64,000 bases of DNA, taken from positions 6,262,001 through 6,326,000 of the forward strand of contig NC_079233.1 in assembly GCF_028502605.1 (NCBI RefSeq). Direction: 5' to 3'. This document shows, piece by piece, positions 1 to 64,000 of this stretch; position 1 is the first letter of the stretch; each line of letters begins with the position of its first letter. Both the position numbers and the translations under genes were made by a program. The notes under the pieces are model-generated. The model was given only the letters and a program-made list of their open reading frames with translations, did no database searches and was not told where the DNA came from. The stretch is from Trichoderma breve (lineage: Eukaryota > Ascomycota > Sordariomycetes > Hypocreales > Hypocreaceae).

Positions 1-299
1 TTGATAAAGGTGGCGTTCGTAGGAGCATTTATTCAAGCCGCATCGGAATGTATATTTTGATTATATTTCCCCATACTATGCTAGGCTTTACACATATGTC
101 TGCTGTCACCGTGGAAATATCCTCCGGACATTTTGTTCTGAGGGTCGACTGCCGGCAATACGATGCAATATGTTGTCCTTTATATTATTTTGACATTTTA
201 TTATTTAATCTCTGCTAAAACATTAACGCAACCTTTATATTGATATTTGCTAACTGAACAAGTGCTATGGCACTGTTCCATGTTGCGAGGTTTGAATCG
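1..299. other. AT-rich gap before the first gene
   Basis: No coding region or RNA gene could be supported here. It lies downstream of the minus-strand Ecm33-like gene and probably contains its 3' untranslated region. Confidence 0.5.
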
Positions 300-1816
300 T
301 TATACGAAAAACAAGAAATGAAATCCAGCTGCAATTAGCACCAACAACCATGTCGTTGATGTAAACACCTCATGGGAGTTTGCAGACGAACAAAAGAAGA
401 AGTTTGTAATATTTACAACGCCCTCTTGTGATAACTTCTTAAAGGGAGTACAGCTTAGGAGACTTTTATTAGTTGGCTCCACTTGAAAGTTGCTTATTGT
501 AGGTCGACCGGTCGTATTTGTGAAGTTGCCTTCGTAATCAAACAAGGTTTGACTTTTGCACAACAATTTGAGTATTAGTTCATCCATCTCACAGAGATTA
601 TTGGGGAATAGTTATTGGGCGGCAGCTTACAAGAAAGGAGTAGCAATGTTGCCTACAAGCGAGAGACTGTTGATATCTTTCTGTGGCCAATACCATGTCT
701 GGCGAGTGGTCCCATCTGGGTCAGTTGTGAATTGGCTGCTCAAGTTCAGATTCGTGCAACCAAAGAGTGTGAAGCTAAAGTTGGTATAGTTAACGGCCTG
801 CGGTGGCAATTCCAGTTGCGTCAACGTTTGCTCGTAAAGGATAGTCAGACTTGACATGCTGTCAAATGGTAGCATTAGATCCGTAAAGTTGTTATATGAA
901 CCCAAGGTCACGGTTTCCACTGTGAGATTTGCTAGCTGAGGATTTCGGATGAGCCCCGCCGTGCCACGAGAGAATGTCAGGTTTGTAAGGGCCATGGTCG
1001 TTTGTTCTGGCCCACCTAGCGTCACATACAAGGTGCCGTTGCCTTCGATCGACAGACTTCCCGCCCGTGCGAACCCAAAGGTCGCATTGGTCAAGGTCTG
1101 GGTTGGATAATTCTCAAACATTAGGGTTTTCCCTCCGATACTGGCGGGGGAATCACCTATGTCGAGGGGATTCCGAAACAAGCTATCAACTGAGGTAAGG
1201 CTTGTCTCCTCGACAACAACTTTTTTGGTGCCATGGGCTCCGGTAACATTGCGCAGCTCCTTGTGCACCATCGTTACAAGAGTTGGGGCGTGGAGGCGAA
1301 AGTAGCCGACCGAGTCCAGGTTGGTGATGTCGAGATACGCCAGAGACGCAGTATTGACGAGATCGAAGGCTCCGTCGATAGTCTTGAGGTTTGGAAAACT
1401 AATGTTTGTAAAGTCTGGGATACATCCATCCAGCGCAAGATCTCCATGGATAGTTGTGAGGGTTGAGCTCGAGAAGCTTACGACTGAACTATTTGTCGAT
1501 GATCGGCGTTTGATGGATATAGAGCCGCAGTTGTAGCTTCTCAAATCCCCATTGATGACCTCAATACCATCGAGAGAAATGTTCTCCAGCTCATTCAAGC
1601 TCAGCGGAATAGTAATGGTGCCGTCGACTACACGGCAGGCTTTGCGCAAAGCGTCGGCGTCTGCAGCGCTGTGAATGGTAGTATTGCCACACTGTGCAGC
1701 AAACGCTATTGCGCGCAGTCAGTATCTCCTGTAAGTCAGAGACTTTACGAAGCATCAAGGTAATGCATACCACTTGACGTCAAGCACAGAGCGAGGACTA
1801 CTGTGCAGCGACGCAT
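300..1816 (-). CDS. Ecm33-type GPI-anchored cell wall protein
   Basis: Predicted secreted, GPI-anchored wall protein of the Ecm33/Pst1 (receptor L-domain) type, which supports wall integrity in fungi. Minus-strand exons are 1771-1816, 631-1705 and 300-552, giving 457 residues. Exon 1 plus the first codons of exon 2 form a signal peptide (MRRCTVVLALCL... ending AFAA, cleavage before QCGN). The middle consists of leucine-rich strand repeats (for example NGDLRSYNCGSISI, IHGDLALDGCIPDF) with many N-glycosylation sequons, typical of L-domain proteins. The C-terminus ends in a hydrophobic stretch (TTWLLVLIAAGFHFLFFV), as expected for a GPI signal. The last intron is inferred at 553-630: donor GTAAGC, branch site CTAAT, acceptor AAAAG. 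It keeps the frame, whereas a nearer acceptor runs into a stop at once. Family assignment is from sequence style; the wall role is inferred. Confidence 0.8.
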
Positions 1817-4298
1817 AACTGCTGGTTGAGTCTGGTGAGGAAAAGTGAGGAATATCGCCGTGGGAAACAGTAAAGGGGCTGCTTTGAGTAAATAACACGA
1901 GCGCCATCCCACAAACGAACTATATCGTGTGTCCTTGTAGTTGTAGGACTCTTGACTCAGCCATCTCTCAACCAACAACACATTTGCAGCCAACAACACA
2001 CATGAGACCCATCGTAAGACCAGTCTTTGCCTATCACGTAGTCTCGCTACGATTGCATTAAATTAGCCACCTTCTGGATGGGATCTCATCTCCACACTCG
2101 GGCCGTGCAGAAGACGCTAATTCAGGAACACACGGCAAGTTCATTGGATTCGGCGCCTAAAAAGGGTGAATGCCGATACCCTGATTCCTCCAGCATGGCT
2201 GTGTCCTGCGAGGCGCAGACGAGAACTGAAAGTTCCATCTTCTTCATGACACTACATGCAGTGGCGGCTGGTAAACAGAATTGTGCCTTGCCGCAGCAGA
2301 CGGGAATGTCTATACAGCTATATACACAATGTGAGCGTTCCGAATGCTTTCTCTGATTGACTCTGAATTCAGCATGAAAGTCCAGCATACGTGTTGTACT
2401 GCATCGCTACTTAGAGCTGCTTCATCTAACTCCCTGATAAATATGGAGCTTCAAAACTGTTGCAGAAGCTCATCTGCTTAAACAAAAATGGGATACGACA
2501 CATCCACACTCACCATAGACTTCAATCAGTTGCCCATTGTATACTCCAAAATAACTGGCGGCGCACCTGTGTTACATCGCGTGATCTATTATCCATCAGT
2601 CAAACTAAAATGTCAAAGCCATATTCGAGGAACCCACGTCCTCTTCAATTGATGTACGTAGTTCCGGAATAGAGAATATTGAAGTGGCGATAATCACCCT
2701 CCCAGCCCTACGGGCCCACCCATTTCCGGGGAAGAAGTTCCAGGATGCGCGAGGCTTAAAGGACCACGGCGCCATGGAAACAGCTGCCCGCTTATTACAT
2801 CGCAGATTAGATGCCAGTCTGTCTGGATTTGTATTGAGAGATTTTACTGTTCATTTTGCCATGTTTTCTGTGAGATAGACCGCTAAACAAAGCCGACCAG
2901 GAGAGGTTACTGCTTTACTAATGCGCATCTTTACCTGGTCTATCAGGGCTGCGACATTAAAAGTCTGTTGACATTTCAGCGATTCTGCGCATTCTCCATA
3001 AAATCTTCTTTCAAACTATAGAAAGTTCTATGGAAACAAGCGAGGAGCGGAGTTAAGTGGCCGAGGTTGTCATACAGACAGTCTATGAGACAATGACAGC
3101 GACCAAGACCTTAAGTTCGTCCCCCCCCCTTCCCAAAACGGATGGTTAGTTTATTTCTCTACAGTAGAAACCTAAGAGCCAGCCAATTTACCAAGATCGG
3201 CTCATTAAACTTGGAATGCTTATTTGGTTGTCTATCGTGGCGTTTGCTCAAACTTGGAAACTCCTTCATGCTACAATATTTTTGCGGTTTAGGGTAGCGC
3301 ATGGTGAAGTGGTCGCAGACTTCTGGCCACTCACTTTACTTACATGGAGTCAATCCCAGTGCAAGCAAGCAAAAGGCAAATTGCCCTCCCATTGACCTTG
3401 TTTGAGATGACAAAGATAAGAGAAGCTGGGGAAACCACATGGCAATTGGCCTACTGCTACAAACACTATCCCGAAACTGTACCTGAAGTAGATCGTACGC
3501 TAAGTTGAGCCAAGACTGTTATCATGAGCCAGATGCAACTGCATGCGTGCTTGGCGATTTCCCACGCACTAATACGATGCTAGCGTGGGCAGATGCACGT
3601 GTTTAGGTAACCGAAGAGACTCCGCGGATGTATAGGGCTAACAGAGAGCCTTAATATCCATCTTATAAGCCTCATAGTTGGATACCGTCATCAACACCAC
3701 GAAAGGTCCTTGGTGATGCCTATGATTATGAGGCATTTATTTTTCTCACTAGCCAGGGTAACGAACAATCCCACCAGATAATAAACTCCAAGGACTTTGC
3801 TGGGTGGCGTCCTGGTTATTTTAGTTCAAGAGCTGAATCCTGGCCACGTTGTCGCCGTTACATCTGCTGCGAACTACTCAAGCTTCATAATTAAGCTGTG
3901 AACATCCCACCCGGCATGTATACAGTACCCTCTATCCATTGCCTAGTCTAGAGGCCTGGACCTCAGACATGGGTATGCGGCACTGGATTGGCGGCCTCAC
4001 TCCCTGCTATCAGCGTCTCGTGATACCCTGAATGGACAGAATTCTGCGGGTAGTTATCAGCAAGCAATAATGGAAAATTTTGCTCAAAAAATTGGCAAAT
4101 ACTATTTGCCGTCATTATCATAGCTTTGTGATGTCAGACTTTGGTTAATTTGTTTAGGGATAAAGATCCGCCCTCCCCTCCTGTTGCCATTTGTTTTGAT
4201 TTAATCGCTTTGCATTTGCAACTGTGTAATTAATCCCAAGCCTCTCTACACCTATTCCGTGTTTTGAAGCCAACCCGATTACACGCCATTCTTGAACA
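1817..4298. other. 2.5-kb intergenic region, no gene recognised
   Basis: Only short, unrelated open frames with no gene-like composition are present. A C-run lies near 3121-3128. The right end should contain the promoter of the HAK transporter; the left end is upstream of the Ecm33-like gene. Confidence 0.5.
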
Positions 4299-6785
4299 AT
4301 GGGCGACTTGGACATTGAGCGGGAGGTCCCAATCATGAGGGTCAATAGCGCACATCACGGTGCATCAACCTCGGAGACTGAACCTTCGGAGAAGATGGCA
4401 GATTTGGATATAGACGAGGAAGAAAAGGCACGAAGAATCACCGAAGAAGACCTACAAGGTCATCGTAAGCAAGTATGGAACACTCTATCTCCCTCCAATC
4501 CTCGACTTCTCCCTGGCGGCGGCTTTGTTAGGTCGTCGCCGTCAATTCCTCTCTGATCTTGCGGTAGACTTACAGCGGGTTCCTCCTCGTCTGGCTCAGC
4601 TTCCAAGCTACTGGAGTCATCTACGGTGATATTGGAACCTCTCCGCTATATGTTTACTCGTCGACCTTTTCCAGCCAACCCTCATGGGATGACCTTGTCG
4701 GTGCTCTGTCCATTATTATATGGTCTCTGACGATGATCGTTACGGTCAAATACTGCTTCATTGTCTTAAACGCCGACGACGACGGTCAAGGAGGTACTTT
4801 TGCGCTATACAGTCTCCTAGCAAGGTACACCAATATCGCACGAAACAAAGATCCCAGAGAAGCCGCCATGATACGCATGGAGAGATACCACACCAACGAT
4901 CTCAAGCCTGGTGCTAAGAGTCTCCGCCACTTCCTTGAGAACTCCAAGTTCTGTCAGATTATGCTGCAGCTCATTGGTGTCCTTGGAGTATCCATGGTCA
5001 TGGCCGATGGTGTTCTTACACCAGCGCAATCTGTCCTCGGTGCCATTCAAGGTCTCGAAGTCGTCAAGCCTGACTTGTCTGTCTCGGCCATCGTTGGGAT
5101 CTCGTGCGCCATCTTAGTATTGCTCTTCCTTATCCAACCATTTGGAACTACTAAGCTTGGAACTAGCTTCGCGCCCATCGTGACTATCTGGCTCCTCCTT
5201 AACATGGTTACTGGCATCTACAATCTTGTCAAGCATGATCACACAGTTCTCAAGGCCTTCAGCCCCTCTTATGCTTTCACTTACCTTGTCCGCAACGGAA
5301 AGGATGGGTGGACTTCTTTGGGCGGCTTGCTCTTGGCTTTTACCGGCGTGGAGGCACTCTTTGCCGACTTGGGCGCTTTCAGCAAGCGTGCCGTGCAAAT
5401 CTCATGGCTATGTCTGACTTACCCGTGCTTGCTCCTCGCGTACACTGGTCAGGCTGCGTTCATTTCGACTGACGAGACTCAAACGGCCTTCACAAACCCT
5501 TTCTTCAAGACTCTGCCCCCTCACACGCTGTACTTCGGTTTAGTTATGGCTATCCTTGCGGCGATTGTCGCATCGCAAGCTATGATCACATCGGCTTTTC
5601 AGCTTCTGACCCAGATTATGCGTCTTTCGTATTTTCCTCATATCAAGGTCGTTCATACAAGCAGAAAGTTCTCCGAGCAGGTATATATTCCACTGGCGAA
5701 TTGGCTACTAATGATTGGTACGGTCATTGTCACTGCTGTATATAGCAACGTATGTCTTCTGATCTCCTATTTAACCTTTCTTGACTGACCAACTGTATAG
5801 ACCACATCTCTCGGTAACGCCTACGGTGTCTGTGTTATTGCTGTTACCTTCAGTAAGTGTTTACCCGCTTCTGGCAGTGTCCATTAGGCTAACGCAGCTC
5901 ATAGTTACAACATGTATGGTTGCTCTCGTTGCAATCCTCGTCTGGAGACTGCCTTTCTACATCGTCTTGCCCGTCTGGTTGATCTTTGCCGCGCTCGACG
6001 GCGCATACCTCTCATCCGTCCTGCAAAAGGTCCCACAGGGCGCTTGGTTCACCATTGTGCTGGCTGCCATTCTTTGTTCCGTCTTCACCCTCTGGCGATT
6101 CGGCAAGGAGGCTCAGTGGAAGGCCGAATCGCTAGATCAGCTTACGCTTGCGAGTCTTGTCAAGTCAGACCAGGCAACCTCAGGGTCATCATCTAAGTCT
6201 CTGGTCCTAAACGACGTGTTTGGTGGTATGCCCATCACGACTGTGCCCGGCTTGGGCATCTTTTTTGACAAAGCCGGAGACACAAAGCACCTGCCCGCAT
6301 GCTTTACGCATTTTGTCATCAAGTTTGCTGCCCGACCTTCAGTTGTCATCTTCTTCCACATGCGACCTCTCACTGTGCCTTCAGTGCCCCTAAAAGAGCG
6401 CTACGTTATTACGCATAGGAACGGTCTTATCAACTCTTACAACGTCACTCTCCGTCACGGTTATATGGATGACGTGTTGCACCCGGGCCTCGCGCGCGAA
6501 TTGGTAGGACAAATTGAGCTGACCATCTCCAACGGTCGTCACCCTGATTTTACGGAGCTTGAGACACTGCGGGCTGCATATGGATCTCAGATGGTGTACA
6601 TTCTTGGAAAGGAAGCTATCAGGGTGAAGAGTGGCGGTTCCATGACCAGCCGTGTCGCTGGATTCTTCAGGGGAGTGGTGTTGTGGATATTCTTGTGGAT
6701 GAGGGAGAACTCACGCACGAAGTTGGCAGACCTCAATATTGATGCCGATAAGCTTATTGAGGTGGGATTTTTGAAGGAAATTTGA
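4299..6785 (+). CDS. hak1: HAK/KUP-family high-affinity potassium transporter
   Basis: Plasma-membrane K+ uptake permease of the K_trans (HAK/KUP/KT) family, probably K+/H+ symport. Exons 4299-4472, 4568-5749, 5801-5852 and 5905-6785 give 762 residues, the usual size for fungal HAK1. The acidic N-terminal tail is followed at residues 77-84 by the family signature YGDIGTSP, then GGTFALYSLLARY and about twelve hydrophobic segments (for example VSMVMADGVLTPAQSVLGAI and AFTGVEALFADLGAFSKRA). A hydrophilic C-terminal tail follows. The first intron (4473-4567) was set by requiring TYSG-FLLVWL to join in phase; the 46-nt third exon boundary region is supported by frame closure on both sides. Fungal HAK transporters are usually induced by K+ starvation; nothing in the DNA shows this directly. 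Confidence 0.93.
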
Positions 6786-7161
6786 ATCCCGTATTGCTTC
6801 CACCCTCATTATATTTCCATGTACTTATTTAATTAGTCTAAGAATTTGAGAGTTGCTGCAATCTTCTTTGACGTCTCACCCGCCTCGTCACTTGAATCCA
6901 TGTAGTGCCTCCATAGCCCTCATTATGTATTCTAATTGACTCAGATCCGCGTATCAAGTTTTAAGATTCCGTAGTTGTCGCCAGGCAGACGATAACATTG
7001 CTTCAAACAATCCTCCATAACGTTTACCCTCCAAATATTGAACCCATTCAAGCACACGAAGCGCGGCTTTTTGTGAAACTCATTCCGCAACTCTTCCAGC
7101 TCTTAGTCGGAAATAATGAGGGACGCACCAGTGACGGGAAATCTACGGAAGATGCTCGTGC
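6786..7161. other. Intergenic, HAK 3' region to tRNA
   Basis: Nothing coding is seen. The region probably includes the 3' untranslated region of the potassium transporter and the 5' flank of the tRNA gene. Confidence 0.5.
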
Positions 7162-7233
7162 GCCCTTATAGCTCAGCGGTAGAGCGTTGCACTCGTAATG
7201 CAAAGGTCCATAGTTCAATTCTGTGTGGGGGCA
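7162..7233 (+). tRNA. tRNA-Thr (anticodon CGT)
   Basis: Complete 72-nt cloverleaf without an intron. The acceptor stem GCCCTTA pairs with TGGGGGC, with two G-T pairs, and the discriminator is A. The D-arm/A-box is TAGCTCAGCGG. The anticodon stem TTGCA/TGCAA encloses the loop CTCGTAA, so the anticodon is CGT, reading the Thr codon ACG. The T-arm is CATAG-TTCAATT-CTGTG, matching a pol III B-box. A T-rich run (TTTTG then seven T) directly downstream serves as the pol III terminator. Confidence 0.93.
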
Positions 7234-7234
7234 G

Positions 7235-7247
7235 ATTTTGTTTTTTT
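7235..7247 (+). terminator. Pol III T-run terminator of tRNA-Thr
   Basis: Two T-runs, TTTT then TTTTTTT, begin two bases after the tRNA discriminator. This is the standard RNA polymerase III stop signal. Confidence 0.75.
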
Positions 7248-8500
7248 GCTCCTTTCATGAAGGTTTATAGTAGTTGAGAGCTACGTATAATACGGCGGAC
7301 GATGAGGAATATGCTTGCGGATAAGGGTTTATGGTAGAATTGTGGAGAAAACGCTGGCGAGGAACAAAGGTCGGATACCCCTCTGAGTAGCAACATTAAA
7401 GAAAAAACGCAAACAAAGCATTACTCGTGGTAGTTGATAGAAGGAGAATGGTAGCTTAGACTGAGAGATATTTCTTGAAGTGGTGTAGCTGCGAGAATAT
7501 TGTCCAGGAACCAGGTAATCCAAAACCACGTACTAGGCTTGTACTTGCATGACCCCGAATCTTGCGACTCTTACGTTGATGGCTTGTTAGTTGCCAGAAC
7601 GCACGTGGCCAGCGATGAGATGATCACAGATAAGATGGACATGGTGACTTTGAGACTCCAAGTAAATAACAGCTGAAGGCTTATGTGGTGAACATTAAAA
7701 GGCTATGAGAGGTGATTTCCGTTCTTTAATAGTTGGACTATCGGCCTGCTATGGGCAGGATAATGGAATAGTAAGCGGGAAAACCATGTCTAACTCGCCA
7801 ATAACGTCGTTCGTAGTCAGCGGGAATACAAGGGGCAAAGCGAACGGTGACACACGTGTAAGATTTGCGGAACAATCAGTACTCTAGTTGCTTACACTAT
7901 TAATTCGGCTGCAGCAACGGCTCTATTGACATGTACCCTTGATACATTTCAATACGTAGCTGACCCATGCAAAATCATCTTGCGATTCACCCTGTATATA
8001 CATGCACCTATAGCCTTAAAGATTAGAAGTCCTGGCTGTTTGCTGACCTCGGGACCCAAAAAATCGCCGAAAGGGTGAACCGCTAAAAGATCTTTGATGG
8101 ATCGGCCTCCGAACCAGTAAAAGAATCCTTGTCAACCGAACCGGGGTTTTGAGCAACTCGTACCAGTCGGAATGCTTACCCACAGAAATATTATGTTATG
8201 GTGTCGCTCTATACACTATTTTCGGCGGTAAGCTGAACAAACGGACTTGTAAAATAGTAATCCAGATCGCAGGGGAGTAAATCTTGAGCTGTTGTTCATG
8301 GCCAGAAAAGGGGTAATGGGTCACTATTGCGACGCTTTTCAAAGACTTTAAATACCCTATAATACAAACATAGACAGTGGCTCCTTGCTGAATGTTTGAA
8401 GCAACTCGTGGACTTTTTACGCGCGGCGCACAGGCTGAATAGCTGTCCATTCTCAGTTGATTAGGGCCAGTCTCCAGTTTACGGATTATTTGGAGCCAAT
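7248..8500. other. 1.25-kb intergenic region
   Basis: No gene could be supported on either strand. The right end should hold the promoter of the MFS permease. Confidence 0.45.
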
Positions 8501-10312
8501 ATGGAAGACAAGGAAAGTCTCTCTAACTCAAGCGGAGCTAAGGATGGCACACACATTCATGTATCTGATGTTTTACGAGTCGAACCAACTCCAGAGCAAG
8601 AAGCTCGAGTGGTGAGGAAAATAGACGTATAGTGAGATAAATATTCCTCATAATAGATGAAATACCTGGTTCAATACTAACTCATTGGTAGCATCCTTCC
8701 TTTGATGGGCATCTGTTACATGCTGCAGCTTATGGATAAGTCCACCCTCTCATACGCTACCCAACTTGGCATCCTGAAAGATCTTGTAAGTCAATACCCC
8801 GGGCACTCTTCATTCAAAAAGTACAACAGGGAAGGAATCCTAACTTGAGTATACCCGTTGCTAATAAGTCCAGAAACTTCAAGGTTCACAATATAGTTGG
8901 ACATCGTCAATATTCTACTTTGGATACCTCTTTTGGAGCTTCCCCAGTTCATATCTCGCTGTGCGAGCCCCGCTGGCAAAATACGTCGCCAGTACAGTAG
9001 TGCTGTGGGGACTTGTGTTGATGTGCCATGCAGCAACCAAAGATTATGCCGGCCTAATGACTGTACGATTCTTCTTGGGAGTAACGGAGGCTGCAGTGGG
9101 CCCAGGTTTCTCTTTGATCGTAGGATTATTCTACAAGCGCGAAGAGCAACCAGCACGGTAAGTAGATGACAGTCTTCACAGTTCGAACACGGACTAAAAC
9201 AGAATAGCATGCTCATCTGGTTTACGGGAAATGCTGTGGCCAATATTCTCTCTGGTATTATTGCTCATGGAGTCGGAGAAATCACTACTAGCAATATTGC
9301 GGCTTGGAAGCTTCTTTTCCTAATTCTAGGCGGAGTAACCACCTTTTGGGGAATCGTTCTGGTGTTCTTGCTCCCCAGCTCCCCATCAGAAGCGAAATTC
9401 CTCACTCCGGACGAAAGAGCTTTATGTCTACAACGTACAATTGCAAACAAGACCGGTATATTGGACAAATCCGAGTTCAAAACGAACCAAATGGTGGCAG
9501 GCCTTCTGGATCCTCAGGCTTGGTTTTTATTCTTGGCCATGTTTACAGTTTCTGTTGCTAACGGCGGTATTTCCGCAGTACGTGTATCTTGAAGTGAAAT
9601 TTGGCTCGAAGTTTTCCAGGCTAACATAAGCGTAGTTTGGAAGCATCCTTGTCGCTGCTTTCGGATTCAGTCCCCTCACAGCGGTTCTCATGCAAATGCC
9701 ATCTGGCGGTATCCAGCTCGGCGCCATGATCCTATCCTCTATCCTGGCGGCATATACGAAAATCCCGCGTACCGTTATTATGGTTTTCATGACTATCGTC
9801 TCACTTGTTGGTATAGTAATGGTATATGCTCTACCTTCAGAGCAAAAGTGGTCACGCCTAGGAGGATCTTGGATCACAACTACCTATGTTGCTACTACCC
9901 CACTGCAGCTCAGCCTGATCACATCGAACGTGGGAGGATTCACAAAGAGATCAACTGTGTCGGGCATGCTTTTTGTTGCATATTGCGTGGGGAATATTGC
10001 CGGACCGCAGTTCTATTCCACTGATCAGGCTCCGAGGTATTCTGTAAGTTATGTAGTCTTGTTGCACAAGACGCCCTCTTTCTAACCGATGTGATGTAGA
10101 AAGGGATCAGAGCAACGCTGGCTGGCTATGGATTGGCCACTTTCTTTACTTTCGCCTTGTTCCTCTATTATATCTTCGAGAATAAGCGACGTGATGTGAA
10201 GTACGGCTTGCCAGCTAATGTGTCGGAACCGGTGTCGGAACCTGAGGAGCAGGAACTGGAAGTTTCGAATAAGACGGACCGCGAGTTGATAGATTTCCGA
10301 TACATATTGTGA
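8501..10312 (+). CDS. MFS transporter, allantoate/Dal5-type (anion:cation symporter)
   Basis: Major facilitator superfamily permease of the Dal5/allantoate permease (ACS) group, which imports small organic anions such as allantoate, nicotinate-like acids or vitamins; the actual substrate is unknown. Exons 8501-8631, 8692-8785, 8874-9157, 9208-9577, 9636-10043 and 10100-10312 give 499 residues, a full-length carrier. Family hallmarks: RKID-VYILPLMGICYMLQLMDK at the first membrane helix, QYSWTSSIFYFGYL in helix 2, and RFFLGVTEAAVGPGFSL in helix 4. A loop motif (LPSSPSEAKFLTPDERALC) precedes the second half, and the C-terminus is charged. The first donor is GTGAGA at 8632, chosen because it alone restores the frame into the acceptor at 8691. 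The neighbouring Zn2Cys6 gene could be its regulator, but that is only positional. Confidence 0.9.
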
Positions 10313-11877
10313 TGTTTGAATCGCAGTATTGTCGCTTCGACGCTATGTATGATGTATGTTATAAGCCAGCTATGAAACTGACATGTGTCAACGGGTCGAT
10401 TTCTTCCACGGAGATATTTTTTTTTCTTTCAAGACTATTGTATTTTTTTTGGGGGAGCATATGAGTGCACAGCTGATCAAAAGAAAAAGAAAAAAAAGCC
10501 TGGCGCCATGTTACTCGGACATCTCGCGTCTTGTTTAGGGCGTATGTGGTCGGAGATAATTAAGTATCACCGGCGTCGGATGATTTGTTGTTCTCCGTAC
10601 GCCATACGGAGATGACAAGATAAAGGGCTAAAGCGTCAAGCTCAATCAGGAAATAATCCAGCGCAGTGCCATTAGTGATTACTGATCACGGAATACGAGG
10701 AAAATCGAAAAGTAAGACGCCCAATCTAACAAAAGAATCTGACGCAAGCCGAGTCTTCCTGTCTACGATGCATACTAATGGGCTTTGTGAAATTTAGTAT
10801 TATTATGGTATTGTATGCTCAAACAGTAAAGTCCTCGATGGAAGGCGTTGATAGATGCTTGTAGACTAACAATAACACAATACAGTTTTTTAGAAAAGCC
10901 ACCCCTTTTTGGTGGTGCATCGTGAACTAGATCGGGGTATCAGTTGGCCGATGGGAATAAGAAGATGGCGGTAAGTTTAAACCACCCCTGTGGCGATCAA
11001 CTTTGGGGGCTAGATTTGTAATGGAAATGTCGGAACAAAACATCGGCAAAGGGGAATTTTCCTATTACAGCAGTATCAGCGTTAATCTAAGCTGGGAAAA
11101 CGAGGTTAAACGAGATTTTTGAGATATATGCCTATGTAGGAGGTTAATAGTATGTGGGTCGATGGCCATGTTACCTAGGTAAATAGATGAAGTCAGCCCG
11201 TGCCAAGAGCCAGCTGAAATAGCTTCCTTGTATCAGCCTTGAAGTTTCTTTTTATTGTTACGTTTTGAGAATTGCACGAGATTCTTACGCTGTAACTATT
11301 GCTCCGATCCCGTCGGTAGACAACTATAAGCTGTTGTGTTGTCGATGTTCTGTGTTAGCTGCGCTGCAACCCTCGATTCTTCAAGATGAGCAGTCACATA
11401 ATAGAAGACTTTGTTTTTTGAACGTGCAGACTGGCTGAAAGTGACTGGCACTAGAATCTGCCTTGCATCTGCCCCCATCGAACAATATCTTCCACAAAAC
11501 AGCCTCACAACACGATAGTACTCCATAGTCTCGCAACCCTCATGCATCTCTATCGCGGACCGCTGCTGTTATTAAGCTGTCAAAAGCCAATCTCGGCCGA
11601 GCCCCCACAGATCAAGCGTCCACTTAGTCACCTTGGCGGTTTTTGATCCCTTGAAGAGTCTAGCTTCGTATCAGACTTCCCCAATCAGCTCGCCGGTTGT
11701 TCGCCATCGGTCTTCGGCTTGCCATTCCGGTCCGTACAAACGGATCCACAATATGTCAACGCCCTTTGGCCGCCGCCAGCTAAAAGCATTGCTCTCGGCT
11801 TATGCTTCTATCTTGAACAAGCAGTTCGTCGTATATTGCCTATATTGGTATCCAGCACGGTAGAGCAAACACACACT
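10313..11877. other. 1.6-kb intergenic region with a short hairpin
   Basis: No coding region could be supported. The region contains a T-rich stretch around 10420-10450 and a perfect 8-bp-stem hairpin at 10592-10612. Its right end is the promoter region of the Zn2Cys6 gene. Confidence 0.45.
10592..10612. repeat. Perfect 8-bp inverted repeat, 5-nt loop
   Basis: TCTCCGTA and TACGGAGA flank CGCCA, giving a perfect 21-nt hairpin about 280 bp after the MFS stop codon. It contains a variant of the TACGGAGTA motif found elsewhere in the window. Function unknown. Confidence 0.6.
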
Positions 11878-13656
11878 ATGAAGGTTCGGAAGTTAACCGT
11901 CTGTCATACATGCAGGGCACGGAAACTGGGGGTGAGTTCTTACTCGTACACTGGATTTGCTCAGTTTGGAGAAATGCATCTCTCATCTACGATCTGACAT
12001 CTATGTCTTGCATCTCGGTAATAATTACTAAATCTGGGATTCTCAGTGTGATGGAAAGCGACCCTCATGCTCGCAATGCGCAGGAACGAAGATCAAGTGT
12101 GGAGGGTATCAGTATGACCTCGTCTTCATACCATCCCAGTTATCCATTGGACCATCGACAAAATCCAAGACGCGCAAGGATGGAAAGGTCGGAAAGAAAC
12201 GAGGCGACTGCACAAGGCCACAAACTAGCACTTCTACGGACAGTAGCGACGAAGTGTTCCAAGAAGCCAAGCCAATAGCTAAATATGACGCGGCATCAGT
12301 TAGGCCCTCACTGGCTTGGCCATTCCAGGACATCATCTCGTTGGTTGTGCAGAACTTCTCGCCAACGGTGCTCTCTAGCAATTCGGCATTTATGAACTGG
12401 GATGTGGACATTTATCCTCGCGTATGTGGAGCTTGGATCGAGCTTCTGCCGGTTCTGTCCATGACCCGGCGATATGAGATGGCTCTGTCTTCATCAGTCA
12501 AGGCCCTTGCCGTATCCATTCTGTCCAGGGGCCGTAACGGGATAGCGCCGATCTCAGATGCTCTGACGGCGCATTGCTCCGCATTGCATTCGCTTCATGA
12601 CAGTCTGCATCACATAGCACACACTGCCGATTCCGACGTCTTGGCGGTGGCCATCATGTGCCTGATGATCTCGGAAGTACGTGCCGAACCCGTTTACTTA
12701 CTTTATTCTGTGGCTCCTGTTCCCGAGAAGCTGACTGGGTTTACTTTTAATAGCTTATCCTGCCGACTGCGATCTCCAGCAGCGCGGCTCATGCGGCTGG
12801 CTTAAGCGATTTGATCCAGCTGCATAGTCCAGAAGCTTATTCCTCCGGGCCGTCCCACAGGATTTTTATCGGACTTCGCCCGGCTATGGTATGAGCCACT
12901 CTTTTATCTGAACTTATAATTTGCGATTATTGACCTTTCAACCAGATCATTCACTCGATTCGAAACAAGCAGCCCACATTTCTAGCTTCTCACGAGTGGA
13001 GGACAGTTCCGTTTCAGCATGTCAAAGCAAACTCGTTCCATGCTCTCATGACCGAAGCTACCGCAATTCCATCTATTTTAGTGGATATCGATCAGCTCAA
13101 ATACGGCTCTCCCAATGCAAGCTCACCTCATGCTGTCTTTCAAGCTCTCAAAGACCTTCTTGACGCCCTGGTCAACTGGAATGTCTCTTTCCAAAGTCTC
13201 ACAAACAAGCCATCCTTCCGCATTCTCGGCAAAGGGCCCGAAAAAGCTCATGTGTGGTTCCCCGATATTACGACCGCAAATTCTATGACGCATTACTGGA
13301 CTTTCTGGATAATGTGCATCGTGTACATCAGAAAGCTTAGGGAAGATTACCCGGAGCTCAGAGACGAAGAGTTGTTGATCAGCGGAGAGAGCCCGGAGAG
13401 CCCCATCATCACAGAGGTGGCGATCCAAATGTCAACATGGATCTTCCAAAGCATTGAATATTTGGTTCAAGACGAGATGAGGCTGTTTGGCGCCATATCT
13501 GCAACACTACCAACAAGGATAGCCTATCAATTCCTCCGGTATAATCACTTCTACGACCAGGAACTGATATCGTGGTGTGAAAGAGTGATTCATGGCATTA
13601 GAGATCGGGGATACGATTACATTGCCCAGTATATCTTGGATGATGATGGGGTGTGA
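11878..13656 (+). CDS. Zn2Cys6 transcription factor
   Basis: Fungal binuclear zinc-cluster regulator. Exons 11878-11931, 12047-12676, 12754-12888 and 12946-13656 encode 509 residues. The zinc cluster at the very N-terminus is split by intron 1: Cys9, Cys12, Cys19, Cys26, Cys29 and Cys36 in the exact CX2CX6CX6CX2CX6C spacing (CHTCRARKLG joined to CDGKRPSCSQC). A basic, Ser/Thr-rich linker follows (KSKTRKDGKVGKKRGD), then a long C-terminal region of helical character, as in fungal-specific transcription-factor domains (Fungal_trans_2 type). It acts in the nucleus; the targets are unknown. It lies downstream of the MFS gene and converges with the metallo-hydrolase, with only 132 bp between stop codons. 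Confidence 0.88.
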
Positions 13657-13788
13657 TATAGAGTGGTGAGAAAAAACAGTTTACTTCATTCTTATACTAT
13701 CACCAGTAACGCTCATATATAGACTAGATACAGCATTCTTAAGACGTGTTTTCAGGGCCGCACTGGACCTTCAATACCATTTGACTTT

Positions 13789-14583
13789 TTAGAAAAACAC
13801 CTTCTTCTCACCACGGGGCAACCAGAAGACCTTCTCGCTGACGCCTGCCTCTGCAAAAGCCTTTTCGGCCGGTTCCCTGCCCTCGCTAAAATGACCCCAT
13901 CCTTCGAAGTGCATCGGCACGACCTTTTCGACGTTTGCATCTATGATAAGCTGCGAAGCCTGCTTACCATCCAAGGTGATTGGCATAAGCTCAGGTCCAC
14001 CCACGTCAACAGCCGCTCTGCCAAGATTGAGAAGAGCAAGGCTGATGTGATAACCCTTGAGGCTGTTGGCAACGTCTTGGTTGTAAATGGTATCGCCAGA
14101 GAAGTAAATGGCATTGGGTAGGCCATTGGTTGTTCCGAAATCGGCCGAGGTCACAAGGAAGCCGATGCACTCGCCTCCCGGTAAGTGCTCAGCAGGAGTG
14201 GCGATAATCTCAAACGTTTTACCTCCTGCAACGAGGGTAGCCCTATCACCGGCATTGAAGCCCGTTACAATCGCCTTGTCTCCAATATTCTTGGCGCCGT
14301 CTTTGGTGGTGAAGACCTTCTTGCCTTCGAGGACCTTTCGTCCAACTTCGTCAAGGTTATCGGGGTGGTCCTCGTGGCTGAGGAGTACAGCATCAATCTC
14401 AGGGAGATTTTCAGGCTTAATAGCCGGATCCTGGGTCGTCTTAAGTTGGACAACAGTGAGATCCCATTCGGTGCCAGCAGCAGCGAAGAGAGGGTCGGTC
14501 AAAAAGGTGACATTGTCAATCTGAAGAAGCGCAGTAGCAGTACCAATGTGGGTAACGCTGACGGAGCCCTTGAAGGAAGACAT
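13789..14583 (-). CDS. UlaG-like metallo-beta-lactamase-fold hydrolase
   Basis: Single-exon 264-residue protein of the metallo-beta-lactamase superfamily, closest in style to the UlaG/L-ascorbate-6-phosphate lactonase branch. Visible signatures: THIGTATALLQI at residues 11-22, LTDPLF at 28-33, and LLSHEDHPDNLD at 67-78 in place of the usual metal-binding HxHxDH. Further on come the conserved SGDT motif (FSGDTIYNQDV) and a C-terminal MHFEGWGHF with probable metal ligands. Length fits the family. No signal peptide, so probably cytosolic; the substrate cannot be told. The metal motif reads H-E-D-H-P-D, so the second canonical His position holds Asp. Start is the ATG at 14583; convergent with the upstream regulator. 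Confidence 0.82.
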   Translation of the reverse strand: MSSFKGSVSVTHIGTATALLQIDNVTFLTDPLFAAAGTEWDLTVVQLKTTQDPAIKPENLPEIDAVLLSHEDHPDNLDEVGRKVLEGKKVFTTKDGAKNIGDKAIVTGFNAGDRATLVAGGKTFEIIATPAEHLPGGECIGFLVTSADFGTTNGLPNAIYFSGDTIYNQDVANSLKGYHISLALLNLGRAAVDVGGPELMPITLDGKQASQLIIDANVEKVVPMHFEGWGHFSEGREPAEKAFAEAGVSEKVFWLPRGEKKVFF

Positions 14584-15849
14584 TGTTGTTTATTGGACTT
14601 TGGCTTTGGAATGAAGATACAATTCTCGAATTATCAACTGTGTTTGAGATTGAATTGAGTGTGCTGTTTGAATAGCTCTTTTCGATTCAAGTGGAAGACA
14701 AGCAGTTATTTAAACTTTCACAACTCAACAACCCCGCCAAGGACTCAACTCGGGAGAATTACCTAAAACCCCCAAAATATAACTCCCATCATAGCAATTC
14801 AAATTCCAATCATAAACATAAATGAGTGTTAATAATCATGATAAATGCAAATACTCTGTCTGATGACTCGGATTATCAAATCCTCCTCGTCTCCCCCGCC
14901 ATTCTCGAACAAGAGAATCGTCATGTTGGCCCTGACTTATACCAAATCCAAAGTCTTGGCGGATAATGTTACTATAAGCGGTTAGCGTCTCTGGTTGCCC
15001 ACGGTTAGCCCAGGCGATAACTCGCACTCTGGACTCACTTATACCCTCGATGACGTTCAAATTTGAAGAATTTCCGTGGTATTCTTGGTGTGTTATTAAT
15101 GCATTAATAATTGAAAATTCCATGGATTTGGTCATGCGAAGGATGATGGGGCCCCCAGTTTATATGATCATCGTTGTCTAAGAGGGCGTCGAGTATCAAG
15201 GAGACTAGAGGCATATCGGTAGTTGAGAAATTACAACTGCCGAGCCTCTAGAAAGGTGCAATTAATTGCAGGTAACATAATTTGTTTCTCATGATTTTGT
15301 TGAAATTGGATTATTTCGCCTTCATGATGTTATTTTAAAGCAGATGTTATCTGGTGATGGCCTACACCCCAACAAGTGGACATCATCTTCATACCCCAAC
15401 GGCAATATTGTTGTATTTGGAATCCACAAAAGGTGCCGATAAACTATGATATATAATTATGTATTTCAGGTCTCATCGAGGATGTAAGACATTGATATAA
15501 GCATGTGATATAAGCTTGACGCTGCTAATCACGAGAGGCATGTCTTCGCCCTTTAATCATTTCGCTATATCGAGCACTAACTTAAGCTTAATACGCCATA
15601 GGTAATGCGTGATCAATTTATTTATTTGAAATGTGAAATGTCGTTATTTGGGATGGAAAATTGTATTCTCCGGCGGATTGATGCGGTGGTCTCTGCAGCT
15701 GAGGGGGGAATCATCGTAGGCTGTCCGTAATGATAAGACTATAAAAATCTGGCTGTACAACCTCTGGTTCATAACTAATCGCAGAAATATGACAATCTCT
15801 TTTTCATTTCATGATCAGTCCTTTGTAAAAAGAGACATCAAATGGAGAA
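14584..15849. other. 1.3-kb AT-rich intergenic region
   Basis: The only sizeable open frame (14836-15135, minus, 99 codons) has no recognisable domain, and I do not call it a gene. Otherwise nothing is seen. Confidence 0.4.
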
Positions 15850-16715
15850 TTAGATGGTTAATACAGTTCCGGCCCAAATAAGTGATCGTGGAGGCTCAGA
15901 TTCCCCCTCTTCGGCCATATCCATCTTCCAATCGTGCAATAAGACGAGTCCTGGTTCTACGGCAGGAAATCCTTCCATTATTCTTCCAATATCGGTCATC
16001 GTTCTCATTATCAATGGCGTGGGTGTCCTTGCATAAGCAACCAGCAGGTCTTCAATCGCCTCTTCCTTCTGATACTCCAAGACTCCATGAGTAAAGCTAA
16101 CCAAGCTCCCCGGAGCAAGGTTTTGCCGCAAGGTATTGAGAATACCGCGATCGACATCAATATCAAAAAAGTGCAATAGACCCATCATGACAACGCCCAC
16201 TGGCTTTGAGAAGTCAATGAGATTGCGCGTCTCAGGGTGGTTCAAGATGGGCTCCAGTTCTAGGACCGACCCTTGAATAAATGCCGTTGATGAGTTTCCA
16301 CTGAGGATCTGCCGCCCTTGAACGACAGCAGACTCGTCAATGTCGACATAAACGACGCGGGCATTAGGGTTGACCCTCTGGGCTACTTGATGAGTGTTAT
16401 CAGCACTTGGTAGCCCTGAGCCAATATCAATGAACTGGTCGATGCCTTGGTAGCACATGTACCGAATTACACGTCTCAGAAAATGGCGACCTTCGGCCAC
16501 GATTTCGATGATGTTGGGGAGTGCTTCTTTGACTGCCGCCACGGCGGCCCTGTCTGAAGCATAGTTGTTTTTTCCACCAAGATAGAAGTCATACTGAATT
16601 CAAGTTAACTCAACTTTAATCCTACAAGTTCTATTTCATTCAAAAATGTGAGATATACCATGCGAGCGACAGAAGGTCGCGAGACGTCAACACCACTGGG
16701 AGGGTTGGGATCCAT
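15850..16715 (-). CDS. Methyltransf_19 (DUF574) SAM-dependent methyltransferase, likely bacterial origin
   Basis: S-adenosylmethionine-dependent methyltransferase of the Methyltransf_19/DUF574 family, known chiefly from actinobacteria. Minus-strand exons 16659-16715 and 15850-16593 give 266 residues, the standard family length. The intron 16594-16658 splits the N-terminal signature and its removal restores it exactly: RPSVARM joined to YDFYLGGKNNYASDRAA. Further family motifs: RHFLRRVIRYMCYQGIDQF, the SAM-binding motif FIDIGSGLPS, then NARVVYVDIDESAV. The acceptor substrate is unknown; bacterial members are often near secondary-metabolite genes. No signal peptide, so probably cytosolic. Transfer into the fungus followed by intron gain is my inference from the family's known distribution. 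It is isolated, with a 2.2-kb gene-free stretch upstream. Confidence 0.88.
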
Positions 16716-18906
16716 GCTGAACTGATGTGAGGTATTGAAAGGTTGATTGTTTAATTATTAGAAGCGTGGATCTTCGGAGAGTGAAAAAGGGCGTTCACAT
16801 GCAAATAGAAGTTGATATAGCTTCGTGATTGTTGCAAAATGTCGAAACTGCTCAAAACAAGCCGCTGGTTTTCTTCGCTGATACTTTGTCACGCAGAAAA
16901 GAACACTGTACATAAGGCTGTGAAGTCGAGGGTTATATAGTAGCAGGAAAACTTAGTTACACATATTTTACGAGAACAATAACTTTGTACGACCCCAATT
17001 GCCCATCAATTAGATTAACGAACAAGCTAATTGTGGAGATTGTTGGTTCAAACATGTAGCGCTTATAACCACAACTGGAGTCCAATTCTAGCGCTCACAT
17101 CAGACACGAGCGTGGAGACAGTCTGATGATACTGTACGGAATATTTCACACGCAATTGCTGTGAAATGAACTCTCTCAGTTTGAGAAAAAACGAATCGCT
17201 CACGGTGTATTCCACTGTCCAATTGTTACAGATTGGTTCACCTACCATTAGTCGATAAAGCAACTTTTATCATTTTGAATTTCTGTATTAAGTATCTAAA
17301 CAGTGGGATATACTAATATTTGGCAGGAGACAACAGGATGCTCTAGTAACTCCATACTGTGAGTCCCAAGCAGAAATCATGACGATCTGGTTCACGTAAC
17401 GCTAGCCTCTCTAAGTAAGAGGTGCGCCGTAGCAAAGGAACCAGTAGACAACTCAGTCTTCCTCCGACGGCCGATGTTGGGGATTCTTCTATATGCAGCT
17501 AATGAATGCATGGTGACAAGACTAATAGAAAATTGCGGAGAAAAGGAGCTTTTCTTACTCCCCAGTCAACGAACTTGATTTGCTTGACAGCTCGGGAACG
17601 AAAAACGTCCCAGGCAGGAGTTGACGATCAAAGACGAAAGCGATAGGGCTGCGTAAGCGACCTAACCAATTACAATGCCTGTTTCAATACTGGTTTAACA
17701 TCCAATAAATCCTCGTGAACTCTACTGCTTAAAGCATCGCCTCGACATAAACGTCATGACCCCCACCCAACTTTCCAGTGTTAATTCGAGTTAATTCTTT
17801 GCTGATAGGTCATATGATCACCAACTGTGGTTGTTACGAACCTTGTCATTTCATGCTATGACTCTTAGATTTCGCAGTCTTTAAAATCTGACGCATTGTC
17901 CTTAACTAAAACCTGCTCAAGCTGCTTCCGCTTCTGAATGCATTAATGCGAAGATTGCTATGCTAAGCCTTAGCTGCGGGCGATCGTCAGGCTCATTGTA
18001 CTAGGTGGCCATTTTTTCATCATATCTCAATTGGATGCTCAGCACCCTCTCCACCCTCAGTGCATGATACCAAATGGATGAAAATGACTGAAGCTCGGGA
18101 TATCCGCCGGGTATCGGCTATCTCGGCTATTACTTTGATCAACTGATCGTGCACAACCGACCACAGCTAGAAATAACTTTGATGACTTAAGCTCGTAGCT
18201 TACATAGCGCCCTATATGAACATGTATTCTAGAATTGATACGGTAGGTGATATGAAAAATTGCTCGATAGAGTCAATAATCACTCATGTGTGTATTTAAA
18301 TAAATTAGCAAGGTTTAATGACGATGAGATGTGCGTTGCAAACACAGGGGTGACGAGTATATAGGGCTGGGCTTGGAATTAGAAAAATTGCTATTAGACC
18401 GGACTAAATAGTTCAAGTCCATACTATTTTGACTACCTCTTTATATCAGATCTCGTTTCTCAGTTGTGGTCACATGTCGTCTTTATGCTTTTATATGATG
18501 AGCAAGGGCAGCTGAACTTGTCTTTACCTGTTCGTTAACATGGTGTAAAAGTTTAAGCCAACTAATCAATGTCATGTATATTCGCTACGATTCTCCGGCT
18601 GTTTCGTTGTAATTCAAGGATGAGTGAATTGTTCATTTGTATTGAGATATATACAAGAGTAAATAAAATAGTTCCTTTTCAGTATGTCTTCCCTACTTAT
18701 CGATCACAATTAGTCGTAAATATGGTACCGTATCTGGATCATATGGACCATGTGAGATCCTCAATAGTATCACTGACTCGGCGTATGCGAACTTGTAGAT
18801 TCATTTTACTCCTTTGTATGTCTATATATTAGCCACGTGTGGGCATTAGGTATATACGTCGAGGCCCATGAGAAACTCTATCCCATCTTCTCGCCAATTC
18901 ATATCG
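16716..18906. other. 2.2-kb AT-rich gene-free region
   Basis: No coding or RNA gene could be supported on either strand. The left part is the upstream region of the DUF574 methyltransferase. Confidence 0.45.
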
Positions 18907-19561
18907 CTAGTTATCCAAGCCAGGGCAGTTCTCGGAGGTGGTGCTGGTAATCTTGTTGTATGGAGAAGGGTCCGTCCAGATCAAGTTAAACGAGTCATCA
19001 GGGTAGTCAGGACCCTTCTTGACACCCAGAGATTCGACAATGTTGGTAAGTTCGTTGTGTTCCCAGCTAGACATTCAGCATTAGTGACGTTCATGATAAA
19101 TTTGGGCCACAGCTTTCTCCAGAGAATTTACCAGATGAGGATGTTGCCAGAACCCTTGTAGTCATTGACAAGGTCAGCAACGCAGTCGGACTTGGTCTTG
19201 CCACAGCTTGTATCAACGGTCAGGCCGAGGTCATTGGCCAAAGGAGTGACAGTGTTAAGAGCTCGAATTCGGGCGCCATCTGTATTTGACCGGGGTTAGT
19301 TGTTTCGCTGTCCCAAACGCAAGCCGTCTCATAATTGTTAGAGAAAAGGTACATACCCTTGGGCTTCTCGGCGATGATATACTGGATGTTGTACTGAGAA
19401 CTGGCACCAAAGACGTTTCTCAGGCACTGAGCGCGCTGCACTCCCTGTGCGCTCAAATTGGGATCGTCATCATCATCGGGCTTCTCGCCATGGCGGATGA
19501 GGTAGACGGTCTGAGCAGAAGCCAAAGCGGCTCCAACAAGGAGGAGAAAAGCGGCCTTCAT
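18907..19561 (-). CDS. Small secreted histidine phosphatase (phosphoglycerate mutase-like)
   Basis: Minus-strand exons 19357-19561, 19132-19279 and 18907-19066 encode 170 residues. Residues 1-16 form a signal peptide (MKAAFLLLVGAALASA), with predicted cleavage before QTVYLI. The phosphohistidine motif is LIRHGEKP, with Arg23 and His24 the presumed catalytic pair. The second catalytic region, ILIC-WEH at about 115-121, is interrupted by the last intron. DGARIRALNTVTPLA and CGKTKSDC contribute the middle of a short alpha/beta fold, and several Cys could form disulfides, consistent with secretion. The family hydrolyses phosphomonoesters; the substrate is unknown. The protein is shorter than acid phosphatases or phytases of the same clan, resembling the short fungal PGM-like secreted proteins. 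Confidence 0.82.
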
Positions 19562-20851
19562 TTTTGAATTGGTTTTCTTTCTGTTGTATGAGAGAGCTGA
19601 GGAAATGACCTGTGTTGCACTCGGGACGGAGGCAGTATTTATGTCGCGAGCTCATGCCATGGCAAGTGTAACACCAGAGTCCCTGGCCTCTCCCCCCAGC
19701 TGAGATATCTTCCGTTCCTTCTTGTTTAAGATGTTTCGGCCGGCTACCGGAGCGGTCTTGTGCGCTATATCCTAATCGCGACCGATGCCCGTGGCGACGA
19801 CAAGGAAATGGGAGGGATCGACAGGTAAGTTTCCGAGCTCACACAATTGGTGCGAGGGTTCGGAAACAGCAAGCGGAGTTTATGACAGGTCTCTCTTCAT
19901 GTTGAGATTAATAGCAATTGCTGTCGTTTTCTTATAATCATCCTCACCAAGAACCCAATCAATGCTTCAAAAGCATGCTCAAGCAAACGTAAATAGTTGT
20001 GACGGATCTCTATCGACTTTCTCATGGCATTGCATCGCAGCAACTTCACAGCGGCAAATGCGCCTCTCAACCCCACGGTGCCACGGCTCGTCCCATATTA
20101 GCCCCGAGCGGCTCCTCTTGTGCCTTATGGGTCGCAAATCATCCCGCGTAACACGGGGATGCTACGCTCCGTCTCATTGGAAGAAGCGCGCAAAGCAGCG
20201 ACAACAGATAGTGAATCTCGGTAGACGCTTTGGGAAAAGAAGACAGACATTGGTTCAATTGCTGTCTTGCTAATCATTAATTAATCCAATGACGACCGAT
20301 ATGCATAGTTTTGCGGTTTTTTTGTTTGCGTTTTACGAAATTCTGTGAAACGCAATCTGGCTTTAGGTGGGGTGTGGGAGATATAGACTGGAAGCGGAAA
20401 TGTTTGCACGAGTGCAACATCGCGATCAGAACTTTCCAACATTCGTACCACTTCCAGCAGGACAATTGATATAAAATTTGTGGGATAGTTTCACCTCTCA
20501 GTCAAAGAGCTTCCAAATTGAGAGTTTTATGCATTTTTTGTAGGCAAATCGGGGTCTTTTTGCTTGGGTAACATCCCATTTATCCAGATATGTTCACCTG
20601 CCCGAGCCAAGGTTGCACATGTGAGTAATAGTAACTTGCAGGTTTGAGACAGAATACTACTCCACATAATATACGAACATCAATATTGCAACCCTCATTT
20701 GGTAAAGAATTTTGGACCTGCAGCAACAGTGCCCTTTCACATCGAGACAGATCCAACATTGGCTCTTCTTTCGCGCTACGCTGGCATTGATTTCATGTAA
20801 TGCATGCATATGCACTCAATATATTCGGATGATGGCTAATTTGTCTTCCCT
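19562..20851. other. 1.3-kb intergenic region
   Basis: Includes the promoter of the secreted phosphatase and the 3' flank of the amidohydrolase. No gene could be supported. Confidence 0.45.
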
Positions 20852-22160
20852 CTATTCATATCTCTTGTCAAACTCGGCTCTCGCACTCGCAGCAATGTCA
20901 TCGTCAAGTAGAACCCTAAGAGCCAGCATTGCCATGCCCTTGCCACTCTTCATCGCCACCTCGTGAGCTTCGTCTGTACCTGCAGCAGCGGCAAACTCGC
21001 GACTATGGAGGGCAACGTTTGGCCCTGTTTTGATACCGAATCCACCGTGGATGCCAGGCACCACATGAGTCACGTTGCCCATATCGGTCGAAGCGTTGAA
21101 GCTCTCAGGTAAGCTTATCTCGACCCTTTCGCCAAGTTTGCCCATGTCTTCCGCATAAACTTTGCATAGCGTGGGGTTGGAAATGACATGCTCATACGTC
21201 GCAGCTCTGTGTCCCAGTTCATCAGTAAAAACAGCAAATCGTAAGAAGTTTGGAGTGTGAAATTAGTGTTACTCACGGGATATAATTGACCTCGCAGCCT
21301 GTTGCAGCGCCAGCTGCCTCTATGCAAGCCTTCACTCGCCTCACCAGCTTCTCCCCACGTTGACTGGTAGGGCTTCGGACATACCAATTCATCCGCGTGT
21401 AATCGGGAATCACATTTGGAACCGTGCCGCCGACCTCGATCACACCATGCATTCTCTCATCAGGACGGATCTGCTGACGCAGCATCGACACATTGTTATA
21501 GGCTGCAACGGCAGCATCTAGAGCGTTAACACCGTTCCAAGGCTCACCGGCTGCGTGAGCGGTTACTCCGCGAAACTCGACGCGGAACTTGTGACTGGCG
21601 ATGAGATCAAATCCAGCAACTCCAGAGATGTGGCTGCTGCTGTTGGTATTTATGCGATTGACAGATATAGGGTGAGCCATTATAGACGCGGCAATGTCTT
21701 CTGCAGGGCTGAAGGCGCCGGCTTCAATCAGCTTTGCCTTGCCACCGCCGCCCTCCTCAGCGGGCGTTCCCAGGATTCTCAACCGGCCAGGAACGTTCAG
21801 CTTAGAGAGAGCATGGGCCGCGCCAAGAAATGCAGCTATAGAAGACGTGGCGATCAGATTGTGGCCACATCCATGACCGATGTCCGGCAGAGCATCGTAC
21901 TCGCAGCACACGACAACCTGACGACCTCCCGCGCCGATCGTGGCTTCAAAGCTTGTATCAAGGCCCCAAGTCTTGCGTTTTACGTCAAACCCGAGTTTCT
22001 CCAGAAAAGAAGTAATTGTATCGTGTGCACCGAATTCTTTGTAAGCAAGTTCAGGGTTGTCGTGAATTGTCTGGTTGACTGTGCGGAGTTGAGGGCTCAG
22101 CTCGTCAAGGTGGGAATTGACGAGCTGCCGTACTTGCTCGATATCAACTTTAGAAGCCAT
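20852..22160 (-). CDS. M20-family amidohydrolase (PM20D2/AbgA-like)
   Basis: Zinc-dependent amidohydrolase of the peptidase M20 family, resembling PM20D2/AbgA-type enzymes that hydrolyse N-acyl amino acids or dipeptides. Minus-strand exons 21277-22160 and 20852-21206 give 412 residues. The metal-binding segment EYDALPDIGHGCGHN lies at residues 87-101 (His96, His100). The catalytic GTPAEEGGGGK segment contains Glu135-Glu136. The dimerisation-domain motif GVTAHAAGEPWNGVNALDAA follows. Exon 2 supplies the closing metal-ligand region (FNASTDMGNVTHVVPGIHG). No signal peptide, so cytosolic. It is transcribed divergently from a Zn2Cys6 regulator across 622 bp, so the two may share control; that is inference. 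Confidence 0.9.
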
Positions 22161-22782
22161 CCTTGATGTTCCAGAGGTTGTGAAAAGTGCGCAAAAAAAT
22201 TGGTCAATTCAATGCAATGCTGCTTTTGCAAATGAAGATGCGAAGTAGGTGTTGAGCAGCTTTTGACGCATAGATATACCTGAGCTATGTCATCGATGGT
22301 TCGACACTTTTTATCTCTAAAAGTGGGAGCGATCGATTGGCTAATCTGGTATCATCACCGTGATTGGATCTCTAACCATTCAATACCCATCATTATTACC
22401 GACCATCGGCTTCTTAGCTAGCGCCGTGCGGAGTATCAGCTTCTAGCCCCGAATGTGATTCTCGTGTGGCGCCGACAAGGCAGAGAGTCAAGGTGCATTA
22501 TTGATCAAGATTGTTAGCGGCGGCTGAGGCTGCCGACGGTCGGCAACGCAGCCTCACTCTGGGTGCACGAGACTGCCTCCTCACAGGCCTCCTTTTCGTC
22601 ATATTGTTTCTCAAGACAAAGAGCATCTCGTAGGCCCACAAAAGAGATTGATGATGTCTTTCAGAAACAACTTCTCCTCTTTCATCAACACACGCCCTTT
22701 AGTTCATCCATACTAGACTTGATATCCCTGCGAACACGAGTCAAAAACGCCAGTCAGACAATAAACGAGTTGGGCTGTTGCC
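22161..22782. promoter_or_regulatory. Shared divergent promoter region
   Basis: Between the divergent M20 amidohydrolase and the Zn2Cys6 regulator. It holds a CCG-N5-CGG palindrome at 22531-22545 and the untranslated leaders of both genes. Assignment as a promoter is by position. Confidence 0.6.
22531..22545. promoter_or_regulatory. Candidate Zn2Cys6 operator (TGCCGAC-G-GTCGGCA)
   Basis: A 15-bp inverted repeat with perfect 7-bp arms and a single central base. It contains two CGG triplets arranged as CCG-N5-CGG. Zinc-cluster regulators recognise paired CGG triplets in direct, inverted or everted order. It lies 238 bp upstream of such a regulator's ATG and within the divergent promoter. Binding is inferred, not shown. 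Confidence 0.5.
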
Positions 22783-24468
22783 ATGGATCATATCGACTCC
22801 ACCATTAGCCCTCATCCAAAGAAAGGCCGCTCAAAAAATGGATGTTATACATGCCGCATCAAGAAGGTGAAGTGTGATGAGGCGCGGCCGAGATGCAAAC
22901 GCTGTTTACGTCTAAGACGGCTCTGTGATTATGGCGATTATGAGCCAAAGATCAAACACAACGACTTATTAGCTATATCTCGAGGATATATGCTAGCTGT
23001 CGAAAATTCGAAGGCATTACCAACTTGGGCACAACGCGCAGCATTAACTAGAGCTCTTGCTCTTCCAACTCAACTTCCAGAGTTCCCCAGCAGTGCAAGT
23101 TCACTGAACCTCACTTCAGCCGATCATGAGGCAATCCGGTATTTCCGTACCACCTTTGCTAGGATTCACCACACCAAGAATCCGGATTACTCACTTTTCT
23201 CCATCATATTTACCCTGGCGCAAGATGAGCCAATGGTTATGCATGCGTTATTAGCCATCGGCGGCCATGAAATTGAGTTCCGGCGAAACAGCACGTCAGA
23301 CGGAGAAGCTGATTACAATTCTCAACTTGTACAACGGGATCGAAATAAGTGGACTCCCGTTCAACATTACTCGGCTGCTCTGGGCCTCTTAGCCGATGTC
23401 ATCGGAACGGCAGACGATGGTCGGCAGTTGGAGTTGGACCCCATCTGTGCGGTGCTATACTTGATGCTTGTCTACGAGCAGAAATATGGAGATGGTACTT
23501 GCTCTGGACTATCGAATCACCTCGCTGGGGCAGCTTTGATTGTAAAGCATCGTTGCAGCAACCTTTTAGATCAAATCTCCACACGGGGTTGGCAAGGAAC
23601 GCCAGTGTTGAACCGAATGCAGCCTCAAAACGATTCCCAACAGCCCGGGTTGTCACTCTTTGTAATTCGGTTGCTCGTCTGGATTTCTCTCTGTGATTCG
23701 ACAGCCGCAACATTTGGGCTCGGTGGCCAGTGCAATAGCGAGTTGAAAAATATCATGGCGCCAGACGATTCATCATCGATTGCCGGATTCGATGCGCTTC
23801 ATAGATATTCAAACTCGCTGTACCGCTCAATGTGGGGTGATGCCTATCCGCAAGTTGAACTATTGGATGACGTGGAGAATCGAGACATATTCGCTTTTCT
23901 CTGCGCATCTATGCAGCTTCGTGGTATCGTAGCTCAACTGTCTAATCTTGATGTGAACGACCTTAGACAACGTCTACCAGCGGTTGAATCCGCCTTTCGA
24001 CAAATTGATCTTCGATATGGGGAGCTACTTGAAGTGGCGTCAGATATTTCCCTTTCTACAGACAACTCACATCGTTTGGTGGCCAACATCCGTGCCTTTG
24101 TTCCTATATATCATGCTGTAAAACTCGAGCTCTTGCGCATTACTCGGAGAAATGGCCTGACCACCAAGATGAAAATCGTACCCGAAGCTCATATAACCGC
24201 CATAATTGATTTGGCCGTTCAGGCTGATAAACATCAAGGGGTTGAAGGCACTATTAGAGTAGCATGGCCGCTCTTTGTTGTTGCTCTTGAAACGAGCAAC
24301 GTCGTTCATCAGCGCTGGGTCCTTAATCGGTTCAAAGCAATGAGCAGCTATAGTAAGAATCTGGAGCGTGCTCATCGCTTTCTTACAGAAGCCCTTCGAC
24401 GACAATGTGAGAACATTGAAGTTTACAAAGACTTTAGGCTCGAAAATGGGGAAGTGTTTGTTATTTAA
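22783..24468 (+). CDS. Zn2Cys6 transcription factor
   Basis: Intronless 561-residue fungal zinc-cluster regulator. Cys21, Cys24, Cys31, Cys38, Cys41 and Cys48 fit CX2CX6CX6CX2CX6C (CYTCRIKKVKCDEARPRC, then KRC and RLC), flanked by basic residues KKGRSKNG. The remaining sequence resembles the Fungal_trans_2 (Fungal specific transcription factor) middle domain: helical, with VMHALLAIGGHEI near residue 156 and LVYEQKYGDGTCSGLSNHL further on. That pattern is typical of regulators that control neighbouring metabolic genes. Nuclear. Start is the ATG at 22783, directly after a pyrimidine-poor leader. It is divergent from the M20 amidohydrolase, a plausible but unproven target. Confidence 0.9.
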   Translation: MDHIDSTISPHPKKGRSKNGCYTCRIKKVKCDEARPRCKRCLRLRRLCDYGDYEPKIKHNDLLAISRGYMLAVENSKALPTWAQRAALTRALALPTQLPEFPSSASSLNLTSADHEAIRYFRTTFARIHHTKNPDYSLFSIIFTLAQDEPMVMHALLAIGGHEIEFRRNSTSDGEADYNSQLVQRDRNKWTPVQHYSAALGLLADVIGTADDGRQLELDPICAVLYLMLVYEQKYGDGTCSGLSNHLAGAALIVKHRCSNLLDQISTRGWQGTPVLNRMQPQNDSQQPGLSLFVIRLLVWISLCDSTAATFGLGGQCNSELKNIMAPDDSSSIAGFDALHRYSNSLYRSMWGDAYPQVELLDDVENRDIFAFLCASMQLRGIVAQLSNLDVNDLRQRLPAVESAFRQIDLRYGELLEVASDISLSTDNSHRLVANIRAFVPIYHAVKLELLRITRRNGLTTKMKIVPEAHITAIIDLAVQADKHQGVEGTIRVAWPLFVVALETSNVVHQRWVLNRFKAMSSYSKNLERAHRFLTEALRRQCENIEVYKDFRLENGEVFVI

Positions 24469-24749
24469 AGGCAGTTTTAGACAATGCGATAACCTCGGTT
24501 ATTACGGGTGACCGGAGATGGCGGGATCATGGTGGGCAAACAAACATTTAAATGTTCTTTAGCAGAGTGACGTGTGGTCACATGTTATTATAGTAAGCGA
24601 ATTGTTTTACATTCTCTCTTGGATTGGAGATATGGGCTGCAGGTATATGCGTTAGAACTTTATGGCTTTATATCACAATTACTATTAGTACCGGTGTAAA
24701 TCATTAGTAGCCTTGCTCATCTTATTCCCCGTTCGACACGATACATTGC

Positions 24750-26143
24750 TCATTCGCCAGTTTCAGTATCACTTAAAGGCGGATTCCTATCAGTCCAAGG
24801 CTCAAATACTTGAGCACCCTTTAATAGTCCTCCGACAGTTTCCCATATGACCAAGAATGCAAAGAGCGACATGACTACTGCCATAAAGTCCGTCGTAGAT
24901 AGATCATCATTCGTTGCAGGCAGTGAAAGAAGAATGATGGAAACGACCAAACGCATACCAATTCGAGGCGTTTTCGACATAATCAGGCAATCTTCGTCGT
25001 GTGTGCGATAAAGCATGCCGTATATCCAAAGGCAGAACATGCCCACTCCTAGACCTCCTCCCAAGAGCCACCGCTGTCCTTCTTCAAACTCGTCTAGTCT
25101 TGTACTTATAGCGGCAATGTGACCGCCAATCAAAAACGACGCAGAAAGCGGTAAATGGAGAAGAAAGAACGCAAAAGCCGTCCAGGCAGATCGCCGAATT
25201 GGGTGCGTCGCCTCTAAGCTGCCATCACCACTGACGTAAATCCAGTTGAGACAAAACGCGATAATGAGAGTAAAAGCAGCTTTGGCATAGCCTAATGTCA
25301 AGCCGACACCGGCTGGGTCGCCGACAATCACGCTGTAGACAAATTCACCTAGAATGATGATGAAGAATGCCGCCATACGGTCGATTTCGTGAGCAATGTC
25401 GACCGCCGTGCTGTATGTGAGCTTCAGCTTCTGCTTTAGCCATGGACTCAATGTGAGCGACCAAGTGAATTCCTGGTAGAAAATTATGACTGCGACAACG
25501 GCGATTTTGGCCCCAATGCTAACGTCTTCAAAAAAGAGCGGTATCGTAAGGAAGAGACCGATGAACATGAAGAAAGCCATAATGCGCGCCTGCGTGCGAT
25601 GCTGATAGCTGGCAAAAGAACAGATGAGAAAGGTGCACATGGTGGTAAACCGAGCGACGACGTATGCACCCGCCGTCGTTTGCATCGCGGATAAATCTTC
25701 GTCAACTAGGCGGGCGTTGTTTGCGTAGAGCACCAAGAGCGCCATGACCCATAAGATGACCAGCCGCTGTAAGAGATCATCGGTGTAGTACGAGTTCATG
25801 ATTTCGCGAAGGTCTACCCATATGTGCCATGCCGGCGCGAAGATGAGGATGTATTTGGCGAGATGGTTTCCATCTGGATTCTCGGCGAGGTCATCGCTGA
25901 AGTTTGCGACAATGGCGACATCTATAGAGATAGTAAAGACGTTGTGTTAATTAAAAATTCTCCTTCAGTTCACATCTCGTTTGACGTACAAAGAAGGTCA
26001 AGGAAGAGCTCAAAGCGGCCGGCTTGTCTCTCCTCTTCGCTTTGCTTCACCAGTCGGCCATTGTGGAACCATTGAAGCGCTTTGGGGCGTTTGATCATAT
26101 ACCGCTCCCCGATGGTGTTTTCCTGCAGCTCGTTGCAATTCAT
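24750..26143 (-). CDS. LtrA-like multi-pass membrane protein
   Basis: Low-temperature-requirement A (LtrA) family membrane protein, named after Listeria LtrA; widespread in fungi, function unproven. Minus-strand exons 25990-26143 and 24750-25921 give 441 residues. The N-terminal hydrophilic part leads into FELFLDLLYVAIVANFSDDL, the family signature, rebuilt across the intron. About ten hydrophobic segments follow, for example IAVVAVIIFYQEFTWSL and MAAFFIIILGEFVYSVIVG; the second carries the conserved ILGE motif. The soluble tail is DRNPPLSDTETGE. The start used is the ATG at 26143; an in-frame stop lies just upstream. An extra tiny exon (ATG near 26257, donor GTGATC, acceptor GTGTAG) could extend it by about ten residues. 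Confidence 0.82.
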
Positions 26144-27109
26144 GGTGATGGTGGGCCGCCCAATGGCAAGCTACACGAAGTTCTTCACCACGTTATCAAC
26201 GGACCGCGCAAAGAACAAAATAAAATTAAAAGGTCAGAGATCACCTCAAATTCCATGTCGTTATCTATTCCGTTGCAGGCGTACTAACCGCGAACTAGTC
26301 AGAACTTAGCTCCCTTTCCGCAAGCATCAGCTCCTCTTTGTCGGCGATCTAGATAACATCTGGCTAGTTGGATACGGGCGATCATCTATTGGCTGCTTCA
26401 TTAAGCATATGAGACAGTGGACAAATCAGAAGCTGGCTGCGAAAACTTACACGGTGAAGGTAGATACATGTGTACCGCTGGCTCTGAGATACTGGCCGGG
26501 AGCAATAGACGATACAAACAAAGCAAGGAATACCGCAAGAATTACTAAACCTACTATTTACAGACAAGGAGTATTTTATAATAAAGGAATCTGAGTGAAC
26601 TTGCTAGAAAGATATATATGTAGGTAGGTTACGAAAGGTAGAATGATGGAGAGCTGAAAATACAGAGATAAAGCGTCATCGTATTAAAGCTAGAGAAATT
26701 CCAAGAGCGGTTTTCCACTTCATCTTCAAGTTTCTTCCATCTTTCATGCAATTCACCTGGTATGCACACACTTATTATACACCATTCCAATACGACTTCA
26801 AGTTACCTCTGCTCATTGCAGTTTTCTCACGTGCATAAAGTACAAACACGTACCCGTCCTCATGGTAGGCCTCCCGCATCAACACGTACTCTCAAAACAG
26901 CCGTTGTCACCTGTATGGCCGAAATTGCAACACCTGCAGGGAGGGAGGGGTAGACGCAAATGAGAGCCAAAAATCGTGATGTTGTTTATTTTTTCCCTCC
27001 TTCACTTCACCTTGACGACGTTTGTCGGACCTCACAGTGTGTTCAGTGTATAGGCAGCTAATACTCGTGTCCTGCTTTGTTTCCTGTCAGATACCAAACA
27101 AGAGCAAAT
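26144..27109. other. Intergenic region before the IFI6/27-like genes
   Basis: No gene could be supported. The right end is the promoter and leader of the repeat-containing IFI6/27-like gene. Confidence 0.45.
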
Positions 27110-28480
27110 ATGGGATTTTTTGACGATATCGCCAAGGGTTTGGCCCATGCCCAACAGGAGGCTGCCCGACACATCACTCCTGAAAACATCAACCGCGGTC
27201 TCCAGATGGCTCGAGATGGAATTGGCCACGCAGCAGAACAAATCAACCAGGTACATCGTTGAACCGTTCTCGCCAATTTCGCATCTAGAGAACTGACTGG
27301 TCTCAGCATGTCACTCCCGAGAACATCAATCATGGAATCCGAATGGCCCAAGAGGGTATTAATGTTGCAGCTCAGCAGTTCAACCAGGTTCGTCTTCAAA
27401 ATCTACCGCCTTGTCCGAGAGGTTGTTTTATACCAATGTGGTTAAATTTACTCAGCATGTTACCCCGGAAAACATCAACCACGGATTCCAGATGGCTCGA
27501 GAGGGCATCAATGTTGCGGCGCAGCAGATCAACCAGGTATGTCTTCAAGACCGACCGTCTCGCCCGACTTGTTCTGGACTTGGGAGGCTAAACATACATG
27601 TACACAGCATGTCACCCCAGAAAACATCAACCACGGTCTCCAGATGGCTCGGGACGGCATTGGAATGGCAGCCCAGCAAGTTGGCCAGGTGCGTCTTCAA
27701 AGCCTGCCTCATAGACTTTCATATTACGCATTAAACGCTCAGGCGACTGATGTTATTTGTTCAGCACGTCACCCCAGAAAACATCAATCATGGTGTCCAG
27801 GTAGTTCGGGATGGCGTCGGTTCTGCTGTACAGCATATCAGTCAGGTATAGTGCCCAAAGCCTTCATCTTTTTACGTATAACCAACTAACCGAAGGTAGC
27901 ATACCACTAAAGAAAACTTCGATCGAGCTCGCGAAGAAATGCTGAAGGCGGCATCAGGACCAGCTGCTCAGCAGGTAAATACTCCGTTCGCCATGTGCGA
28001 CTTTGACATGCATATACTGGTTGGTTGCTAACATTCGTCAAGGCTGCCGATATTGTGAAGCAACATCCCGTGCCAGTCGCAGTTGCTGGCACTGGAATCT
28101 TGATTGCTGCTATTCCTGGTATTATCACGGCCCCAATTATGGGCATCGCTGGACTGTTGGGCTTTACCTCTGAAGGTATCGCTGCAGGTACGATAGTCTT
28201 CCCGTTGCCCTTCAAATGGGGCATTTTCTTCTATAGTAATTATCCTTGTACATCTACTGACTATTCATGAAATATTATAGCTTCGGTTGCATCAGGCGCA
28301 CAAGCGGGTATGGGAAGTGTTGCTGCTGGAAGCTCATTTGCAGTGATGCAGAGTGCTGCAACCGGAGGATATGGCTTGGCAATCCTGACAGGCATCGTTC
28401 AAACCGTAGGAGGGGTTGCAGCAGCTGTGGGAGGTATTGGAGTTGGGATTCAAGCTTGGCTGGGAGTTTCAGCTACTTGA
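27110..28480 (+). CDS. IFI6/IFI27-like protein with exon-encoded 27-residue repeats
   Basis: Eight exons: 27110-27250, 27307-27387, 27456-27536, 27608-27688, 27765-27845, 27900-27974, 28043-28187 and 28281-28480; 294 residues. Residues 21-155 are five tandem copies of a 27-residue motif (consensus HVTPENINHGLQMARDGI, then xxAAQQxNQ). The first copy ends exon 1 and each of exons 2-5 is exactly one copy of 81 nt, phase 0 at both ends. Exon 6 is a decayed sixth copy (HTTKENFDRAREEM). The C-terminal part, residues 181-294, is Gly/Ala-rich and hydrophobic (VAVAGTGILIAAIPGIITAP, GLLGFTSEGIAA, GYGLAILTGIVQTVGGVAAA). It resembles the IFI6/IFI27 (ISG12) domain that inserts in mitochondrial or other membranes in animals. 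The repeats look amphipathic-helical. Function in fungi is unknown; a membrane-acting role is inference. The C-terminal splice site is shared with the paralogue downstream. Confidence 0.83.
27180..27974 (+). repeat. Array of exon-intron repeat units
   Basis: Successive exon starts at 27307, 27456, 27608, 27765 and 27900 are spaced 149, 152, 157 and 135 bp, each unit being an 81-nt exon (75 nt in the last) plus an intron. Introns after copies 2, 3 and 4 begin alike (GTTCGTCTTCAA, GTATGTCTTCAA, GTGCGTCTTCAA). The duplicated unit therefore appears to include intron as well as exon. The first copy is the 3' half of exon 1. Confidence 0.85.
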
Positions 28481-29113
28481 TCGCTCGGACTGTACCTTGG
28501 CTGCTATTTAGCTTGATATACGGAGTACAGATTCATCATAAATGATTGGATCTCACTTGGGCGCTTATGCTGTTTCGCCGGCGTTTGAGATAGTAAACCA
28601 CGTTTCTTATGACGTGTAACGAGATATTCGTACACCTTAGATGCTCTTCCTCTCTGTCAGTCTGAGCAGTGAGAATTGTATGGAAAGGAAGGTTTCAGTC
28701 TTCAGGTTTGTGATTGTTGTAATCCTGACTTAGATCGCCATAAAGACATTGGTGTTGGGCTCCATCTCACGGCCTCATGCATTATAGGCCTCCCAGGCCA
28801 CCATTGGCGCCCAAATTTCAGCCAGTACATAGCAAAAGGATGCAACCCCTTACCAATTAGAAAAATGATAAAACAAGTGACATTGTAGGGAGAAATCTTA
28901 TTCCTGGCCGCACCAATTGTTTTTTTTTTTTTTTTTTTTTTTTTGTGACAGGCACCTCTGGTGCACGCCAAACTCCTTGGTACATGTAATCAACATCTTT
29001 CATCTTGGCGTCTCCATCTTACAGATATTGGCACCACATCGCAACGCTGAGTTGCGGCGACCACATTCCTACTATTTTTGCTGCAATTACAACAAAACGT
29101 GAGATGGTAAGAA
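28481..29113. other. Spacer between the IFI6/27-like paralogues, with a T25 tract
   Basis: Contains one TACGGAGTA motif (28519-28527) and a 25-nt T homopolymer (28920-28944). No gene could be supported. The right end is the promoter of the second paralogue. Confidence 0.5.
28920..28944. repeat. Poly(T) tract, 25 nt
   Basis: An uninterrupted run of 25 T lies about 170 bp before the ATG of the second IFI6/27-like gene. It could be a promoter dA:dT tract or the remnant tail of a retroposed sequence on the minus strand. I found no convincing target-site duplication by eye. Confidence 0.7.
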
Positions 29114-30052
29114 ATGTCTCTTTTTGCTCAGATTCGAGGAGGTTTAGCAAGCGCGCAGCACGAGCTGTCCAAACACGCCAACACAAGAAGCTTCCATCAC
29201 GCTGCCCAAAAGGTTCAGAATGGCATCCATGTGAGTAACGTAGGGCCACAGCTAAGTTTACTACGTTTTAGAAACATTTATCGCGGATTAAACCTCATCA
29301 GAGCATGTAAACTGACGAAAACAACCAGTCCATGGCGACAGGCCTCAGTGATCAAGTTGCTGTAGAGAAGCAAGGAAACTCGGACAATGTGACCCCAAGT
29401 CTAGCCCAAGAGAACTGCCCTGATGCCAAAATCAAAATGACTGGCGGCAAAGACGCACCGACGAAAGCAACAGCTCACTCAGACATTGCAAATGCCGTCA
29501 CGAACGACGATATCGTCGGCGAATGTTCGAGTATAAACGCTGCTACACAGGATACGGGTGTAGTCGCTGGGACAATCACACAGCTTAGAAAGACTGCTTG
29601 GGAGAATCCTCTACTTACTGCGGCCACGGTAGTTACTGGAACTGGGCTTCTTGTTGTTGCTGCTCCCGCAATTGTCACAGCTCCGCTCATAAGCCTTGCT
29701 AGCGCGGCAGGCTTTACGTCGGGAGGAATAGCGGCCAGTAAGTGAATCTTCAACTCCCATCTATAAGCTGCTCCATGTAGATCTAATATAGATTCATTTA
29801 CTGACTTATTTCGCTACAGCTTCTGCTGCAACGACCGTTCATGCAAGCATTGGGAATGTTGCCGCTGGCAGCATTTTTGCAACATTGCAGAGTGCTGCCG
29901 CTGGAGGATACGGAGTGGGTGTGCTGACTGGCGCAGCTCAGACTGCTGGAGGCGCTGTAGCTGGTGCTGGCGGACTCGGTGGGATTCTAGCTTATCTTAA
30001 GAAGAAGGGCAAGTCGCAGCCAGAGTCCATCGATGAGAAAAAGGATCAATAG
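29114..30052 (+). CDS. IFI6/IFI27-like protein, paralogue without the repeat array
   Basis: Exons 29114-29230, 29329-29737 and 29820-30052 give 252 residues. The N-terminus (MSLFAQIRGGLASAQHELSK) matches the first gene's MGFFDDIAKGLAHAQQEAAR. A hydrophilic linker rich in Asn, Asp, Thr and Lys replaces the 27-residue repeats. The C-terminal IFI6/IFI27-like domain is conserved: VVTGTGLLVVAAPAIVTAP, SAAGFTSGGIAA, then GYGVGVLTGAAQTAGGAVAG. A Lys-rich tail ends it (LKKKGKSQPESIDEKKDQ). The last intron sits at the same codon and phase as in the first gene, so they are tandem duplicates. Intron 1 (29231-29328) contains a decayed repeat copy. The acceptor CAG at 29326-29328 was chosen because it is in phase; other acceptors meet stops. 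Confidence 0.78.
29271..29307 (+). pseudogene. Decayed 27-residue-repeat exon inside intron 1
   Basis: Read in one frame the stretch gives RNIYRGLNLIRAC, matching ENINRGLQMARDG of the intact repeats upstream. It is preceded by an acceptor-like TTTTAG and interrupted by a TAA in the frame that would be spliced, so it is no longer usable as an exon. Confidence 0.55.
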
Positions 30053-30552
30053 CCGTCAAATGTATCGTTTGATGGATCATGCATGGACGGTCCATGCCAT
30101 TTCTAACTGTTAAACCAAGAGCCAGTCCACGGCCCGTGCCGGAGGGGCAAAATAACATTAACGTTGAAGATTGCATTTAGCAGCGTCGCAGTTGAGCCTT
30201 ATCAACAGATCGTCTCCCCTAGAAGCTGCTAAAACGACGGGAGCGCTCAATGGCACCGTCACTTTTCCCCGGGGCTATCGGCAATTAAAAGTGACGATGC
30301 GCCACTGCGTGATTGGGCTCTTGACGACCCGCATCTTCATCCCCTGTCAACATCAATTTAACATGCCAATACGGCCACGAGCGCATGCGCAGATGACTGA
30401 CTAAGGTCAGATATTTCTTCCTCTTTGGGCGCAATCCCGTGTCGCGATTCTGACAAGTTACCAGCGGCCCGTTGGCGAGCAAATAGTGAGCAGTTTCGCT
30501 GCTGCGTCACCGCCCGCGCATCCGCCCGCCAACAAGCGAGTGCGACAATACA
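30053..30552. other. 500-bp intergenic region, promoter of the LaeA-like gene
   Basis: No gene could be supported. It is more GC-rich at its right end, next to the LaeA-like ATG. Confidence 0.45.
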
Positions 30553-31847
30553 ATGGACAAGGACAAGCCGGGGGACACATCGGGCAAGCATGGTCACGAC
30601 GAAACATCGCCTGCAGCAACACCGACCAAGAAGCCTCGCACCGCCAGTCCAGCTGAGGCAGCCGCAGCGTCAACGAGGCTTGAGCCACTCCAGGCGCCGC
30701 TTGTCACAGACCCGACGTCAGATGCCGGCATCGAAGCAGACGACACGGCCAGCGATGGCGGCTACGAGTCCGATTTGGCGTCGCGAGCGTCTACCTCAGT
30801 ATGCAGCGCCGTGCGCGACTACGAATTCGAGAACAATAGGCGCTATCACCGCTTTCAAGAGGGCAGGTATCAGTTCCCCAACGACGAGCCAGAACAGGAG
30901 AGAGAGGATATGAAGCATGCCATGGTGTTGCATCTGTGTCAAGGCAAACTCCACTTTGCGCCGTTGGAGAACCCACAGAATGTTTTGGACATAGGGACGG
31001 GGACAGGCATCTGGGCGATCGACAGTAAGGAGCTCTCTCTATTCTTTCACTTGTCTCATAATGCGCCGACAGTATTGGGCAACAATAGCTAACAACACAA
31101 TTCCTACAGTGGGAGATGAATATCCAGGAGCCGAGATCACGGGCATCGACCTGAGTCCCATCCAGCCGCAGTGGGTACCGCCAAACGTCCGGTTCATAGT
31201 TGACGATGCCGAAGCAGAGTGGGTAATTCCGGAAGCCTCTCTGGACTACATCCATATACGGCATATGACCTCTTCAATACGCGATTGGCCTCTGCTGTTA
31301 TCGCGCGCATACAAGTAAGTCGGCTCCAGTACCTCAGTCATACCGGTGTGAAAGAAACCTTCAATGTTTGCTGACAACCATTTGGTTTTACTACAGAGCC
31401 TTAAAACCTGGCGGATGGATCGAACTGCAAGAGCTTCAATTCCAAGTCAAGTGCGACGATGGAACAGTGCGCGAGGGCAACAAAGTTCAAGACTTCTTCG
31501 AGACGATGAAGCGCGCACTTGAGAATTTCAACGTCGACTTGCTAGCGATGCGCCACAACAAAAAGAACGTCGCCGACGGAGGCTTTGTCGATGTCGACGA
31601 AATACCCTTCAAGATACCCATTGGCACATGGCCCAAAGACATCAATATGAAAAAGTGCGGGCTCTACAACAGGAGCATGATTCACGACGCTCTCTACGGT
31701 GTTGCCGTGAGGCCTTTTACGCGAGGCCTCGGATGGACGATAGAAGAATTGGAATTGTATTTAATAGACGTGCGAAAAGAGCTAACAGACAACAGTCAGC
31801 ACGGCTACACACCATTTAATGTGGTGATAGGCCGAAAACCTGGATAA
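30553..31847 (+). CDS. LaeA-like SAM-dependent methyltransferase
   Basis: Class I methyltransferase of the fungal LaeA-like/UMTA group. Exons 30553-31024, 31110-31314 and 31397-31847 give 375 residues. The N-terminal 85 residues are low-complexity and acidic (Ala/Thr/Pro/Asp-rich), probably disordered. SAM-binding motif I is VLDIGTGTG at 144-152 and is followed by the post-I acidic segment ITGIDLSPIQPQWVPPN. Motif IV-like LDYIHIRHM and the family segment LKPGGWIELQE come after it. The conserved tail reads TPFNVVIGRKP. LaeA itself is a global regulator of secondary metabolism; this member is one of the numerous paralogues, so a regulatory role should not be assumed. It lies 276 bp upstream of an O-methyltransferase transcribed the same way. 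Confidence 0.87.
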
Positions 31848-32123
31848 AAATATCAAACATGTTGATGATATTCATCGAAACAAAAACACACATACCTACG
31901 CTTACCTCACGTAGAGCTAGTAATGGCCGGCGCTTCCTAGTGCCACCAGAGGTTCCCCGCGTCCGCGGAGCTGGAAAGCGACGGCGAAAGACCAGATCTG
32001 TCCACCATTGGCTTCAGAATAAAAGGAGGGGTGGAGACATGATGAGAGCAATGGAGTGGGAATAATCCCTCGACTTAGCTCTCACCCTATCAGCCTGTCA
32101 CTCATTGACGCAGAATACCGACA

Positions 32124-33579
32124 ATGGCATCACGTTCCGTCCAACGGATGACGACTCTGTCTGAAGAGATCTCAGCCAAGACCAAGATTATCACCGACCA
32201 CCTCACCGCCAAAGGTCTAGATGCTGCATCATTCGATGTCAATGGGCTTGTCGAGTTTCCCATCTCTCAAGACGATGAAGAGCCATACAAGGCTCGATTA
32301 GATCTTATAGCTCTAACCAAAGAGCTGCATGACATTGCTCTCGGCCCAAAGGAAGGCTTGAGGTACTTGGCTTGGGATGTAAGCTACATGTCGACAATCA
32401 GCTACTTGAGCTATGGGAGCTGAGCTAACACTTCTTCTCACTTATTCAGTGTGTCAACACTCTATCTCTTCAATCAATATGGGAATTCAAGATTGCCGAT
32501 GCTGTGCCCCTCGACGGCATCATCTCATATGAAGATCTCACAGCAAAAGTCAGGGAGGTGAACAATGGACTCAACATCTCCCTGCTCGATCTACGCCGTC
32601 TCATCCGCCACGCAATGACAAACAACATCTTCATAGAGCCTAAAAAGGGATTTGTGGCTCACTCGCGTACTTCACAACTCATCCGAGAGGACGCTCCTCT
32701 GCGCAACTGGGTTGGCTTCATGTGCAATGACCTGTGGCTACCGGTTGCCAACGTCATCCCGGCGATGAAGAAGTGGCCTGCGAGTGAAGAGTCCACAGAG
32801 ACTGGTGTCAATCTTGCGTATAAGCAGGATCTTCCTTGGTTCGATTTTATCCAACAGGATGCAGTGTTTTCCAGGAGATATAATCTGGCTATGCAAGCCC
32901 ATGGCAGCGGAGAGGGCTATTCCATGCAATCAGTAATCGAAGGATATCCATGGGGCAAGCTCCCTCAAGATGCAACAGTAGTCGATGTAAGTCGTGCCCG
33001 TTCTACTCCCTCCAATGACATATAAAGCCTCACAAGGCGCATACTAACAGATATATGTGCTAGATGGGTGGCAACCAGGGCTACATCTCCTTCGCCATCG
33101 CAGAATCCTTCCCGAATCTCACCTTCATCGTCCAAGATACCCCAGGCATGCGCACCCCAGAGACCATTGGCAAAGTCCCCGACCATCTTCAATCGAGAGT
33201 CGAACTCACCACTCACGATTTCTTCACGCCGCAGCCCGTTGTCGCCGACGCTTACTTCTTTCGCATGATCTTTCACGGCTTTTCAGATAAATACTGCCTA
33301 CAAATTCTTCGAGCGCTGATCCCTTCATTGAGGAAAGGGGCAAAGGTCATCATCAACGACGGCGCTTTACCAGAACCTGGGACGGCTGGGTACATCGAGG
33401 AGAAGACCATGAGGACGCTGGACCTGTTCATGCAAGTCACTGTGAATGCCAGGGAAAGGGAACCGGATGATTGGAGACAATTGTTTGCGAGGGCAGATGG
33501 TCGGTTTAAGTTTAACGACATTTGGAGACCGGAGAAGTCGAGGATGTGGTTCGTCGAGGCGGAGTGGACTGGGGAGTGA
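32124..33579 (+). CDS. O-methyltransferase (class I, plant-COMT/StcP-like)
   Basis: SAM-dependent O-methyltransferase of the Methyltransf_2 family (sterigmatocystin 8-O-methyltransferase-like), acting on phenolic or polyketide hydroxyls. Exons 32124-32378, 32450-32986 and 33064-33579 give 435 residues. The N-terminal helical dimerisation region contains a winged-helix segment (GIISYEDLTAKVRE then LRRLIRHAMTNNIFIE). SAM motif I is split by the last intron: VVD joined to MGGNQGYIS at 262-273, followed by LTFIVQDTPGM. The catalytic His region is FFRMIFHGFSDKYC (the His would be the general base), and INDGALPEPGT follows. No polyketide synthase or NRPS is in the window, so it is not evidently part of a cluster. 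Substrate unknown. Confidence 0.9.
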
Positions 33580-34137
33580 TGGGAGCTGGTAACTGAGATG
33601 CGAGGTAAGCTGATGCGACAGATAGAATTAACTGACGTCAACGTGTTGCCGATCTGAAGCTGATGATGAGAAACAAGTTTGAGAGGTGACAACGGCCGCA
33701 ATAAGACTGTAACATCGGTTAGGTTGATCGAGTTCTGCATATGTTCACTCCGTGGCCAAGGATGAGTGCCTGCTTACTGGTTAACAAGTCGCAGCTAATG
33801 CATCCCCATGCTACCACGTCGATCAGCTTACAAGCCTCCATCAATTCCCACCTTCGACAACTCGCTTCTCTTATATCAGATTCACGCTGGGCACAATTTT
33901 GTTTAGAATGCTAATGATACCCGGTGAGGGTGCTGTGTATTTAATAATATGCCGTTTAGGTCGTCTGTGCTTCGTGCTCATTACACTTCCAATGCGTCTC
34001 GTCCCGTACTCCCATGATAAAGAAAAGAAATACCCAAGCCCAATGCAAATCCCGCCTTATACCACAATGCAATGCAATAACCAAAAAATGGTTTAAATCG
34101 TTTTTCTTCGTCGAAAAAAAAAAAAGAAGAGGCAGAT
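33580..34137. other. Spacer between convergent genes
   Basis: Holds the 3' ends of the O-methyltransferase and the cerato-platanin gene, including an A-rich tract near 34114-34125. No gene could be supported. Confidence 0.5.
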
Positions 34138-34616
34138 TTAAAGACCGCAGTTCTTGACAGCGACCTGGCTAGCAGTAGCAGAAACACGGCCCAATGCAAC
34201 GGCCTGGCCACCGGTCAGAGCATTCATGGCGTCGAGCGCAATGTTGAAGCCGGCGGCGGCGTGGTCAACGGCCAGGACGTAGATGGTGTGGCCGCTGTAC
34301 GACAGCTTCCAGCAAGTTCCGCAGCTAGCAGAGTTCCAGCCGGCAACGGCCTGGACACCTCCGATGTATGGGAAGCGAGGGATCTGGCCCTGGGTCGACC
34401 AGTGGTATCTGGTCTCGAGGCCGTTGGGACCGTCAGAGCAGGAGACGACGTTGAGAGAGCGGGAGCCGTCGTCGTAGCCGGTATCATACGAGACTACAGG
34501 AGATGATTGTTAGTAAGAGAGTATGGTGAGGAAATGCAAAGGAGGAAGGTCTTACCGGTATCCGCAGAGACGGCGGCAGTGAAGAGAGCGAGCTTGAAGA
34601 GGTTGGACAATTGCAT
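34138..34616 (-). CDS. sm1: Cerato-platanin, Sm1/Epl1-like secreted elicitor
   Basis: Small secreted cerato-platanin. Minus-strand exons 34556-34616 and 34138-34493 give exactly 138 residues, the length of Trichoderma Sm1/Epl1. Signal peptide [18 protein letters not shown]; the mature protein begins [16 protein letters not shown]. Conserved features: four Cys as two disulfides ([22 protein letters not shown]), the [20 protein letters not shown] core and the [12 protein letters not shown] strand. Cerato-platanins fold as a double-psi beta-barrel, bind chitin oligomers, self-assemble at interfaces and induce plant defence when secreted by Trichoderma. The match to the Trichoderma proteins is from memory of the family and supports the genus assignment. 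The intron interrupts the codon just after the signal peptide. Confidence 0.95.
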
Positions 34617-37247
34617 CTTGACTGGTGTGCAGAGTGAATTGATATCAACGAAAGTCGAGTCGAGAGTGGATAATAATGTTGATTGCGAGGATGAGCAAGT
34701 ATATTGATGCCGAGATAGAGATGCAGAAGATTGAAGCTGATGGTTCTGAGCAGATGCCATCTAAGACGAGGACAAGCTCAGTCTTTATACACGAGCGCAA
34801 CGCAGTCTGCCCATCATCACCGCTTCAAGCTTTCCCCATCGAGACTCGAGTTTGCCTCCTCCCTTCCCGATGCATCGTAGTATCCAGCCATCGCCAAGTC
34901 CTTCCGCCTCCTCCTTCTCGTATGGCTACCTACATACGTACATACACATACTCGTGCATGAGAAGCTACAGCAAAGCCAGCAGGGACCAGCAAAAAACTG
35001 ACTCGTCAACTGCAAAAACACTCAGGTAAGTTGTCCGGCTCTGCTGTTCGTGTCCGATCATCTGATGCCGATTCGGTCCACAAATAGTAGCAACACCACA
35101 TCATCCTTGTATCTCCACTGCCGCCTCCCCATAAAATACTAGATCCTAGCAATAAGAAATAATAACCCGGGCTCGCTGCTTGTTTGTCTGCCGAGCTGAT
35201 GCTAGGCTAGTACCAACAGCAGAGCCAGCGGGCGACAAAGAACAAGATCCGCTGCGTTGGTACGTGGTACGTGCGGCGCGGGCCACTCTGTTGCGGTGAT
35301 ACAAGTACGAGTTACCGGCCTTTTTCGAGTCTATGTCCGGCGCAAGCGGACTCGATGCTGTGCAAGCCGAGAAGGAATCCATAAGCCGCCAAAGTTCGCG
35401 TACGGAGTATAACTAGACTAGATACTTGCTGGGAGTGGAATCATGATATCGTCAATTAAGCTCGTATTCTTGGCTTTGGGTTAGAAGATGGCTGCCCACA
35501 ACGTTTCATTCTCGGCTGCTCTCGTCTTAGTCCAACAATCTAACAATCTAATTATACTCCAATTGTCCACTCGTCTACATACGAAGACGACCTCGATCCA
35601 TTCAAATTCCACCCCCTCTAGATCTCTCAACAATGTCCCGCTTCCAAGACAAATCATCACGTCTTACTGCACGACCCTCTCTCCGGGCCATCGGGCGATT
35701 CCCTCAACCTTCTCACCTTCCCACCCCCCTAGTCGTCCAACCAGCTTCCCCAGACGCGGGACCCTTGGAGAGCATCGCCACAGCCGCGATTAGTGCGAAG
35801 CAGTGCCGATCCGGCTCGTATTGATGACGCAGTGTGCCGGCCAGGTGATGCGGGTTGTACGAGAAATGGGCGGGCTGGCGGTATGGCTGCGTGTTAGTTG
35901 AAGCCCAACGGTGGGCTGGCGGCATTTTGCCTGTTTGCCTTTGTTCTTCCTGCTTTCTCAACGGATGGCTTGTTTGATTCGTTCTGGAGCACTCTCTAGA
36001 ACCCCTTCACATGTACGCACCCGCGATCTTTTCACCGCGTGACGGCGTGTACCACCAGCATATACGAACGAAAAAAAAGAATGCATAAAAACAAAGGACG
36101 GACGAAAATGCGGGTAGGCGTCGTCCCAGCGTCCACTCTTCCCAGCCTCTAGCTCAGGTAGCTTGGTAGGCTTGCTTCTAAGGTCCGCAGCGGAGTAACG
36201 TCAAATGCCCGGCAATGCCCATAATTCTTGTTCGAATAAGGCAAAGCTATGTGCAACCGCCGCTGCGGCCGACGATTTCGACCCGAGGGACCCGGCAAAG
36301 CTTGACCGGGGGTGTCGTTTTACAGCACGCCTGTTGGATTTTTAGGAGGCGAAGAGGAGGAGCTGAGTTAATACGGGAGGGATCGTACGCCAAGGGACGT
36401 TTTGTAGTTGAAGCTTGGCAGATGTCAACTCCGAAGGAATCGTATCCACACGTAAGGCGTTGACAGTTGAGATGGCCCTTTCATAAACCTACCGGTACGT
36501 ATTGTTAGTCGCAGCTCTGCCTGTTGCATCGGGTTTTAAATTCCCGAGCAGCCTGATCGGTCCACAATAACTGATCTACGCGTTTGTTGTACGATTACTG
36601 TATCTTGCGGTGGTAGGACAGGCTTCATGCATGCGAAAAAGCGTACTACCGGCGTTGTAAGAGTGGTGACGAGAATAACGTGTAGCGCCAGTAACACGAT
36701 GGTCCCTTTGGAATCATAATGACAAGGACTGAGGAATTCCTTTTCTCGTTGCATAGGACTTTTTGATTCTTCTCTTTTCGCGATATCGGATGGACTAGTA
36801 CTCTCATGCTGGCAATGCATCTGTAGGTGGCCGGCGGTGATACCCCATTAAAACCATTAGAACCCGATAACCCGAACGGTGAATCGCCGACGCCCCAAGA
36901 TGGATAATAGTGAATCCCCTTGATAGAGCACATAGTACAGAGTACATAGTCTGAATTTTTGGCCTATTTTCGCGATGGGGCCAACCGTATCGTAACCATC
37001 GGGAGAGAGGTCTAGCAACAGTAAACAACTCTAGAGCTGTTTCAACTCATTCACACGGATGGATGCCCACTCAAGTGCTTGAACAGCAGAATAAGACCAA
37101 GTATATGTAAATATACAACGCAAATCGCCATCAATACGCTCAAATTCAAGATTTATTTAATACCATATACTGATTTATGATATCCATTTCCAACGTACAC
37201 GCTATCCCATCAATTGATACTCCGATACCTGGGCCTAGTCTAGGGCC
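34617..37247. other. 2.6-kb intergenic region
   Basis: Upstream region of the cerato-platanin gene at the left and 3' flank of the GNAT gene at the right. A TACGGAGTA motif lies at 35401-35409. Several open frames of 60-100 codons show no family features, and I do not call them genes. Confidence 0.45.
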
Positions 37248-37865
37248 TCACACTGGGAACTCCTCGCCATCTCCCCAAAACGGAAAGTCTTGTCCCTCCA
37301 TCTTCTTCATACCCGGCAATACAAAAACGACGCACTTGTTGCCGCTCATCATGACATGCCCGCCATCCACCATTTTTAACTTTTCGGCAATCCTCTTCGA
37401 CGCGACATTCGAATCACTCGTTACAAGGCATATCTCCTTGATGCCAAACTCCTCCGTAATATAGCGAAGGACCCTTGTTGCACCCTCAGTGCCGTAGCCG
37501 CTTTTACGGTGCTCTGGCAAAACCATGTAGCCTATATCAATCGGAACTTCTGGTGTGCGGCGACAGAGATTAACGATGCCGATGCGCGGTCCTGAGGCAT
37601 CTCCCAGGCGCGCAAGGTAGATGGCAGCATCTTTGGAGAGGCGGCCGTGGGAGTCGGATGGTTTTAGCATGACGGAGTAGGTTAGACGGCGAATATCTTT
37701 GCCGGTCCAGTTACCGTCTGTAGGACCCCCTCCAGGCATATCCATATTGAACATCATGACGACGAAATCAAGATCGTCTTCATCATTCATGTTAAAGAGT
37801 GTAAGAGCAAGACGCTCAGTGTGAAGAACGGGTGCGAAAACATCTTCGGGCTGTAGGCTTCCCAT
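37248..37865 (-). CDS. GNAT-family N-acetyltransferase
   Basis: Intronless 205-residue acetyltransferase of the GNAT (RimJ/RimL-like, Acetyltransf_3) group. The N-terminal start is the RimJ-like HTERLALTLFN. The acetyl-CoA pyrophosphate-binding loop is EHRKSGYGTEGA at 118-129, preceded by the beta-strand IDIGYMVLP. The C-terminal NVASKRIAEKLKMVDGG is the typical GNAT motif that ends the fold. No signal peptide, so cytosolic. The substrate (amino group of a protein, amino acid or small molecule) cannot be told from sequence. Start is the ATG at 37865. Confidence 0.88.
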   Translation of the reverse strand: MGSLQPEDVFAPVLHTERLALTLFNMNDEDDLDFVVMMFNMDMPGGGPTDGNWTGKDIRRLTYSVMLKPSDSHGRLSKDAAIYLARLGDASGPRIGIVNLCRRTPEVPIDIGYMVLPEHRKSGYGTEGATRVLRYITEEFGIKEICLVTSDSNVASKRIAEKLKMVDGGHVMMSGNKCVVFVLPGMKKMEGQDFPFWGDGEEFPV

Positions 37866-39184
37866 GATGGATGATGGTGGTTTGTTGAGTTGCCCTGCTG
37901 GTGATGAGAAAGTACCTATATGGAGTTGGCCCCTGTTGCTCGCAGAGAAAGAATGACTAGAATGAACGACGATAGGAAGTGGAGGGGATATTATTCAAGA
38001 AGTATTTAATAGTTCTCCTATTGTTGAACAACATATGGATGGCTTTTTACCCTGCTAGGGGTTCCGTCCTAGGGCTGACTCCGAGACTTCAAAGGTTCCA
38101 ACGTTATAAGCACTATGCCAGACTAAACATCCGTGATTATGTTCTAGACCAATTTGCATGGTGGACGGGAATAAAATATAAGAGAAGAAGGATCTGGTCT
38201 TTGGAAACACCGAGCAGCTATCACGTTGGCGTCCAATCAGGACGAACTTTTAGGAAGCGGAGGATTAGCACTGCCATACATCTCCGCACCTATACATAAC
38301 ACGCCCACTTCTTGGCCCTACCTTTTCCCATTTTTGAATATTACGGTGGAATAGCTCATACCTATGTATATGTTAGCATCTTGGCACAACTCATCTTCAA
38401 AAGCTATTCATTATGTACTGATATAGTTGAGATTGCATTGGATTTACTTGCACGTTATTTATATCCGTAGATCAGATATAGGACCGCAACTTATAGCCCC
38501 CTCTCAGGCTTCAGTTTAGAAGTCGGCACTTATACCCCGCCAAGTGTAACTTCATGGCATAGATTGCACCAAATATGGGCAAAGTAGGTCAGCTTTTAGC
38601 AAACTATGAGAAACCGCATGAATCTTTATCAAAAGAAATGCAGACAGTAAATCAATCACGCGGGAATAGTAGAGGAAAGCTGCATGCTACCTGATGGCGG
38701 ATAGCAGCGGTAGCTAGACCTCTTGTGGTTCGGCATTGGATCTCCCGTGTATGCAACCGGTTTCATTACCATTGGGATGAATAAAAGCCTTCATCAATTG
38801 ATAGAAGCAAGATGCTAATCCCCCAATCACAAAATCGCATGATTCTTCGTCTGCAATCTTCTGCAAGGGAACCTGGAAGCTTTCAAACATGAACATGCGA
38901 TGGAGGGTCTGATAAGCCCCGCTATCGATAGATGAGCTCCGGTTATCGGTGCTGTCAAACCGCAACGCCATGGCTTGGCTTGGGCCAGCCGGGCAGACAT
39001 TTTTCTTTCCCAAACCTTCAACAAGCCAACAGAAACTGGCCAACTAGCCAATTCAACATCTGTTTGGCCGGAACTCGCAGACAAAGATCTTTTCCGTCCC
39101 TGCTCTTCCTTTGAGGAATTCCGCCTGCTGAAACGAATCGAGACGAGCGAACACGAATAAGCCCGACAGCCGTCTCTGCCCGCC
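37866..39184. other. 1.3-kb intergenic region
   Basis: Lies between the divergent GNAT gene and the homoserine kinase gene. A 106-codon open frame (37979-38299, plus) shows no recognised domain. The large minus-strand frame reaching into 39402 is a shadow of the kinase gene. Confidence 0.45.
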
Positions 39185-40412
39185 ATGGAGTCATTCGTGA
39201 TCAAGACTCCGTGCTCCAGCGCCAACATTGGCCCTGGCTTCGACGTCATCGGCCTCGCATTGTCCATGTATCTCGAGCTGCACGTCACCATCGACCGCTC
39301 AAAGACAAAGTCGGAGCATCCCCTCAACTGCAGGGTGACGTACGAAGGCCAGGGTGAAGAGTCTGGCGATATTAGCCTGGATCCGCAGAGCAACCTCATC
39401 ACCAGGGTTGCGCTCTATGTCCTGCGATGTCACGATCAGCGCAGCTTCCCGATCGAGACCCATGTCCACATCAAGAACCCCATTCCGCTGGGCAGAGGAC
39501 TGGGAAGTTCTGGAGCAGCTGTTGTTGCTGGCGTGATGCTTGGCAAGGAAGTTGGTGGTCTGCACCACTTGGATCAGGACCGGCTGTTTGACTATTGCCT
39601 GATGATCGGTGCGTCTACTATTAAATGGTTTATGCCATGCATTGATACAACCATGGAACCTGTGCTAACACAATCCTTACCGTGCAGAGAGACATCCTGA
39701 CAATGTCGGCGCCGCCCTCTTCGGAGGATTCGTCGGTACCTATTTGATGCCATTGAAGCCCGAGGATGCTTCAAGAGTTGAGATCCCGTTGAGTGAAGTG
39801 TTGCCTGCACCAGCAGGAGGAGTCGACACCGGCAAGCGACCTCCGGAGCCCCCACACGGAATTGGTCACCACATCAAGTTCCCGTGGAACAAGGAGATCA
39901 AGGCCGTCGCCATCATCCCCGACTTCATTGTCCCTACTCACGACGCCCGAGCTGTCCTGCCGCCAAACTACCAGCGTTCCGATGTGGTAAGTATCCAACA
40001 CACTTACGGCACCTAAAAAAGTGCTCTTCTGGAGCTAACCATGTGGTTTCTTTAGGTCTTCAACCTGCAGCGGATAGCCCTGCTTCCTGTTGCTCTCGGC
40101 CAATCGCCACCTGACCCAGAGCTCATTAACCTTGCCATGCAAGACAAAGTTCACCAGCCCTACCGTCAAACACTCATCCCTGGCCTGTGCGAGATTGTTG
40201 AATCCATGTCTCCAAAGACCCATCCGGGATTCCTCGGCGTGTGCCTCTCTGGTGCCGGCCCCACCATCTTGGCCCTTGCCATTTCCAACTTTGAGGACAT
40301 TGCCAATCAGATCATTGCTACTCTGAGAAAGCACAACGAAAATAAGAATCTGGCCTGCCAGTGGCTAGTCTTGGAACCTGCGGATGGAACCCACGTTGTT
40401 CGATCAAGCTGA
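39185..40412 (+). CDS. thr1: Homoserine kinase
   Basis: Homoserine kinase (EC 2.7.1.39) phosphorylates homoserine to O-phosphohomoserine, the penultimate step of threonine synthesis; cytosolic. Exons 39185-39608, 39688-39986 and 40056-40412 give 359 residues, the length of yeast Thr1. It belongs to the GHMP kinase superfamily: N-terminal PCSSANIGPGFDVIGLAL, ATP-binding PLGRGLGSSGAAV at 101-113, then ERHPDNVGAALFGGF. The C-terminal GHMP motif is GVCLSGAGPTILAL. It converges with an amidohydrolase gene, with 241 bp between stop codons. Housekeeping biosynthetic gene; nothing unusual seen. Confidence 0.96.
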
Positions 40413-40653
40413 ATTGGAGATGATATCCAGTATAGGCGTTTTGGTATCTCCCCTCTTGGATGCTGACATTCTGGGCGTTATTGGAAAGATGAGTGAGATG
40501 AGCTGTAAGCGTAATGAATAATAAGATAGAACCCAAAATTGTCACGAGGCTTTTATCAACGAACGATTATGAGCGATGATTGCTAGATGAGGTGTAGGTA
40601 CATTGGTATTTCACATCATATAACCAGTCCAATCTTGACAAATTCCAATGCAA

Positions 40654-42336
40654 TTAGACCAAGTTATTGGGATCAATGTAAAACAACTTGGTCACTCCAT
40701 CCAATGCCTTCTCCATATCGCCTCCCCAAGACTTTTTGCCCGCCTGAATCACTCGCTGGCGACTCTTCAACAGCTCTTGCGCGATATCAGGCCACTCCAA
40801 TCGCGTCTTGGCAGGCTTCAAATCTGACAGTGAAAGATCAAGATCAACAGGGACGAGGCTTCCGCGCTGCTTCACAATCCTTCCGTCCACGATAACCGTC
40901 TCAATATCTGCAATTGAGGAGTGCAGCACAACTGCAGCCACGGGATCTTCCTCCGAAGCGCAGATCATGCCAGGAGTGAGACCGTCGAAAATGACAATGT
41001 CGGCGAGCTTGCCCTCTTCAAGAGACCCGAGCTGATCTTCCATGCCGATAGCTCTAGCGCCACCGATAGTTCCCAGGCGAAAGACTTCTTGCACAGACAA
41101 AGTGAGGTGCTTTGGGGCTTTTCCAGCCTCGATGAGAGCTGAGTTGCGGAGTCCGCGCTCTGCCTGCAAGCCGAGTCGCATTTGGTTGATGAGGCTGGAT
41201 CCGTTGTTGCTGTGGCAGTCGACGCCGAGAGAGCTGATGGACTTGGTGTCGTCGCGGAAACAGACTGGATATCCTAGACCCATCTGGATCTCGGTATCTG
41301 GCGTTGACGAGATACTAGCCTTGACTTCAGAAAGTTTCTTGGCATCAGCATCTGTGAGGTTAGTTGCATGGGAGAGAAGAATGTCTGGACCGAGGACGCC
41401 ATGGCCCTCAAGCATGTCCACAATGGAATGTTGACCTTTCTACCAAGTTAGCTTCCCAGGATCATACAATTGATTGAATCATAGAGCCAGGCAAACTAAC
41501 CGAAGATTGCGCCGCGGCAGTAATGAGTAGTAATGACCTTGGCTCCAGCTTGTCGACACCGCTGATACAGATCCGTTACAGTCTCCTTCGGGAGGAACAA
41601 GGCGTCAAATGCCAACCCAACGCTTACTCGCCCACCGCCATACGGACCAGCCTTAATGAGCTCCTCGACTTGTTCGACAGCCCATCTTGGTAGAAAATCC
41701 GTGTCCACGGTGATTTCGGGCTCCCACTGTTTTACTCTTGTGGTGGGTGCATAGCAGAAGGTGGAGCGGATTCCTGAGGACGCAGCTGCAGCGATAGCAT
41801 TTGTGTCTGAAAGAGTCAGCCGGTGACTTATACACAAAAAGAGTTTTACAACTTACTGTGAGCTGGTGAGTAGTTCATGTGCGCGTGATCCACAACTGTG
41901 GTTGTGCCCGCGTTCAATGCCTCGAGACAGCCTCCCAGCTCTCCCCAAAAGATGTCTTCAGGGGTATAGTTGAATGACTGCATATTGCCTAATGAACATG
42001 TCAGTCACTGCGTTGAAATTGTCTACCATTACATTAAGAAGCTTGAAACTTACCAGCGGGGACATACTCAAGCAAGCTGTGATCCGCATGTCGCCCCTTA
42101 AGCTGCGTCTGCCACACATGGTGATGCGTATCAATGAATCCGGGAGACACGATCTTGCCGGTGCAGTCTATTACCTGCGTCTTATCAGACGGGGCGTCTA
42201 TATGAGCCGCAATGCGAACAATCTTGTTTCCCTCAACGAGAAGTGAGTGGTTTCGAACAGCTGCAACAGGTTTGCTTTCTGTTGTGCCTGGCACCAAGAT
42301 GGTGGCATTGCGGAGGAGGATTGATGGAGCTGACAT
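40654..42336 (-). CDS. Amidohydrolase/deaminase (SsnA/AtzA-like metal-dependent hydrolase)
   Basis: Metal-dependent amidohydrolase of the amidohydrolase 1 family, related to chlorohydrolases and purine/SAH deaminases. Minus-strand exons 42054-42336, 41857-41988, 41501-41806 and 40654-41435 give 500 residues. The N-terminal metal motif DTHHHVWQ at 69-76 (His71, His73) precedes TTTVVDHAHMNYSP. The third metal His lies in LLSHATNLTD, and the Asp-containing GVDCHSNNGSSLINQMRLG closes the site. The C-terminal TIGGARAIGMEDQLGSLEEGKLADIVIFD is typical of the superfamily's small beta-domain. No signal peptide. Substrate not assignable; such fungal enzymes often deaminate or dechlorinate heterocycles. 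The upstream partner is a divergent glyoxalase-like gene. Confidence 0.9.
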
Positions 42337-43259
42337 GGTGGGCACTTGTGTAGCGATTCGCTGGATGGAGCTTGTATACTTGTATGCCTGTTTAAAGAGT
42401 CCTTCACTTGGGAGCAAGATGTCCCTTATATACTATATGAACGCAACGCAAGCGACAAAATAAATGTGATAGACAGTTCATGCGATGCGGAGAGGCCGGA
42501 ATTATGTTTTGGTTGATAATGTAAAGCCGAATCGGGACTATACCGTCTGGTTATTTACGGGCCATTTTAGGACGTAACAGTGACATGACACTATCTCGAT
42601 CAAAAGAATCGCAACTCGTCCCGGTTTTGTTTACTGTCTCATAAATATATAAACATGTTCATTGTATCAATAAAGAGTCATTTATTAGCATTTTGCATTG
42701 ATTTAACAGTTTGATGGTGACTTGAAGCATCGTTCATGCTGGCCGTTTGTAGTGAATACATTCCATATTATTGAGGGTTTCTGAACATTAGCGGATACAG
42801 ATGTAACATCCCATACTACCGCGATCAACCACTCCATCTCCCAACCGACATAGAGCTACACATTGAAATAAACACTAAAACATCACATGCAGGGTTCACT
42901 TATATCCTTCGCCTCCACATAATCCACTTATGGAAGAAATTTATAATCAGAAGCTGATTTTCTTACTTCAGATACGGAGTATCGGATGAATGTTTGATGG
43001 ATTTCGGAATACCGCCGTATGCCGAATTAGGAATACACGAAATAGCTGACGAGACTAACTGGGTTAGAGGCTCTGGCTCGGGTCGATTCTGTCGGAGTTT
43101 TAGCGACCTCACCATAAAAACCGGTGGAGTTTATAGGTGGTGATAATGTCCGTTTGGGGCAGACTTAAAAGCCCTGTGGAGAATGGATTTGACTTACACG
43201 CAGTCGAGAGAAGAGCAACAGATTGAATCGAGATATAAACAGAGCAGATATTTGCAGTC
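42337..43259. promoter_or_regulatory. Divergent promoter region, amidohydrolase/glyoxalase-like
   Basis: 923 bp between two divergent genes, with a TACGGAGTA motif at 42973-42981. Assignment as a shared promoter is positional. Confidence 0.45.
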
Positions 43260-44192
43260 ATGACTTCTCAATCTACCCCAGAGTCAACTTTTGACCATAT
43301 TATTCTTCTTATTCCACATGCCCAGCTTAAGTCAATCCCTCAATGGCTGTCAGAAGCCTTTACGATTCTCGACGGTGGCGTGCACGAGGGCGGCATGACT
43401 GAGAACAAGCTCATCATTTTCCAAGACGGCTTGTATTTAGAGCTCATTGCCTTTGTCGACGGCTTAAATCCGCAGCATAGAGCAATGCACCCGTGGGGCA
43501 AGCAACCAGACGGACACATCATCCACTGGGCTCATACCATCCTGAGCCGCGAAGAAGAAGAAGGCACGAATACATCAGAAGAACGGTTCCGTGCTATCCA
43601 AGCACGAATTCAGGATTCGAAAGTCGGAATTAAGTACCTTGATCCAGAGCCTGGGTTCAGGACAATGGCAGATGGATCGAAACGCATCTGGGCCAATGCT
43701 ATTCCCAACTTTGACAACTACAAAGGGCAAGTCTTGATCAATCAACAGCCTTTCTGGACAATTGATCGCACTCCGAGATCTCTTCGAGCACCTACTACGC
43801 CAGAAAATACGTCTCATCCATCAGGCGTTGTTGGCGTCGCCGCAATCTCTCTGTTCATCAAGGATAAGCAGACGTTGGATAACGTGGTTCCTCTCTACAA
43901 TGCTATTTTCAACAAGTCTGGTGTTGAAGAAACCGTGTCAGATAATGTTGTTCGATATAAATGGGAGGGCGCAGCGCCTGCTCACAGTGAGTTTGGAAGG
44001 AGACACTTCTACCTCTATCACGGAGTTGAAGGGGCCTTTACTGAGGAAGAGATGGCTGAGGCTAATGGAGTGGTGCCTGACATATTCATTAAGCTGTCAT
44101 TGTACACTAAGGGAGAAGCTGGCGTTGTCAAAGGAACTCTTGTTAAGGGAACGCTCATTACTCTTGAGTTGATTCCAGTTACATCTTCATAA
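43260..44192 (+). CDS. Glyoxalase-like domain protein
   Basis: Intronless 310-residue protein of the Glyoxalase_3-like (VOC superfamily) type. The N-terminal TFDHIILLIPHAQL and the later ENKLIIFQDGLYLELIAFVDG show the beta-alpha-beta pattern and the EL.A motif usual for this fungal group. The C-terminal half contains a second module (VVGVAAISLFIKDKQTL, then FGRRHFYLYHGVEGAF). No signal peptide, so probably cytosolic. VOC enzymes act on small carbonyls, antibiotics or aromatic rings; which one here is unknown. It converges with an NmrA-like gene, with 70 bp between stop codons. A repeated KGTLVKGTLI near the end looks like a small local duplication. Confidence 0.82.
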   Translation: MTSQSTPESTFDHIILLIPHAQLKSIPQWLSEAFTILDGGVHEGGMTENKLIIFQDGLYLELIAFVDGLNPQHRAMHPWGKQPDGHIIHWAHTILSREEEEGTNTSEERFRAIQARIQDSKVGIKYLDPEPGFRTMADGSKRIWANAIPNFDNYKGQVLINQQPFWTIDRTPRSLRAPTTPENTSHPSGVVGVAAISLFIKDKQTLDNVVPLYNAIFNKSGVEETVSDNVVRYKWEGAAPAHSEFGRRHFYLYHGVEGAFTEEEMAEANGVVPDIFIKLSLYTKGEAGVVKGTLVKGTLITLELIPVTSS

Positions 44193-44262
44193 TTCTAATG
44201 TGTAGCATATCTAGAGGGTGTCAACACATCATATACTTTGCTATGATCCGTATTTCCATTAA

Positions 44263-45538
44263 TCAAGAGCTCGTCTCTTTTCGTTTGAGAAGAAATGAGC
44301 GATAGGTCTGCAGCTCACAGAGCGATTTTGCCAATTCAACCTCTTCGCCAAAAGTCGGATATCCTCCACTAACTCTTACATCATAATTTCTCTCAATTTC
44401 TTTAGCACTAGCTAAGGATTAGCACATCGAATAAGGTGACTGAGCTAGACAGGGAAGCAAACTTACACATGCTGAGCGCCGGAACTTAGCTTGAGAATTA
44501 ACCAAGCAAATAGAGAGGGAACAGAAGGCATCTGTTTTCCTAACACGTCTTTATAGGCTGATTTAATCCCACTCATGGATAAACATCCACCAGTTATGGA
44601 TACTGTCTTGTGAGTGAATCTGCTATGATTCTAGTTTGATGCTTCTGTTAGCAGTGTACTTGCTGATAGGTTCATATTGTCAAGATGGATCTACCTGGAA
44701 GACTCCAGCAGCAACTTTGCCGATATCATCAGACGCCTAAATCGTGGTTAGCCAATCAACTGCAAAACATAACCTGCGCAGAAATATCCATACAACGAGT
44801 GCTATATCCGTTTCCTTTCTGAGTCCCTGAGAAAGAATGGCAACAGCAAGCGATCCCATAAATCCATCAAAGTTTTCCATAAAGAAGCCAGGTCGCACGA
44901 TACTACAGTGCCCCATTAGCCGATAATATTATCATTATGTTGCTTTTCTGCACTTACGTCCAATTCAAGCCTCTTTCACCAAGGCTCTTACAGTAGAGCT
45001 CAATCTCCCGCTTAGATCGATGAGATGCATCAAAGGCGTCATCCAGATCTGGACCAGGCGGGATCGTACTCGAATAAACGAACGCGTCGATTTTAAACTC
45101 GAGTGCTAGATCCGCAAGCATCTATTTTCCCAACGATTTATTCTTGGTTCTGTTCTTTCACTTGTTCTTTGTTGGGGAGCAGATATGTGTTACCTTGCCT
45201 TGCCTCTCCTCTTCGTCGCTCTTGTTTCCAAGGCCCGGATAAGCGAGGACAATAAAGGCCCCAAAGATGCCGCCTTGAGCAGCTATTTCCGAAAAGATCT
45301 CTTTAACTCTTGCCCCATTGTTGAGGTCGCCTTGGATTACGGTAATGTCATTCGCATGTGCCTTTTCAGCCTCTAGGAGCAGAACCGTGGCAGGCGAAGT
45401 TGTATTTCGCGTCACGGCCCAAACGTGGTATGTTGTATCAGTTGGATCAGTTGCAGTTGGTGAGTTGAGAAGCGCGTGTATAAACGCCCGTCCCTGTCGT
45501 CCTGTAGCACCAGTTACAATAATGTTTCGTCGAGGCAT
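44263..45538 (-). CDS. NmrA-like NAD(P)-binding protein
   Basis: Atypical short-chain-dehydrogenase-like protein of the NmrA family (Rossmann fold). Members sense NAD(P) and either regulate transcription factors or act as reductases. Six minus-strand exons, 45194-45538, 44958-45121, 44794-44902, 44695-44736, 44467-44630 and 44263-44407, give 322 residues. The dinucleotide motif GATGRQG is at residues 10-16 (GxxGxxG). Further family motifs: TVIQGDLNNG, DAFVYSSTI, TIVRPGFFMENFDG and SDDIGKVAAGVFQ. The smallest exon (42 nt) encodes exactly ASDDIGKVAAGVFQ. The gene looks broken if read without splicing but is intact. It converges with the glyoxalase-like gene and diverges from the reductase gene upstream. 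Function not assignable beyond the fold. Confidence 0.88.
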
Positions 45539-46221
45539 TTCGTAGAGCTACTATTTACAGATGAAGCATTGGAATGGAGGAGGGGGAAGAATCGGTCTGC
45601 GATGGTTGAGAAACAGAGATTGGTTGATTGTTGGTAGTGCTTATATGCGTCTCAGCTTAGTGGAATATCGTGGTACATGGATATGTAAGTACCTGCTGAT
45701 ACGCCTGCCCATAACGTATGAAATAGACATGATTCTATTCCCTACTTGCTCTTTGATTCATCAGTATTTACTTGTCCCCCTCCAGTAGGGCATTTTGTCT
45801 CAGTGTCATGCTCATTTTTTTGTCCCACTTCATTGTCATTTTCTCATTTCACGTTGTCCTCTTTTTTAGGTCCCATGTCAATCTTATTCCATTACAACCG
45901 CTTCTGCTGCCGGTCAACAATCCGGGGTATTGGGAAGTTAAAAACATGGTAAAGGATATCAGTAATCTGGATCGTGGAAGGATTCCGTCTTGGCATTTAT
46001 GAATCAACTGGGGCGGAAACTCAATTAAAGGTGCGTCACTGGCTGCCCGATTTCGGCCGCCGCTAGCCAGACACAACTCAAAAATCTTGATTGATTAGAT
46101 TGATCCACCCCACTCAAGTCAATGATTCTTTTGATGATTAACAACATTTAATCCTTCATCACCTCTCATCCAACCTGCTCTCTCAACCTAGCGATCAATT
46201 GAGCTCGCTATCACTGCAACC
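45539..46221. other. Divergent promoter region, NmrA-like/AGPR
   Basis: 683 bp between start codons. No N-acetylglutamate kinase sequence is present here, which matters for the stand-alone reductase. No other gene could be supported. Confidence 0.55.
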
Positions 46222-47546
46222 ATGTTCTCTGCTACTTCCAGGGCGGTGCGCATCGGCGCCCGTCGCGTTGCCCCCCGAGCCGCATCGATCACCGTCGCGC
46301 CGATGCCCAAAATCTCCCTCGGACAGAACACCAACATCGCCCGTTCTCTGTCTTCCACGGCGCGCCTGTCATATGCTACCACCACAAACCCGAACCCGCC
46401 CCTGGGCAAGAAGAACGCCTCCAACGAGACGCCATCCCGCATTGGCCTCATTGGAGCCCGCGGCTACACTGGCCAGGCCCTGATCGATCTTTTCAACGAC
46501 CACCCCCTCATTGACCTTCGACATGTCTCTTCTCGAGAACTTGCAGGCCAGGAGCTCAAGGGATATACCAAGCGCAACATCGTATATGAGAACCTGTCTG
46601 CCGAGGATGTCGCTCAGCTAGACAAGGACGGCAAAGTGGATTGCTGGGTTATGGCTCTTCCCAATGGCGTCTGTCTGCCCTTTGTGCAAGCTCTTGGCCA
46701 GAGTTCCAGCTTGATCGTTGATCTTTCCGCCGACTACCGATTCGACGACTCATGGAGCTACGGATTGCCTGAATTGCAGAAGCGAGGCACGATTGCGCAA
46801 GCGACGAGAATCAGCAACCCTGGTTGTTACGCTACCGGCTCGCAATTGGCCCTCGCGCCTCTTTTGGAGCATCTGGGAGGACCTGTCAACGTTTTTGGAG
46901 CCTCGGGCTACAGTGGCGCAGGCACAAAGCCCTCGCCCAAGAACGACGTCAACCTTCTCCGTGATAACCTGATTCCATGTAAGGGATAAGAACTCGTTTA
47001 CAAGCAAATAGGAAGCTAATTTTCAACAGACAGCTTGACTGGACATATCCACGAGCGAGAAATCAGCCATCAACTTGGTGGTGCGCCGGTCGCATTTATG
47101 CCGCATGTGTCAGTTTATCCCCTTTTCCTCTTCGTATCTAGAGACTGACAATCATCTAGCGCCTCCTGGTTCAGCGGCATCCACCTGACCATTAACATCC
47201 CCTTGAACAAGACGATGACTTCTCGCGATATCCTTCAGATCTACCAAGACCGATATGCTGGCGAAAAGCTCGTAAAGATTGTTGGCGAGCCTCCCCTTGT
47301 AAAGTCGATCCAGAACAAGCACCATGTCGAGATTGGCGGATTCGCTGTTGACAAGACCGGCAAGCGTGTCGTTGTTTGCGCCACGATTGACAACCTCAAC
47401 AAGGGCGCTGCGACCCAATGCTTGCGTAAGTCCTTTCGAGGAACGACGACGGACAACTGCATTTCTAGTTTGGCTAACAACTATAAACAGAGAACATGAA
47501 CCTCGCGCTCGGATACGACGAGTATCAGGGAATCCCCATCGAGTGA
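46222..47546 (+). CDS. N-acetyl-gamma-glutamyl-phosphate reductase, stand-alone, mitochondrial
   Basis: NADPH-dependent reductase (EC 1.2.1.38) of arginine/ornithine synthesis. Exons 46222-46978, 47030-47108, 47160-47425 and 47491-47546 give 385 residues. A basic, Ser/Arg-rich N-terminus (MFSATSRAVRIGARRVAPRA) is a likely mitochondrial presequence. The Rossmann motif is GLIGARGYTG at 75-84 and the catalytic thiol lies in SNPGCYATG (Cys202). Downstream HIHEREISHQLGG holds the conserved His region. In yeast ARG5,6 and Neurospora arg-6 this reductase is the C-terminal half of a polyprotein starting with N-acetylglutamate kinase. Here only the reductase part is encoded, yet it starts with a segment resembling the polyprotein's inter-domain linker (YATTTNPNPPLGKKNASN). 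It may be a separate or duplicated gene. The fused version could be elsewhere in the genome. Confidence 0.9.
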
Positions 47547-48297
47547 TCAAGTCAGTACCCAAGTATTAGAGTCCCTTCAGCAAAGCCCCAGTATTCACCA
47601 TCCAAAGTTGGGGGAAGCCTCCCTGTCGAATCAGAAAAGAGGGGTCCGCCAATCTACAAGCGGCCCCAGGAGAGGGCATCACAAGTATGTACCGAGAGAC
47701 AACTTGCAAGGGGGCGATGGAAGACTAACAGATTATTCGAGTGTATCATTATGCTAGCTATGAGAGACGAAAGCGTCGGGGCAGTTTAGGCGTGTCCGGT
47801 TTGTAACTTATGTTGTCATAAGCCATTCCCAAAAGAAGTGTGGCAAAGGGAAAGAGATTTACTTGCATATATACTGCACTTAAATTACTAAAATACAACT
47901 GTCTATAATCGGCTCCGAATATGAATGATTGCATAAATCTGGCCATACCATTTTCTTATCAGATGATTATTTGGCAACCAGCAGAACTGTAGTGGTAGAG
48001 GCTGCTAAGTACCGCCTCGCTTTGAAAACTTTCCAATTCTCTTTTTCTACTTCGACTGCGAACATGGCAACATAGCAAGTGGTAACTATGAAACTGCTCT
48101 TTGAAATGGAACCAGTTTTAATGCTGAGCAGGTATCGTAACAATGAGCAATCAGCGTAATCTAGGTATGCTGCTCAGCAGATGTTTGCAAATTTATTAAT
48201 ATTATCATAGGGTACGCTTTATATATAAGGGGGAAAAAAACAATCGCTAATCGACCGCGTATTTCATAGAGAGACCATCCCATTGCCCACGATCCCA
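47547..48297. other. Spacer between convergent genes
   Basis: Mostly AT-rich; contains the 3' ends of the reductase and GT32-like genes. No gene could be supported. Confidence 0.45.
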
Positions 48298-49861
48298 TTA
48301 CCACATCTTTTGCCAATCCTTACACATGCCAAACCAAGTGCGGCAAAATTTACCATATTCTACTATAAGATTCGTGTGATGCCATGAGCCCATAGCTGTA
48401 TGAGCAAGTCTAGCTTCAGGGTCGTCCCAGGGTTTTTCACCCATTCTGCTGGGTTGCTCTTGCGTCGGACTAAGGTAAAGACGAGTTAGTAAATAACTCA
48501 AGCACAAAGTAACTTGAAGTAAAAACATACCTAAATCCGGTGATAGGAAGAATTATCACATCACCAACTAGTTTTGTCTTCCCACCATCTTCTCGACCAG
48601 TCAGAGCATTCCATCTCAAACCGTCCTGCTCTTCTAACCACCAACTAGTAGCCTCTGTAACAGCCACCGGTCCGGTTCGCACGACTGGGTCGTAATGCAA
48701 GTCAGAGACGCTGACAATCCCCGGCGTATTCTCTGCTCTATCCCTGGCTTCTTGCGCTTTCTCAACGATACGATCCAGGAAATATTGGAGGATGGGCTGC
48801 TTCGGAGCGGACGCGAATGCCCAGTTTGTGAGTTGAACAGGATAAGTGTATGCCCAGCGCCAGTGATCATCTGTATTCGGATCCGCATCGCATTCGATCC
48901 CCCAGATTGCATTAACTGGCTGTGACTCTTCGTGGCTTTGACTCAGACGCGTTAATGCGGTATTGTCCAAACCATATTTCTTTCCAGTCTCCTCATCGGC
49001 CCATTCGGAGACGTCGTTTGTGTGAATCCACGTAGACGGATGTTGAAGTGGCTTTGTATCAACATCACCATACTAAAAACACCAGTTAGCATTCAAAACA
49101 ACTGAGAAACACGATGTTGCTGGAATCAAAGACTTACAATGCCACCAAACCACTTGCAAGCTATTATCCGGAAAATATCAACCTTCTCCACAGGAGAGAA
49201 TACTTCGATAAAATCAGTCGTCAAATCTTTCTCTTTCTCCTTTATCAATGACAAAACGCCTTCGTTATCCCAAAGAAAATACGCCATGCGGCTCATTCCA
49301 GAAGGGGGTGAGATGGAATCTACCAGCCAATCTTCGATGTAGGAGACAATCATCTCCTTTGTGCCATTCAGTCTAGTAGAATCCCATTTTTGATGAACCA
49401 AAAGGGGGATATTCGAGAATGGAATGTTTCGCTCGGGATTCGATTTGGCGGCGTTTGAAGCCAACTGAGCCGCTTCAATGATCGTCTTTGGCGGTTCTTG
49501 ATTTGCGTCAATCCATTCCGGGGGGATATACCATGCTAACAACAGTTTGTTAATTGAGTCTGCTTGCTAATACATGAGATTGACACCAAAGTTTTTAAAA
49601 AGCTTTAGGTGCTAAGAGCAAATTTGCGTTACCTCCTCCTTTACCCTTCTCAAAAGAGTGAATATGTCTATATGTCAAGGGGTATTTGACGCGAAGTGTA
49701 ATTGCGTCCACAACTCGATCTCGAGCTGGAACAGGCTTGAGTGACAACAGCGTCCATACACAGGAGAAAAGAATTATAGCGGATAAAAGCAAAGATCGTG
49801 GTTTAACCCTCAGTCCTCGTGGTTGAACACTTATCGGGAGAGATTTGGAGAGAAATGCCAT
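48298..49861 (-). CDS. OCH1-like GT32 glycosyltransferase
   Basis: Golgi type II glycosyltransferase of the OCH1/GT32 (Gly_transf_sug, initiation-specific alpha-1,6-mannosyltransferase-like) family. Minus-strand exons 49633-49861, 49138-49535, 48531-49072 and 48298-48469 give 446 residues. The single N-terminal membrane anchor is SLLLSAIILFSCVWTLLSL, at about residues 24-42. The nucleotide-sugar DXD motif is YGDVDTKPL (Asp212, Asp214), and the family's PLLVHQKWDS segment (the canonical IPKxIHQ) lies before it. The C-terminus WHHTNLIVEYGKFCR is typical of GT32 proteins. Start is the ATG at 49861; a longer form reading 30 residues upstream is possible. The donor and acceptor sugars are inferred from family knowledge. 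Confidence 0.86.
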
Positions 49862-51286
49862 GTCGGCGGGATATCTTGTCTCCCGTTTGATGGCTGTGAT
49901 AAACGAGTGGCACAAAGGAGGCAGAAAACAAAGATACAAAACCAAAGACAAATCTGGGAAAGTACGGCCATAAGCAGCCCTTTTCAGTGATAAGTACTTA
50001 ATACGGGTTCAAAAGTTGCAACTTATCAAAGTGGACCCAATCACAATCTAGGACTCCCTGTCATGTCCAAGTCCACGTATCCTTCCCGGTAATGGTACCC
50101 GTCTAGTTGTTTAAAAATAGGCTACTCATGTCATGTCGTATACAGATTTGGGAGTTAATTTGTCAACTTGGACACCGATACGCGTACGTAAGAAATTTAC
50201 GGTTAGGCGGCATACAGCCAAGGCGTGAAGATATGCTTATTTTCATGCTGTCGGTATGTCAATATGAGACTTGGCATTGAGGCTCAAAATCCTGCCGCTG
50301 TTTAGTACAAGACCATCACTTATATACACAGGCGACGAACAAACTTCAATTGTTTTCAACCCTTTTGAAGAGAACCACAAAGGCTTCCCCTTTATTGTTG
50401 TCATGACTAGCTCCATCTTAGCTCACTAGCTTCTTGACAGTTGATCGTGTTTTCAAATGCTACTTTCAGGCAGTGCAAAACAGTGTTTAACCCAGATTGT
50501 TGAGTAATTAGCCAATTATCGTGAGCCTTTAACTGCGTTGAAAGACATGTTTATTTACTTTGACACTTATTGGGTCAACTGCCTTACGGGACTGCCTTAC
50601 GGGACGCGCGTCTGGTTGTATTTTCCAGGGCTTCAGTGGATATGGGTGGGGGTAACATGCCGAATTGAGCGCTAGACTTACGTGTGTAGCTAAATTCGAT
50701 GCTCACTTTCTTCCAGAGCCTCTTGAATTATTCCTGCCACTCAGGGAATTTTCCGTTGTTGGCTCCTGTATATATTGACTGTGACTGGCCCTTATCATTT
50801 CAGCCCTATGATAACCATCTTCATTGCACCTGAGAGGGGTCTCAAATTTTTATGTAGTCAAGTATAATATGGATGGTTGATCTTGACAGTATCATATGAA
50901 GTTGATTGGTCACCCGAATCCCTCAACTAACTCCTACAGAAAGAGACTGTTAAAATACGCGTATCTTCTAGAAATGCAGCATAATAACATGCATTGTACG
51001 ATACGAACAAATTCACTGCATACAAGCTTACAATAATAGAGATCCCCCAGAAATTGAATTCTCGCATTGGCATTGCATCAACTTTAGAGCCATCAAAGGT
51101 GAAGATAAAGAGTCTCTTTATGCATATGAAAGTTAAATTTAATGTTGCCCGAGATCTCCCAAAGAAGCACTCTACAAACACGAAACTGCCATGGAGCAGA
51201 AGCGGTCGGATGATATTCAAGATTTCTTTTCATACAAGTCTTGTCAGTAGCTACTCTCATTGCTTAAGAACTTCGTGTCCCACCTT
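49862..51286. other. 1.4-kb intergenic region
   Basis: Upstream region of the GT32-like gene and 3' flank of the Caps_synth-like gene. The open frames here show no protein-family features. Confidence 0.45.
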
Positions 51287-52536
51287 TCACGGCTCAAGAA
51301 CACCCTTCTTAAGCAAAACCTTCGCTTTAGTTGCCTCCTTGCGCACAATAGTCTCCCTTGTCTGCCTAAACCTCACAGTTCCATACCTCAGCAATTCTCC
51401 AAACGTCCCTTCTTCGCAGTCTTTGCCCGGGTTCTCATCCCACAGAGTCCCAAGATGCACGGAATGGGTCAAGTTCTTGCCATGAGTAATCTTTTGCATG
51501 CTGGATTTGGTCAAGAGTCGCCACACCAACTCAGATGCCTTTTTATACGCTTCAGACTCTGGGTCGATATCACGCTTCAGTGATAGCAAGTCGTACATCT
51601 TCTGACCCGCCCTATCGAACCCAACAGTCATCTCACCACCCCAGTTTTCAGCTTGGACGTCCCAGCAGAGGATATGCTTTTGCCAGTAGTCAGAGCAACT
51701 AATACCATCCCCAGCGTCTTCAAGCATACAGAGCCGTTGCCAGCAGACAACTTGAGCAATATATTCCATGAGAGTCAAGGGGGAGACTTTGAAGTCCCAG
51801 GTGAAGTTGGCTTCAGAAGCCCGCTCAAATCCAATGTCCTTTGAAAATGCAATGAGGGGGTCATCTGAGATGCCCTCATGGCTATTGCGGCCTCTCCAAA
51901 TGTGTGTGAATAGCTGATGCCTGTAATAAGATATGAGACATGTTGTCAAGTCATGGGGCACAAAACTACTTACCACCGTTGGATAAACGGATCACCCCTA
52001 CGAGCTGCCACAAAATGGTTTGCTATGGTTTGGCCAAACATTATTGGCACAGCAACTTGGTAAGGTGAATGTGGATCCTCAAGCTCATCCCAACAAATTC
52101 GATCCAGGTGTCTGATTAAGATGCAGCCCACATCCATATTCACTCCGCCATGAGTGTAGAGCAAAGCACCACGAATAAAGTCTGCTGAATGCTGTCCTGT
52201 GTAAAGGCCATTCATGGTTCCCTTGATAAAAGTCTCCGGAAGAAGATCAGCAGAGACAAAGTTAAGAACATGGTTCGGCGAGCCAGGAACTGTATCTAGA
52301 ACGCGTACGGTCCATTCGGAACCAAGAATGCGCACCCAGTCAATAACATTGTGCTGGCACCACTGGGGCATGGCCTTGACGCCGGCATGCCAATAGGCCC
52401 AGACATTCTTTTCTGAGGTGACAGGAACATATTGGGTAAGTGCATCGAGAATCACTTCATTTGTACGCTCGTTTGTGATGTCGACAAGCGTGAGATCTGC
52501 TTGGAACTCTTTTGTGATATCGAATGTAGAAGCCAT
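51287..52536 (-). CDS. Caps_synth-like glycosyltransferase
   Basis: Glycosyltransferase related to the capsular polysaccharide synthesis (Caps_synth, Gly_transf_sug clan) proteins. Minus-strand exons 51974-52536 and 51287-51920 give 398 residues. Segments: NVWAYWHAGVKAMPQWCQHN at 44-63, where the family has W-Q-G-xxxxP. GALLYTHGGVNMDVGCIL at 123-140 occupies the DXD/DAT position (Asp135), the probable metal/nucleotide-sugar site. AVPIMFGQTIANHFVAAR holds the helix that follows. No obvious membrane anchor or signal peptide at the N-terminus, unlike its GT32 neighbour. Fungal members occur near secondary metabolite or wall genes; the substrate is unknown. The second Asp of a canonical DXD is Gly here (D-V-G). 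Confidence 0.78.
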
Positions 52537-54485
52537 GGTTGGATGTGGGATTGACCTTTGATTTGATAGACAATGATGACCCTGTGACAAAGTGCAATCT
52601 ATCGCAGGGTTTATATACACCGAGAACACATGGATATCTTCTACTCAGATGACATGAACCCCATTGGCAATGGATAATTTTCCCCTAACGGGAGAATTTT
52701 ACGACTACTTTAAGTAACGTCGATTACACTATTATTTACCATCCCCAGTTGCTATAATTATTTAAACCAGCATCTCAGGATAATAGGTTGTCGTTTGACA
52801 GTTAACGCTGTTGGTCCACATGCTCGTTCTCGGTTACAGGTTAGGGGCTGCGCAAAGGCTCTAGTGAGCTTTAGGCAAACCATTGAGTGAATCCTTCAGC
52901 GGCGTGTAAATCACAAATTTGGGATTTCTACAACAATTGAACGCCCCTGGGTGTATGAAGTGAGCTGGATTAGGGTGCACTGTGTTTATAAGTAATGTAG
53001 GTAGGAACGGAGCAGGAGTCCGTGAAGCAAGTCCGGCTCCGAAACTGCGGGCCCGACATCGCCGGATTTAAGTGGCTTGGCGATGCTCCTCTACGGAGTA
53101 GAATCCTGGATATGGCCAAGATGGCTTGTCGTTTATCTCATGCCGAGATTACGATAAATGCCTGCCCCTTCCACGTGCTATTTTCATGCGCATGCTCTCT
53201 GTTTCATGGAGTAGTACTTGATTTGAGCTGGTGCAACGGGACGGATTGTTTGAATGTCTTGGCTGTGTCGATACAATAACCTTGCCATGGCACCGACAAG
53301 TTCTCTTCAAACTCGAGTATGTTGGCAGCCAATTTGGTATCCTCCGGAATAGATCACACAGCTAGCTGACCGACATCAGTCTAACTGCTTATCGCACACC
53401 AACTCCAGTCAACATCGTGAACCTTGAGCTCTACTGTAGACGTGCCGTAGTGGATACACATGGCAGTCGCTTACTCGCCCGGCCGTGGAAAGGAGGGCTT
53501 CGCTGGCAGCCCTTTATGCGAAGGGAGTTGGGAATGATAAAGGGTCTTGATACAAGTCAATCTAGACTTCAAATGCTCAACCAATTACCCTGAGAAAAGG
53601 GGGCCGTGATGTGAAAAAAGGAGACCTGGAGGTTAATGCGCCTGCTGGTTTCTGTTGGGCGGTGCGTGCCCAAAGAGAGGCATCAGGTGCTACCAAATCA
53701 ATGCCCAGCCAGCCAGCCATGTCGATGCCGTCCCTCCATGTTCCATATTATCTCATGCAGCCTGCAAGTTACCAAAGCTTTAAGCCCCTCTTTTGCTGAC
53801 GCAGTTGCGCATCTCAGCGATCGGCTACTGGCACGGGGTTTTGCATGATGCAGTTTCACAGGCGCGTGCGGGTCCCTGAGCATGAAGGAACATGCAGGCA
53901 CAAACAATCAACTGCCATGCCGTGTCTTGGGTTTCTCGAATAGTAAAAAAGACCCTTTTTTTCTCTAATCAGTCTTCATCATAATCTTCTTTTCTCCTTT
54001 TTAGTTTATCTTTTTTAATCCTCCCATCTCCTCGCAGTTAATCCACGTCATCACACATCGATATATGCTTTCTCGTCTTATCAGCCCCAAAATCTTATCC
54101 ATCCCTCATCACGCGAACCTCGGCTCGTTTGGCTTGCTGACCGAAGAAAAAAACACTAGCGGGACCCGAGCCGAGCGAAAAGCCCGCGCCAAACCCCTGC
54201 ATTCAAAAAGGCTCGGTTCCTGGATTTTTCGCCTATACAGGATCGCAGCTCTCCCGTTTGTGCATGCGCCTCTTTGTCGCATTCCAGCCACGCGCGACAC
54301 TAGATTCACCTCGATATTTTGTTGTTATACAAACGGACGCGGGATCTGTTTTTTATATCCTCTTGCGCGCTTGGGCAATTCCGAAATAGCCGCTGGATGC
54401 ACCGTTAGAGCGTTGCTGCTGCCCGACCCCCCAAAAGTGTCCCGCACCGCCTTTCGGCACCTGAGTGTCATCGATCGCGAACTCG
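52537..54485. other. 1.9-kb intergenic region with CT-rich promoter
   Basis: No gene could be supported. From about 53943 to 54040 the plus strand is strongly pyrimidine-rich, a common feature of highly used fungal promoters, upstream of the THEM6-like gene. A TACGGAGTA motif lies at 53092-53100. Confidence 0.45.
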
Positions 54486-55654
54486 ATGCGCGCGCCTCAA
54501 CCCAAGGCAACACCAAATCCTGATTCTCGCAAAGGGGAGATGCGTGGACGCCATCAAGAGCGAGCCATGTCGTCCTCTAGGATTGGCGGGTTCGCCCTGA
54601 CCATCCCCATCATTTCCGTGGCCGTCGGATCGATGGGTTACGCTGCCTGGCGCATCAACTGGCCTGCCCTGGTGCAGTCGTTTCTGACGGGCCCAGGCCG
54701 AACATCGCGGGTGTTGCTGCTGCTGTTCATCGTCTTCAACTGGAAGACACTTCCACTTGCGTGGACCGTACGTGATCCCTTCTCACCCTGAGGCTTGATC
54801 CTGTACTGACCGAGCTCAATCCATAGTATCGCATCTTCTATGCCATGCTCTACCACATGGTCTTCCGCAAATCACAAAAACTCGGGCCCCGTGCCCTCTT
54901 CAAGCCCATGATCTCCGATACCAAAGCAGCTCTGCTCGAGATCGACTACAACCTCCACAAGTCCAACTCCACCTACTTCGCCGACCTCGACGTTTCACGA
55001 ACACACCTCTGCGCCTACCTGCTGCGAGACCCCATCCGCAGCATGTCCAACAACCTCAAGACAAGGCTTGTCCTTGACCCGCGCACCGGCCAGCCCGTCA
55101 AGGGCAACTTTGCCATTGCCCTGGGCTCCGTCATGTGCAGCTTCAAGCGGGAGATTTCACCATACCAGTCCTACGAGATCTGGAGCCGGGTGGCTTGCTG
55201 GGACCGCAAGTGGCTCTACATCATCAGCTACTTTATGCCCAAGGGCGCTGCCAGACCTACCGAGTGGCTGGATCCCAACTTCCGGCGCGTCCGGACCAGG
55301 GACCACAAGGATGCCACCAGCGGCTGGGAGAAGAAGATTCATGCCACCGCCATGAGCAAGTACGTCTTCAAGGTCGGCCGCTTTACCGTTCACCCTGCCA
55401 TCGTGCTGAATGGCGCCGGCTTGCTACCTCCTCGACCTGGTGGATGGCAGAGTGGCGAGAACTATCTGGGCGACGAATCGGTAGACCTGAGCGATGTCAA
55501 CCTGACAGATGATGGCGAGTGGGACTGGCGTCGTGTCGAGGCTCAGCGCCGCGAAGGCATGAAACTGGCCTCGCAGTTCCACGCCCTGGACGGACTTCAC
55601 GATAGCTTTGATGGCGGCAACTATGGTGCCCTGGCCAGATTCGGACCTGGCTAA
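54486..55654 (+). CDS. THEM6-like thioesterase-fold (4HBT_2) membrane-anchored protein
   Basis: Resembles the conserved fungal/animal THEM6-type proteins with a 4HBT_2 hot-dog thioesterase-like fold. Exons 54486-54767 and 54827-55654 give 369 residues if the first ATG is used, 342 from the ATG at 54567. The N-terminal hydrophobic region (IGGFALTIPIISVAVGSMGY, then VLLLLFIVFNWKTLPLAW) makes one or two membrane segments. The hot-dog part starts with HKSNSTYFADLDVSRTHLC, the typical N-S-x-Y-x-x-D-x-D-x-x-R-x-H hallmark. GSVMCSFKREISPYQSYEIW follows in the core strand. The C-terminus is charged and probably disordered. It is often labelled a capsule polysaccharide protein in fungal databases, but thioesterase-like is better supported by the motif. 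Enzyme activity is unproven. Confidence 0.8.
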
Positions 55655-56069
55655 TATCCTCTTTCGACGACGAAATCAAACTACAACCTGCGACTCCTCT
55701 ATAATCCTCCTTTTTGGTCCCCCTTTTCTTCTTTTAATGTTTAGACCTTGATACAGTCTAGTGCGTTTGGGGAAAACTTTGAGGGAAAAGATGCTTTGAT
55801 GATATAATGACACGATACACTAGACTAGAACTGCTCTTCAGCTGTTACTAGAAAACCTGGAATGATAAGATATGTTCTCCTGCTTAGCTGTTCCCTTACA
55901 CGCCAAGTCTTGTCATGAAAACAGCCGCCAATTGTTGTACAATACATGTGCTGAGCAAATGCATGGCTCTACCTGAAGAGCGTTATTTCTGAATACCCAG
56001 CGTTCGATTTGCCCTTTCCCATTGCCGTTCCTAACCCCCTCAGATAACATTATAGCAAATCCCCTCCGT
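55655..56069. other. Spacer between convergent genes
   Basis: Contains the 3' ends of the THEM6-like and CFEM genes; no further gene is seen. Confidence 0.5.
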
Positions 56070-56611
56070 TTACAAGACCATCATCGTCAACAGTACGCCA
56101 ATGGCAGCGAACGCCATCCCGATTTCGTCCGAAAATCGGCCGGCGCCAGACGTGGTGGTTGCTGCCGGCGATGCGCCTGTGGTGGAAGCCGGATCGGTGG
56201 ACGTGTTGTTGACGAGAAACCCGGCAGATTCGCAGAACTGGACAACAGTGGACGCAGCTTCTGTTTTTGTTTATAACAATCAAGTGTTAGGGGAAAAAAA
56301 CAACACGATGCAATGATATTTACAGAGAGTTGACCAAAAGGGGAGGGGGGAATCATACGAGTCATGTCTTCGAGCGAGCAGTTTGCCTTGGCGAGGCACG
56401 GCGACACGATTTTCGTGAGCTCATTGATCTTGGAGCATCCGCAGGAGAGGTCGGTGAGGGTACACCCGTCTTGGGCAACGCCGTCGACGATACAGTTGAT
56501 GGAGCATTTGGGCAGGCTGTCGAGGAGAGCGGTGATGTTGCCGGTGGTGGACGAAGCGCAAGCCACGAGGGCTGCGAAAAAGAAGACGAGGATGTGGACG
56601 AGGGCCTTCAT
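56070..56611 (-). CDS. CFEM-domain GPI-anchored protein
   Basis: Small secreted CFEM protein. Minus-strand exons 56359-56611 and 56070-56260 encode 147 residues. The signal peptide MKALVHILVFFFAALVACAS is followed by a CFEM-type pattern with eight cysteines: CSINC, DGC, LSCGC, SPC, ANC and QFC. The third-to-fifth Cys region (CTLTDLSCGC) resembles the canonical CFEM core. After the domain comes a Ser/Thr-rich stalk (TSTDPASTTGASPAATTTSG). The hydrophobic tail MAFAAIGVLLTMMVL is a probable GPI signal. CFEM proteins bind haem, act in adhesion, or are virulence/mycoparasitism effectors. The last Cys is supplied by exon 2, so the intron is needed for the complete eight-Cys set. Confidence 0.86.
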
Positions 56612-57550
56612 CTTGGAAACGCGGGAAGAACTACAAATACAATCTGGAGAGAGAGACTCGCTCTGCAATGAGACAAAAAGAAGAAAAGAGAGTGTTTTTG
56701 CTCGACAAAGAGAAAGAAGATCGGGGAACTTGTTACGGGATCACACGGTATACATCACACAGAAAACCGGCTGGCCAAAGGAAGAAGGGTACCCCCCAGC
56801 AGGACGAAATACATCGCTCACTTTCTCTCTTCCCCCATACTTGACTCGACCCGGTCTTCCACTCACGATGCGCGATGTTACCCCCAACGCAAACAAGGGG
56901 GGGCTAACACCGTTCCAAGCCAAGCTGGGGGATTTTTAGCTCACTGCCCATCACAGAGCCTAGTTCCTACAAAACTGAGCTAAGGAGCCGTCAAGCCATG
57001 CCAATATTTCCCGCGTATGCAGCCACATTTAACCGCGAAGAAAAAAAGAGAAGCAGGGCCCAGGGAGGAGGGAGGAAGTGAAACCCGCTATCGGGAAGGG
57101 TTGGACGGTGAACTGACTAGGGGAGGGGAGGGGAGGGGAGGGGAGGCCAAGCAAGCAGCTAGGGGGGTTTTTCTTGACAGGATTCAGGCACCGTTTGCTT
57201 GTTTGGTTGCATGGTGGCGCACTTTTGGTGGAAGCTGGAAGGATTCTTCGTGGAGGGTCGGCGTGAGCAGCGATTTGCTGCTTTTATTTTTTAAAGTGAG
57301 GGGGGAAAAGCCATGTTTTGCTTCTGACTGGCAGATGGCCGAGGATGCTTGATGCTCCGACGAGACAGCCAAGCCCACGGAAAAGGACGATTCACGGAAT
57401 GAAATGTTGGGCGAAGCTGACAGGGTTTCGTGCTCTAATGACATATCCCGTAGGATGCCAGACCAGGTACCACGACTAACAGCATGCTACAGCGAAACCC
57501 GAAATAAGCGTCCGGTTATATTAGTTTAGGATCTCTTTTCGCACGGACCA
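56612..57550. other. CFEM gene promoter region with a GGGGA tract
   Basis: Upstream of the minus-strand CFEM gene. It contains a G-rich pentamer array at 57120-57146. No gene could be supported. Confidence 0.45.
57120..57146 (+). repeat. (GGGGA)n tract, five G4 runs
   Basis: Five consecutive GGGG tracts separated by single A, then AGG, about 510 bp upstream of the CFEM start codon. The pattern is sufficient for an intramolecular G-quadruplex on the plus strand. Function unknown. Confidence 0.8.
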
Positions 57551-58258
57551 ATGTATGGCGTACTGTGGCTGGTACAGTGTCCATCGCAGCCAGCTGTGTA
57601 TTACATTCTTCCTCTACCTACCTATGCTCTTACTCAAATCCATCCGAGAACGTCAGGATCGGTTGATGATGCGCCGGAGCTCTCACTTGCGTTGACTTTC
57701 ATTGCAAGTAAAGATTTGACACCCCCTCGCATACGAAGACGACTCCTTTCCCCAACCACCATGATGAGCTCCTTGCCTCTACTTGCACTCCCTCAATTCT
57801 ACCGCGGCCACAAACCCGAACGAGAAAAATGCCCAAATCCTTTGATGAACTCGACAATGGAACGGAACATGGCTCTGAGAAAGGAACGGAACCCGGCCCA
57901 ACAAAAGAAACAGAAGATAATCCCGAGAACAAATCATCTATTCATACAACCTATATGGCCAAGACTGTTCAAGCCAACGATGCGCCGCTTTGAGACATAC
58001 TCCATAGCCACTCCTAGACACCCTGAACCTCTCCCACTAGAGAATTACATTTGTATCATCGCCCTCACGCATGACTTGCAAAGTCTCTTCTCTTATAGAG
58101 CAATAGGCTTCCTCCATTACAGCCCTGACCTCCAAAACCTAAGAAAGAGCCTTATTCGAGATATGAGGCCTTACAACGATGTAGGGAACCCTCTTCACCC
58201 TTGCAGCTGCTGTGACACGTATCTTCATGCAAGGCTGCCAAGCGGACCAGTAACTTGA
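57551..58258 (+). CDS. Uncertain 235-codon open frame
   Basis: An unbroken plus-strand frame without introns and with no recognised domain. Its composition is Pro/Arg/Leu-rich and shows no signal peptide. A second, shifted frame through the same DNA (57829-57993) reads MPKSFDELDNGTEHGSEKGT and looks at least as protein-like, so the larger frame may be an accident. I give it low confidence and suggest no function. It ends 154 bp before the membrane-protein gene at 58413. Confidence 0.2.
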   Translation: MYGVLWLVQCPSQPAVYYILPLPTYALTQIHPRTSGSVDDAPELSLALTFIASKDLTPPRIRRRLLSPTTMMSSLPLLALPQFYRGHKPEREKCPNPLMNSTMERNMALRKERNPAQQKKQKIIPRTNHLFIQPIWPRLFKPTMRRFETYSIATPRHPEPLPLENYICIIALTHDLQSLFSYRAIGFLHYSPDLQNLRKSLIRDMRPYNDVGNPLHPCSCCDTYLHARLPSGPVT

Positions 58259-58412
58259 GTCGAAGCGCCCAACAATTTTTGTCTGAGTTGAAGCAAAGGA
58301 ACCCCGCACCTGCCATATCCTGGCGATCTTAAGAAACGTGGAAGAACCAAGTTGCAAACCTAGCGTTGAGATAGAGAGCCCTACCGCGTTCCTCTATTTA
58401 TGAACGTCAAAG

Positions 58413-59308
58413 ATGGCTTCCACTTCAGCTGAGATGCCTGAATTCTCTGCTGCAGAGACAGTCCCGACACTTGACACGACACCGCTGCATTCTCAAACCG
58501 CCTTCCGCGACTTGGTGCGCATGGCACTTTTGTTAATTATCCCCATCTACGCCCGAGTTTACCTTTTCTCCTCAATCTTCACTGCCTTCGGACACGTTTA
58601 CGTCATTAGCACCACTAGTATTTGCGTTGTCTATTTCAGCAAAGGCAAGATTAGTCTTCATTCAGTTTGGGACATTATCTACGGGTTATTGGTGTCTAGC
58701 TTTCCAAGCTGGGGCCCATCTATCTTAAGCTTCCTCTGGGTTGGGCCCAAGATTCAAGGCTGGCGATGGGAGGTTGTTTACTGGACGTTTGTTGCAAGCC
58801 GGTTAAATTACTTCTTGCCAGAGAACTATGGGAGCGACGTTGAGGTAAGCCATTATTAAGCTGTCCTACAATCACTACTCAAGTTCTAACTCGAGCAGGA
58901 ACTCATTAGAGAATACCGGCATGCTTATCCGAATTTCCAAGGCTATGTTACCATAATCTCCAGTGCTATCGTCTACTTTGCCCTCTGGCCAAAAGGATGT
59001 TCGTGGCACGAAGTTCTCCTTATAATCTCCATCATCGGCTCTTTCATTCAATACGGATATCTATTATATCTAAACTATGCGTAAGTTCTCCTTAACTTAC
59101 TCACAGCGGGTAGATATTCTAACACTGAAGTAGCCATCTCCAAAAATTTGGAAAGACCGTGCGACAAGATTCGTGGCCGTATAGAGGCATGTATACAAGA
59201 AAATGGGCCCTTGATGGGCGAGGCCAACCGATACGTATCAACCACACGTTTGAGGAATGGATGAGATTCCTTGCAACTGGTGATATCAATCCCAAGAATC
59301 AAGAATAA
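58413..59308 (+). CDS. Unrecognised multi-pass membrane protein
   Basis: Three exons, 58413-58844, 58899-59080 and 59134-59308, give 262 residues. I do not recognise a family. A hydrophilic N-terminal 30 residues (MASTSAEMPEFSAAETVPTL...) precedes hydrophobic segments: RMALLLIIPIYARVYLF, FTAFGHVYVISTTSICVVYF, IIYGLLVSSF, YVTIISSAIVYFALW and VLLIISIIGSFIQYGYLLYL. Counting these, four or five membrane helices are likely. The C-terminal soluble tail is aromatic and basic (HLQKFGKTVRQDSWPYRGMY). No signal peptide is clear. The intron positions are strongly supported by phase and frame closure. Confidence 0.72.
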
Positions 59309-59463
59309 ACTCGTCGCTTGTGACTACCTGAGTTTGAGAGTATTGTGGTGTGGTTCAAGAGCAGTTTTGGATAAGTTGGACAATTATGATGCTATAAAGC
59401 ATTACAGAGCAGGCCACCAAAAAAACAGAGGAAACTTCCATACCAAGATCCTACGGCACTGCT

Positions 59464-59770
59464 AGGGGTATAAACAAATTCTAGGGAAATGTTATCCAGC
59501 ATCCCAAATTCATTATCCAACACCCTAGCGACTGCGTGGAATGCAAAAAGAATATAAATAAAAGCCACCTTTATACTACCATCACTACTTTCTGCTACCA
59601 TCACTACTTTCTACTACTATCACTACTTTCTGCTATTATTTACTATTATAAATATATTCTTCTAGTATCTAAGATTATTCTTTAGTCCGTATAGCTTTTA
59701 TGTAAGACATGGGATGCTGGATAATAAACTTGGGTGGCTGAATAACCGCTCCCAGAATTCTAGAGGTAGA
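59464..59770. mobile_element. Candidate decayed MITE-like element
   Basis: Inverted copies of TTATCCAGCATCCCA lie at 59492-59506 and, reversed, at 59710-59724. A near-copy of the same motif (TTATCCAACACCCTA) lies directly after the left one. Outside the arms a related inverted pair occurs (ATTCTAGGG near 59479 and GAATTCTAGAGG near 59757). The enclosed 200 bp is AT-rich and non-coding. That is the layout of a short non-autonomous DNA transposon; the ends and any target-site duplication could not be fixed by eye. Confidence 0.45.
59576..59632 (+). repeat. Three tandem copies of a 19-bp unit
   Basis: Three head-to-tail copies of CTACCATCACTACTTTCTG with one or two substitutions, inside the candidate MITE-like element. 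Confidence 0.85.
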
Positions 59771-60912
59771 CATGGAACAGCCCAATGGGTAACTGTTAGA
59801 TGGGCTTATTCAAGTGATACTGGTGACAATATTTAGTTCGTACTGTATTAGCCACAAGTCCCACATCTTAGCCAGTGCGGAAAGCGATACTAAATACTGT
59901 AATGGCCAGGGCCGGTTAAATATTGAAAAGAAGCGCACAAAGCAGGAACGAGCTCCAAAAGCTGACCCCGATCTACAATCCGTAGCCGCTTCCGGCAAGC
60001 TTCTGGCATTTCCTGTCACACACTTAGCCCGCGTTAGTTAGGGGAAAAAGGAAGACGGCGCCAAGATGTTGTAATTTCAAGACTGATCGCCCATTTGGCG
60101 GCCGTTGCGAGTTGGGTGTGTTAGTGGTTGGCCGGAGTGGGCTTGGCGAACCTTGAAGACTTTTTATTTCTCATCTCATCTCGTTCTTGTCCTCTCGTGG
60201 CAGTTTTGTGAGAGCTGACAGATGATGGCGTGTGACAGGGGAGTGTCTCGGCGCTGTGCCGAATACTCGTACTCTTGTGTCGCTTGGCGCAGTCAACAGC
60301 TTTTGTGGTGACAGGCTTTATTTACATCACAGTTTACGAGGCTTTTCATAGCGTGGTAATATCAGCCAATACGAGTGTAATACGACCCCGTCTGTAGAGA
60401 AACCACAACAAGTAGCTAGGCCACTTGACCAGAATATGAGCTACCCAGTACTTATCTATGGATGAACCAACCTATCCATTGTATGCCCTCATCAAGTGAA
60501 AATGTCAGAAGCCTATCAGTTGACATGAAAATATTTTTATCCACAACGGCAAGATTTTCTTGACTCGGTGCTTGACTCTATATTGGTCATCATCATATGA
60601 GCTTCTGACCATCTCCACCATGAGGGCATCCAGTTAGAAAAGAGGTAAAAACTTCCAGCGAAGTTTCAGAGTGTAAAAAAAAAACAGGATTACCGTCATG
60701 GTGTTGACGGGTCCCCCTTTGCATCAAGAATGGGCCCCATCGAGTAACCAAGCTTTCGCCGGGCAATCGCATAACTATCGACCTCGACAACAAATCCTCT
60801 GCACCCGATACCACAGCCGTGACACCAAAACGTCTACCAACCATCCATCTCCAGTCGACATCGCCGCAGGCCCTGCTCCTACACCACCCGGCTCGGACTC
60901 GTATCTTCATCC

Positions 60913-61122
60913 ATGGGGGCCAGAGGCGTAGAGAACAGGGTTGGCAAAATGTCTCGCGAAGACGGATTTAGCAGCAGGCAGGGCCAGATGCCTCAGCTGG
61001 GCCAAGGCGCGGAGGTCAGCCGCAGTGCTTCTATGGCGGCGCGTTTCCGCATGCTCCGAAAAGGAGACGTCCGGGGACTTTCTCCCAAAGCCTGGGTCGT
61101 GAAAGATATCACGAGACGCTGA
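60913..61122 (+). CDS. Uncertain 69-codon open frame
   Basis: Plus-strand frame beginning MGARGVENRVGKMSREDG and ending ...PKAWVVKDITRR. Composition is basic with good third-position GC, but no domain is recognised and no splice evidence exists. It may be a genuine small protein or chance. It stands between the repeat and the Rae1/Gle2 promoter. Confidence 0.2.
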   Translation: MGARGVENRVGKMSREDGFSSRQGQMPQLGQGAEVSRSASMAARFRMLRKGDVRGLSPKAWVVKDITRR

Positions 61123-61643
61123 CGAGCAGCATCTCCGTCTGTAAGCTTCGAATGGCGATTTGTTGAGCAAAGGGGGATGAAGAGAAGAAGAAAAAGAGAA
61201 AACTCTCTGCATCGAGCTCTAATTTTTTTTTTCTAGTGGTGAATTTTTAGTGGGGCGCAAAGCAGTAGGCTTATGCATCAATGCAGTACAATGCTGTTAT
61301 CGATTGTGTCTTCGACTGCCTGCGGGCTGGGAGCCAATCCGAGCGTCGCGTTGAGAAATGCTAGGTCGCTGCCTTCGTGCCTGGAGCTGCAACTTTTGGC
61401 CTATAAATCCTCCCAAAAGCGCGACGCCGCCGGGGAACACATTGGCGACGAAAGCATCTCCCGAGCCTTCAGCCCGTCTAATTCAAGGGCGAGGCGAAGA
61501 AATTCACGAGACGGGGAACCTCGCGCTGCTACGCGCCTGTGCGTCGAGGGTAAAAAAGCACAGCTGAAAAAACTCGAAACCGACTCCGAGCGAAAGCGAT
61601 CGAGATTGGCATCTTGCCGACGCTTGATTAGACATCCGACATC

Positions 61644-62927
61644 ATGTCCCTATTTGGCTCCGCAGCAGCGAGCGCCTCGGCGTCGACCACGGTGGGCGAC
61701 TTGAAGCAGGACGTCGCGCTGAGCGATCCTCCGACCGACAGCATCTCGGATCTCGTCTTTTCGCCAGCCGCCAACGGACCCGATTTCCTCGCAATCTCCA
61801 GCTGGGACAACAAGGTCCGCATCTACGAAATTGCCCAGAATGGCCAGAGCCAGGGTCGTCACGCGTTTGAGCACAGCCAGCCTGTTTTGGGGTGCGATTT
61901 CTCAAAGGTAAGCAAGGGCACACTATGACGTCTGAAGCAGACCGGGAGAAGGGAAGAGATAAGCGACACAGAGAGAAAAAGCGAGAGAACATGTATGATT
62001 CAGTCAAATTGCGAAATACTAACGATGGGCTCCAAAATAGGATGGAACAAAAGTAGCCTCCGCCGGTGCAGACAAGAACGTCAAGGTCTGCGATCTGGCG
62101 TCCCAGCAAGACATTGTCGTCGGAACACACGACCAGCCCGTACGGAGCGTGCGCTTCTTCGACAGCGGCAGCGGCACCATGGTGGTCTCCGGCTCGTGGG
62201 ACAAGACGGTCAAGTACTGGGATCTCCGGCAGCAAGGCCCTGCGGCCACTCTGGCGTGCCAGGAGCGTGTCTACACCATGGACGTGCAGCAGAACCTGCT
62301 CGTCGTCGGCACGGCCGACCGGTACATCAACGTCGTCGACCTCAAAAACCCCACGAAATTCTACAAGACACTGCAGAGCCCCCTTAAGTGGCAGACCAGA
62401 GTCGTCAGCTGTTTCCCTGACTCGACGGGCTTCGCAATCGGTAGTATCGAGGGCCGTTGCGCTATTCAGTATGTGGAGGAGAAGGACTCTACGTAAGTTG
62501 CAGCACCAATTCATTGTCTTTGCATGGTTACCTGTCAGGAGGGAGGGTTTATAGTTAACTTGGTTCCAGATCCAACTTTTCATTCAAGTGCCACCGCGAC
62601 CCGGCCGTCAACAACGTGGTCAACGTGCACGCCGTCAACGACATTTCTTTCCACCCGGTTCACGGCACCTTTAGCACGGCGGGATCGGACGGCACGTTCC
62701 ACTTCTGGGACAAGGATGCCAAGCACCGTCTCAAGGGCTATCCCAATGTGGGCGGCAGCATCACGGCCACGACGTTCAACAAGACGGGAAGCATCTTTGC
62801 CTACGCCATTAGCTACGACTGGAGCAAGGGCTTCCAGCACAACACGCAAAACTACCCCATCAAGGTCATGCTGCACCCCGTTAACAACGACGAGTGCAAG
62901 CCCAGGCCATCAGCCAAGAAGAGGTAA
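61644..62927 (+). CDS. rae1: mRNA export factor Rae1/Gle2, WD40 protein
   Basis: WD40 beta-propeller of the Rae1/Gle2 type, a nuclear-pore mRNA export factor that binds Nup98 and also acts in mitosis. Exons 61644-61907, 62041-62492 and 62570-62927 give 357 residues, the usual family length. The N-terminal DISDLV-type opening is here DSISDLVFSPAANGPDFLAI. WD units include SSWDNKVRIYEI, DGTKVASAGADKNVKVCDL, SGSWDKTVKYWDLR and FSTAGSDGTFHFWDKD. The Rae1-specific LKWQTRVVSCFPDSTGFAIG with SIEGRCAIQY lies in the middle, and YAISYDWSKGF near the C-terminus. The last donor and acceptor (62493/62569) were fixed by the in-phase KCHRD segment. Housekeeping gene. Confidence 0.95.
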
Positions 62928-63623
62928 AACGGAGATGGTATTAAGATGATGAACGAGATGGTGGTGTATAATAATGGATGGCGGCGGTGGGTTGTTGGTC
63001 GCACGATGGAATTCCAGGACGGTGGAGTAAAGAGATCATGTGTGTGCGTGAAGCCAAAGTTGAAGGGGAAAGGGGACAGACAAGATGGGATTGTCAGGAC
63101 GAGAAGACGATACCTAATCTACGACGGTTTTTTTTTTGTGCGCAATGATGTTATATAGGCGCTACTATCCCCCGGAGAGTCAGCATAACGGCGTCGAGCA
63201 TTAGATGTCGACGCCGATAGTTTGTCAAGAAAATAAGGCCTTGTTTTTCGCTACATTGATTCTTGATATGATATGTTGAAAGTTGATCATTGAGCACCTG
63301 GAGAACAAGCTACGATTAAGATCAATCACAGAATGGTTAACACGAATTGACACCAGTAGTTTAGATAATGCAATAATGCAATGAAGATGTTTTGATTAAA
63401 ATTTCCTATATATCTCGGTTTCATAACGAGGGGACTCTGACTCTGTCCACGGCTTTCATAATGCCTTTTTGGGATGGCCTGTCTTCATGACAAATGTTCA
63501 ACGAAGCAACAGCTCATAATAAAAAAGAAAAAGAAAAGATTCATACAAGCAAAAAGAAAAATGCAGCATGAAAAAAACAAATGCGTTGTACATGGTTTAA
63601 AAACAGAAAAGGACGGATGGGTT
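62928..63623. other. Spacer between convergent genes
   Basis: 3' flanks of the Rae1/Gle2 gene and of the partial gene at the right edge. Contains short A/T homopolymers. No gene could be supported. Confidence 0.5.
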
Positions 63624-64000
63624 TTAGTTTGATTTGCGGATCGGCTGATTTGATCCGAAAACATCCTCAACCATACCCTTCCATAGATCCCGAATCATGC
63701 CCTGGCTCTGGCCCTCGTCCTGCGCCACGGCAGCAGGCTCCTCATGCACAAACTTGAGCTCAATGGTGTCCAAAACACCGCTTAATGAAGACAGCGGCGT
63801 CGCGGGGAGGACCGTGTCGGGGTTGACTGCGACAATGGACGAGCTGGCAATGGAGACGGGCATGTCAGCGGCCGGGGCGGGATGCGCGGCGGCGTAGTTG
63901 TCGGGGAGCAGAGGCATGCGAGGCAGGACATCTGCGAAAGAGGTTGAAGAGGAGAGGCTGGCGAGGCCGGGGAGGACGGCGGCGTCGAGGTGGGAGGAGG
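63624..64000 (-). CDS. 3' end of an unidentified gene, cut by the window edge
   Basis: Minus-strand open frame running from the right edge to the stop at 63624; 125 C-terminal residues are visible. It is Ala/Ser/Pro/Val-rich (for example PLSSLSGVLDTIELKFVHEE), suggesting a disordered tail, and ends MIRDLWKGMVEDVFG then SNQPIRKSN. No domain is recognised. The frame stays open to the edge, so the gene extends beyond the window; a possible acceptor (TTCGCAG) lies near 63931. Confidence 0.6.
   Translation of the reverse strand, partial: SSHLDAAVLPGLASLSSSTSFADVLPRMPLLPDNYAAAHPAPAADMPVSIASSSIVAVNPDTVLPATPLSSLSGVLDTIELKFVHEEPAAVAQDEGQSQGMIRDLWKGMVEDVFGSNQPIRKSN

What the first reader, a model, noticed from the sequence alone, without database searches (positions are those of the whole stretch)
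27110..28480. IFI6/27-like fungal gene in which each protein repeat is one exon
Five copies of a 27-residue amphipathic motif are fused to an IFI6/IFI27-like membrane domain; four of the copies are complete symmetrical 81-nt phase-0 exons. Any number of exons could be skipped or added without breaking the frame, so the locus could yield proteins of different repeat number by splicing or by unequal crossing-over. I know of no described fungal system of this kind. The membrane domain is associated with mitochondrial or membrane-perturbing roles in animals.
Basis: partly seen in the sequence, partly recalled or inferred. Interest (0 to 1): 0.85.

Follow-up and report, generated by a model that had tools for sequence, protein, structure and literature searches.

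The report
Fungal IFI6/27-like gene with exon repeats
A Trichoderma gene for a probable membrane protein has grown by copying one 81-base exon several times, each copy adding one short helix; related species carry different numbers, and there is no sign so far that splicing changes the number within one fungus.

Summary
The closest protein is from Trichoderma afarasin, 96% identical. The domain belongs to a broad fungal family (637 proteins, 120 listed), although this protein scores just under Pfam's cut-off. Among 140 proteins held, the repeated HxTPENI array appears only in Trichoderma and three unnamed sequences, with 2 to 6 units by motif. Introns 2 and 3 are still alike and third codon positions carry most differences between units: exon plus intron was duplicated under selection on the protein. 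Unit number varies by evolution. Exon skipping is unlikely: none was identified in T. longibrachiatum RNA-seq, but no RNA for this gene was available. A tandem paralogue without the array follows (29114-30052). Working model: a membrane-anchored domain carrying a helix array whose length is set by exon number. That function is inferred; structure predictions were poor. New variant of a known kind, moderate interest.

The parts
27110..27250 (+). Exon 1: N-terminal helix (20 residues) plus repeat unit 1; ends phase 0
   Evidence: near-identical N-terminus in P0003 and P0002
27307..27387 (+). Exon 2, 81 nt, repeat unit 2, phase 0-0
   Evidence: repeat family D1
27456..27536 (+). Exon 3, 81 nt, repeat unit 3, phase 0-0
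   Evidence: repeat family D1
27608..27688 (+). Exon 4, 81 nt, repeat unit 4, phase 0-0
   Evidence: repeat family D1
27765..27845 (+). Exon 5, 81 nt, repeat unit 5, phase 0-0
   Evidence: repeat family D1
27900..27974 (+).
   Evidence: 20 of 27 residues (two of them from exon 7) match the last unit of T. lentiforme
28043..28187 (+). Exon 7: first half of the Ifi-6-16-like domain; hydrophobic stretch within residues 188-223
28281..28480 (+). Exon 8: second half of the Ifi-6-16-like domain, hydrophobic stretch within residues 259-293, stop codon
27388..27455 (+). Intron 2; alike to intron 3 (z 5.6, 0 of 500 shuffles as good), remnant of exon-plus-intron duplication
27537..27607 (+). Intron 3; partner of intron 2
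27689..27764 (+). Intron 4; perhaps alike to intron 5 (z 3.6, 1 of 500 shuffles as good; not firm after 21 pairs tested)
27846..27899 (+). Intron 5; possible partner of intron 4
29114..30052 (+). Tandem paralogue, 3 exons (29114-29230, 29329-29737, 29820-30052), 252 aa, Ifi-6-16 domain 34.9 bits, no repeat array

Best explanation
This is a fungal IFI6/IFI27-like (PF06140-type) protein to which an N-terminal array of capped amphipathic helices has been added by tandem duplication of one phase-0 exon together with neighbouring intron sequence. Shown: the exon anatomy, the relatedness of the exons and of introns 2 and 3, a pattern of differences that indicates selection on the protein, and 2 to 6 units in different Trichoderma protein models. 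Inferred: the C-terminal hydrophobic domain sits in an intracellular membrane; each 27-residue unit forms a cap (HVTPEN) and a helix of about 22 residues that lies along the membrane or packs with its neighbours; the number of exons sets the length of that layer. Because each unit is a whole phase-0 exon, gain or loss leaves the frame intact, so unit number can drift or be selected over evolution. Splicing is expected to be constitutive.
For: Exon model, phases and sites. Five in-register DNA copies. Introns 2/3 align better than all 500 shuffles; 4/5 better than 499 of 500 (21 pairs tested). In all 10 pairs of units 1-5 third-position differences outnumber first and second together, e.g. units 2/3: 2, 2 and 12. 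Motif counts in the window and 13 relatives: 6 in the window, T. afarasin and T. lentiforme, 5 in T. gracile, 3 or 2 in the other full-length ones, 1 in the fragment P0014; 3, 3, 2, 2 in P0016-P0019. Reciprocal best units between the window and T. lentiforme at positions 1, 2, 5 and 6; T. evansii units 1 and 2 share 24 of 27 residues, a likely later duplication or conversion. Stretches that read like a translated intron (V...Q) sit at a unit boundary in P0004 (18 residues) and P0014 (23 residues) (DNA not seen). 11 of 11 members of A1 (E <= 0.01) and 80 of 80 of A4 (E <= 0.001) match PF06140. A low-confidence model has one helix per unit 1-5. Helical moments of units 1, 2, 3 and 5 reached by 3.2% of shuffles or fewer.
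Against: Of seven array proteins whose PF06140 score I saw, one is above the cut-off of 29.1 (P0019, 30.2) and six are below: window 26.7, P0003 26.9, P0005 24.9, P0017 27.4, P0018 28.9, P0009 28.7. Both structure models are weak (mean pLDDT 39.4; 67.0 with pTM 0.34 for a T. virens relative without the array), so helix layer and topology are not shown. Units 1-5 have net charge -1 and low hydrophobicity (0.12-0.26); moments of units 4 and 6 are not exceptional (6.4% and 7.9% of shuffles). 19 of 21 intron pairs show no strong likeness, and 4/5 is not firm once 21 tests are counted. Unit numbers in relatives come from annotators' models; several differ by 3, 5 or 10 residues, real alternative donors or errors, and P0009, P0011, P0012 and P0018 include short 17-residue units. 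No localisation or expression data.
Confidence: 0.6

Rival explanations
1. The repeats are a soluble helical rod or oligomerisation module, not a membrane-surface layer.
For: Low hydrophobicity and net charge -1 of units 1-5; hydrophobic positions 7, 11, 14, 18, 21, 25 of the unit are spaced like heptads (read from the sequence). A PDB sequence search with A1 gave ten matches, none better than E 0.13, a mixture that includes several designed helical proteins.
Against: Weak matches to lipid-binding helix families occur in some relatives: Apolipoprotein in 2 of 11 of A1 (best E 0.0013), Apo-CIII in P0017 (E 0.019) and ApoLp-III in P0018 (E 0.016). All are far below their cut-offs and unrelated families match about as well.
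Confidence: 0.35
2. The exon array is a splicing cassette: cells make isoforms with different unit numbers by skipping symmetrical exons.
For: Exons 2 to 6 are all multiples of three and phase 0, so any skip keeps the frame. Donors of introns 2, 4 and 5 (GTTCGT, GTGCGT, GTATAG) look weak by recalled consensus.
Against: PMC4324775 (T. longibrachiatum): 10034 events, 9369 intron retentions; [quoted passage not shown] Introns here are 54-93 nt. In the one near-identical pair compared, P0016 and P0017, both have three units. Symmetry is expected from duplication alone. The gene's own transcripts were not seen.
Confidence: 0.07
3. The array has synuclein-like lipid-binding function.
For: The array alone scores 31.7 bits to Pfam Synuclein, above its cut-off of 23.3; none of nine column-permuted arrays reached any family's cut-off (best 26.4 bits against a cut-off of 28.6). 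The whole window protein also passes, 24.1.
Against: No single stretch passes on its own; P0003 scores 22.1, below cut-off, and is the only one of 11 A1 members that matches at E <= 0.01; 6 of 9 permuted arrays gave some hit at E <= 0.01, so repeats inflate such scores. Units are 27 residues long and net negative.
Confidence: 0.08
4. The gene is decaying or not expressed; the repeats are a neutral by-product.
For: No expression data for the window species; some public models (P0031, P0032, P0033) hold only the domain, two of them marked partial.
Against: Third-position bias in all 10 unit pairs; array proteins in 14 entries named Trichoderma; a probable spliced transcript in an unnamed T. asperellum-like source (P0016).
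Confidence: 0.04

Closest known systems
IFI6/IFI27 (ISG12, FAM14) family, Pfam PF06140 Ifi-6-16
   Same: C-terminal hydrophobic Gly/Ala-rich domain with a shared core (GFTxxGIAAxSxA...GxVAAGSxFAxxQSAxxGGYG, read); paralogue above and array proteins near Pfam's cut-off
   Different: Animal members are short and interferon-induced (recalled; no animal protein was compared here). Here there is an N-terminal array of up to six helices, each from its own exon in the window gene
Fungal 'Interferon-induced 6-16' proteins (so named in some Fusarium, Colletotrichum, Metarhizium and Diaporthe entries)
   Same: Same domain; 637 proteins at E <= 0.001 in one search, 120 listed, the organisms named in the list being fungi
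   Different: Of the 140 proteins held, none from a named organism outside Trichoderma has more than one HxTPENI-type motif; the 517 unlisted hits were not seen
Genes grown by tandem exon duplication, such as collagens (recalled)
   Same: Symmetrical exons, one repeat per exon, number free to change without loss of frame
   Different: Here in a filamentous fungus with short introns; two full-text searches for fungal cases listed nothing relevant by title and abstract start
Apolipoproteins and synucleins
   Same: Series of short amphipathic helices, here with a proline-bearing cap at most unit starts
   Different: 27-residue units with net charge -1, one exon each; profile matches weak and partly inflated by repetition

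Membership tests
IFI6/IFI27-like (PF06140) | Match to the PF06140 profile at Pfam's curated cut-off (29.1 bits) | tested here: inconclusive
   Window protein 26.7 bits, below; of seven array proteins scored one (P0019, 30.2) is above; tandem paralogue 34.9, above. A newer profile, PF06140.19, is listed as precomputed on P0003
IFI6/IFI27-like (PF06140) | Homology to other members of the family | tested here: met
   Domain profile A3 finds 637 proteins, some named Interferon-induced 6-16; 80 of 80 in A4, a set that I chose from the hits, match PF06140 at E <= 0.001. No animal IFI6/IFI27 was compared
IFI6/IFI27-like (PF06140) | Two or more strongly hydrophobic stretches | tested here: met
   Two, within residues 188-223 and 259-293, Kyte-Doolittle mean over 1.4 in 19-residue windows; hydropathy only, membrane spanning not shown
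IFI6/IFI27-like (PF06140) | Mitochondrial or ER location, control of cell death (recalled for animal members) | not testable with these tools
   No localisation or phenotype data
Tandem exon duplication gene | Repeat unit equals a symmetrical exon | tested here: met
   Four 81-nt and one 75-nt phase-0 exons
Tandem exon duplication gene | Flanking intron sequence copied with the exon | tested here: met
   Introns 2/3: z 5.6, 0 of 500 shuffles; 4/5 suggestive (1 of 500); the other 19 of 21 pairs weak
Tandem exon duplication gene | Unit number differs between lineages | tested here: met
   2 to 6 units by motif in protein models; DNA of the relatives not seen
Alternative-splicing cassette | Transcripts with skipped exons | not tested
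   No RNA data reachable for this gene; a report on another species of the genus argues against
Synuclein (PF01387) | Match to the profile, repeated in relatives | tested here: not met
   Above cut-off in the window protein (24.1 against 23.3) and its array alone (31.7), but 1 of 11 in A1 matches at E <= 0.01 and that one is below cut-off; no stretch passes alone

The most novel reading that the evidence does not exclude
Trichoderma uses exon number as a ruler: a membrane protein whose helical footprint is lengthened or shortened by gain and loss of whole phase-0 exons, fast enough to differ between species and possibly between strains, so that unit number tunes membrane coverage or oligomer size.
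Probability: 0.25. Interest if true: 0.7.

Novelty: new variant of a known kind. Interest (0 to 1): 0.45.

Why it matters
It is a clean case of a protein repeat array growing exon by exon in a fungus, on top of a protein family known mainly from animal antiviral responses (recalled). No paper on the fungal proteins turned up in the listings of the searches made, beyond one table entry. States with 2, 3, 5 and 6 units exist in living species, so the effect of adding one helix can be tested directly.

Tried and rejected
Exon-skipping isoforms as the main explanation: set aside on the T. longibrachiatum report and intron size, not excluded. Synuclein membership: set aside after relatives and permuted controls (arrays generated), although no control reached a cut-off and the real array did. 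Structure of the full protein: mean pLDDT 39.4, used only as a hint. Domain model of T. virens P0027 with 80 sequences: pLDDT 67.0, pTM 0.34, too poor for a fold search, so none was run. PDB sequence search: ten matches, E 0.13 or worse. NCBIfam: five proteins, no useful match. Two other weak Ifi-6-16 hits in the same genome (L010, L011) have no HxTPENI-type motif in any of six frames. The same Pfam search did not list the window gene or its paralogue, whose domains are split by an intron, so it undercounts. Ten neighbouring open frames gave no functional link. A paper recalled as the founding description of the family was not held.

Limits of counts. In one search the 41 units from 12 proteins were picked by a pattern that itself requires H at position 1, E or D at 5 and N at 6, so conservation there is no evidence; two of the 41 are short units running into the next. 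The motif misses the middle unit of P0019. The protein searches scored about 8000 candidates each. One search lists five of the eight contig rows that I had set up in the failed. Intron shuffles keep the first 6 and last 3 bases but not dinucleotides.

DNA of other Trichoderma species was out of reach: the collections offered hold prokaryotes, viruses, phages and plasmids, and no metagenome scan was allowed. Intron positions in relatives are read from proteins only.

Full report
What is there. The gene at 27110-28480 (+) has eight exons with GT-AG introns and encodes 294 residues. Exon 1 holds a 20-residue N-terminal stretch and the first 27-residue unit. Exons 2 to 5 are 81 nt each, phase 0 at both ends, one unit per exon. 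Exons 7 and 8 encode the hydrophobic domain. The repeat is plain at DNA level: five copies over 95 nt, the other four 68-77% identical to the reference.

Source. The best protein relatives are Trichoderma: P0003 T. afarasin, 96% identical over the full length; P0002 T. lentiforme, 85%. P0002 is 467 aa because its model fuses this gene with the next; its last part matches the paralogue that I assembled at 29114-30052. The genome held has 38.5 Mb in 9 contigs; a search of it with the protein gave 10 matches, eight in the exons of this gene and two in the paralogue (only the best candidates are scored, so counts are lower bounds). That both relatives belong to the Harzianum group is recalled.

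The domain. The window protein scores 26.7 bits for Ifi-6-16, under the cut-off of 29.1. Of seven array proteins whose score I saw, one is above (P0019, 30.2); the paralogue (34.9) is above too. 11 of 11 members of A1 match at E <= 0.01, 80 of 80 of A4 at E <= 0.001 (A4 was chosen from hits, so this shows consistency, not an unbiased rate). A profile of six domains found 637 proteins, of which the best 120 were listed; the organisms named there are fungi and some entries are called Interferon-induced 6-16, a name that may itself come from Pfam. No animal IFI6 or IFI27 was compared.

The array. Of 140 proteins held, 18 have a motif of the HxTPENI core: 14 named Trichoderma, three unnamed (P0010, P0014, P0016) and P0025 (Paraphysoderma) with a single isolated one. 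By motif count the window, T. afarasin and T. lentiforme have six units, T. gracile five, T. chlorosporum three, the other full-length relatives two or three; these counts include the last, decayed unit and, in P0009, P0011, P0012 and P0018, a 17-residue unit. Window and T. afarasin units are identical in units 1-4 and differ at 3 and 1 residues in units 5 and 6.

How it grew. Intron 2 aligns with intron 3 better than all 500 shuffles, intron 4 with intron 5 better than 499 of 500; the next best are 2/4 (13 of 500 as good), 3/6 (17) and 1/3 (25), and with 21 pairs tested only 2/3 is firm. So exon plus intron was copied at least once. In all ten pairs of units 1-5 the third codon positions carry more differences than the first two together, which indicates selection on the protein. 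Between the window and T. lentiforme, units 1, 2, 5 and 6 are reciprocal best matches; T. lentiforme units 3 and 4 point to window 3 and 4, but window 3 and 4 score higher with T. lentiforme 2 and 1. T. evansii units 1 and 2 share 24 of 27 residues, while the best match of its unit 2 in the T. asperellum-like P0016 shares 21, which suggests separate duplication or conversion there.

Are the exon boundaries real? Other annotators' models join units at the same residue. Two proteins contain what reads as a translated intron exactly at a unit boundary, starting with V and ending with Q as GT...CAG would: 18 residues in P0004, 23 in P0014 (DNA not seen). P0016 shares 255 of 266 aligned positions with T. 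asperellum P0017 and is a 266-aa protein whose longest contig is 906 nt, leaving 105 nt. Entries from the same source (lgn) otherwise seem to read through introns (P0014, P0020), so P0016 probably comes from spliced RNA; this is inference. It has three units.

Splicing or evolution? In T. longibrachiatum, 13174 junction clusters gave 10034 alternative events, 9369 of them intron retention, 167 alternative donors and 302 alternative acceptors; [quoted passage not shown] In this gene retention of any single one of the seven introns gives a stop before the normal end. Models of relatives differ by 3 and 5 residues (P0016/P0017) and by 10 (P0010/P0012), as from alternative or mis-predicted donors; that is the kind of variation I would expect, if any. 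RNA of the window gene was not available, so skipping is unlikely, not excluded.

How it may work. Two hydrophobic stretches (within residues 188-223 and 259-293) suggest membrane anchoring. Units begin with a T-P-E-N type helix cap (helix-cap reading recalled) followed by about 22 residues; a low-confidence model gives one helix for each of units 1-5 (24-47, 51-74, 78-99, 105-125, 132-156). Units 1, 2, 3 and 5 have helical moments that 3.2% of shuffles or fewer reach; units 4 and 6 do not. The array's Synuclein match (31.7 bits alone) passes Pfam's cut-off and tops nine permuted controls, none of which passed any cut-off; but no stretch passes alone, six of nine controls hit something at E <= 0.01, and relatives do not repeat it. 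I favour a helix array lying on or near the membrane, at modest confidence, with a soluble rod or oligomerisation module as main rival.

Literature. Searches for the family in fungi or Trichoderma listed no paper on it by title and abstract start; one paper holds a table entry, a Ferritin_2/Ifi-6-16 protein of Thielaviopsis punctulata (PMC10051545, one passage seen). Two searches for fungal exon duplication listed nothing relevant. Most subscription papers are not in that library.

Verdict. Real, well formed and, in what was searched, restricted to Trichoderma; ordinary in mechanism (tandem exon duplication), unusual in setting and in the protein family it was added to. On checking, confidence in the best explanation was set at 0.60 instead of 0.62, because most array proteins scored fall under the Pfam cut-off and the intron 4/5 likeness is not firm.

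Noticed in passing
window 29114-30052 (+): Tandem IFI6/27-like paralogue with a related first exon but no array. Adjacent locus tags MKX08_009308/009309 (P0018, P0029) suggest the pair is kept in another Trichoderma, and the T. lentiforme model fuses both.
   Followed up: yes
window 15850-16599 (-): Open frame with a strong Methyltransf_19 match (233 bits), a family that I recall mainly from actinobacteria; possible horizontal transfer into a fungus.
   Followed up: no
P0031, P0032, P0033 (T. atroviride, T. citrinoviride, T. reesei models): Public models hold little more than the domain, two marked partial, so an array gene may be misannotated in these genomes.
   Followed up: no
P0017, P0012, P0018, P0009, P0011: Units shortened by 3 or 10 residues at the end, as if an in-frame donor inside the unit were used; real alternative donors or annotation errors.
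   Followed up: partly
L010 and L011 (contigs C7 and C3 of the same genome): Two further weak Ifi-6-16 matches (22.0 and 21.7 bits) without HxTPENI-type motifs in six frames.
   Followed up: partly
P0069 and P0126 (Neonectria ditissima AK830_g8803, AK830_g8802): Two Ifi-6-16 proteins with adjacent locus tags and no array: tandem pairs of the family may be common in fungi.
   Followed up: no
window 28920-28944: Run of 25 T between the two tandem genes.
   Followed up: no
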